Part shown: in pieces, positions 1-40,335 of the stretch
Numbering within the stretch: position 1 is the first letter of the stretch
Layout: the number at the start of each line of letters is the position of its first letter
From: an uncultured SAR86 cluster bacterium
GTDB lineage: Bacteria; Pseudomonadota; Gammaproteobacteria; Magnimaribacterales; D2472
NCBI GenBank assembly: GCA_902538705.1
Contig: CACBGD010000007.1
Location: 1-40,335, forward strand
DNA: 40,335 nucleotides
Direction: 5' to 3'
The notes under the pieces: model-generated
Told to the model about the DNA's origin: nothing
Database searches by the model: none
What the model saw: only the letters and a program-made list of their open reading frames with translations
Position numbers and translations under genes: made by a program

Positions 1-126
1 TTATTAGCAACAGTTTTTTAAAAAAAACCTCAATAATTTTCAATTTTGTTTCATTTTTGTTTCTTGTTAATGTTTTTTTGTCCATGTTCAATTAAAATGT
101 AAAAATAAATTTTTTGGAGAACACTT

Positions 127-897
127 ATGGATCTTAAAAATAAAATTGCTCTTGTTACCGGTGGTGCATCAGGTTTAGGCCAAGCAACGGTTGAAGATTT
201 TGTCGCCTCTGGTGCAAAAGTGGTAATCCTTGATATAAATGAAGATAACGCTAATAAAATAATCGAAAACTTAGGCGCTGACAAAGTTTCATTTATCTCT
301 ACCAATATTATGGAGGAGGATCCTGTAATATCGGCAGTAGATAAAATTAAAGAAGAACATGGAGCGCTTCACATAGCTGTTAATTGTGCAGGAACAGGGT
401 ATCCTGGAAGAATCCTGGGTAAGGAAGCGCCGCACCCATTAGATGCTTTTCAATTTATTATTAATTTAAATCTTGTTGGAACCTTTAATGTTATGAGAAT
501 TGCAGCAGAATTAATGGATAAAAATGAACCTGATGATGGAGGTGAAAAGGGTGTTATTATCAATACTGCTTCAGTTGCAGGATATGAAGGACAGATTGGT
601 CAATCAGCTTATAGTGCTTCAAAAGCTGGAGTTATTGGTTTAACTATTACTGCAGCTCGAGATCTAGCAAGACACTCAATAAGAGTTTGTACTATTGCAC
701 CTGGGATATTTGATACTCCATTGATGCAACTTGCTCCTGATAAAATTCGTGATCCGCTTCTTGAATCAACACAGTTCCCCCATAGATTCGGTCAACCAAG
801 TGAATTTGGTCAACTTGCTTCTCATATAGTTGAAAATTCTTATCTCAATGGTGAAACAATTAGATTAGATTCGGGAATGAGGATGAAACCTAGATAA
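127..897 (+). CDS. SDR-family 3-hydroxyacyl-CoA dehydrogenase (HSD10-like)
   Basis: Predicted cytoplasmic NAD-dependent oxidoreductase that oxidises 3-hydroxyacyl-CoA to 3-ketoacyl-CoA in short or branched-chain fatty acid and isoleucine breakdown. Seen: the Rossmann motif TGGASGLG at residues 11-18, Asp36 at the end of strand 2 (favours NAD over NADP), NCAG at 86-89, and the catalytic set Ser149, Tyr162, Lys166 (YSASK). The 256-residue length and the inserted stretch after NCAG with the GYPGRI sequence match the type-2 3-hydroxyacyl-CoA dehydrogenase (HSD17B10) branch better than FabG. An SD GGAGA stands before the ATG. Its stop overlaps the next start by one base (TAATG), so the two are translationally coupled. 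The family call is firm; the exact acyl substrate is not visible. Confidence 0.88.
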
Positions 898-1880
898 TGG
901 AATACAAAGCTTATTACGTTGAAGAAAATGATGGAGTTTTTTCTTCGTCTATTAAAGAACTTGAAATACCAGAGCCTAATGATGGTGAGTTGCTTGTAAG
1001 TGTTTCTTATTCCTCTTTAAATTACAAAGATGCGCTCTGTGCTAAGGGAGTTAAGGGCGTTGCTGCTTTCTATCCTTTTGTGCCTGGAATTGATGCTGTT
1101 GGAACTGTAGCTAAATCGAAATCTGATGAATTCAAAGAGGGTGATAAAGTAATTTGTTCTGGTTATAAACTTGGCATGAATGTAAATGGTGGCTTTGGAA
1201 GTTGCATTTGTGTCCCCTCGGACTGGGTTGTTCCTCTTCCAACCTCAATGTCAGATTTTGAAGCAATGTCCTATGGTGTTGCTGGTTTGACTTCAGCTGC
1301 ATGTATTAAATCTATTTTGGATAAAGGTGTTGTCGAAACATTACCAATGGCTGTGTCAGGCGTGACTGGCGGAGTAGGTTCAGTAGCAGCCGGCATCTTA
1401 ACTAAGATTGGTTTTTCCGTTACAGCCATAACTGGCAAATCTTCTGAAGAAGCCTTTTTAAAGCAAATCGGATGTGAGCAGATCCTTAATAGAGATGAAT
1501 TTTTAGAGGGAGGCGTTAGACCATTAGATAAAACTGCTTTTGGAGGCGGAGTTGATACAGTTGGGGGAGATATTCTTGCAAAAATTCTTTCACAAACTGC
1601 GCAAAAAGGCTCTGTTGCCTGTTGCGGGAACGTAGCAGGTGCGTCATTTCAATCATCTGTATTTCCTTTTATCCTCAGAGGTATCTCATTACTTGGAATT
1701 GATTCAGCAGAATCATCAATTGAATTGAAAAAATATCTTTGGGAAATGCTAGCAGGTGAATGGAAGTTAGATTTATCTGAACAGACAAAGACTATACAAT
1801 TAAATGAACTCGATTCTGAAATTGATAAGATATTAGATGGACTTCAAATTGGAAGAGTAGTTATTAAACACGGAGATTAA
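897..1880 (+). CDS. YhdH/AcuI-type MDR reductase (quinone oxidoreductase / acryloyl-CoA reductase family)
   Basis: Zinc-free medium-chain reductase of the YhdH/YhfP/AcuI family, about 327 residues as usual for the family. The N-terminal catalytic domain has the signature YSSLNYKDAL at 38-47 followed by PFVPGID; the nucleotide-binding domain has GVTGGVGS at 155-162. The structural-zinc cysteines of classical alcohol dehydrogenases are absent. Known members reduce acryloyl-CoA to propionyl-CoA with NADPH (AcuI, used in DMSP and 3-hydroxypropionate metabolism) or have unknown enone substrates (YhdH). Coupling to a hydroxyacyl-CoA dehydrogenase supports a CoA-thioester substrate, but which one is inference. 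It shares one base with the upstream stop and is followed after one base by a small membrane-protein gene. Confidence 0.85.
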   Translation: MEYKAYYVEENDGVFSSSIKELEIPEPNDGELLVSVSYSSLNYKDALCAKGVKGVAAFYPFVPGIDAVGTVAKSKSDEFKEGDKVICSGYKLGMNVNGGFGSCICVPSDWVVPLPTSMSDFEAMSYGVAGLTSAACIKSILDKGVVETLPMAVSGVTGGVGSVAAGILTKIGFSVTAITGKSSEEAFLKQIGCEQILNRDEFLEGGVRPLDKTAFGGGVDTVGGDILAKILSQTAQKGSVACCGNVAGASFQSSVFPFILRGISLLGIDSAESSIELKKYLWEMLAGEWKLDLSEQTKTIQLNELDSEIDKILDGLQIGRVVIKHGD

Positions 1881-1881
1881 T

Positions 1882-2013
1882 ATGTCAGATGATTTTGAAG
1901 AGTTTTATGAAGATAAAGAATCTAATGAAGATTCTAAATCAGATGCAAGAGTAGCTTTAGTGTTAGTGATTTGTTTTGTAGCTGCAGCTCTTTTTTGGGT
2001 ATCAGGTCAGTAA
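1882..2013 (+). CDS. 43-residue acidic tail-anchored membrane protein, unknown
   Basis: Short frame read directly from the sequence. It starts with ATG one base after the reductase stop and ends TAA one base before the end of the convergent trxB. The product begins with about 22 very acidic, hydrophilic residues (MSDDFEEFYEDKE...), then has one hydrophobic helix at about 23-40 (VALVLVICFVAAALF) and a three-residue tail. This looks like a tail-anchored inner-membrane peptide with its N-terminus in the cytoplasm. The stop of the reductase gene lies close enough for reinitiation, and the gene fills the gap between neighbours exactly. I do not recognise a family. The tidy placement and amphipathic layout argue that it is real; the shortness keeps confidence moderate. 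Confidence 0.55.
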   Translation: MSDDFEEFYEDKESNEDSKSDARVALVLVICFVAAALFWVSGQ

Positions 2014-2014
2014 T

Positions 2015-2950
<936 letters not shown>

Positions 2951-3002
2951 TTAAGAAATAAAATTATAGTTCAATTATGAAGAAATTATATTAAAGAACT
3001 AA

Positions 3003-3008
3003 TATAAT
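3003..3008 (+). promoter_or_regulatory. Candidate -10 hexamer for ftsK
   Basis: Perfect TATAAT whose last base is the first base of the upstream TTG codon of ftsK. No good -35 is seen at 16-18 bases. If used, transcription would begin near 3015, just before the SD AGGAG at 3017-3021, which would place TTG 3008 outside the mRNA. See the ftsK start-codon finding. Confidence 0.35.
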
Positions 3009-5350
3009 TGATATTTAGGAGAATAATAATTGCTATCAAAAAAGTAAAAACTGATAATCAATTTAGGTCCTTTTCAACCAGCTTCCTTGGTTTTGGGCTT
3101 CTGGGCTTTTCTATTTACATATTTATTTCTCTTCTTTCTTACAATGCTGCAGATTCTGGCTTTTATTATCAAACAAATGATCCGGTTATCTTGAACCTTG
3201 GGGGACCACTTGGAGCAGTAACATCTGATTTTTTATTATCAACAATTGGAATAGGATCCTACCTTTTGCTTGCCTTAATTTCTTTGTGGTCTTTTGAATC
3301 AATAGCAAAATCACTATTATCATTCGCAGGTCCTATAAGACTAATTAGTGGGTTGATTTCATTAGTTTGCTTTATGGCTTTAAGCGAATTTTATATCTCT
3401 GGTGAGTCTTTTCCTCAAGGATCATCTGGTGGAATTGTCGGGAAGTTTATTTTCTTAAATTTAGTAAAGGTTTTTGGGTTAATAGGTAGTCTTTTATTTT
3501 TAGTTATTTTCTTGATCCCATCCCTGACACTTGCATTAAATATTCATTGGCCATTTCTTTTTTCATTCATTGGAAAACTAATTTTTAAATTATCTACATT
3601 TTTAAAATTAATGGTTGAAAGTTCTTTTAAGCTTTTAGAGAAGTTAATTTTAGCTCTTATCAGGAGCTTTAAAAGCTTCATACAAAACTTAAAAAATATC
3701 CAAAAAAATAAACAGACTCAGCCTTTAGATACTAAGTCAGCAAAATCTACACCTAAAAAAACTCCTGAAATAAAAACTATTCCCAAAACACAAAGTGTAA
3801 TAAATCTTAAGAATGAAAAGCCAGATGAAAAAATAGATTTATCCAATTCTGATATGAGTGTAAATGAAGTACCTATTACAAAAATGCCAAGTACCGAGCT
3901 TCTTGATAGAGCATTAGATGATGGAGACTCCCTCAGTAAAGAGGATCTTGAATCTTTATCAGAACTTCTAGAGATCAAGTTAGATGAATTTGGAATTGAA
4001 GCAGAGGTTGTTTCCGTTTTACCTGGCCCGGTTGTTACTAGATTTGAAATTCAGCCAGCCCCAGGTACTAAAGCAAATAAAATTACAAATATTGCTCAAG
4101 ATATTGCAAGATCACTTGCGGTTAGCAGTGTAAGAGTTGTTGAAGTTATCAAAGGTAAATCTGTTGTGGGTATTGAGATACCAAATACAAATAGAAAGAT
4201 GGTCCGATTGAAAGAGATTCTTGCATCTTCAGCTTTTGAAAACTCGAAGTCACATTTATCTCTTGCCCTTGGAAAGGATATTGCTGGTAAAGCTGTTGTT
4301 GTTAATTTAGAAAAGATGCCTCATCTTCTTGTTGCAGGAACAACTGGCTCAGGAAAATCAGTTGGGATTAATGCAATGCTGTTAAGTTTATTATTTAAAT
4401 CTGATCCTGAGGATGTGAGGCTGATATTGATAGATCCTAAAATGTTAGAGCTTTCTGTTTACGATGGTATACCGCATCTTCTAACACCAGTTATCACAGA
4501 TATGTCTGATGCAGCAAATGGATTGCGATGGTGTGTTGCTGAGATGGATAGAAGATATAAGTTAATGTCTGCAATGGGAGTAAGGAATTTAGCAAGTTTC
4601 AATTCAGCAATCAAAGAAGCTTCTGTCAAAGGTGAGTCAATTCAGAATCCATTGAAAGAAGATGATGAGGACTTTTTAGAGGAACTACCATCAATCGTTG
4701 TTGTAGTTGATGAGTTTGCAGATATGATGATGTTGGTTGGAAAAAAAGTTGAACATCTTATTGCGAGAATTGCTCAAAAAGCTAGAGCAGCTGGTATTCA
4801 TTTAATCCTTGCAACTCAAAGACCTTCAGTAGATGTGATTACAGGATTAATTAAGGCTAATATTCCAACAAGAATTTCTTTTCAAGTTTCAACAAAAATA
4901 GACTCAAGAACAGTCTTAGATCAAGGAGGAGCTGAACAGCTTTTAGGATATGGAGATATGTTATATCTTCCTGCAGGCCAAGGAGTTCCTGCAAGAGTGC
5001 ATGGTGCCTTTGTTGGTGATGATGAGGTGCATAGAGTTGTTGATGATTGGAAAAAAAGGGGCACTCCTGATTTTGTAGATGAGATAACTTCAGATCTTCA
5101 GGACACTGGACCAATACCGGGCTGGTCTAATGCATCTGGATCATCTGGTGAAGAAGATGATGACCTCTATGATGAGGCTGTTAATTTCGTTATTGAGTCC
5201 AGAAGAGCTTCCATTTCAGCTGTGCAAAGGAAGTTAAGGATTGGATATAACAGGGCAGCAAGAATTATTGAATCAATGGAGGCAGCAGGATTAGTTTCCG
5301 AGATGAGCTCAAATGGCTCAAGAGAAGTTTTGGTCCCAAAAAGAAATTAG
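3008..5350 (+). CDS. ftsK: DNA translocase FtsK
   Basis: Septal DNA pump that clears and aligns chromosome ends and activates XerCD at dif. Four N-terminal membrane helices lie in roughly the first 180 residues, followed by a charged Lys/Pro/Thr-rich linker to about 290 (much shorter than in E. coli). The motor domain has Walker A GTTGSGKS about residues 444-451, Walker [10 protein letters not shown] near 570, and [12 protein letters not shown]. The C-terminal winged-helix gamma domain (last 60 residues, [12 protein letters not shown]) reads KOPS. The frame opens at TTG 3008, the only standard start before the first helix, but an SD AGGAG at 3017-3021 instead points to ATT 3029. The stop touches the lolA start. 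Confidence 0.95.
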
Positions 5351-5845
5351 ATGTATTTGAAAGCTTTAATTCTTTGTTTTCTATCATTTAATATTTCTGC
5401 AAAATCTTTAATCGATGATATTAATAACTTTCTAGATGCTGATAGGTTTTCGTATGAACAGGTTACAGAAAACTCAAATGAAGTTATATCAGGTAAATTA
5501 ATTTTAGATAAACTCCAAATTTACTTAGAAATTATCACTCCATATAAAGAAAGCTATTTAATAAGCAAAAACTTTATTACCTATAACGATATAGATTTCT
5601 CTCAACAGAGAACCTTTGAGTACTCTGAAAATGATTTTCCAATCATCAACATTATTTCTAAAAAGAAGATACCGCAAGGTGATGATTCTTTAAATATACT
5701 CTCAGTTGAAGACTCTGTGTATGTTACTGATAAAATGACTAAGCAGGTTTTCAAAATTTCTTTGAAAGAGGAGGCAACTTTAGTTATTCAATTTAAAGAT
5801 AATTTTGGAGTCGGTAACTCAATATTCCTCAACAAATTGTCATGA
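5351..5845 (+). CDS. lolA: Outer-membrane lipoprotein carrier protein LolA
   Basis: Periplasmic chaperone that carries lipoproteins from the LolCDE transporter to the outer membrane. It has a signal peptide (hydrophobic to about residue 15, cleavage likely after ISA), then the small beta-rich LolA fold: an early FSYEQV strand, GKLILDK, ...ITPYKESYLIS and ...ENDFPIINIIS. At 164 residues it is short against about 200 for E. coli LolA; the shortening appears spread through loops. Sequence similarity is modest, so the call rests partly on position: it follows ftsK with no gap, as in most gammaproteobacteria. Its last bases overlap the crcB start (ATGA). Confidence 0.82.
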   Translation: MYLKALILCFLSFNISAKSLIDDINNFLDADRFSYEQVTENSNEVISGKLILDKLQIYLEIITPYKESYLISKNFITYNDIDFSQQRTFEYSENDFPIINIISKKKIPQGDDSLNILSVEDSVYVTDKMTKQVFKISLKEEATLVIQFKDNFGVGNSIFLNKLS

Positions 5846-6198
5846 GTCTTTTATATATTGCTTTAGGAGGAGGGCTTGGAGCGGTGTTAAGGTTTTTGTT
5901 AACAGAACATATAAACAATAATATTTCTAACTTAATACCTTTAGGAACACTTTCTGTAAATGTGTTAGGTTGTTTTGTTATAGGATGTGTCGCAGGTTTA
6001 ATTGCAAGTAAATCATCTCCGATGTATTTCTTTTTTATCATTGGATTTCTTGGCTCTTTTACGACCATGTCGGCATTTTCAATTCAAACATTTGAATTAT
6101 TAACTACCAATACGATAAATGGCATTATCTATGTTATTTTGACTTTTAGTTTTACAATATTAGCTACATATTTAGGACTAATGGTCTTTTCAAAATGA
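5842..6198 (+). CDS. crcB: Fluoride ion channel CrcB/FluC
   Basis: Small dual-topology inner-membrane channel that exports fluoride. Its 118 residues form four membrane helices. Seen: GGGLGAVLRF at 9-18 with conserved Arg17, the pore Asn40 in SVNVLGCF, and GFLGSFTTMSAFS at 68-80, which holds the Thr/Ser and Phe-box residues of the pore and the central sodium site. The start overlaps the lolA stop and its own stop overlaps the serS start, both by ATGA, so it is translated in a coupled chain rather than from a fluoride riboswitch of its own. In Pseudomonas-type genomes crcB likewise sits just upstream of serS. Confidence 0.93.
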   Translation: MSLLYIALGGGLGAVLRFLLTEHINNNISNLIPLGTLSVNVLGCFVIGCVAGLIASKSSPMYFFFIIGFLGSFTTMSAFSIQTFELLTTNTINGIIYVILTFSFTILATYLGLMVFSK

Positions 6199-7442
6199 TT
6201 GATATTAATTTTCTCAGAGCAGAGCCAGAAAAAGTAAGGGATTTGTTAAAAATCAAAAACTATGATTTGAAAATAGATTTATTTAGAGATATAGACTCTG
6301 AAAGGAAGACGCTGCAAGTTTTAGTTGAGGATTTAAAAGGTCAAAAAAATAACTTGTCCAAAGAATTCGGAGAATTGAAGAAGAATAATCAAGATACGTC
6401 AGAGTTATCAAATCAGTTAAAAGAAATAAAAAAACGACTTGAAGAAAAAGAAGATTCTCTTAACACTATTCTTTCAGGTTTAAGAGATTTCTTGCTTGAT
6501 ATTCCAAATATACCTCATAAAGATGTAGAGCCTGGATCTAGCGAAGAGGATAATAAGGTAATACGGACATTCGGTGATATTCAAAAAAAAGACTCGATTG
6601 ATCATCTTGATATTTCATCAGATATAGATATTGAGTCTGCTGTTAAGATTGCTGGATCAAGATTTGCAGTCCTTAATAATGATATCGCTAAACTTCATAG
6701 AGCTCTCATTTCATTTATGCTTGATATCGCTGAAAAGAATGGGTATGAAGAAAGGTATGTACCCTATATTGCAAATTCGAAGAGTTTAGTTGGCACAGGA
6801 CAGTTACCGAAATTTGAGGATGATCTTTTCAAAGTATCGGATGACTTATATCTTATTCCAACTGCTGAAGTGCCGTTAACAAATCTCTTTGCTGATTCTT
6901 TGCTTGAAAAAGATAGTCTCCCTGCAAAGGTTACCTCTCATACTCCTTGTTTTAGATCAGAAGCTGGAAGTTATGGAAAAGATACCAGGGGACTGATAAG
7001 ACAACATCAATTTGAAAAAGTAGAAATAGTTCAGGTTGTTCATCCAGAAAAGTCCGATGAAGCACTTGAAGATTTATTAAGCAATGCTGAGGAAGTACTT
7101 CAATTATTAGAGTTACCTTACCAAGTCGTTCAATTATGTGGTGGTGACTTAGGTTTTTCATCATCAAAAACATATGACATAGAAGTTTGGTTACCTAGTC
7201 AAAATAAGTATAGAGAAATATCTTCATGCTCAAATTTCACAGATTTCCAGTCTAGAAGATCAAAAATAAGATTAAATGATGATGGACATAAAGTTCATCC
7301 ACATACGCTTAATGGATCAGCATTGGCGGTTGGAAGAACATTAATTGCTTTAATCGAAAACTTATATGATGAAAAAGAATTAATTCTCATCCCAAAACCT
7401 CTTCAAAAGTACCTTAATAAAGAGGTAATTAAGGTTAAATAG
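6195..7442 (+). CDS. serS: Seryl-tRNA synthetase
   Basis: Class II synthetase charging tRNA-Ser and tRNA-Sec. The N-terminal coiled-coil arm that grips the long variable arm spans about residues 30-100 (rich in Lys, Glu and Leu heptads). The catalytic domain has the class II motif 2 around CFRSEAGSYGKDTRG with ATP-binding Arg, followed by RQHQFEKVE, and motif 3 GSALAVGRTLIALIEN near the end. TAEVPL, the serine-pocket motif, is also present. Length 415 residues is normal. The ATG overlaps the crcB stop. No terminator hairpin follows; the 95-base gap downstream holds the promoter of the next receptor gene. Confidence 0.97.
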   Translation: MIDINFLRAEPEKVRDLLKIKNYDLKIDLFRDIDSERKTLQVLVEDLKGQKNNLSKEFGELKKNNQDTSELSNQLKEIKKRLEEKEDSLNTILSGLRDFLLDIPNIPHKDVEPGSSEEDNKVIRTFGDIQKKDSIDHLDISSDIDIESAVKIAGSRFAVLNNDIAKLHRALISFMLDIAEKNGYEERYVPYIANSKSLVGTGQLPKFEDDLFKVSDDLYLIPTAEVPLTNLFADSLLEKDSLPAKVTSHTPCFRSEAGSYGKDTRGLIRQHQFEKVEIVQVVHPEKSDEALEDLLSNAEEVLQLLELPYQVVQLCGGDLGFSSSKTYDIEVWLPSQNKYREISSCSNFTDFQSRRSKIRLNDDGHKVHPHTLNGSALAVGRTLIALIENLYDEKELILIPKPLQKYLNKEVIKVK

Positions 7443-7473
7443 CAATTTGTCACGATATTGTTTAAATTTCTTG

Positions 7474-7501
7474 TTGAAGGTATCTGAAATAGGCGTAGAA
7501 T
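7474..7501 (+). promoter_or_regulatory. Predicted sigma70 promoter of the Oar-like receptor
   Basis: TTGAAG (7474-7479) and TAGAAT (7496-7501) with a 16-base spacer lie in the 95-base gap after serS. Transcription would start near 7508, leaving a leader of about 30 bases with a strong SD (AGAGGAG) before the ATG at 7538. Confidence 0.5.
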
Positions 7502-7537
7502 ATTAATAACCCCAAACGGATAACTAAGAGGAGTATT

Positions 7538-10500
7538 ATGAAAAAAATTCTAATTTCTTTATCAGTTTTCTTTATCGGCTTTTCTTTTGCTGCCAATGAC
7601 ACGTCTTCTTCAATTTCTGGTTCTATCAATGTTCCAGGAGCGACAATTACTGTAGAACACGTTCCAACAGGTAGCACAAAGTCTTCAGCCGCTAATGATT
7701 CTGGTAATTTTAATTTTTCCGGTTTAAGACCGGGTGGCCCCTATGTAATTACTGCCAGTGCTGCTGGATTTAATACAGAAAGGGTTGATAATGTTTATTT
7801 AACCCTAGCTGAATCAAATTCATTTGATGTAGTGCTTGTAAGCTCTACTGCAATTGAAGATGTTGTTGTCACAGGAGTAAGATCTGGAATTTCTTCTTCT
7901 GGACCTGGTTCTACAATAACAGCTGATGATATAGCTTTAACAGCATCTATTGATAAGGGTATTGGTGACTTCTTGAAACGTGATTCAAGATTTGCGATCC
8001 AAGGTACCTTTAGAGATGTTCAGATTTCTGCTTTAGGTTCAAATAACAGATATAACAACTTTACAATTGATGGTGTTGCTGCAAATGATCCGCTTGGATT
8101 GAATGCTAATGGATTTGCTTCAGTTAGAAACCCAATCAGTGTAGAGACCTTAGCTCAGATCAGAGTAGATTTTGCACCTTACAGTGTTACTAAAGGTAAC
8201 TTTGGTGGTGCTAATATTAACGCTGTAACTAAGTCAGGAACTAATGAGTTTGAAGGAAAAGTCTATGGCTATGATACTGATCAAACAAATGTTGGTGATG
8301 TTTTAGGAGAACCTGTTAACCAATTCTCTGATGAAACTAAAGGTTTTGTTTTTGGTGGTCCAATCATAGAAGATAAGCTTTTCTTCTTTGTAGGATATGA
8401 AGAATCAGAAAGATTCTCACCAAGTAATTCTCAGCCAATTGCTGCAGAGGATGAAGCAGAGCTTCGTCAGCTTCAGGACTTTTTATTATCAAGATATAAC
8501 TATGATTCAGGATGGCCAATTTTTAATGCACCACCTGAAACACAAGAGCAGACGCTCATCAAGTTAGATTATTCCATCAATGATAATCATAGAGTTGAAT
8601 ATATCTATCAAGAAACTCAGGATATAAATATAAGAGAATATGACAGACCTAATCTGAACTATGTTTTTTCATCTCACTATTATGTATATCCTATTGATAG
8701 GGAGAAAAATACATTTACCTATGTTGGTGACATAAGTGATGACCTTTCAGTAGAAATGAAATATTCAGATATTGTTTATAAAAATGACCAGGATTCCCTT
8801 GGTGGAGAAAACTTTGGACATCATAGAATTACTCTTTCAAGTGGCGAATATGCTTACCCAACTAGTGAGCAATATAGAAGTGCAAATGAAACAAATATTG
8901 ATGAGCAAATCTTAAATCTTAAAGCTACTCTTTTAAGAGGAAACCATACGATTTCCGTTGGTTATGATAAGCATGACAAATTTGTATCTAATCTATTTAT
9001 AGCTTTCGAAAATGGTAGATGGAGATGGGATAGCGTAGATGATTTTGTAAGTGGTAACCTTGATGGTCTAAATACATTGCTTGTTATTAAGCCAGTTGAT
9101 GGAAATCTCATGACTGGTGCTGCAATTGTTGATATTGATATGTCTACTTTTTATATTGAAGATGTTGTTGATGTAAGTGATATTTTAACCCTAAATTTTG
9201 GAGTTAGAGTTGACAACATCGATCAGCCTGAAAATACAAGAGGTTATAACGCAGCATTTGAAGGCTTAACAGGTTTTTCTAACACTGCTCCTCTTGAATC
9301 AACTGTAATTCAACCAAGGTTTGGATATAAGCTTGATATTGGTGGTAGTAAGTTAATAAGCGGTATGGACAGAGTAGAGGGTGCTGAACTCTCTGGTGGT
9401 ATCGGAGTTTTCTCTGGAAGGGTGCCACAGGTTTGGATGACTAACCCTGCTGCTAACACGGGTGTTGCAACCATATTTGCTGGTAGCTGGATGATGGATT
9501 TCACAGGAATTGATATCAGAGACTACTATGATGGCTTAAACCTTCAAGCTCTTCTTCCTGATTCAGCAGCAAATGAATATGGTCCAAATTCAGATCTATC
9601 TGCTTATGCAGGTGCTGGACCAGCTGTTGCAAATCATCCTAATTTCCAAGTGCCTTCTGATCTCAAATTATCTATGGATTTAACCCTATATTTAAGAGGT
9701 GGAGCAAGACTTACTGCAAATTATATAAAGAGTGAAGTAATTGATGCGATCAATTTCACAGATGCTGGTGTTGAAGCTCAAGAGCCGATTCAAATTTCAG
9801 CAGATGGTAGAGCAATTTATGAAAATGGATATACCCAAAATACTGTTATGAGTAATACAAGTAAGGGCGGAATGGAGTCATTTAGTCTTTCTATAGATAA
9901 GCAGTTTGATAATGGTGTTAATGCTTTTGCAAGTTATACAACTGTTGATTCATCAGCTCTTTGGGATGGAACAGAAGCCAGAGCTCAGTCTCTTTATAGA
10001 GGAACTGCTAGAGCGGCTGCTCTCCAACCATCTATGGGTAAATCTGCATGGAATACTGATCATAGATTAATTGCTGGACTTGATTATGTTATGAACGAAG
10101 GTTCAAGAAAAGCTACAACATTTTCATTATTCTGGAATGCCCAATCTGGAAGACCATATAGTTATACATGGTACAGATATGATCTATTTGATTACGATGA
10201 TAATGTCTTAGCTTACATTCCTGGTCCTGGTGATCCTAATGTAGTCTATAGTGGGGTGAGTGAAAACCTTGTCCTTGATCATATTGAAAGGCTTGGACTT
10301 TCAGGACTAGCTGGGCAAATTGCTCCAAGAAATATAGGTAATGCAGATTATTATAGATCTCTTGATATGCGAATTGCACAAGAAATACCTGGATTTATGG
10401 ATGATGATAAATTCACTATCTATTTTGATGCTGTCAATATTCTTAATTTCTTCAATGATTCTGAAGGTTTAAGATATTTCAAAGGGTTTACATCTGAAAT

Positions 10501-10627
10501 CTTAGAAACTGATGGCCTAGATGACGAGGGTAGATGGATTATTACCGGAATAAGAGATGACCGTTCTTTCATTGATAACAATTCATCTTCTTACAGATTC
10601 CAGCTAGGATTCTCTTACGAATTCTAA
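7538..10627 (+). CDS. Oar-like TonB-dependent outer-membrane receptor
   Basis: Large active importer (1029 residues) of the Oar/carboxypeptidase-regulatory subgroup. In order: signal peptide to about residue 18 (FSFAA), a carboxypeptidase-regulatory-like beta-sandwich at about 24-105 (GATITVEHVPTGSTK, SGLRPGGPYVITASAAGF), a TonB-box-like IEDVVVTG, a plug domain with DSRFAIQG and YNNFTIDGVAAND, and a 22-stranded barrel ending in the outer-membrane signature FSYEF. Oar-type receptors are linked to uptake of large substrates or to protease-related export; the ligand here is not visible. It is monocistronic: own promoter upstream, strong hairpin terminator downstream. Confidence 0.9.
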   Translation: MKKILISLSVFFIGFSFAANDTSSSISGSINVPGATITVEHVPTGSTKSSAANDSGNFNFSGLRPGGPYVITASAAGFNTERVDNVYLTLAESNSFDVVLVSSTAIEDVVVTGVRSGISSSGPGSTITADDIALTASIDKGIGDFLKRDSRFAIQGTFRDVQISALGSNNRYNNFTIDGVAANDPLGLNANGFASVRNPISVETLAQIRVDFAPYSVTKGNFGGANINAVTKSGTNEFEGKVYGYDTDQTNVGDVLGEPVNQFSDETKGFVFGGPIIEDKLFFFVGYEESERFSPSNSQPIAAEDEAELRQLQDFLLSRYNYDSGWPIFNAPPETQEQTLIKLDYSINDNHRVEYIYQETQDINIREYDRPNLNYVFSSHYYVYPIDREKNTFTYVGDISDDLSVEMKYSDIVYKNDQDSLGGENFGHHRITLSSGEYAYPTSEQYRSANETNIDEQILNLKATLLRGNHTISVGYDKHDKFVSNLFIAFENGRWRWDSVDDFVSGNLDGLNTLLVIKPVDGNLMTGAAIVDIDMSTFYIEDVVDVSDILTLNFGVRVDNIDQPENTRGYNAAFEGLTGFSNTAPLESTVIQPRFGYKLDIGGSKLISGMDRVEGAELSGGIGVFSGRVPQVWMTNPAANTGVATIFAGSWMMDFTGIDIRDYYDGLNLQALLPDSAANEYGPNSDLSAYAGAGPAVANHPNFQVPSDLKLSMDLTLYLRGGARLTANYIKSEVIDAINFTDAGVEAQEPIQISADGRAIYENGYTQNTVMSNTSKGGMESFSLSIDKQFDNGVNAFASYTTVDSSALWDGTEARAQSLYRGTARAAALQPSMGKSAWNTDHRLIAGLDYVMNEGSRKATTFSLFWNAQSGRPYSYTWYRYDLFDYDDNVLAYIPGPGDPNVVYSGVSENLVLDHIERLGLSGLAGQIAPRNIGNADYYRSLDMRIAQEIPGFMDDDKFTIYFDAVNILNFFNDSEGLRYFKGFTSEILETDGLDDEGRWIITGIRDDRSFIDNNSSSYRFQLGFSYEF

Positions 10628-10644
10628 TTAGAATTGTATTCTTT

Positions 10645-10673
10645 AAAAGGGCGGTTTTTCCGCCCTTTTTTTT
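10645..10673 (+). terminator. Rho-independent terminator of the Oar-like receptor
   Basis: Stem GGGCGG / CCGCCC (10649-10654 with 10660-10665), loop TTTTT, extended by AAAA/TTTT and ending in a run of eight T. The stem is strikingly GC-rich for this genome. It ends only 15 bases before the next start codon. Confidence 0.93.
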
Positions 10674-10675
10674 GA

Positions 10676-10681
10676 TAGAAT
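10676..10681 (+). promoter_or_regulatory. Candidate -10 for a leaderless oxygenase mRNA
   Basis: TAGAAT ends six bases before the ATG at 10688 and lies directly after the terminator hairpin. Transcription would then start at or next to the ATG. No convincing -35 is seen, since that position falls inside the terminator stem. Confidence 0.3.
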
Positions 10682-10687
10682 AGAAGT

Positions 10688-11590
10688 ATGAGTACCGAAG
10701 TTCCGGAAATATCTCTTATATCCTTACAAAATCAAAGCCAATCGGATTTAAAAATACTTAAAGAGGCTCTTAACTCTCATGGATTTTTTACGATCACTGA
10801 CCATGATATTGATGATTCTTTATTAGATGACAGTTATACATGCGCCAAGGAATTTTTTGATTTACCAGATGAAATTAAGAATCAATATGCGAGACCAGAA
10901 ATTGGAGGAGCAAGAGGCTATACACCTTTTGGTAAGGAAACTGCTTTGGGTGAGAACGTAGCAGATCTCAAGGAGTTTTGGCACTTAGGTCCTGAAATAA
11001 ATACTAGTTTTGACTCTAGAATACATGAAAATATTAAAGTACATGAGTTATTAGACTTTAATACTCATTTTAATACCCTTTTTACATCACTTAACCAGCT
11101 TGGTATAAAAGTACTTGAGTCAATTGCGCTCGTACTTGATCTGCCTAAAAACTTTTTTGAGGAAAAAGTAATACGAGGTAATTCAACTTTGAGACTTCTT
11201 CATTATCCACCAATTGCATCAGACGAAAACGTTTTAAGAGCAAGAGCTCATGCAGATATAAATCTCATTACATTACTTGTCGGTGCCGAAGAGGGCGGTC
11301 TCGAAGTTCAAAATAAGGATGATGAATGGATTCAAATAAAACCAAATTCAAAAAGTATCGTATGTAATATCGGAGATATGATGCAACTTATCACGGAGGG
11401 AAATCTAAAAAGTACACCTCACAGAGTGGTTGAGTACAGTGCAAATGATTCTAAATCAAGATACAGCATGCCTTTCTTCCTGCATCCATCACCAGAGGTA
11501 GTTCTAAAGTCTGTATTTAATGAAAATGATGAAGGTGTTTTAGCTCATGATTTTCTTGAAGAAAGAATCAAGGCTATAAAGCTATATTAA
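10688..11590 (+). CDS. 2-oxoglutarate/Fe(II)-dependent oxygenase, isopenicillin-N-synthase family
   Basis: Cytoplasmic non-heme iron oxygenase of 300 residues. The N-terminal DIOX_N domain shows LNSHGFFTITDH, and the C-terminal jelly roll carries the iron triad His188-x-Asp190 (RAHADINLIT) and His245 (STPHRVV), with Arg258 in the RYSMPFF strand binding the 2-oxoglutarate carboxylate. GDMMQLITEGNLKSTPHRVV is the classic IPNS-family strand. Such enzymes hydroxylate or desaturate small molecules; bacterial copies often act on purines/pyrimidines, ethylene precursors or unknown compounds. The nucleoside transporter gene follows four bases later, which hints at a nucleobase-like substrate, but that is inference only. 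Confidence 0.88.
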   Translation: MSTEVPEISLISLQNQSQSDLKILKEALNSHGFFTITDHDIDDSLLDDSYTCAKEFFDLPDEIKNQYARPEIGGARGYTPFGKETALGENVADLKEFWHLGPEINTSFDSRIHENIKVHELLDFNTHFNTLFTSLNQLGIKVLESIALVLDLPKNFFEEKVIRGNSTLRLLHYPPIASDENVLRARAHADINLITLLVGAEEGGLEVQNKDDEWIQIKPNSKSIVCNIGDMMQLITEGNLKSTPHRVVEYSANDSKSRYSMPFFLHPSPEVVLKSVFNENDEGVLAHDFLEERIKAIKLY

Positions 11591-11594
11591 CAAT

Positions 11595-12854
11595 ATGGAC
11601 TTTTACTACTTTCAGCTTTTAATTGGATTTATTGGACTTACAGCTATAGCAATTCCATTTTCCTCAAGCATTAGAGAAATTAATTATAGAAATATTGGTG
11701 TTGGAATTTTATTTCAAATAGTTTTAGCTTTCATTTTAATAAAAATACCACTTATCGTAACCTTTTTTAAGTCTTTGGGTGACGGTGTTATTGCTCTTCA
11801 AAATGCTACCCAGCAAGGAACATCATTCTTATTTGGATTCTTATCTAGTCCTGGATTGCCCTTTGTGCAATCCGATCCATCAGCTCAGGTTCAATCAGCT
11901 TATTTTGCTTTTGGTATATTGCCCTTTATTTTAGTGATGTCTGCTTTAACAGCATGGCTATGGCATATTAAAGTATTAAAAGTAATAGTTGATGCTTTCT
12001 CAAAAGTTTGCCAGAAGCTATTTAATATTGGAGGCCCAATTGGCCTTGGAGCAGCCGCTAATGTTTTTGTTGGTCAGGTTGAAGCTCCTCTTTTAATAAG
12101 ACCATATCTTTCAAAACTAACCAATAAGGAGTTATTAATTCTCCTCACAGCTGGTATGTCAACAGTTGCTGGTTCTATTATGGTTGCCTTAGTAACAATT
12201 CTAGGTGGCCAATTTCCTGATATTAATTTGATACAACATCTCATAACAGCTTCAGTTATATCAGTTCCTGCAGCGATTATTTACTCAAATATTATGATGC
12301 CATCAAACGTAGTTACTACTTTTGACGAATCAAAACTACCAAAACTTTATAACAGCTCAATGGATGCAATAACTAAAGGAACCAGAGACGGACTTGAGAT
12401 TGCTTTGAGTGTTGGTGCAATCTTAATAGTTTTTATTACCTTAGTTGCGTTAGTTGATTCGTTGTTAGGGTTAGCAAATGAGGATTTATCTTTACAAGCT
12501 ATTTTGGGATTTATTTTTGCTCCAATTTGTTGGCTAATGGGTATCCCTTGGGAAGAGGCAATTGTTGCAGGACAATTATTAGGAATTAAGACTGCACTAA
12601 ACGAATTTGTTGCATATGCAGGATTAGCAAACTTAGAACCTGGGATTCTGTCAGAGCAATCAAAACTAATTACGCTTTATGCTCTCTGTGGTTTTGCTAA
12701 TTTTTCTTCGGTTGGTATTCTTGTTGCAGGTGTCGGGGCTATGGCTCCCGAAAGAAAGAATGACCTAGTAAGTGTATCTCTTAAAGCATTAATAGGAGCA
12801 ACCTTGGCATCTTGCATGACAGGTCTAGTAATAGGTTTTGTTAATTATTTATAA
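11595..12854 (+). CDS. Concentrative nucleoside transporter (NupC/CNT family)
   Basis: Inner-membrane symporter importing nucleosides with H+ or Na+. The 419-residue protein has about ten hydrophobic segments and the CNT hallmarks: GLGAAANVFVGQVEAPLLIRPYL (the Q-x-E-A-P substrate-contact motif), LTAGMSTVAGSIMVALV, a later GTRDGLEIALSVGAILIVFI, and a C-terminal NEFVAYAGL plus LCGFANFSSVGI motif. It follows the oxygenase by four bases and is probably cotranscribed with it. Its last 14 bases overlap the convergent tspO gene. The family is secure; nucleoside preference and coupling ion cannot be read with certainty. Confidence 0.93.
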   Translation: MDFYYFQLLIGFIGLTAIAIPFSSSIREINYRNIGVGILFQIVLAFILIKIPLIVTFFKSLGDGVIALQNATQQGTSFLFGFLSSPGLPFVQSDPSAQVQSAYFAFGILPFILVMSALTAWLWHIKVLKVIVDAFSKVCQKLFNIGGPIGLGAAANVFVGQVEAPLLIRPYLSKLTNKELLILLTAGMSTVAGSIMVALVTILGGQFPDINLIQHLITASVISVPAAIIYSNIMMPSNVVTTFDESKLPKLYNSSMDAITKGTRDGLEIALSVGAILIVFITLVALVDSLLGLANEDLSLQAILGFIFAPICWLMGIPWEEAIVAGQLLGIKTALNEFVAYAGLANLEPGILSEQSKLITLYALCGFANFSSVGILVAGVGAMAPERKNDLVSVSLKALIGATLASCMTGLVIGFVNYL

Positions 12855-13299
12855 CAATAAATAAATTAAGGTAACTTGCAAAAGATATCCAGAGAACATA
12901 TGGGACAAATAAAAAGAATGCCAGCTTATTCTCTTTGTACATTAAATTTAAGATATAAATATTTATTACAATAAGTAAATAAATATCTAAAAGAGCCACC
13001 AAAGGCATTTGAAATCTAAAAAATAGCCACGACCATATTGCATTAAAAAATAATTGAACAAAAAAGAGTGAAAATATCTTTTTATGAGCAAGGAATGCTG
13101 AAACCAGCATAAATATATAAAGAATTGGCCAAACTATACCAAAGACATAACTAGGAGGATTAAGCTCACTCTTATTAAGTGATAAGTACCAAGAATCAGT
13201 GCCAGTACTTGTTGAAGCCATGCTCCCGATAGCAGCAGCAATAATAACAGCCACTATTAGAGTAAGTCTTCTTACCCTGCATGAATTAAGAGATACCAT
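12841..13299 (-). CDS. tspO: TspO/MBR family tryptophan-rich sensory membrane protein
   Basis: Five-helix membrane protein of 152 residues. Seen: WYLSLNKSELNPPSYVFGIVWPILYIFM (the W-x-P loop and helix 2 signature), FNAIWSWLFF, and a C-terminal VPYVLWISFASYLN that matches the cholesterol/porphyrin-recognition end of the family. Bacterial TspO proteins bind porphyrins and act in tetrapyrrole turnover and stress or light responses. The start shares one base with the stop of the 45-residue gene upstream (TAATG), so it is translated after it; the ketoacyl synthase gene heads the operon. The 3' end overlaps the nucleoside transporter by 14 bases on the opposite strand. Confidence 0.9.
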   Translation of the reverse strand: MVSLNSCRVRRLTLIVAVIIAAAIGSMASTSTGTDSWYLSLNKSELNPPSYVFGIVWPILYIFMLVSAFLAHKKIFSLFFVQLFFNAIWSWLFFRFQMPLVALLDIYLLIVINIYILNLMYKENKLAFFLFVPYVLWISFASYLNLFIVINN

Positions 13300-13436
13300 T
13301 ATCTTTTTCTAAAAAATCTTTTAAAAGTTTCTTTGATTGTTTCTGTAAATTTAGAACCTTCTGGACGAGCCTCATTAAAAATATAAAAGCTCATAAAAAC
13401 TAGAGTTATTATGAAAATTATAATTGATGTATCCAT
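13299..13436 (-). CDS. 45-residue single-pass membrane protein, unknown
   Basis: Small frame read directly: ATG four bases after the upstream synthase stop, TAA overlapping the tspO ATG by one base. The product starts MDTSIIIFIITLVFMSFYIF, one N-terminal membrane helix, followed by a strongly basic C-terminal half (NEARPEG..., then ETFKRFFRKR). By the positive-inside rule the tail should be cytoplasmic. No family is recognised. Exact fit between two co-directional genes, with start/stop coupling, is the main support; a non-coding spacer would not be expected to keep these junctions. Confidence 0.55.
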   Translation of the reverse strand: MDTSIIIFIITLVFMSFYIFNEARPEGSKFTETIKETFKRFFRKR

Positions 13437-13439
13437 ATT

Positions 13440-14558
13440 TTAAACCTTCTCTACAACTAGAGAGCATATTGAGTATCCAGCCCCAAAAGAACAAATAACT
13501 CCTATCTCACCAGATACAAAGTCGCCTTTTGTTTCATGAAAAGCAATCACAGAACCAGCAGAGGCAACATTGCCATATTTTTCCAGAACCATAGGTGCAA
13601 TTTTAGGATCATAATCCTCTCCCTTAAGTTTTTTTGCAATAAAATTTATCATATTCCCATTTGCTTGATGCAACCAGAATCTTTTAACATCATCAGCGCT
13701 ATGTTGAAGTTTTGAAAGCTGATTAGATATTATTTCAACAACCATAGGACATACTTCCTTGAAAACGCTTCTACCATTTTGCCTAAACATAACCTCATCA
13801 CCTCTATTCAAATCATCAGTTCGATTCATATAGCTAAAGTCACTTCTAATATTATTTGAGAATTGAGTAATAAGTTCTCTATCTTTTATTTCAAAAATAT
13901 CCTTGGGATTATCTAAATTTCCTTGGACTATTGTTGCCACACATGCATCACCAAAAATAAAATGGCTATCTCTTATTCTGAAATCATTACCTGGAGATGT
14001 TAATTCTGGATTGATCACAAGAATTGTAGAGGCTAAACCAGATGCTATATCACTGTAAGCATTGCTAATTGCAAAAGTAGTAGAGGAACAACCTACCAAC
14101 ATATCATAGGCGTATCCATTGATACCCAAAGCCTCTTGGATCTCAATTGCAATTGCTGGATAGTTTCTAGCAGAATGAGAAGTGCCTAAAATAACACCAT
14201 CTATATCATTTGTAGATATACCAGCACTCTCAATAGCTTTTTTAGCAGACTCAATTCCCATCTCAGCAAGGATTGAAGTATTATTTGGAAGCTCTGGTCT
14301 GGTTTTTGGTTTCATTCTTTTTGGATCAAGACAATTAGCTTTATCAAATAAGTATCTTGTTTTAATACCAGAAGCTTTTTCTATGAAGTCTGAACTTGAG
14401 TGTGACATAGCTTCTATGGATCCAGCAGATATAGCTTCTGAATTTGCTACATTAAAGTTATCTACGAAAGCGTTATAAGAATTCACAACTTCGTCGTTGG
14501 TAGTTAAACCATCCTCAGGTATCCAAAACCCAGTACCAGTGATATAAATATTTTGCAT
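13440..14558 (-). CDS. Beta-ketoacyl-ACP synthase III, PA3286-type
   Basis: Condensing enzyme of the FabH group, 372 residues, longer than housekeeping FabH (about 320). The catalytic triad is visible: Cys157 in MLVGCSSTTFAI, His297 in WLHQANGN, Asn330 in EKYGNVASAG. The early IEKASGIKTRYL and DPKRM, then AIEIQEALGI and DSHFIFGDAC, match the Pseudomonas PA3286 class, which joins medium-chain acyl-CoA from beta-oxidation to malonyl-ACP and so shunts degradation products back into fatty acid synthesis. A matching role here is inference from that likeness. It heads an operon with two small membrane proteins, one being TspO. The start is divergent from the hydrolase gene, about 36 bases away. Confidence 0.87.
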   Translation of the reverse strand: MQNIYITGTGFWIPEDGLTTNDEVVNSYNAFVDNFNVANSEAISAGSIEAMSHSSSDFIEKASGIKTRYLFDKANCLDPKRMKPKTRPELPNNTSILAEMGIESAKKAIESAGISTNDIDGVILGTSHSARNYPAIAIEIQEALGINGYAYDMLVGCSSTTFAISNAYSDIASGLASTILVINPELTSPGNDFRIRDSHFIFGDACVATIVQGNLDNPKDIFEIKDRELITQFSNNIRSDFSYMNRTDDLNRGDEVMFRQNGRSVFKEVCPMVVEIISNQLSKLQHSADDVKRFWLHQANGNMINFIAKKLKGEDYDPKIAPMVLEKYGNVASAGSVIAFHETKGDFVSGEIGVICSFGAGYSICSLVVEKV

Positions 14559-14594
14559 TTTTCAATCAAAAAAGTGATTATATTTTATAACTTT

Positions 14595-15491
14595 ATGGAA
14601 AAAATATCAGTCAAAATAGAAGATAAAGAAATATTAGTCAATTTTTGGAAAACTAATAAAGAAAACCTTAAGGGAATCTTTTACATTCATCATGGAATGG
14701 CTGAACATATCGAGAGATATGACTATGTTGCCAAAAAATTAAATAATCATGGCTATAGTGTGGCTGGATATGACCAATTAGGACATGGGTGTAATCAGGC
14801 AGAAGGAAAAGGTATCTTTGCAAAATCTGACGGATGGAATAAAGTAATTAAAGAGGCAACAGCTGTATCAAATCATTTCTACAATTTGTATCCATCATCA
14901 CCATCTTACCTCTTAGGACATAGTATGGGATCATTCATTTCGATGAATGTAGCAAATAATATTAAGAACCTAAAAGGTATATTTTTAACAGGCACTTATT
15001 TGCCAACAAAAATTGAAATTTATTTGCTAAAGTTTTTATTAGGATTTGAAAGACTATTTTCGTCTAGAAATAATGTAAGCAGAGTGCATAAGATTAATTT
15101 CCAAAGACTTAACTCATTCTTTAGGAATCCAAGAACTCAATTTGATTGGCTGGCGAAAGATAAAGATGTTGTTGATGCTTATATTGCAGATAATAATTGT
15201 GGATTTGATTGTACTAACTCTCTTTGGTGTGATTTTATAGCTGGAAATGAAAATATTATGGCTTTTGAAGATTTAAAAAAACTTAATAAAGAGATTAGAA
15301 TTTATTTAGCAGCTGGGAAAGATGATCCATGCATTCAGACCGGGAGTGGAATTAACGGACTATTTGAAGCCTTTAATGATTCTTTTGAAAATGTTTATTT
15401 AGATTTATATGATGGAATGAGACACGAAATACTTAATGAGTATTGTAAAGACGAATTACTTGAATCATTTATTAAGTTTATAAAAGAATGA
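14595..15491 (+). CDS. Alpha/beta hydrolase, monoacylglycerol-lipase-like
   Basis: Serine hydrolase of the Hydrolase_4 (lysophospholipase/monoglyceride lipase) group, 298 residues, no signal peptide, so cytoplasmic. Seen: oxyanion region IHHGMAEHIERY, DQLGHG, nucleophile Ser110 in GHSMGS, catalytic Asp in AAGKDDPC and His in DGMRHEI. I place the start at ATG 14595 rather than the in-frame 14553, because the longer form adds a non-homologous stretch and would overlap the divergent ketoacyl-synthase start. No SD precedes 14595; a TATATT at 14579-14584 suggests a very short leader. The stop overlaps the next gene by ATGA, pairing it with the lipoprotein esterase. Confidence 0.83.
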   Translation: MEKISVKIEDKEILVNFWKTNKENLKGIFYIHHGMAEHIERYDYVAKKLNNHGYSVAGYDQLGHGCNQAEGKGIFAKSDGWNKVIKEATAVSNHFYNLYPSSPSYLLGHSMGSFISMNVANNIKNLKGIFLTGTYLPTKIEIYLLKFLLGFERLFSSRNNVSRVHKINFQRLNSFFRNPRTQFDWLAKDKDVVDAYIADNNCGFDCTNSLWCDFIAGNENIMAFEDLKKLNKEIRIYLAAGKDDPCIQTGSGINGLFEAFNDSFENVYLDLYDGMRHEILNEYCKDELLESFIKFIKE

Positions 15492-16414
15492 AAAAAATCT
15501 TATTAGTAATTATATTTTTGATTGCAGGATGTTCAAAAGTCTATGATGAGATGCATTCACATACAATTTATCATGACGGTTCTTTACGAGAGTATTATAT
15601 TCATGTCCCTGAAAATCTTAATGAAAATATTGATCTTGTTGTTGGTCTTCATGGCTACACGGGTACACCTGAATCATTCATAAGAACAGGTGATGCTGAT
15701 TTTAATAACTTTCTATCCTCAAAGAAAATGATTGGTGTTTATCCCGTGGGTAAATCATTCTATTTCAAGGGAAGATTTTTTAGCTCTTGGAACGACCTAA
15801 CAGGTTCAATTGGGCAAGGACCTAAGGGAGATATATGTGACATCGAAAGAGATTTTTATCCATACCCTCCAGATTGTTCGGAGCCCCATAGATGTTCATG
15901 GGCAAGTTGTGGGGATGATATCGGCTTTCTTGAGAAAGTAATTGACGAAGTAAAGAGTAAATACAACATAGATAATGTTTTTGTAGCAGGAATGAGTAAT
16001 GGTGGAATGATAGCTCAAGCAGTGGGTTGCAGTATTCCAGACAAAGTAGACGGCGTTATAAATATTGCCGGTATGCAGTCACTGGGAATGAGCTGTATAC
16101 CTTATCTGCCAACATCAATGGTCATATATGGATCAAAAAAAGATACAACAGTTCCACCTCTTGAGATTGTAGCCTCAGATGGATATTTCTATGAACCCAT
16201 GCCAAATACAGTTGATGAATGGAAAAATGCTTTCAACTGCTCCAAAAAAGAAGTCGAGGAGATAAATCTACCCTCTAGGATAACAAAAACGCACTATTCA
16301 GATTGCGATGATGGTGTAACAATAACTTCTCTTCTTGATCATGAAAACACACATGATTGGCCTAAGCCCTATAACTGGGGGCTAGAACTGTTATTTTCTA
16401 GTTTACTTAACTAA
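15488..16414 (+). CDS. Lipoprotein esterase, PHB-depolymerase/feruloyl-esterase (LpqC) family
   Basis: Extracytoplasmic alpha/beta hydrolase anchored as a lipoprotein: MKKILLVIIFLIAGC ends in a lipobox with Cys15. The mature part shows oxyanion strand VVGLHGYTGTPESF, nucleophile Ser170 in AGMSNGGM, and a C-terminal HENTHDWP holding the catalytic His. Many cysteines (about ten, several around 117-141) suggest disulfides, as expected for an exported enzyme. Family members cleave short polyester or phenolic esters, for instance polyhydroxybutyrate oligomers or feruloyl sugars. Coupled by ATGA to a cytoplasmic hydrolase and followed by a receptor gene, it probably acts first on an imported ester. 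The exact substrate is unknown. Confidence 0.85.
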   Translation: MKKILLVIIFLIAGCSKVYDEMHSHTIYHDGSLREYYIHVPENLNENIDLVVGLHGYTGTPESFIRTGDADFNNFLSSKKMIGVYPVGKSFYFKGRFFSSWNDLTGSIGQGPKGDICDIERDFYPYPPDCSEPHRCSWASCGDDIGFLEKVIDEVKSKYNIDNVFVAGMSNGGMIAQAVGCSIPDKVDGVINIAGMQSLGMSCIPYLPTSMVIYGSKKDTTVPPLEIVASDGYFYEPMPNTVDEWKNAFNCSKKEVEEINLPSRITKTHYSDCDDGVTITSLLDHENTHDWPKPYNWGLELLFSSLLN

Positions 16415-16480
16415 ACATAGCCTTTTTGTTATACTTTTGTAAGTGTTACATATTATGCTTTTGGTATTAGGGGGGACGTA

Positions 16481-18826
16481 ATGAACACAAACAAAGTAAT
16501 CTTAAAACCACTTTTTAAGAAAAAAAGTGATCCTTTAACTCTGCTTTTGAAAGATATCTTCAAAGAGAACAAAAATGCAATGTCATATCTCGGGGCCTTA
16601 TCAATCGGTTTAGGGTTTTCAGAGGTAAATACTGTTTCTGCTGAGGAAAATATAGAAGAAGTTATAGTAACAGCCTCAAAAAGAGAATCAAATCTTCAAG
16701 ATTTACCCATGTCAGTTCAAGCTATTACATCAGAAGAGCTAGAAGCTAAAAATATTTCAGACTTTAACGACATAGCTAATCTTGTTCCAAGCATTACCGT
16801 TGATGATAGTGGTAGTGGAAACTCCTACTTTTATATAAGAGGTGTTTCAGATGGAGGATTCGGAAATAGGGCAGGAGCTCAAGCTTCAACTGCTCTTTAT
16901 ATTGATGAGCAACCCCTCTCAACAATTGGAGGCAACCCCGACCTTCATGTATATGATGTTGAAAGAGTTGAAATCCTTACTGGTCCTCAGGGAACACTTT
17001 ATGGTTCATCGTCTCAATCAGGAACTGTTCGTATTATTACAAAAAAACCAAATCCTGACTCTACTGAATTTGGGTTTGATGTTGAGTATGGAGATGTTCA
17101 TGATGGAACTCCGGATCGGTCGCTTGAAGCTTTTGTAAATCTACCTTTAGGTAATTCAGCTGCGTTAAGATTGAGTGCATATGATTTACATTCAGGTGGA
17201 TGGATAGATAACGTTGAGACAACTCAAAATTTTACCTATCTTGGATCCCATACAAATTCTGACTATATTGAATTAAGAGATGACTATAACTCAAGTGATA
17301 AAGAGGGTTACAGATTAAGATTCTCGAATGAATTCGATAACGGACTTAATTTAGATATTTCTTTTCTCCAACAAGATTATTTTTCAAATGGTTCATGGGA
17401 AACAGATCCAGCTGAAGGTGCAAGAAAAGTTTCTAGATATACTCCTGAAACTTTTGCTGATGACTTTACTCAAGCATCTGTAACATTGACCGGCCCGTTA
17501 ACAGAAAATATTGATTTTAGCTTTACAAGTTCAATGTTTGATCGAGACATTGCCTATACATATGACTATACACAATATGTTTATTATTACGGCTATGACT
17601 ATTATGCTGCTTACTATTATGAATATGATTATTATGCATCAACTGATCCTAGAGTTTTCTATACTCAGTTTGATGACTATAAAAGAAATTCTAACGAATT
17701 CAGGATTCAATCAGTAACAGATTCTGGTTATCAGTGGATTTTGGGAGCCTTTCATGAAACCAATGATCATGAATATCAAACTTACTATGATTTTATGGGA
17801 CAGCTATCGACATCTCTTACAGTAGTTGATAACCGCTGGTGGGGACAAGACAATATAAGAGATGATGTGCAAAAAGCTGTATTTGGTGAGGTCACAATTC
17901 CTGCATCCGATAAAACTGATATTACCGTTGGATTTAGGAAATATGATACTGAAAATACTTTCGATGCTAAAGATGGTTATTTTGGATACTATGAAACTGA
18001 TCCTAATCTTGGTTATGTCGGAAGAACAAATACCTACAAATTTGATGATAGTGGTGTAGTTCCGAAATTTAATATTGCTCATAGACCAAACGATGATCTA
18101 TTAGTCTATGCTACATATTCAGAAGGCTTTAGACCGAGTGGGATTAATAGAACTACGGGAAGAACTGCTGAGCTAGTTCCTGATACTTATACATCTGATC
18201 TTTTAAGAAACTTAGAGTTAGGATGGAAATCCACACTTGCAGATGGAAAAGTCATATTTAACGGTTTAGTATATTCTATGAATTGGGAGGATTATCAGTC
18301 TACTAGATATGTATATGATCTTTTGACAGTGGCATATGTTGATAATGTAGGTATGGCCACTGTAGAAGGAGCTGAGCTTAGTTCCAATTTCATTATATCT
18401 GACACCTTTTCAATGTCTTTAATGGCAAATTTCAATGACCCTACAATGGATGATGATATTGTCGATGCGGGGGGAGATGTTCTTGGTAACAAAGGAAATA
18501 CATTAGCCTATGTTCCAGAAAAGAGATTTATATTTACCCTTGATAAGGATTTTACTGTAAAGGGTAAACCAGCTTACTTTAGTATGGATACTTCATATAC
18601 TGGCGAGCGTTGGTATGACGAGACAAATACAACACCAATGCAGTCGTATTCATTAATGAACTTAAGAACTGGTATGGAATTTGGCGGCGGTGTATCAGGT
18701 GAAATTTTCATAAATAATGCAAATGACACAAGACCTGTTTTAGGGCTTTATAATGATTTTAGTGAATTTAGACAGACTAGTTCTCAACCAAGAGTAATTG
18801 GATTAAGAATCAGATATAAGTACTAA
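16481..18826 (+). CDS. TonB-dependent receptor with a tyrosine-rich tract
   Basis: Outer-membrane importer of 781 residues. The N-terminus is unusual: about 33 mostly polar, Lys-rich residues precede the hydrophobic core (AMSYLGALSIGLGF), with cleavage likely after VSA near 54. Then come the TonB box IEEVIVTASKRE, the plug (LPMSVQAIT, GPQGTLYGSSSQSGTVRIITKKP) and the barrel ending RIRYKY. The family style (IEEVIVTA, GPQGTLYG) is the FyuA/sphingomonad-type receptor group common in marine gammaproteobacteria. Residues 359-386 are 16/28 tyrosine. SD GGGGGG-AC precedes the ATG. It follows the esterase by 66 bases, so it may share that transcript. The ligand is not visible. Confidence 0.92.
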   Translation: MNTNKVILKPLFKKKSDPLTLLLKDIFKENKNAMSYLGALSIGLGFSEVNTVSAEENIEEVIVTASKRESNLQDLPMSVQAITSEELEAKNISDFNDIANLVPSITVDDSGSGNSYFYIRGVSDGGFGNRAGAQASTALYIDEQPLSTIGGNPDLHVYDVERVEILTGPQGTLYGSSSQSGTVRIITKKPNPDSTEFGFDVEYGDVHDGTPDRSLEAFVNLPLGNSAALRLSAYDLHSGGWIDNVETTQNFTYLGSHTNSDYIELRDDYNSSDKEGYRLRFSNEFDNGLNLDISFLQQDYFSNGSWETDPAEGARKVSRYTPETFADDFTQASVTLTGPLTENIDFSFTSSMFDRDIAYTYDYTQYVYYYGYDYYAAYYYEYDYYASTDPRVFYTQFDDYKRNSNEFRIQSVTDSGYQWILGAFHETNDHEYQTYYDFMGQLSTSLTVVDNRWWGQDNIRDDVQKAVFGEVTIPASDKTDITVGFRKYDTENTFDAKDGYFGYYETDPNLGYVGRTNTYKFDDSGVVPKFNIAHRPNDDLLVYATYSEGFRPSGINRTTGRTAELVPDTYTSDLLRNLELGWKSTLADGKVIFNGLVYSMNWEDYQSTRYVYDLLTVAYVDNVGMATVEGAELSSNFIISDTFSMSLMANFNDPTMDDDIVDAGGDVLGNKGNTLAYVPEKRFIFTLDKDFTVKGKPAYFSMDTSYTGERWYDETNTTPMQSYSLMNLRTGMEFGGGVSGEIFINNANDTRPVLGLYNDFSEFRQTSSQPRVIGLRIRYKY

Positions 18827-19688
18827 AAATATCTTCTAAAGATTTATTGAGTACTTTTGGGTCTTCGTAAAATGGGAAGTGTGCAACACCTTCCATAACA
18901 TTCAGATTAGCACTACCAAACATATCTAGCATTGCATCTATCTTCTTTTTTGATACAAGCTTATCCATCTCGCCGATAAGTATATGAATATTTTTGATTG
19001 TTTTAATATCATTTTCATCCATTCTATAACTCATACATGCATTCATATCGGTAGATAAGATATCCTTTGATACTTGATTAAAGAGTTTCTTCAAACTATA
19101 GAGAGCAATCTCTTTATCAAGATCATTAATTTCTTTTGATCCATATGGACTAATAATTTTTCCATCTGTTTTTTTATAAAAGCTACTTCCCATTGCTCCA
19201 AAAGTTTTTTTAGGTTTTTCCATTTTTGGTAATTTATGCACACCATATTTAGTAAGAAAATCAGCTGCACCATCAAGATTTCTTGAGGATCCATCAAGCA
19301 AGGCCGAACCTACAAAAAGTGGATATTGACAGTTAAATAAAACAACACTTTTAAGAGACTTTCTCTTTGAAGATGCTAACTCCATTGCAACTAGACCACC
19401 CATACTATGTCCGCACAAATGTATATTTGATAAATTAGCCTCATCAATACAATCTGAAATAAACTCTGCATACTCCTTGATGCTTTTTGCTTTAGTAGGA
19501 GTTGATCCACCATGCCCAGGCAGATCAATTGATAATACTTTATTAAAAACTTTAGGATTAAGTGAAATAAGATCTGCTACCCTGTGATCCATACCTGCAC
19601 CAGGTATAAATAAGACTACCTCTTTGTTGGCATCAAGAAGGTCGTAATTATGAATATATGCGGTACCTTTGTTATTTTTTAAAAACAT
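18810..19688 (-). CDS. Alpha/beta hydrolase
   Basis: Cytoplasmic hydrolase of 292 residues with the Abhydrolase_1 layout: VVLFIPGAGMDHRVADL for the oxyanion site, DLPGHGGS, nucleophile Ser in CGHSMGGLVAMELA, Asp in LIGEMDKLV, and catalytic His in EGVAHFPFYEDP. No signal peptide. Its N-terminus overlaps the end of the BCCT transporter gene by 17 bases on the same strand, so it is the second gene of that operon. Its own 3' end overlaps the convergent receptor gene by 17 bases. Substrate unknown; C-C hydrolases, haloperoxidase-like esterases and lactonases all share this plan. Confidence 0.85.
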   Translation of the reverse strand: MFLKNNKGTAYIHNYDLLDANKEVVLFIPGAGMDHRVADLISLNPKVFNKVLSIDLPGHGGSTPTKAKSIKEYAEFISDCIDEANLSNIHLCGHSMGGLVAMELASSKRKSLKSVVLFNCQYPLFVGSALLDGSSRNLDGAADFLTKYGVHKLPKMEKPKKTFGAMGSSFYKKTDGKIISPYGSKEINDLDKEIALYSLKKLFNQVSKDILSTDMNACMSYRMDENDIKTIKNIHILIGEMDKLVSKKKIDAMLDMFGSANLNVMEGVAHFPFYEDPKVLNKSLEDIFSTYI

Positions 19689-21159
19689 TTCGAGAAATAT
19701 AAAAAATCATAAGTATGTATATTGCAATTAAAGGAACAGATGATAAAACTAAAATATATTTTATGCTATCAATGCCTTCAAGTGACATTATTAATATTGG
19801 TTGAATAATAAGCAAAAAAGCAAAGACCAATCTTAAAGATTTACTTGGACGTTTTGAGGCTTGCCTCATTGCAGTTGAAGCTAATACATAAGAGCATGAG
19901 TCATATGTAGTACATAGAAATATTGTTGCTATGAAAGCATATAAAATAATTAAGATATATCCGTAAGGCAATGTTAGTAATGATTCAAGTGCAATTCTTC
20001 CACTGGGGACAGTCTTGACCATTTCAGGAATGTCCATTATGCCTCGTTCATATAGATTTAATGTAAGTCCTCCAAGAACATAAAAGTGAATAAATGTAGC
20101 AAAAGAGCCTATAAATACTGTTCCAAGAATCATTTGTCTTATAGTTTTACCGTTAGATATTTGAAGTATAAAAGTACCTACAAATGGAGCTAAAGCCATC
20201 CACCAAGCCCAATAAAATACTGTCCAACTTTGTGCAAAAGAACTCTCAGAAAAAAAACTCATTTGAATATATTTTTTTATCATAAAACCCGTTGATTCAA
20301 TTGAGTTATCTATGATGAATTGTGTTGGCCCAATAAGCAGAATTACCATAAGCATTACAAGAACTAGTACTACATTTATGTTACTTAATCTTTTTATGCC
20401 ACCCTCAAGACCTTTATAAACACTAGTCCCAAATATACCAAGACAAATAAATAAAATTATGACTTGGAAAAGGAAAGAGTTATTTATTCCTATCAAATAA
20501 GACGTCATCTCAGCAATTACAGGAAAAGACACACCCATTCCTACACCAGCGCCTGCAAGAATCGCTAAAATGAAAACAATATCAAAGATATTTCTAATAA
20601 CTCGGCTTGAAATACTATTGCCTGTGACTAAAATACCACCAAAAGATAATTGGACTTTTGGATTTTTTAAAACAGCAACAGTAAAAGCAACTCCAGGTAA
20701 GGCGTATAAGGCCCAGCCTACAAATCCCCAATGAAACAAGGGATAAGCTTGACTATATTCAATAATCCCTTCAGATGAAATATCAAGTCCAAATGGATTA
20801 GAATTAATTGTTGAAGCCCACTCCACCGGTGCTGCCCATAAGATTGATGCGCCCATTCCAGCAACAAACATCATTGCTCCCCAAGATAGATTGCCAAAAA
20901 CTGGTCGTTCATTTAGTAATATTTTTTTTGATCCAATTGGAAATATGCATAACATAAACAAAAATACTATTACTCCAAAAGCTCCTAGCTCATATATATT
21001 TTCAAGCTTAATGCTTGCAGCTGAATATAAATATCCAAGAGTTTCTGTTGATTTATCAACATCAATGAGAACATATAAAGAAATGAGAAATGAGAGTAAA
21101 ATAGGGATAATTATTAAAGAGGGATTCCAATCTTTATTTAGAAGGTTTTTCCTAATCAT
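19672..21159 (-). CDS. BCCT-family betaine/choline/carnitine transporter
   Basis: Twelve-helix inner-membrane transporter of 495 residues for quaternary ammonium or related zwitterions (glycine betaine, choline, carnitine, DMSP). The BCCT signature WTVFYWAWWMALAPFVGTFI is present around residue 310-330, followed by ISNGKTIRQMILGTV. The sodium-site/substrate helix reads GAMMFVAGMGASILWAAPVEWA, a divergent version of the BetP AGMGIGLMFWGVAEP segment, and no long regulatory C-terminal tail is visible, so a transporter for nutrition rather than osmosensing is plausible. The start codon directly abuts the start of the divergent sulfotransferase gene with no intervening base. Confidence 0.93.
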   Translation of the reverse strand: MIRKNLLNKDWNPSLIIIPILLSFLISLYVLIDVDKSTETLGYLYSAASIKLENIYELGAFGVIVFLFMLCIFPIGSKKILLNERPVFGNLSWGAMMFVAGMGASILWAAPVEWASTINSNPFGLDISSEGIIEYSQAYPLFHWGFVGWALYALPGVAFTVAVLKNPKVQLSFGGILVTGNSISSRVIRNIFDIVFILAILAGAGVGMGVSFPVIAEMTSYLIGINNSFLFQVIILFICLGIFGTSVYKGLEGGIKRLSNINVVLVLVMLMVILLIGPTQFIIDNSIESTGFMIKKYIQMSFFSESSFAQSWTVFYWAWWMALAPFVGTFILQISNGKTIRQMILGTVFIGSFATFIHFYVLGGLTLNLYERGIMDIPEMVKTVPSGRIALESLLTLPYGYILIILYAFIATIFLCTTYDSCSYVLASTAMRQASKRPSKSLRLVFAFLLIIQPILIMSLEGIDSIKYILVLSSVPLIAIYILMIFYISRNVFKK

Positions 21160-23121
21160 ATGAGTAAAAATAATTCCGTACAGATAGCATACCAGAATGC
21201 TACAGATTTAATTGATAAAAAGGATTATATACAAGCCTCTGAACAGCTAAATGAGATTTTGAAAGTTTTTCCAAATGAGCTTAATTCAATATATTTGTTG
21301 ATAGATTGTTATATAAAATTAAATAAGCCTACTAAAGCACTTAAATCTGTTCATGAGGCTTTAAACATAAAAAATGATGACAAAAAGCTTTTGCATTTAG
21401 AGATTAGACTTAATGAATTTCTTGAGAGAGATTCAGAATGTATCTATCTTTTAAAAAAATATATTAATAAATTTTCAGATATAGGTGCTTTAAAGCATTT
21501 ATCTAATCTATTGGTCAGACAAGATAAATCGGAGGAGGCGGATGAGTTAATAAAAGATTTCTTCGAGAATAATGAAGACTATGGTCTTTTATACAAAGGC
21601 GTCAGACATTTACATGCATCTAGATATAGAAAAGCAGAGGATGCCTTCAAAAAAGTACTCAAAGAAGATGATAAAAATATTGATGCATTGAGGTTTATGG
21701 GAATACTTGCATTCAAATCTGGGAATCATGATATTGCTGAAAAGATGCTCGTTAGAGCACTCATGCTTGATCCAACTTATAGCTTAGTTTGGGCAAACTT
21801 AGCTCAAGTATATAGTGTTACAGGTCAGCTAGATAAAGCTGAGAAGTCTTTTAAAAATATTCTTAATATGGAACCAAATAATGGCTTGATTTGGGCTGAA
21901 TATGGAACTGTATTAACTAAACTTGCAAATTATAAAGATGGAAAAGAGGCATATTTAAAAGCTTTAGACTTTAAACCTGATAGTCCAAGAGTGCATTTAA
22001 GCTTAGGTCATGTATATAAAACAATGGGGGAAATAGATAAATCAATTGATTCTTATAAAAATACTATTTCTCAAAATAAATTGTCTGGTGAAGCTTATTG
22101 GAGTTTAGCTAATCTTAAAACATATTCCTTTTCAGAAAATGAGATTAAAGAAATGGAACAAACTTTAAAAGAAGATATGTCAGATGTTGAAAGATCTCAA
22201 ATGCATTTTGCGCTTGGGAAAGCCTTAGAAGCCAAAAGAGACTTTGATAACTCTTTTCAAAATTATTTTGAAGGTAATAGAATAAAAAAAGAACAAATTA
22301 AATACTCTTCAAAAGATACAACCGATAATACGAAAAGAATATTAAGTTTTTTTAGTTTTGAAAATATCAAAAACATTGCGGAATCAAGCACGAATGATCG
22401 AGATCCAATATTTGTTCTAGGGATGCCTAGATCTGGTTCAACACTCATAGATCAAATTATCTCATCACACAGCAAGGTCGATGGTACCCAAGAATTACCT
22501 AATATCATTAAAATAGCAGCTGAATTAAATGCTAATAATAAAAATTCTTATCCTGAAATCCTTAATGAATTTAATAATAATGAGCTTAGTGAACTAGGTA
22601 AAAAATATTTATCAGAAACTTCTTGGGCAAGAGATGATTCACCTTTCTTTATTGATAAAATGCCTAATAATTTTATTCACATTGGATTGATCAAGACAAT
22701 TTTACCAAATGCAAAGATTGTTGATACTAGAAGAGATGCAATGGACACATGTTTCAGCTGTTATAAACAATTCTTTGCTAGAGGACAGCTTTTCACTTAT
22801 AGCTTAGAAGATTTAGGAAATTATTATACTGATTACATTAGGGCGATGAATCATTGGCATAATGTTTTTGGAAAAGATATATTTACTGTCCATTATGATA
22901 ATGTAATTAATAATACTGAAGAGACAATTAAAGAGTTAATAGACTATTGCGAGCTCCCATTTGAAAAACAATGTCTTGAGTTTTATAAGTCTTCAAGACC
23001 AGTTAAAACCCCAAGTGCTGAACAAGTCAGACAGCCGATATATAAATCTGGTCTTAATTATTGGAAAAACTATGAAAAGCATCTAAATCCACTAAAAAAA
23101 ATTATTGATGAAATTAATTAA
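21160..23121 (+). CDS. TPR-sulfotransferase fusion protein
   Basis: 653-residue protein in two parts. Residues 1 to about 400 are a chain of tetratricopeptide repeats (for example YSLVWANLAQVYSVTGQLDKAEKSFKN-type units), ending with a degenerate segment. From about 415 on there is a PAPS-dependent sulfotransferase (Sulfotransfer_3): the 5'-phosphosulfate loop GMPRSGST at 421-428, then a basic strand KIVDTRRDAMDTCFSCY containing the 3'-phosphate-binding Arg and Ser. This architecture is widespread in marine bacteria, but substrates are unproven; sulfated surface glycans or lipids are possible. No signal peptide. The start abuts the divergent transporter start in a CATATG. The downstream nuclease start lies within its last 14 bases. 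Confidence 0.88.
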   Translation: MSKNNSVQIAYQNATDLIDKKDYIQASEQLNEILKVFPNELNSIYLLIDCYIKLNKPTKALKSVHEALNIKNDDKKLLHLEIRLNEFLERDSECIYLLKKYINKFSDIGALKHLSNLLVRQDKSEEADELIKDFFENNEDYGLLYKGVRHLHASRYRKAEDAFKKVLKEDDKNIDALRFMGILAFKSGNHDIAEKMLVRALMLDPTYSLVWANLAQVYSVTGQLDKAEKSFKNILNMEPNNGLIWAEYGTVLTKLANYKDGKEAYLKALDFKPDSPRVHLSLGHVYKTMGEIDKSIDSYKNTISQNKLSGEAYWSLANLKTYSFSENEIKEMEQTLKEDMSDVERSQMHFALGKALEAKRDFDNSFQNYFEGNRIKKEQIKYSSKDTTDNTKRILSFFSFENIKNIAESSTNDRDPIFVLGMPRSGSTLIDQIISSHSKVDGTQELPNIIKIAAELNANNKNSYPEILNEFNNNELSELGKKYLSETSWARDDSPFFIDKMPNNFIHIGLIKTILPNAKIVDTRRDAMDTCFSCYKQFFARGQLFTYSLEDLGNYYTDYIRAMNHWHNVFGKDIFTVHYDNVINNTEETIKELIDYCELPFEKQCLEFYKSSRPVKTPSAEQVRQPIYKSGLNYWKNYEKHLNPLKKIIDEIN

Positions 23122-23791
23122 CGATAAATATAAGTATCCGGACCTCAAAAGAGTTGAGAGCGAGCTAGGAAGATTTTATATAGACTCAAAAGGCAAGGAA
23201 GTTCCATCAGTCACAAATGTTCTATCTTCCACATCTGATCAATCGGGAATTGATAAATGGAAACAGAGAGTAGGCTTGGAAGAAGCAGAAAGAATATTAC
23301 AAGAGAGTACTTCAATTGGCTCAACTGTCCACAATGCTCTAGAAAATTATTTACAAAATAAAAAATGGGAAATATTTGATGACGGTTCATATGTATCAAA
23401 AACTTCTATTCTTATTCTTGATAGCTTTATTAAAAATCATATTAGTGAAATAAATGAAGTCTGGGGTCTTGAAGCTGGTTTAATTTTAGATGGACTTTAT
23501 GCAGGAACAGCAGATTGTATTGGTATTTTTAACGGACAAGAGTCTTTAATTGATTTTAAAACTGCTAAGAAAGTAAAACCTAAAGAATGGATCGAAGATT
23601 ATTTCTTGCAGTGTTCTGCTTATGCTAATGCTCATAATGTTATGTATGGAACAAATATAAATCAAATAGTTATTCTTATGGTTGATCGTAACCAGGAATT
23701 TAAAAAATTTATTGCAAAAGATCGTGAATTTGACCATTATACAAAAAAGTGGAAACAAAGACTTATTAATTTTCATAAGAAGCACTCATAA
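23108..23791 (+). CDS. PD-(D/E)XK exonuclease, MGME1/RecB-like
   Basis: 227-residue nuclease of the PD-(D/E)XK superfamily. In order: SVTNVLS near 34-40, His75 in STVHNALE, Glu122 in WGLEAG, Asp136 in GTADCIG, the core Asp149-Phe-Lys151 in LIDFKTAKK, and QCSAYA at 168-173. This motif string matches the single-strand exonuclease MGME1 and the related RecB-like nucleases found in many marine phages. I use ATG 23108, immediately after an in-frame TTG, as the likelier start. It overlaps the sulfotransferase stop by 14 bases. A small stand-alone nuclease in a metabolic operon is odd, and phage descent is possible, though base composition looks like its neighbours. Confidence 0.75.
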   Translation: MKLINDKYKYPDLKRVESELGRFYIDSKGKEVPSVTNVLSSTSDQSGIDKWKQRVGLEEAERILQESTSIGSTVHNALENYLQNKKWEIFDDGSYVSKTSILILDSFIKNHISEINEVWGLEAGLILDGLYAGTADCIGIFNGQESLIDFKTAKKVKPKEWIEDYFLQCSAYANAHNVMYGTNINQIVILMVDRNQEFKKFIAKDREFDHYTKKWKQRLINFHKKHS

Positions 23792-23804
23792 GGAGCACTG
23801 AAAC

Positions 23805-24698
23805 ATGAAAGCCTTAATCCTAGACGCTGCATTAGGTACGCAGTTAGCTGTAAATGGAGAAGTATTACCTGACTGGAAGAATTCAATCTGGTCAGCACAT
23901 GCCCTAATACACAAACCAGAAGCGATTTTAAAGATCCATCTTGATAATCTTGAAGCCGGAGCAGACGTTATAACAACAAGTAATTATTATGCTACGCCAA
24001 TAATATTAGCAAAAGATTCTAATATCCATAACTACAAAGAGCTTACAAAAAAAGCACTTGAACTGGCTCGAGAAGCTATTCATTTATCAGGAAAAAAAGC
24101 CCTTATTGCAGGATCATTCCCTCCTATAAATGTTAGTTTTAGGCCTGATTTAACGGGTACTAAAAGTGAGCTAGAAGATTTTTATGGAACTCTTGGCAAA
24201 ATTTATAAAAATAATGTTGATATCATCTTATGTGAGAGTATGTCATCTATCTTTGAAGGTAATCATGCATCAAAAGTAGCTAAAGAATTTTCTGACAGAG
24301 TCTGGTTAAGTTGGACTAATAGAGGCCATCAGCCGGATCAACTTCCAAGTACAGAATCTCTATCTAAGGCTGTTGATTTTTCTATAGAAGCCGAGGTTGA
24401 ATGTACATTAATTAATTGCTCACATGCAGACATGGCAAGTAACTCAATAAAGGATCTAAAAAGGGCACCAAAGTTTGGAATTTTTGCTAACTCATCTACA
24501 TTTAAAGAAGTAGACTTATCTATAGCAACAAAGGATGTTGATGCTATTCATCATCATAATTCAGAGAAGATATCGGCTGAAGAATATGCAATCATTGCAT
24601 TAAGCTGGGTAAAAAGTGGAGCTTATGTCATAGGTGGTTGCTGCGGCACTACTGTTGAGCATACAAAACAAATTAGATTACTAATGGAAAGTCAATGA
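23805..24698 (+). CDS. Homocysteine S-methyltransferase
   Basis: Zinc-dependent methyltransferase making methionine from homocysteine with a small methyl donor (S-methylmethionine, betaine or a sulfonium). The 297-residue TIM barrel opens with LDAALGTQL, has ITTSNYYAT, and carries the three zinc cysteines Cys205 (LINCSHADM), Cys279 and Cys280 (GGCCGTT). It lacks the extra length of betaine-homocysteine methyltransferase, so it is closest to the MmuM group. A good SD AAGGAG precedes the ATG. The stop overlaps the next gene by ATGA. With a BCCT carrier in the neighbourhood, a betaine or DMSP methyl donor is tempting but only inferred. Confidence 0.88.
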   Translation: MKALILDAALGTQLAVNGEVLPDWKNSIWSAHALIHKPEAILKIHLDNLEAGADVITTSNYYATPIILAKDSNIHNYKELTKKALELAREAIHLSGKKALIAGSFPPINVSFRPDLTGTKSELEDFYGTLGKIYKNNVDIILCESMSSIFEGNHASKVAKEFSDRVWLSWTNRGHQPDQLPSTESLSKAVDFSIEAEVECTLINCSHADMASNSIKDLKRAPKFGIFANSSTFKEVDLSIATKDVDAIHHHNSEKISAEEYAIIALSWVKSGAYVIGGCCGTTVEHTKQIRLLMESQ

Positions 24699-25393
24699 GT
24701 ATTGAGAAAAACATTATAGCAATTGGCGGCGGAGGCTTTGGAAGAACTATTAAGGACTTAAGAATTGAGGAATATATTTTAAAAATATCAAAAAAAGAAA
24801 AACCAAATATTTGTTTTATACCAACTGCCACTGGCGATAATGATGCTTACAAAGTTAATTTTTATGATGTATTTACTAAATTTAATTGCAATCCAACACA
24901 TATAGATTTTTTTAAAAGAACAATTGACTTAACAACTCATATTTCCAAGCAAGATATAATTTTCGTTGGTGGCGGTAACACCAAGAGCATGCTTGCAGTT
25001 TGGAGAGACTGGGGTTTGGATATTTTGCTTGAAGAAGCCTATGAAAGAGGAGTAGTCATGAGTGGGGTTAGTGCTGGTGCTATTTGCTGGTTTGAAAAAG
25101 GTATTACAGATTCTTGGGCAAATGATCTTGCCGTTTTAGATTGTTTGGGTTTTGTTGATGGTGTTTGTTGTCCTCATTATGATGAGGAGCCTGCTAGGAT
25201 ACCTTTTGTGAAATCAGCTTTGGAAAATAACTTAATTGACCATTGTTTTAGTATTGAGGGCAATTGTGCTCTTCACCTTAGAGATAATACTCCATATAAA
25301 GCAATCAACTTTGGTAAAAATAAAAATGTATTCAAAACAAGCTTGGAAAATGGAAAAGTTTTCGAGGATCCTTTTAAAAGAACTGATCTGTAG
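24695..25393 (+). CDS. Peptidase E-like S51-family serine peptidase
   Basis: 232-residue cytoplasmic protein of the peptidase E / class-I-glutaminase-like fold. Seen: AIGGGGFG near 9-16, ICFIPTATGDN, IFVGGGNTKSML, the nucleophile Ser126 in GVSAGAICW, and His161 in CCPHYDEE; the C-terminal GNCALHL strand also fits. Peptidase E cleaves Asp-X dipeptides; close relatives include cyanophycinase. Which activity applies here cannot be seen. It is coupled to the homocysteine methyltransferase by an ATGA overlap and its last base is adjacent to the last base of the convergent OB-fold gene. Confidence 0.83.
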   Translation: MSIEKNIIAIGGGGFGRTIKDLRIEEYILKISKKEKPNICFIPTATGDNDAYKVNFYDVFTKFNCNPTHIDFFKRTIDLTTHISKQDIIFVGGGNTKSMLAVWRDWGLDILLEEAYERGVVMSGVSAGAICWFEKGITDSWANDLAVLDCLGFVDGVCCPHYDEEPARIPFVKSALENNLIDHCFSIEGNCALHLRDNTPYKAINFGKNKNVFKTSLENGKVFEDPFKRTDL

Positions 25394-25765
25394 TTATTCC
25401 CTCAACTCAATCTGATTCTCAAAATCAATTTGTATTTGAGGTTTTTCATTAAAAGTTGTTATAACACCTGATATACATATATCTTTCTTCTTATATTTTT
25501 TATCTGGCCTTCCATCGAAGTTGTCTTTATTAGATGAATACCATATGAGACCTGTGAAAGTATGATTAGGATACTCTCGACCCATATTTAAATATATTCT
25601 TTGAGATGCAGTATTTGAATTTATATATGTAGATTGAACTTTTCCACAAACTGTTCTTAACTTTCCAACATTTTGGATTGCTGATGTATGAGGTATCTCA
25701 ATAAAATCATAGGTTAAAGTATATAAGGATAGAGGTACTAAACTTATTATTAATATCCATCTCAT
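25394..25765 (-). CDS. Small exported OB-fold protein, unknown role
   Basis: 123 residues with an N-terminal hydrophobic stretch (WILIISLVPLSLYTL) that is a signal peptide or anchor. The rest looks like an OB-fold beta-barrel: IQNVGKLRTVCGKVQSTYI, then RIYLNMGREYPNHTFTGLIWYSS, KKDICISGVITTF and PQIQIDFENQI. The pattern 'VCGKV...LNLG..YPN..F..VIW...G...I.V.G.I....G.P.I' is the one seen in small OB-fold proteins often called nucleic-acid binding. Two cysteines could pair. Gene ends touch those of the convergent peptidase with no gap. A TATAAT ends six bases before the ATG. No function is assigned. Confidence 0.6.
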   Translation of the reverse strand: MRWILIISLVPLSLYTLTYDFIEIPHTSAIQNVGKLRTVCGKVQSTYINSNTASQRIYLNMGREYPNHTFTGLIWYSSNKDNFDGRPDKKYKKKDICISGVITTFNEKPQIQIDFENQIELRE

Positions 25766-25771
25766 TATTTT

Positions 25772-25777
25772 ATTATA
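25772..25777 (-). promoter_or_regulatory. -10 hexamer giving a probable leaderless mRNA
   Basis: Perfect TATAAT on the minus strand, six bases upstream of the OB-fold ATG and directly downstream of the receptor terminator. The expected transcription start coincides with the ATG. The -35 position falls in the terminator and is poor. Confidence 0.4.
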
Positions 25778-25785
25778 GATAAAAA

Positions 25786-25809
25786 AAAGCCCGGTAAAAA
25801 CCGGGCTTT
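25786..25809 (-). terminator. Rho-independent terminator of the 972-residue receptor gene
   Basis: Perfect GC stem GCCCGG / CCGGGC with flanking AAA/TTT and a six-base loop; on the minus strand it is followed by a run of eight T. It lies about 20 bases after the receptor stop. On the plus strand the T run is only three long, so it works mainly for the minus strand. Confidence 0.9.
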
Positions 25810-25827
25810 AACATTTAGGGTTATAAA

Positions 25828-28746
25828 TTAAAAGTCAATACCAAAACTTACTCCATAAGTTCTTGGGAAACCAATGGTAGCATTTAGAACACTTCCTTCA
25901 ACTTCAGAACCTCTATCGATACCAATAAGAGGTCTCTTGTTAGCTAGGTTTTTACCATAAACACCAACATACCAGTCACCATTATTAGGACGATAAGTAG
26001 TTATTAAGTCAAAGTATCTTTGCTCAGGTACGCTCGATCTTTCAGTATTGAATAAACTTGCATACATCTGACCTTTGTGTGCCATTGTTAGTCTTGAATC
26101 AACAACACCATTTGCAGTAGTAAATGCTTGATTAAGAGAGATATTATAATCAAGCTCTCTTGTAGCAGGCATTCTATTTCCACTTAGATCTTGTCTAACC
26201 ACTTGAGCAAAACCTGGATTACCAATAATCGCAGGATTCACTACAAATACACCTTGACACTTGGCAACTAGTCCTTCTGTGAATAGACCCCAGTTACAGA
26301 ATGGTGTCTGAACTCCAGCTGCAGCTAGACCACTATATAATGCTGCTGCTGTAGCTTGTCCAGCAGGAAGACTACCAAGAGCGTTTGCAAAGAAAAGTCC
26401 AAGACCTTCTTCATCAGTAAATAATGCTAGAGGTGTTCCACTTGAAAGAGCAAATGGGTTAGCAGGATCATATAGATTCTCATCACCAATCTCTGAATCA
26501 AGTGCAAAAACATTAATATCTAAAGATGTATTCTCACCTAGAAGATATCTTGATTGAATTTCAAGACCAGTATGAGTGTAATCAATAGTATTAGTAATAG
26601 CACTCGTACCATAGATCATTGAATTATGACCGTCATCTTGAGTATGCTGGAAGAGAGTAGCATTTAACAATACTCTTCCACCTGCAAGTGTACTTCTAAG
26701 ACCAAACTCAATATTTGTTCCATCTGTTGCATCGTAAGGAAGGACATCTCCACTTTCATTTGGTGAATTACCTCCGGGCTTATTACCAGTTGAAACAAGT
26801 CCATATACCATTACATCATCAGAAAGATTTTTTTGAATTGCTAATTTTCCAGTTACGGCATCATTACTTTGTGTTCCATCAGCATAACCACAATCTGTTG
26901 ATCTTATAAAAGCACCACCAGCGGCTCTTGAACATGCTGCCGCCAATGCTCCACCTGCAGTCGCATCACCAAGAGTGTTTAACAACATAAAATAGTTACT
27001 GTTCTCATCGTATCTGAGACCAGCTGTAAGCTTAGTTGTATCGTTTAATTCATAATAAACTTCACCAAAGAATGATGTACTTTCTTGGTTTCCATGTTCT
27101 GAATTAATAAGACCTCTTAACTCATTTGGAAGAATACTTTGCATGTAACCTGGACCAAAAGGATTTGGCACAGGACCATCTGCAGTTAGCGTTAATCCAT
27201 TTGCATTAAGAAAGTTTATATTACCAACAATGGAACCAACAAGTTGATCAAGTGTTATTTGACCACCAAGAAAACTTGGAAGACCAGCTTGAACTAATGC
27301 GCCGAGAGTTCCCCAAAAAGAAACACCACCATATCCATCAAGTTGACCACCAAAAAGGGACTGACTATATGGATGCATTCTAAAGTCACCATTCATGACA
27401 TACCCTTCAGTTTGAACTTGATAGTCATTTGCGTATTTGCTTTCGTAACGATATGCGCCTAATGTGTAGTTCAGAGGACCGTCGTTATCTGAAATCCAAT
27501 TTACCTCAATTTGAGTCGTATCCTCATCTGCTGATGAACACTCAACATTAGTAGGAGCACCTCTTGTTTGGGTTCCCCAACAATCATACTCAAGATCAGC
27601 TGTAAAAGGTCCAAGTAGACCACTTAACGCATTAGAGAAAGCGGTTTGACCAGAAATCTGCTTATCATTATCGTCTATGTGATTGTAGTCTCTTACACTA
27701 TAAGAAGCTTTAACTTTTAAATCTCCATTTTCTCTTGCATTAATCCATTCAATAGTTGAGAACTTTAATAGCTGACTTCTTGCAGGATCTAGATCCAAAT
27801 AAATTTCATTATAATCATCTGATGATAACGCACCAGCATAGGAATCATAAAGCTTGTCTGGTTGCATAAATGTAAGTACAGCAAATCCAGCAGCAAGTGT
27901 TCCAGCTGGATGTGCTCCTGTATTGTAAGCACCTCTCACTGTTGGATCACAACCTAAAAATACTTCTCTATTACAAAATCTACTAGCCCAATTTAATCTT
28001 GAATCTTCAAATTCATGCTCTTCATGAGTTATTTGAATTGTATTAGATGCATCAACATCTACGTCAAGAGACATCCTGAATGATTCAGCATCTCTATTAT
28101 CAATCTCAGTTCCAAGATTTAAGTTTTTAATTGTTCCATCTTGAACATATGAACTGTATGCAACACGGGCTGCAACATTACTAGCCATAGGAATATTAAT
28201 AGCTGAACGAATTCTTGTTTGACCAAAATTTCCATAATCCATTTTTGCATAACCAGAGGAATCTCCTGTTGGTCTAGCAGTTATAAGATTTATTTGTCCA
28301 CCAGTAACATTTCTTCCATATAGAGTTCCCTGAGGTCCTGCAAGGATTTCAATCCTTTCAGCATCCAAAAACCCAATATCACCAAATGCAGAAGCAGTAA
28401 CAACATGGCCATTAATTGCTGTTTGTGTAGAAGCAGTACTTGAAGCACCAATAGCCTCAGTAGCAGCACCTCTTACAGCGATAAAATAACCAGAACCAAT
28501 TGCAGGTGCAAAAGAAATTCCAGGTGTTAGTTCACCAAGGTCATACATTTCAGTAACCTGAGCTGCATCAAGGTCTTCCGAAGTAAGAGCCTGAGCAGAT
28601 AGAGCAACATCTTGTAGTGATTCTTCTCTCCTGGTAGCAGTAACAACAACTTCCTCAACTTCTACTTCTTGAGCAGTGACGTCATTAAAGCTTGTAAATA
28701 TAGCTGTCGCCAGAAAAGCGAAGGCTATTCTTTTAAAATTATCCAT
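25828..28746 (-). CDS. TonB-dependent receptor (972 residues)
   Basis: Outer-membrane importer. Signal peptide to about residue 25 (FNDVTAQE), TonB box VEEVVVTATRRE, plug with VALSAQALT, GPQGTLYGRNVTGGQINLITARP, then a barrel ending FGIDF. It is longer than the usual 750-800 residues; the extra length lies in extracellular-loop-like segments rich in Ala/Gly and several Cys pairs (around 230-245 and 390-410, also near 605-620 and 820-830), which may form loop disulfides. SD AAGGGGGA stands eight bases before the ATG. The 134-base divergent region to the nitroreductase gene holds a plausible promoter (TTGGAT, 16 bases, TATATT on the minus strand). Ligand unknown. Confidence 0.92.
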   Translation of the reverse strand: MDNFKRIAFAFLATAIFTSFNDVTAQEVEVEEVVVTATRREESLQDVALSAQALTSEDLDAAQVTEMYDLGELTPGISFAPAIGSGYFIAVRGAATEAIGASSTASTQTAINGHVVTASAFGDIGFLDAERIEILAGPQGTLYGRNVTGGQINLITARPTGDSSGYAKMDYGNFGQTRIRSAINIPMASNVAARVAYSSYVQDGTIKNLNLGTEIDNRDAESFRMSLDVDVDASNTIQITHEEHEFEDSRLNWASRFCNREVFLGCDPTVRGAYNTGAHPAGTLAAGFAVLTFMQPDKLYDSYAGALSSDDYNEIYLDLDPARSQLLKFSTIEWINARENGDLKVKASYSVRDYNHIDDNDKQISGQTAFSNALSGLLGPFTADLEYDCWGTQTRGAPTNVECSSADEDTTQIEVNWISDNDGPLNYTLGAYRYESKYANDYQVQTEGYVMNGDFRMHPYSQSLFGGQLDGYGGVSFWGTLGALVQAGLPSFLGGQITLDQLVGSIVGNINFLNANGLTLTADGPVPNPFGPGYMQSILPNELRGLINSEHGNQESTSFFGEVYYELNDTTKLTAGLRYDENSNYFMLLNTLGDATAGGALAAACSRAAGGAFIRSTDCGYADGTQSNDAVTGKLAIQKNLSDDVMVYGLVSTGNKPGGNSPNESGDVLPYDATDGTNIEFGLRSTLAGGRVLLNATLFQHTQDDGHNSMIYGTSAITNTIDYTHTGLEIQSRYLLGENTSLDINVFALDSEIGDENLYDPANPFALSSGTPLALFTDEEGLGLFFANALGSLPAGQATAAALYSGLAAAGVQTPFCNWGLFTEGLVAKCQGVFVVNPAIIGNPGFAQVVRQDLSGNRMPATRELDYNISLNQAFTTANGVVDSRLTMAHKGQMYASLFNTERSSVPEQRYFDLITTYRPNNGDWYVGVYGKNLANKRPLIGIDRGSEVEGSVLNATIGFPRTYGVSFGIDF

Positions 28747-28880
28747 AATCTATCCCCCTTAATGTTTATAAATAAGTAATTAACTATGCGATATAGTCAT
28801 ATAATATATATATAAAGCAGGAAAATCCAATAATATGACTGTTTTTGGAGATAACTAAAATTACAAAATATAGGTAAAAA
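28747..28880. promoter_or_regulatory. Divergent intergenic region with inverted repeat
   Basis: Region between the minus-strand receptor and the plus-strand nitroreductase. It holds a minus-strand candidate promoter and an 8-base inverted repeat, AGTCATAT (28795-28802) and ATATGACT (28833-28840), that brackets that promoter. A regulator site is possible; chance cannot be excluded in such AT-rich DNA. Confidence 0.35.
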
Positions 28881-29543
28881 ATGGACATAATAGACGCAAT
28901 ACATAAAAGACAGTCAATAAGATCTTTCAAAGATAGAGAAGTTTCACAAGAAACAGTAAGGGAAATACTTAATATTTCAAAGTATGCTCCATCTGGTGGA
29001 AATACACAGCCATGGAAAGTGTATGTTTTAAATCAAAATATTATGAAAGAGTTAGAATCTGCAATATTGAATAATCTAGATAATGGTATTAGCGAAAAAC
29101 CAAATTTTTCAATATACCCACAACCCATGTCAGATCATCTTAAAAATAGGGTAAAGGAATGCGGTAAGTTGATGTATGGTGCCTTAGAAATAAAAAAAGA
29201 TGATATTGAAGGAAGGCTCAATCAACTTAAACAAAATTTTTCTTTTTTCGGAGCTCCTGTAGGAATGCTTATAACTGTTGAAAAGGAGGTAGACCTAAAC
29301 GGTTGGGGTCATGTGGGACACTTTATCCAGAATTTATGTCTTTCATCCATTAAATTTGGATTAGGAACCTGCCTTCAAGAGAGTTGGTCTATGTATCCTG
29401 AAACTGTTCAAAAGATTACAAACTACAATAAATCTGAGATTTTATGGTGTGGAGTAGCTCTTGGATATCCAAATAATGATCATCCAATAAATAACTATCG
29501 AACCCCGAGGGAAGATATAGAAACTTTTGCAAAATTCCTTTAA
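28881..29543 (+). CDS. FMN-dependent nitroreductase family protein
   Basis: 220-residue flavoprotein of the NfsB/FRP group. Seen: the FMN phosphate-binding RQSIRSFKDREV at 10-21, APSGGNTQPW at 37-46, a central HVGHFIQNLCLSS helix, GLGTCLQESW and the C-terminal GVALGYPN. Such enzymes reduce nitro-aromatics, quinones or other electrophiles with NAD(P)H; physiological substrates are usually unknown. SD is weak (AGG about eight bases upstream). It is followed by the proteorhodopsin leader, with no strong terminator between, so read-through into the rhodopsin gene is possible. Confidence 0.88.
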   Translation: MDIIDAIHKRQSIRSFKDREVSQETVREILNISKYAPSGGNTQPWKVYVLNQNIMKELESAILNNLDNGISEKPNFSIYPQPMSDHLKNRVKECGKLMYGALEIKKDDIEGRLNQLKQNFSFFGAPVGMLITVEKEVDLNGWGHVGHFIQNLCLSSIKFGLGTCLQESWSMYPETVQKITNYNKSEILWCGVALGYPNNDHPINNYRTPREDIETFAKFL

Positions 29544-29595
29544 GAGCTAATCATTAAGAATTGTCAAGTATAAACTTTTATAATTTTCATAAAAT

Positions 29596-29624
29596 TTGAA
29601 TTTACTCTAAGTATTGGATATATT
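29596..29624 (+). promoter_or_regulatory. Predicted proteorhodopsin promoter
   Basis: TTGAAT (29596-29601) and TATATT (29619-29624) with the ideal 17-base spacer. Transcription would begin near 29631, giving an 85-base leader that contains the hairpin, the short upstream frame and the palindrome listed separately. Confidence 0.5.
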
Positions 29625-29636
29625 TAATTCGTTATT

Positions 29637-29665
29637 CTCAAATTGGATTACTCATTTGAGTTTTT
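29637..29665 (+). promoter_or_regulatory. Leader hairpin followed by a T run
   Basis: CTCAAAT (29637-29643) pairs with ATTTGAG (29654-29660) across a 10-base loop and is followed by TTTTT. It resembles a weak terminator or attenuator. Because the predicted promoter lies upstream, it would be near the 5' end of the rhodopsin mRNA; alternatively it ends the nitroreductase transcript. Confidence 0.4.
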
Positions 29666-29678
29666 CAGTGGGGGGACA

Positions 29679-29699
29679 ATGTTGAAATTTCAATATTAA
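29679..29699 (+). other. Six-codon upstream frame (MLKFQY) before proteorhodopsin
   Basis: ATG-TTG-AAA-TTT-CAA-TAT-TAA, preceded by an SD-like GGGGGGA five bases upstream that is as strong as those of the receptor genes in this window. It is out of frame with the rhodopsin (offset 38 bases) and stops 17 bases before its ATG. It contains the perfect 12-base palindrome TTGAAATTTCAA (29682-29693). Leader peptide or remnant of a lost signal-peptide start; translation is not proven. Confidence 0.3.
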
Positions 29700-29716
29700 A
29701 CTTAGAGGAGGTTTAA

Positions 29717-30385
29717 ATGGAATACTCACTAGCACAAGACGACTTTGTCGGTATTTCTTTTTGGCTTGCTACAGCAATTATGCTTGCTTCTACTGTTTTC
29801 TTTCTTGCTGAAAGGGACAATGTAAGAGGTAAGTGGAAAACTTCATTGACTGTTGCTGCTTTAGTTACAGGTGTTGCTTTCTGGCATTATCTATACATGA
29901 GAGGTGTATGGATTACTACTGGAGATTCACCAACTGTATACAGATATATTGACTGGTTGATTACTGTTCCACTTCAAATAGTGGAGTTCTACCTCATCCT
30001 AGCAGCTGTTACTAGTGTAAGTGGAAGCTTATTCTGGAAACTGCTTGTTGGTTCACTGGTTATGTTAGTCGGTGGATATATGGGTGAAGCCGGATACATG
30101 GCAAAAATGCCTGCATTCGTCATTGGTATGATCGGTTGGGCTTACATTATCTACTTAATTTTCTTTGGCGAAGCAGCCAACGTAAATGCTTCAAGTGGTA
30201 ATGCAGCTAGCCAATACGCTTTCAAAGCAATCAGAATGATTGTTCTTGTTGGCTGGGCTATTTATCCTATCGGTTATCTAATGGGTAGTTCTGAAGCTCT
30301 CAACATTATCTATAACTTAGCAGATTTAGTTAATAAAACTGCTTTTGGTGTGGTAATTTGGGCAGCTGCAGTATCAGACTCTTAA
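29717..30385 (+). CDS. Proteorhodopsin, blue-absorbing type, light-driven proton pump
   Basis: Seven-helix retinal protein pumping protons out across the inner membrane. Landmarks, numbered here with the classic proteorhodopsin number in brackets: His57 (75), acceptor Asp79 (97) in RYIDWL, Gln87 (105) in TVPLQIVEF, donor Glu90 (108), and Schiff-base Lys207 (231) in LADLVNKTAFG. Gln at 105 means blue tuning, expected for clear open-ocean water. The carboxyl pair Asp/Glu supports pumping, not sensing. The 222 residues start without the cleavable signal peptide usual in the family; AGGAGG five bases before the ATG makes this start secure. Nearby genes include no retinal or carotenoid synthesis enzymes. 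Confidence 0.98.
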   Translation: MEYSLAQDDFVGISFWLATAIMLASTVFFLAERDNVRGKWKTSLTVAALVTGVAFWHYLYMRGVWITTGDSPTVYRYIDWLITVPLQIVEFYLILAAVTSVSGSLFWKLLVGSLVMLVGGYMGEAGYMAKMPAFVIGMIGWAYIIYLIFFGEAANVNASSGNAASQYAFKAIRMIVLVGWAIYPIGYLMGSSEALNIIYNLADLVNKTAFGVVIWAAAVSDS

Positions 30386-30398
30386 TAGTAGATTTCTG

Positions 30399-30430
30399 AA
30401 AAAAAACCCAGGCTAGTCCTGGGTTTTTTT
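30399..30430. terminator. Bidirectional rho-independent terminator
   Basis: CCCAGG / CCTGGG stem with loop CTAGT, flanked by eight A on the left and seven T on the right, so it can end transcription on both strands: proteorhodopsin from the left and the oxidoreductase from the right. The oxidoreductase stop codon overlaps the T run. Confidence 0.9.
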
Positions 30431-32015
30431 ATGACTTAAGAATCTCTCTTGAAGAATTCTTACCTGGTAGCCCAGTCACTCCTCCACCAGGATGAGATCC
30501 TGATCCGCATATAAAAAGATTTTTGATAGGAGTCTTATAATCACCATAGTTAAAAACTGGTCTAGCTGCCCACATTTGATCAAGCGTCATAACTCCATGC
30601 ATTATATCCCCTCCAAGAAGACCAAGTTTTTCTTCAAGATCCAGAGGAGATAGTATTGATGAACCAATAATTGATTTCTTAAAATTAGGCGCATACTTAT
30701 TTACTGTATCTATAATTGTCTCAGCAGCATTTGTTTTCTCATCATGCCATGATTTATTCATTGGTAACATGGGAGCAAATTGTTGACAAAATAAAGAAGC
30801 TACATGTTTTCCTTCAGGTGCCAAAGATTGATCGACAGTTGAAGGTATTAACATTTCAACAATTGGATTTTTTGACCAGCCGTGCTTTTTGGCATCTGTG
30901 AAAGCCTCATCCATGTAGGTTAATGTTGGTGCAATAATTATTCCTGATTTGTGATGCTCTGCTATCTCTTTTCCTGGAAGGCAATTAAAATTGGGAAGTT
31001 CTGAAAGTGCAACATTCATTCTAAACGTACCTGAACCACACTTATAGTTTAGTATTTTCCTAAGATATTCTTTATCTACATCATCATGGTTAATAAGATT
31101 ACTAAACAAGAGTTTAGGATTAAGATTAGAAATTACTTTGTTAGACAAAATTTTTGAACCATCATCAAGAATGACTCCCTTAGCAACACTATCTTCAACA
31201 ATTATGCTCTTTACAGAAGCATTAGTTGATATATCAACTCCTATTTCTTCACAAACTGTTCTCATAATTTGTGTAATTGATCCCATACCTCCCAAAGCAT
31301 GACCCCATGCTCCTTTTTCTCCATCAATTTCACCAAATACATGATGGAGCAGAACATAAGCTGATCCCGGCGTTTCAGGACTTGCATAATTGCCAACAAT
31401 AGAGTCAAATCCAAAACATGCCTTTATGTGATCATTTTCAAACCACGAATCTAAAAAATCTTTTGCGCTTTTCGTGAAAAGATTAAAAAGATCCTCCTGA
31501 AGCTCATTCGTTTTTCTTGCAATGGGGACAAGATCAAAAACTGTTTTTGCTATATTCAAATATCCACCTTTTAGGTTTAGTGGAGTTTTGGTAGTTAAGT
31601 CCCTTAAAACATCTGCAACATTTTCAATACGTCTATAATATTCAGGAAGAACATTTGCATCATGATTTGAAAATTTTCTAAATTCTTTTTGTGTTTCCTC
31701 AAGTGATCCACCAACTTTTATATAATCTTTATCATTTACTGGAAGAAAATTAGAAATAGGTCTTTTGATAATTTCAAGACCATTTTCCTTTAGATGCATA
31801 TCTTTAATAACATCTGGATTCAATAAACTAACCGTATAACTTGCAGTTGAATTTTTAAAACCAGGATGAAATTCTTCAGTTACTGCTGCACCGCCAACAA
31901 TATTTCTTCTTTCAAGTATTTTTACTTTAAGCCCAGCTTTTGCTAGGTAATAAGAGCAGACCAATCCATTATGACCGCCTCCAACAATTACAGCATCAAA
32001 AAAATCTTTTCCCAT
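30429..32015 (-). CDS. FAD-dependent oxidoreductase, PYROXD2/phytoene-dehydrogenase-like
   Basis: 528-residue flavoprotein of the COG1233 group. N-terminal Rossmann motif AVIVGGGHNGLVCSYYL at about 9-25, LERRNIVGGAAVTEE, and the C-terminal FAD/substrate motif CGSGSHPGGGVTGLPGKNSSREI. GGGHNGL together with the MHGVMTLDQMWAARP segment match the PYROXD2-like branch, not the carotenoid desaturase CrtI, so I do not call carotenoid synthesis despite the rhodopsin next door. The reaction is unknown. It follows the serine hydrolase gene with one base between, so the two form an operon; its end converges with proteorhodopsin on a shared terminator. Confidence 0.83.
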   Translation of the reverse strand: MGKDFFDAVIVGGGHNGLVCSYYLAKAGLKVKILERRNIVGGAAVTEEFHPGFKNSTASYTVSLLNPDVIKDMHLKENGLEIIKRPISNFLPVNDKDYIKVGGSLEETQKEFRKFSNHDANVLPEYYRRIENVADVLRDLTTKTPLNLKGGYLNIAKTVFDLVPIARKTNELQEDLFNLFTKSAKDFLDSWFENDHIKACFGFDSIVGNYASPETPGSAYVLLHHVFGEIDGEKGAWGHALGGMGSITQIMRTVCEEIGVDISTNASVKSIIVEDSVAKGVILDDGSKILSNKVISNLNPKLLFSNLINHDDVDKEYLRKILNYKCGSGTFRMNVALSELPNFNCLPGKEIAEHHKSGIIIAPTLTYMDEAFTDAKKHGWSKNPIVEMLIPSTVDQSLAPEGKHVASLFCQQFAPMLPMNKSWHDEKTNAAETIIDTVNKYAPNFKKSIIGSSILSPLDLEEKLGLLGGDIMHGVMTLDQMWAARPVFNYGDYKTPIKNLFICGSGSHPGGGVTGLPGKNSSREILKS

Positions 32016-32016
32016 A

Positions 32017-33216
32017 TTAATCTATGGAACTTATGTGATTTGCGATTGCTCTGAACATTGCCATATGCATATCTTTAGACATTTGCAGTTCGGATGTGTA
32101 TTTATAGTTAGACGAGGTTTTAGCTATAACTATTTCAGATAGAGGATCAATATAGATATATTGGTTGTAAACCCCCGAAGCAGTATAGTCAGTATCTGGG
32201 AATCCTGGCACCCACCACTGATATCCATAACCCCAAGGGTTTGATGACGTTTCTCTCTCTCCAGGAACAAGATGAATTCCGTCAGTGCTATGAGAATCTT
32301 CTATCCATTGCTTAGAAATTATTTGGTTATCGTTCCAACGACCATTCTGAAGATACAAAAGACCAAATTTTGCATAATCTCTCAAAGTTGCATTAAGGCC
32401 TCCAAGAGCAAATTCGTCTTTAACATCATCCAAAATAAAGTAGGCAGAATCTTCCATCCCTAGGGGATTCCAAATTTTATTGTACAAGTATTGAGAAATA
32501 GATTTGTTAGTTACCTCTTGTAAAAGAAAACCTAAAACTTGTGTATTAATACTCACGTAGTGCATATAAGTTCCAGGCTCCCGTTCTCTAGTTAAAGTTT
32601 TAGAGAAATCTCGCATAGAAGTTCCAGTCGCTACAGCTCTTCCAAATCTGTTTATATCAGAATCATAGTCTGCATAGTCTTCATTAAAAAGAACACCTGA
32701 AGACATTTGTAGAATATCTTTGATAGTTACACCATCATATCCAGTTTCTTTAAAATCATCTAAGTACTTTGTAACTGGATCATCCAAAGAATCTATCAAG
32801 CCTTCTTCATAAGCAATCCCAACAAGCGCTGATATAAATGATTTTGCAACTGACCAGGAAATATGTCTTTTATTTTCATTATTTCCCAACCAGTAGTTTT
32901 CATAAACCATTTCATTTTTATGTAATACAATCATCCCATCTGACCAAAAATAGTCTAAGTACTCTTGGAGATTCTTTTCTTCACCCTCAAAGAAAAATGT
33001 CTCAGGTAAAGTCTTTATATTTCTTTTTAAAGGTTTTGGATTTTTAGAAGCTTTAATTTCTCTTGTTGGAAATATTTTGTCCATATTTAAAAAGTTGTAA
33101 ACAATTTTATCTTTGTCATAAAGTGTTTTTACTTTATGCACTCTTAATGCTTTAGGAAATATAAAAATTGAGACAAGAAGAGTTAGAAAAAGAACTGAAT
33201 ATATAAGAATTTTCAT
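32017..33216 (-). CDS. Beta-lactamase-fold serine hydrolase (class C family), membrane-anchored or exported
   Basis: 399 residues. A single N-terminal hydrophobic helix (about residues 4-20) acts as signal or anchor, placing the enzyme in the periplasm. The catalytic SxxK is Ser122-Val-Ala-Lys125 in ISWSVAKSFISALVG; further on, DDPVTKYLDDF, the Tyr loop MHYVSINTQVLG, LGMEDSAYF and GYGYQWWVPG are typical of beta-lactamase-related esterases and 6-aminohexanoate-dimer-hydrolase relatives. Real beta-lactamase activity is unlikely without the KTG context being clear. First gene of an operon with the PYROXD2-like gene; divergent from the aminotransferase. Confidence 0.87.
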   Translation of the reverse strand: MKILIYSVLFLTLLVSIFIFPKALRVHKVKTLYDKDKIVYNFLNMDKIFPTREIKASKNPKPLKRNIKTLPETFFFEGEEKNLQEYLDYFWSDGMIVLHKNEMVYENYWLGNNENKRHISWSVAKSFISALVGIAYEEGLIDSLDDPVTKYLDDFKETGYDGVTIKDILQMSSGVLFNEDYADYDSDINRFGRAVATGTSMRDFSKTLTREREPGTYMHYVSINTQVLGFLLQEVTNKSISQYLYNKIWNPLGMEDSAYFILDDVKDEFALGGLNATLRDYAKFGLLYLQNGRWNDNQIISKQWIEDSHSTDGIHLVPGERETSSNPWGYGYQWWVPGFPDTDYTASGVYNQYIYIDPLSEIVIAKTSSNYKYTSELQMSKDMHMAMFRAIANHISSID

Positions 33217-33283
33217 AATTAAATTGTGTTATCGATAAGTATAAATTATGTATAATTCACTTACATCAATTAAAAGAAATAAA

Positions 33284-34678
33284 ATGTCCAGGCCAAATAG
33301 TCTCACACAAAAACTAACCAAGAAAGATAAAGATTTTCTCTTTCATCCTAACACTAATTTAGTCGCTCATCAGGATTCAGGACCCTTTATTTTAGAAAGA
33401 GGTGAGGGTATTTATGTTTATGATACCGATGGCAATAAATATATAGAAGGTATGGCAGGTCTATGGTGCAATGCTCTTGGCCACGGAAATCAAGAATTAG
33501 CTGAAGCTGCTATGGAACAGTTTAAGAAATTTCCTTATGGAAATTTATTTGCTTCAAAAAGTCATGAGCCGGCGATAGAGCTTGCTGAAAAGTTGGTTGA
33601 GTTATCACCATTTGATAAAGCAAAGGTTTTTTTTGGTAGTTCTGGCTCAGATGCTAACGATACTCAAATAAAATTATTTTGGTATATAAATAATGCTCTT
33701 GGTAAGACTAAAAAGAAAAAATTCTTATCTAGAATCCAAGCCTATCATGGTGTCACTCTTGCAACATCATCCTTAACTGGACTACCCACAATTCATGGAA
33801 ACTTTGACTTACCTCAAAATCAATTTTCTCATGCAATGTCTCCAAATTATTTTTTGAATAAACATGAAGGAGAATCGGAAGATTCTTTTGTTCAAAGACT
33901 AGGCGAAGACTTAGAAGATCATATTATTAAACAAGATCCTGAAACTATAGCAGCGATGTTTGCTGAACCTCTTATGGGAGCAGGTGGAGTAATCATCCCA
34001 CCGAAAAATTATTTTGAAACAATTCAACCTATTCTTGATAAATATGAAATACCACTTATAGATGATGAGGTGATATGTGGATTTGGAAGAACTGGAAATG
34101 TTTGGGGAGCAGAAACTTTTGGAATGAAACCAGTTTCAATAACTGTTGCAAAAGCATTGTCATCCTCTTATCTTCCAATAAGCGCAGTAATAATTTCTGA
34201 TGATTGTTATAACATCGTTGCTGAGAAAAGTGGTGAACTTGGGATATTTGGTCACGGTTATACATATTCAGGACATCCTGTTGCTTGTGCTGTAGCTGTC
34301 AAAACTCTTGAAATATATGAAAGAGAAAATACCTTTGATCATGTAAATAAAGTAAGTCCTACTTTTATAAGAAGGCTTAAAGCATGTGATAATTTTGATC
34401 TAGTTGGGAATACAAGAGGAATAGGTCTTATAGGTGCAATGGAGTTTGTTTCAGAAAAAAACTCTAATAAAGGTTTTGATAAGAAGGGTATAGCAGGAAA
34501 GATTTTTGCTGATAATGCAAAAGATAATGGCTTGATAGTTAGAGCAATTGGAGATGTAATTGCGTTTTGTCCACCTTTAATTATTAATGATTCCCAGATA
34601 AATGATATGTTCGATATTGTTGAAGACTCCCTCAAGAAAACAATGGATGAACTTACAAAACTTGGGCACTTAAAATGA
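33284..34678 (+). CDS. Class III PLP aminotransferase, omega-amino:pyruvate type
   Basis: 464-residue fold-type I transaminase. Seen: EGIYVYDTDGNKYIEGMAGLWC near 41-62, phosphate-binding GSSGSDAND at 118-126, AYHG at 153-156 (ring stacking), DDEVICGFGRTG with Asp261, and the PLP Lys290 in TVAKALSSSYLPIS. The GLWC...LGHG pattern is that of pyruvate-dependent amine/omega-amino acid transaminases (taurine, putrescine, beta-alanine type). I use ATG 33284: a TATAAT at 33251-33256 makes the in-frame ATG 33248 unlikely to be on the mRNA. The stop overlaps the alanine dehydrogenase start by ATGA, an arrangement that recycles alanine to pyruvate. The amine donor is not visible. Confidence 0.88.
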   Translation: MSRPNSLTQKLTKKDKDFLFHPNTNLVAHQDSGPFILERGEGIYVYDTDGNKYIEGMAGLWCNALGHGNQELAEAAMEQFKKFPYGNLFASKSHEPAIELAEKLVELSPFDKAKVFFGSSGSDANDTQIKLFWYINNALGKTKKKKFLSRIQAYHGVTLATSSLTGLPTIHGNFDLPQNQFSHAMSPNYFLNKHEGESEDSFVQRLGEDLEDHIIKQDPETIAAMFAEPLMGAGGVIIPPKNYFETIQPILDKYEIPLIDDEVICGFGRTGNVWGAETFGMKPVSITVAKALSSSYLPISAVIISDDCYNIVAEKSGELGIFGHGYTYSGHPVACAVAVKTLEIYERENTFDHVNKVSPTFIRRLKACDNFDLVGNTRGIGLIGAMEFVSEKNSNKGFDKKGIAGKIFADNAKDNGLIVRAIGDVIAFCPPLIINDSQINDMFDIVEDSLKKTMDELTKLGHLK

Positions 34679-35772
34679 TTGTAGGCCTTCCAAAAGAGGT
34701 TAAAAATAATGAACACCGCGTCGGATTAACTCCAAACTCGGTCAAAGAAATTACAGATAATGGTCATGAAGTTTTTATTGAAAATAATTGTGGAAAAGAA
34801 ATCGGGTTTACAAATGAAATATATGAGGCTGCTGGAGCGCATATACTTAACTCAGCTTCAGAAGTTTATGGAAAGTCTGAGCTAGTAGTAAAAGTTAAAG
34901 AGCCTATGGAATCTGAATTCCAATATCTTAATTCAGATGTAACACTCTTTACTTATCTTCATCTTGCTGGCAATCCCGTTTTAGCAAAAAAGCTAATAAA
35001 TACTGGTGTGAAAGGCATTGCCTACGAAACAGTTACCAGTCCAGATAATACTTACCCACTTCTTGCTCCTATGAGTGCTATCGCAGGACAAATAGCTTTT
35101 AATGTTGGTAATTATTTTTTATTAAAACAAAATAAAGGAAGAGGGGTACTTATTGGAACATTAGATGGAGTAGATTTGGGTTTAGTTACTATTATTGGTT
35201 GCGGTGTCGCTGGGGAAGAATCACTACAAAAGGCAATCAGAAACGGTGTTGAAGTTAATCTAATTGACTTATCCGAAAAAAGATTGGATGAATTAAAAAC
35301 CAAATATGGCGAAGATAAAATTAATTATATAGTTTCAACACCTGATGAAATTGCAAGATCTATTAAAGAGTCAGATTTGATACTGGGATCAGTGTATTCT
35401 TTAGGTAAAAATGCTCCTAGAGTTGTCAGTGAAGATATGCTTGATTCAGTTAAGCCTGGAACTGTAATGGTAGATATATCAATTGATCAGGGAGGCTGTT
35501 TCGAAACATCTAAACCAACAACACATGATAATCCTACTTTTACTTATAAGGACGTAGTGCATTACTGTGTCACTAATATGCCAGGCGCTGTTCCACTTAC
35601 AGCAAGTAATGCTCTAAACAGAGCAACAATTAGTTATATACATGAGTTAACAAATAAAGGCATTGATATAGCATTAAGTGAAAATGAATATCTAAGAGAT
35701 GGTTTAAATATTGATAATAAAGAAGTTCCTAATAAGCTGGTAAGGGAAGCATTGGAATCTTTATTAAATTAA
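34675..35772 (+). CDS. ald: Alanine dehydrogenase
   Basis: NAD-dependent enzyme interconverting L-alanine and pyruvate plus ammonia. The 365 residues show Arg15 (EHRVGL), Lys75 (KVKEP), His96 (YLHLAG) and Asp271 (IDQGGCFE), the known substrate and proton-transfer set, plus GCGVAGEES at 175-183 and Asp198 for NAD. NMPGAVPLTASNALNRAT near 300 is also diagnostic. It is translationally coupled to the aminotransferase upstream, so pyruvate used as amino acceptor can be regenerated with release of ammonium. Its last nine bases overlap the convergent MAPEG gene. Family and activity are secure. Confidence 0.96.
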   Translation: MIVGLPKEVKNNEHRVGLTPNSVKEITDNGHEVFIENNCGKEIGFTNEIYEAAGAHILNSASEVYGKSELVVKVKEPMESEFQYLNSDVTLFTYLHLAGNPVLAKKLINTGVKGIAYETVTSPDNTYPLLAPMSAIAGQIAFNVGNYFLLKQNKGRGVLIGTLDGVDLGLVTIIGCGVAGEESLQKAIRNGVEVNLIDLSEKRLDELKTKYGEDKINYIVSTPDEIARSIKESDLILGSVYSLGKNAPRVVSEDMLDSVKPGTVMVDISIDQGGCFETSKPTTHDNPTFTYKDVVHYCVTNMPGAVPLTASNALNRATISYIHELTNKGIDIALSENEYLRDGLNIDNKEVPNKLVREALESLLN

Positions 35773-36138
35773 ATTTAACGCCATTAAGATCAAACATATC
35801 AGTGATCCAAGCCAAGCAATAGTCCTGTAGGGATTAAGTTTGTAAACATAACAAAAGTAATACACTATTCTGAATATTATCCAGGCAAGACCATAGTTTG
35901 TAGAATCTACACCAGTTACAATTGAGAGAACTGCACAAGCAAAAAAGACTGGTAAACTCTCCTGTAAATTTCGAGTTGCGGAGTGCATTCTACCGACATA
36001 ACTGGGTATATTTGGATCTCTGGCTAAACGAACTTGTATAGGAGAAAAGTCACGATGATTTTTGTAGGTAAGTATCTTTGGAAGCACTATATGCAACAAG
36101 TAAATAAGCATAGTCGATAGAACTATATATATCATCAT
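35764..36138 (-). CDS. MAPEG-family membrane protein
   Basis: 124-residue inner-membrane protein with four hydrophobic helices. The family core is seen: RMHSATRNLQESLPVFFACAVLS (Arg/Asn/Glu/Pro motif of the glutathione-binding loop) and WIIFRIVYYFCYVYKLNPYRTIAWLGS near the end. MAPEG proteins include glutathione transferases and leukotriene synthases in eukaryotes; bacterial COG3686 members are of unknown substrate. The gene has two in-frame ATGs at the start; the first is used. It stands alone on the minus strand between the ald and HD-domain genes. Confidence 0.85.
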   Translation of the reverse strand: MMIYIVLSTMLIYLLHIVLPKILTYKNHRDFSPIQVRLARDPNIPSYVGRMHSATRNLQESLPVFFACAVLSIVTGVDSTNYGLAWIIFRIVYYFCYVYKLNPYRTIAWLGSLICLILMALNLI

Positions 36139-36218
36139 TAAAATTTTAACATATCTTAAATTTATCTTTATTTAAAAAAAATTTGAAATCTTATTTTCTT
36201 ATATGATCTAATATTAGT

Positions 36219-36758
36219 ATGTTTAAGAAAATGTCAGATGGTACCAAAGAAGAATGGGATCATATTAGCCAAGAGCATGCACCACACATCATGGATATGC
36301 CTTCCAGAGTTGTTGAAATGCTTAAACAGCTAGAAGGTCTTTCATTAGGTTTTGGTACCAATCAATTACATCATGCCTTACAAACTGCGACTATGGCAAA
36401 ACGAGCTGGTGCAGATGACGAAATGGTTTTGATTAGTCTAATTCATGATATGGGTAAAGTTGTAAATGTTCCTAATCATGGACAGATATGTGCTGAAATT
36501 ATCAAACCTTATGTAAGTGATGATGCATATAATATTATTCGAACTCATCAAGATTTTCAGGGCGAACACTATTATCATTATTTGGGTAAACCAAGAGATT
36601 TACGCAAAAATTTTGAGAATGAATCCTGGTTCGAAAAAGCAAAACAATTCACTGACGAGTGGGATCAAGCGGCCTTTGATCCTGAGTATGATACTGAACC
36701 ATTAGAAAACTTCATTCCTCTGATTGAGAAATTCTTTGGTTTTCCAAAAACGATATAA
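36219..36758 (+). CDS. HD-domain protein with MIOX/PhnZ-like diiron ligand set
   Basis: 179-residue cytoplasmic protein. The likely metal ligands are His52 (QLHHALQTA), His76-Asp77 (LIHDMGK), His87 (PNHGQ), His110 (IIRTHQDF) and Asp149 (DEWDQAAF). That is the six-ligand set of the mixed-valent diiron HD oxygenases (myo-inositol oxygenase and PhnZ). GADDEMVLISLIHDMGK is close to the corresponding PhnZ segment, and the late WDQ...PLENFIPLIEKFF resembles the end of MIOX. The Tyr24/Glu27 pair used by PhnZ seems absent (Ser/Phe by my alignment), so the substrate should differ. A plain HD phosphohydrolase cannot be excluded. A second in-frame ATG lies at 36231. Confidence 0.7.
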   Translation: MFKKMSDGTKEEWDHISQEHAPHIMDMPSRVVEMLKQLEGLSLGFGTNQLHHALQTATMAKRAGADDEMVLISLIHDMGKVVNVPNHGQICAEIIKPYVSDDAYNIIRTHQDFQGEHYYHYLGKPRDLRKNFENESWFEKAKQFTDEWDQAAFDPEYDTEPLENFIPLIEKFFGFPKTI

Positions 36759-36830
36759 ATTACTTTAGTATTTCCCTTTTTTCTACCCAGAAGAATTGGT
36801 TTTTAAATAATCTAAAAACATTTTCCAATT

Positions 36831-36859
36831 TTGTTATATTTTCATCAAAATACTATAAT
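36831..36859 (+). promoter_or_regulatory. Predicted sigma70 promoter of the 830-residue receptor
   Basis: TTGTTA (36831-36836), 17-base spacer, perfect TATAAT (36854-36859). Start of transcription expected near 36866, about 31 bases before the ATG at 36897. The best-looking promoter in the window. Confidence 0.65.
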
Positions 36860-36896
36860 GAATTCAATCAATCTTAACCCTTACCATGAGGATACT

Positions 36897-39389
36897 ATGA
36901 AACATTTTTTATATTTACTTTTACCTATAGTTTTTCTTAATCTAAATCTTATTGCACAAGAATCTGAAGATGAATCTGCAAATGAAATTGAGGAAGTTGT
37001 TGTAACAGCTACTTCAAGAGAAACGAGTATTTTTGAAGTACCTTATAATATTTCAGCTGTATCCGGATCTGACATAGATTCTAAAGGAATTTTAGATACT
37101 GCTGAACTTCTAAGAAGTTTTGCTGGTATCAGTACAATCGATAGAGGTTCAAGGAATGCTGGAACAGTAAATAATATTAGAATCAGAGGTCTAAACGTTG
37201 ATTCAAATGCTCTCCAGGACTATCCTGTAAGCGCAGCAGCCTCGGTATCTACATATGTTGACAAAACACCTGTCTTTGCAAATTTTCTTCTAAAAGACTT
37301 AACCAGAGTAGAGGTATTGCGTGGGCCTCAATCAACTCTCTATGGTTCAGGATCTTTAGGTGGTACTGTCAGATACATCACAAATAAACCCTCATTAGAA
37401 AATTTTTCTTCACGAGTGAATCTAACTGGTAGCCAAGTTGACGGATCTGACGATATTGGAGATAACGTTGATGTAGTAATCAATATACCTATTTTAAGTA
37501 ATATTGCATATCGATTAGTTACATCAAATGCAAACTACCCTGGGGTTACAGATTATGTAAATGTGCATGAAGTCACAAACCTTCCTGCATTTGATCCTTA
37601 TGGCATAGGTTTAATTAGTGGATCAGTTGGTGTGCCGTCTTTAAAAAATGGCTTTGGAACAGCTTTTGATTTCATGACTTCACCACCGATTATAAATGGA
37701 GTGAAAGATGCTGATACCGTAGAAATTGAATTCTTTAGACATAAAGTTTTAATTGACCTTTCTGAAAATGTTGAGTTACTTATCACTTCTACAACACAAG
37801 AAGATATGATTGGTGGAAGAAGATCTCCATCAACTGGAACAAGATATATGCTAAATGATTCCTGTGTAAATCTCTTTGCTGTTGATTGTTATTCTCAATC
37901 TGCATACGGAGATTATGAAAATGGTGCAGTTATGCTAGAGCCTTCTCAACGAGAAGTTACCTTAAATTCTTTTGAATTTAATATTGATGGATCTAGAGCA
38001 GATCTAGAGATATCTCTTTCTAACTATGAAAGAGAGTCTGATAGCATCACTGATAATACTGGATTTTTTGCAAATGGAGGTTTTTTAACAGGTGACATTG
38101 CTGGCTATTACTCAGATTTTGGAGTAGGTGGGATTTTTGGGGTACCTCCAAGACCATATGTGGCTGCGAATAGACAATACGAAAATAATGGAAATGTTTT
38201 CGAAGCACGATTAATCTCCGAGAAGTCTGACACTATGGATTTTGTTCTTGGTATGTTTATCCAAAAGGACTCTCTAAAAAGAATGCAGCAGACATTAATT
38301 AAGGGAACAAATGCCTGGAATGGCTACTATTACGGAGTAGATTATGTAGTCGATCCTTTAGAAAAAGACTTTGATTATGTTGTCTCAGAAACTATCCGTC
38401 AGAAAGCTCTCTATGGTGAATTTACATTCCATACATCAGAAGTTTTAGATGTGACATTAGGCTTTAGACACTTTTCACTTGATGCAACCGGTAATTCTGA
38501 TATGACTTTTGCATTATATGGATTAGCTCCTTCATCTGGTCTTCATGAAAACAAAGAACAGGATACACTTTACAAATTGAACCTTGCATATATGCCAGAA
38601 GGAAATCAGACATGGTATGCAACAATTTCTGAGGGCTTTAGAAGAGGTGGTATAAATGCAGTTCCAACTGAGGGAACATTTATTGAAGAAGAAGGTTGGG
38701 TTCCTTTTGATTCTGACAGAGTCTTAAACTATGAATTCGGAAGAAAAGGAGTTACGGATAGTAATATCTACTACAACTTAAGTTTTTATAAAGTTTTATG
38801 GAAAGACCCCCAACTTAATACAGATACACCCAATTATAGTTTTTATGCTGTAATTAATGGTGATAAGGCAGAGACTCAAGGAATTGATGTTGAGCTTAAA
38901 GGAACTATTGGCAAGCTAGATTGGGATTTCGGCTATGCAAGAAATAAATCAGAACTAACAGGAGATTTATTTACTCCTGCATCAACTCCATTGCTATATG
39001 CTCCAAATGGAACAAGCCTACCTGGAACTCCAGAGAATATGCTTAATGCAGGATTAGCTTACACATCTTATTTTAATAACGGATGGGGAATTGTTCACAG
39101 GGGTAATTTATATCATCAAAGTGATATGAAGAATCATTTGAGTACAAGTCAAAGCTATAATCAAGACTTAGAATCATTTTCGATTTTAGATATTTCATCG
39201 ACATTATTTAATGATGATATGTATATAAGCTTGTTTATTAAAAATGTTGCTAATGAAAGAGGAGTAACAGGTATGTTCAAGAGTGAAGCATTTGGACCTG
39301 ATCCTTCTTCTGGTTTTTATGGCAGCAATGATAGAGAGTTTATTGCCCTTCCAAGAACTGTTGGAATATCAATAGATAAAACTTTCTAA
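36897..39389 (+). CDS. TonB-dependent receptor (830 residues)
   Basis: Outer-membrane importer. Signal peptide to about residue 20 (MKHFLYLLLPIVFLNLNLIA), acidic stretch, TonB box IEEVVVTATSRE, plug with VPYNISAVSG and VLRGPQSTLYGSGSLGGTVRYITNKP, barrel ending SIDKTF. I start at ATG 36897, not at the longer in-frame TTG 36831, because the signal peptide begins there, GAGGA stands four bases before it, and the promoter lies across the longer start. The family resembles the receptor at 16481. The downstream serine hydrolase gene begins eight bases after the stop and likely shares this transcript. Ligand unknown. Confidence 0.93.
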   Translation: MKHFLYLLLPIVFLNLNLIAQESEDESANEIEEVVVTATSRETSIFEVPYNISAVSGSDIDSKGILDTAELLRSFAGISTIDRGSRNAGTVNNIRIRGLNVDSNALQDYPVSAAASVSTYVDKTPVFANFLLKDLTRVEVLRGPQSTLYGSGSLGGTVRYITNKPSLENFSSRVNLTGSQVDGSDDIGDNVDVVINIPILSNIAYRLVTSNANYPGVTDYVNVHEVTNLPAFDPYGIGLISGSVGVPSLKNGFGTAFDFMTSPPIINGVKDADTVEIEFFRHKVLIDLSENVELLITSTTQEDMIGGRRSPSTGTRYMLNDSCVNLFAVDCYSQSAYGDYENGAVMLEPSQREVTLNSFEFNIDGSRADLEISLSNYERESDSITDNTGFFANGGFLTGDIAGYYSDFGVGGIFGVPPRPYVAANRQYENNGNVFEARLISEKSDTMDFVLGMFIQKDSLKRMQQTLIKGTNAWNGYYYGVDYVVDPLEKDFDYVVSETIRQKALYGEFTFHTSEVLDVTLGFRHFSLDATGNSDMTFALYGLAPSSGLHENKEQDTLYKLNLAYMPEGNQTWYATISEGFRRGGINAVPTEGTFIEEEGWVPFDSDRVLNYEFGRKGVTDSNIYYNLSFYKVLWKDPQLNTDTPNYSFYAVINGDKAETQGIDVELKGTIGKLDWDFGYARNKSELTGDLFTPASTPLLYAPNGTSLPGTPENMLNAGLAYTSYFNNGWGIVHRGNLYHQSDMKNHLSTSQSYNQDLESFSILDISSTLFNDDMYISLFIKNVANERGVTGMFKSEAFGPDPSSGFYGSNDREFIALPRTVGISIDKTF

Positions 39390-39396
39390 ATTTTTT

Positions 39397-40335
39397 TTGC
39401 AAAAGCTTCTACTTTTAATTTTGATTTGTCCAGGTCTTTACTCACAAGACCTGGACAAAATTTTATGGGGTGAAACGCAGCTTTCTGGCCCTATAAATTT
39501 TGATTTTATTAGTTCAGAATTTGAAAAAAATAGCATCAACAATATTTCAGGTATTTTCTCAATTAATCCATATCCAAAAGGACTAGGTGTCAATCTATTA
39601 AAGAGTGAAGAAATATTTGAGACTCGGAATACAAATGAGTTATTTAGAAAGTTTCCTGAGTTTATGTTAAATATTTCAGTTAAAGACAATAAAGCTTTTA
39701 TTGAGAATAAGGGAATAATTGAGACTAAACATGAATTTTGGGATTTAAGTTTTACAAATGGTAATGCTTGGAATGATAAGCAAAATATCTATATATCAAT
39801 ACCGTTTGCTCTTTTACAAAAAAATGCAAATTGTACTCATAACGGAATACTAATTTTTGCTTTAAATAAAACGATTAATTCATCTCAAGCTATATTCCAA
39901 ATTTCATCAGAGACTTGTGCTTATTTTCAATTTAACTACGTTGCAATCTTTGAATCCAACTTTGTGGAGCAGGAAGTAAATTTTGTTGAATATGAGTATG
40001 ATTTTAATATCAGAGAGTTTGATGATATTTACAAGAAATATTCTGATATTGAAATGAATTCCTTTGCAGATTCCAGTGAATTTGATGATGATGAACTTAC
40101 AACATATGGTTTCTATGATGGCCAAGATCACTTTATTGGACCATGCAAAACCCGCTCAGGAGATTATCCATTCTGTTTGGATATCTTATTACCAGCATAT
40201 TCTTAACTAAAACTATCAGTGGAACACTTGGTGTTGCAGCCTATGAAAAAAAATATGGATCTATAAAAGATCTTGAGGTAAAGGATCTACTAAGTTTCTG
40301 CACAAATAAAAAATGGGATGATGTCACTCTTGAGA
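39397..40335 (+). pseudogene. Exported beta-lactamase-fold serine hydrolase, frameshifted and cut by the window end
   Basis: The frame from TTG 39397 (no SD; eight bases after the receptor stop) encodes a signal peptide (LLLLILICPGLYSQ), then about 230 residues of a beta-rich N-terminal region and GPCKTRSGDYPFCLDILLPAYS before TAA at 40204-40206. In the +2 frame the sequence continues without a break to the window end as LTKTISGTLGVAAYEKKYG... and KKWDDVTLE, typical of class C beta-lactamase-related hydrolases. Restoring one T in the TCTTAAC run (40201-40207) joins the two as AYS-LTK, the catalytic SxxK. So the break sits exactly in the active site: a recent mutation, a sequencing indel, or programmed slippage. 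The 3' end lies outside the window. Confidence 0.8.

Follow-up and report, generated by a model that had tools for sequence, protein, structure and literature searches.

A structured leader at proteorhodopsin genes of the SAR86 cluster as a candidate cis-acting element for translation initiation

Comparison of rhodopsin upstream regions points to a structured 5' leader of the SAR86 proteorhodopsin mRNA at positions 29631-29716 of a 40,335-nucleotide stretch of SAR86 DNA (hereafter the window), which we read, with modest confidence, as a dedicated cis-acting RNA element setting translation initiation. As judged by comparison of sequences, this leader has several characteristic features: (i) it is predicted to fold, (ii) it recurs across genera, (iii) it mostly outlasts the exchange of the pump gene that follows it, and (iv) in the forms seen in genus g1, which includes the window, and in genera g8 and g9, it occurs only at rhodopsin genes. 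SAR86 is a very common ocean bacterium, and proteorhodopsin is a light-driven proton pump and one of the major routes by which light is captured in the sea; phototrophy based on rhodopsins brings a large amount of energy into the surface ocean. SAR86 had no reported isolate until 2024 (PMC11582366). With an RNA leader that is specific to the gene and mostly outlasts the exchange of the pump, post-transcriptional control can be tested directly, and the leader is usable as a tag assigning rhodopsin transcripts to SAR86.

The window is contig 7 of a 1.0-Mb assembly that is 80% complete. Its proteorhodopsin gene (29717-30385, plus strand) starts with ATG at 29717 and encodes 222 aa; it was identified by PF01036 (E 5.6e-45), and its nearest PDB sequences are proteorhodopsins. 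Residues 83-87 form a TVPLQ motif with glutamine at residue 87; we take this residue to be the spectral-tuning site and glutamine there to denote the blue-absorbing type. The gap upstream of the gene, 173 bases long, accommodates a promoter together with a leader inferred to span about 86 bases. The promoter (29596-29624, plus strand) consists of the -35 hexamer TTGAAT (29596-29601), a 17-base spacer and the -10 hexamer TATATT (29619-29624). It matches 9 of 12 consensus letters in a promoter scan, in which promoter-like sites were at chance level (2 found, 3.0 expected in shuffles), and both hexamers are kept at all eight g1 loci, as read from the alignments. Transcription would start near 29631. 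The Shine-Dalgarno sequence (SD) of the rhodopsin gene, AGGAGG, is located at 29706-29711 on the plus strand; the 3' terminus of the organism's own 16S rRNA reads ...GGATCACCTCC and contains GGCTGGATCACCTCC.

Two further observations concern the surroundings of the gene. Between rhodopsin and the convergent FAD oxidoreductase gene, at 30400-30430, there is a hairpin with perfect CCCAGG/CCTGGG arms and with A and T runs on its flanks, which is likely a two-way terminator and which is missing from the output of the terminator scan. The TonB-receptor gene (25828-28746, minus strand) has GGGGGAT directly before its ATG as the apparent SD, the same being found in the relative G008, and G-runs may serve as SDs in the window organism.

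Every element named in a preliminary description of this leader was recovered at its place by a sequence check, with CTCAAAT at 29637-29643 and ATTTGAG at 29654-29660, followed by T5 at 29661-29665. The upstream hairpin that had been drawn from these two arms is supported in a modified form, as hairpin H1, in which 29642-29653 pair with 29658-29669 (plus strand) and for which covariation was observed in g1; the CTCAAAT/ATTTGAG pairing itself can be written by eye (6-7 pairs, G.U allowed) in only four of eight members of the genus. H1 begins about 11 bases past the inferred transcript start. It is closed by UUCUC (29635-29639, plus strand), the proposed partner of GGGGA in the G-tract, in both the minimum-energy fold and the consensus fold, and these letters are invariant in seven of seven sequences. 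The SD-like G-tract GGGGGGA (29670-29676, plus strand), with a predicted anti-SD pairing of -9.3 kcal/mol, represents the most widely shared letters of the leader. Hairpin H2 (29678-29697, plus strand) pairs 29678-29685 with 29690-29697 and contains TTGAAATTTCAA, a perfect 12-base palindrome at 29682-29693; hairpin and palindrome are invariant at all eight g1 loci. The mini-frame MLKFQY-stop, from ATG to TAA at 29679-29699 on the plus strand, is probably incidental. A candidate hairpin H3, UUAAACUU/AGGUUUAA (29696-29716, plus strand), whose loop holds part of the SD, is invariant and was obtained from the consensus fold only.

The RNA spanning 29632-29740 folds better than all 200 of its shuffles (z -3.46), and the g1 relatives divide between two alternative minimum-energy folds. 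Single-sequence folding was nevertheless dropped as proof, because leaders of other genes fold equally well: in a standard segment of 90 bases the three sample rhodopsin leaders rank 9, 16 and 21 of 168 leaders by z. Most genes here had been described as having almost no leader; by a crude gene call, 168 of 384 genes in the sample have at least 85 bases free upstream. A consensus helix between CGUU and the start codon was discarded, since a transcript beginning at the inferred start would lack its C.

Rhodopsin is present in eight of ten g1 genomes. Alignment with these relatives, the check that the preliminary description had proposed and on which its reading was to stand or fall, revealed a block of G-tract, H2, SD and ATG common to all eight loci. 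The most distant g1 locus, with a rhodopsin 85-87% identical, has small changes, all of them outside H2. For near relatives, identity of the leaders over 60 gapped bases is 0.95, 0.90 and 0.90, compared with a median of 0.92 for 48 orthologue pairs, and over 46 ungapped bases it is 1.00, compared with 0.93. Near-relative conservation was dropped as proof, such identity being typical for leaders of the genus, and 80 further leaders of the family were therefore brought in.

The resulting family set comprises 88 leaders among the 98 matches listed, eight from g1 and 80 others. The succession of a GGGG(G)A tract, a short hairpin, and then SD and ATG was found in 76 of the 88 rhodopsin leaders and in six of ten genera (g1, g4, g6, g7, g8 and g9). 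The 12 tract-less leaders belong to g2 (one), g3 (two), g5 (four), g10 (one) and g4 (three), the last one being that of a second rhodopsin in g8. The three from g4 are a leader cut by a contig end, one with GGAGGA and one with a different hairpin; L131 (GGAGGA) and L136, two of the six replaced g4 genes described below, are among the 12. At the position of H2, hairpins of other sequence were observed in g4, g6, g8 and g9. The tract of g4 and g6 pairs with letters upstream of it and is followed by an A+T hairpin of different sequence; among the distinct g4 leaders, 7 of 17 have a mismatch in the G-tract helix. In g8 and g9, the last letters of the tract form one arm of the hairpin, GGAGUAA/UUACUCC. 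The g1 rhodopsin gene occupies another locus, because none of its neighbours in the window was found in the 1.5-3 kb flanks of the other SAR86 genera compared. Despite the different locus, the order of tract, hairpin and SD in g1 is the same as in the other genera, which may reflect either descent or convergence.

Compensatory changes were observed in two forms of the leader. Among seven g1 sequences, both sides are changed in three pairs of H1 and a single side in seven others; the covariation score of H1 was matched by 4 of 500 shuffles and was lower in all six slid versions of the helix, and its pair-type count is not unusual (121 of 500 shuffles). H2 and the UUCUC/GGGGA pairing give no covariation signal in g1, because their letters are invariant there. 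A covariance model built on six g8 leaders finds 45 of 47 g7-g9 loci at E <= 0.01, the two missed being L139 (a second rhodopsin) and L171 (the g7 leader), and these 45 matches constitute the alignment A7. Among its 30 distinct rows, there is for each of the seven pairs of the g8/g9 hairpin one row or more with both sides changed, and none of 500 shuffles is as good on any of five measures, in an alignment that was fitted to the model and hence favours structure. A looser earlier alignment, A4 (51 matches to E 0.75, including g3, g4 and g7 rows and two matches on the opposite strand), gave the same covariation outcome. Single hairpins compared with their own per-sequence shuffles yielded mostly weak P values, because the stems are short and A+T-rich. 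Of the features expected of a cis-acting structured leader, a fixed position upstream of one gene class was found with the g1 and g8/g9 models, and compensatory pair changes were found in H1 of g1 and in the g8/g9 hairpin.

The specificity of the leader for rhodopsin genes was assessed with two models covering the g1 and g8/g9 forms, both run with filters strict enough for weak matches to be lost. Model R1 (g8), searched in 107 family genomes, gave 46 matches at E <= 0.005, each directly preceding a rhodopsin gene; another 12 matches, weaker and up to E 0.1, include two at rhodopsin, and since about 11 false matches are expected there, this is the chance level. Model R2 (g1) found the rhodopsin leader in the eight rhodopsin-bearing g1 genomes at E <= 6e-13 with no other match in g1, and elsewhere gave only four matches, at E 0.03-0.07, in g4, g8 and g9. 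The plain leader pattern has one match in the window organism's own genome, at the rhodopsin leader; its matches in most of the 107 family genomes look coding by their letters, and the own-genome count alone was used. In a g1 sample of 170 leaders, eight have an upstream tract with a predicted anti-SD pairing of <= -9 kcal/mol, and only in the three rhodopsin leaders does the SD also reach <= -9 kcal/mol. No Rfam 15 family matched the window at or above its curated threshold: the best match in 29560-29760 was MIR828 on the minus strand (17.5 bits, threshold 69), and the eight related loci gave tRNAs only.

Replacement of the pump was observed in g4. In a tree of 37 sampled rhodopsins (without g7 or g9 rows), the SAR86 family splits: one clade (100/100) unites rows from g4 (three), g6 (two) and g8 (five), a further pair of g4 rows, G014 and G018, groups with a Hyphomicrobiales rhodopsin (100/98), and g1 joins Woeseiaceae/MED-G80 (98/96). 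The two types of g4 rhodopsins are 59-61% identical, and their loci share flanking genes that are 70-90% identical, as seen on either side of the gene in G014 and G021 and on the single side available in G018. The second type was assigned in six g4 genomes, three by sequence comparison and three by the protein start only. Across the types, identity of the g4 leaders is 0.76 (12 x 6 leaders, including L136, L126, L128 and L191) and 0.80 without L136, whose leader differs from the other g4 leaders, compared with 0.62 in the first 60 coding bases, 0.69 at -120 to -61, and 0.52 for unrelated leaders. Given the same flanks, the divergent rhodopsins and the higher identity of the leaders, the pump was therefore replaced in place and the leader mostly kept, a recognisable leader being present in five of the six replaced genes (in one of the five with GGAGGA as the tract). 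Since the leader is kept even behind a swapped pump, it probably controls how the pump is made. Side by side, L090 and the g4 loci L108, L109 and L110 display the coding sequence swapped for the distant type between conserved flanks.

We propose the following mechanism. The G-tract GGGG(G)A(G) would mimic the SD, and a pyrimidine strand of the leader could pair either with the tract or with the real SD. As long as the G-tract and H2 hold the competing strands, the SD and the start codon would be open; with this pairing lost, both would be masked. The outcome would be high, insulated translation, with control possible by anything that shifts the balance.

Predicted pairing and accessibility bear on this mechanism differently in different genera. 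In g4, g6, g7, g8 and g9, 58 of 62 distinct leaders have a tract whose predicted pairing with the anti-SD equals or exceeds that of the true SD; in g1, where the true SD is very strong (mean -12.45), it pairs better than the tract in eight of eight. Genus means for the tract range from -8.9 to -10.1 kcal/mol for predicted anti-SD pairing and from 0.22 to 0.56 for the unpaired fraction in predicted folds. When the tract was changed to A in silico, predicted SD accessibility fell by 0.37 from 0.43 in g8 (1 of 209 other blocks as low), by 0.17 in g9 (10 of 99) and by 0.10 in the single g7 leader (none of eight); it was unchanged in g1 (-0.02; 43 of 120 other blocks as much), in g4 (+0.03) and in g6 (-0.02). 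Mutually exclusive SD pairings are predicted clearly in g8, more weakly in g9 and the single g7 leader, and not via the tract in g1, g4 and g6. The tract is probably an SD mimic that occupies the masking strand, as best seen in the modelled folds of g8. Because the change of the tract in g1 has no effect on SD accessibility, the case for the mechanism in this genus rests on H2. Breaking the 5' strand of H2 in the window in silico lowered AUG accessibility from 0.76 to 0.32, and re-pairing restored it (0.97); breaking the 3' strand lowered it only to 0.63. SD accessibility barely moved upon these breaks (0.33-0.42).

Post-transcriptional control of rhodopsin had been suggested in the preliminary description, with attenuation, leader-peptide translation or an operator as possible means. 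The general suggestion has gained a basis in a conserved, covarying RNA structure that is found at one gene and mostly kept on exchange; none of the three means was borne out, and two other explanations compete with the element for initiation that we favour. One of these is a stabiliser of the mRNA, whose stable 5'-end hairpins would guard a very abundant transcript against RNase E-type decay and play no part in initiation. Such a function would suit the closeness of H1 to the inferred start, and hairpin letters that vary while the pairing is kept are what a purely structural role predicts; a Red Sea study placed the SAR11 rhodopsin 10th in its ranking of transcription start sites (PMC5069720). 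We consider a stabiliser rather unlikely, as it leaves unexplained both the widely shared GGGG(G)A letters and the position of the last hairpin right at the SD. The other explanation, that a ligand, a protein, a small RNA or temperature shifts the competition between G-tract and SD, draws on the mutually exclusive pairings predicted in g8, and less clearly in g9 and g7, and on the two alternative folds among the g1 relatives. However, no bulged, letter-conserved pocket of the kind found in known riboswitches was seen in the leader, and temperature scarcely alters predicted SD accessibility. The g1 mean is 0.46 at 15, 25 and 37 C, g8 goes from 0.41 to 0.47 over 15 to 37 C, and the largest predicted rises on warming elsewhere are 0.04 to 0.18 (the single g7 leader) and 0.31 to 0.43 (two g3 leaders); an RNA thermometer is disfavoured because the change is so slight in g1 and small in g8. 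A CsrA/RsmA target was rejected for lack of a CsrA gene in all 13 family genomes searched, most of them incomplete; six of eight other genomes of the order have CsrA. Overall, a signal-responsive switch appears unlikely to us.

The three means named in the preliminary description are far less probable. Control through the peptide MLKFQY could exploit an SD-like tract and an ATG that are invariant at eight of eight g1 loci, but the G-run is only 3 bases away from this ATG, and all letters of the frame are invariant in g1, leaving no readable coding signature. An ATG within 14 bases past the tract occurs in all eight g1 leaders and in only 4 of the 68 other G-tract leaders (g8, 1 of 30; g9, 3 of 15; g4, g6 and g7 together, 0 of 23), another 15 of the 68 having only GTG or TTG there. 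As the mini-frame is thus mostly confined to g1, we regard leader-peptide control as very improbable. We attach equally little credence to a DNA operator at TTGAAATTTCAA: the perfection of the palindrome and its invariance in g1 would suit the binding of a regulator, yet it is located some 50 bases past the inferred start, other genera carry other hairpin letters at this place, and the extended stem needs a G.U pair. Transcription attenuation, to which the T5 behind a hairpin in the window had pointed, is the least credible, since T5 is found in none of the six other rows of the A2 alignment, the stem is A+T-rich and present in half of the genus, and a terminator-like site was scored nowhere in the scan.

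Rhodopsin leaders outside the family were also inspected. In another family of the order (20 loci read), genus g15 has a GGAGAG tract, a UUAAUUUAUAAAUUAA hairpin and GGGAGG, and other palindromes were observed elsewhere. At SAR11 loci L042-L089, about 120 bases upstream of rhodopsin, there is a multi-hairpin leader, in most cases with a third hairpin, GAAAAC/GTTTTC, whose loop contains the SD GAGGGAGG. Among 37 distinct SAR11 leaders, the arms of the upstream hairpin change together in many rows by inspection (ATTCGG/CCGAGT, GCTCGA/TCGAGC, GCTTGG/CTGAGC), in a MAFFT alignment that fails to line up the first hairpin in all subtypes; a hairpin AGUUUA..UAAACU occurs also with G.U. A rhodopsin of a Dehalococcoidia MAG (L030, positions 120-198) is preceded by GAGAGGGTAATTCTAAAAATTACTCT and then GGAGG, close to the design of the g8/g9 hairpin, possibly as a result of transfer, convergence or a binning error. 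It is conceivable, and we hold it as a doubtful conjecture, that a signal-responsive RNA switch controls SAR86 proteorhodopsin translation through competition of a GGGGGAG tract and the SD for a shared strand, that it is kept through pump exchange, and that the analogous multi-hairpin leader of SAR11 arose or was shared.

Inverted repeats were noticed in rhodopsin promoters as well. The repeat TGAGAAT(C/T)ATTCTCA, which we take to be Fur-box-like, is found at the rhodopsin promoter in L181, L184, L186 and L190 of g5 and in L178 and L187 of g9, with one base off in L187 and L190; iron control of rhodopsin is possible in some SAR86 genera. In g8 leaders such as L135, L158 and L162, the -35 and -10 regions form the inverted repeat TTTGATAC(A/C)...(T/G)GTATCAT; its inner letters change in concert in several rows, and it is a possible operator.

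The SAR86 leader belongs to a known kind, the structured cis-acting mRNA leaders, and has neither an Rfam match nor an earlier description that we could find: among the titles and abstract openings listed, the open-licence PMC literature yielded no account of a rhodopsin leader RNA or of rhodopsin regulation in SAR86. The mRNA of E. coli ompA has a 5' stabiliser leader, and the two are alike in having 5'-proximal hairpins on the mRNA of a membrane protein; the SAR86 leader differs by its conserved G-tract, and a stabilising role is putative here. Standby sites of the ribosome are regarded as single-stranded, whereas the SAR86 tract is largely paired in the predicted folds. In structured standby sites (PMC3936740, PMC7708055), as in this leader, hairpins and an SD-like tract precede the true SD. 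The candidate RNA motifs described from Pelagibacter (PMC2704228) are likewise small stem motifs in a marine streamlined genome, but the four motifs of section 10 in that source lie beside other genes, and a term search of its main text found the word rhodopsin zero times. Finally, in switches with an SD, an anti-SD and an anti-anti-SD strand, such as the preQ1 translational riboswitch (PMC9410914), an upstream segment holds the strand that pairs with the SD, as is predicted most clearly for g8. In contrast to such switches, the SAR86 leader is without a recognisable ligand pocket, the upstream partner is a G-tract mimicking the SD, and the leader is found, in the forms tested, only at rhodopsin genes.
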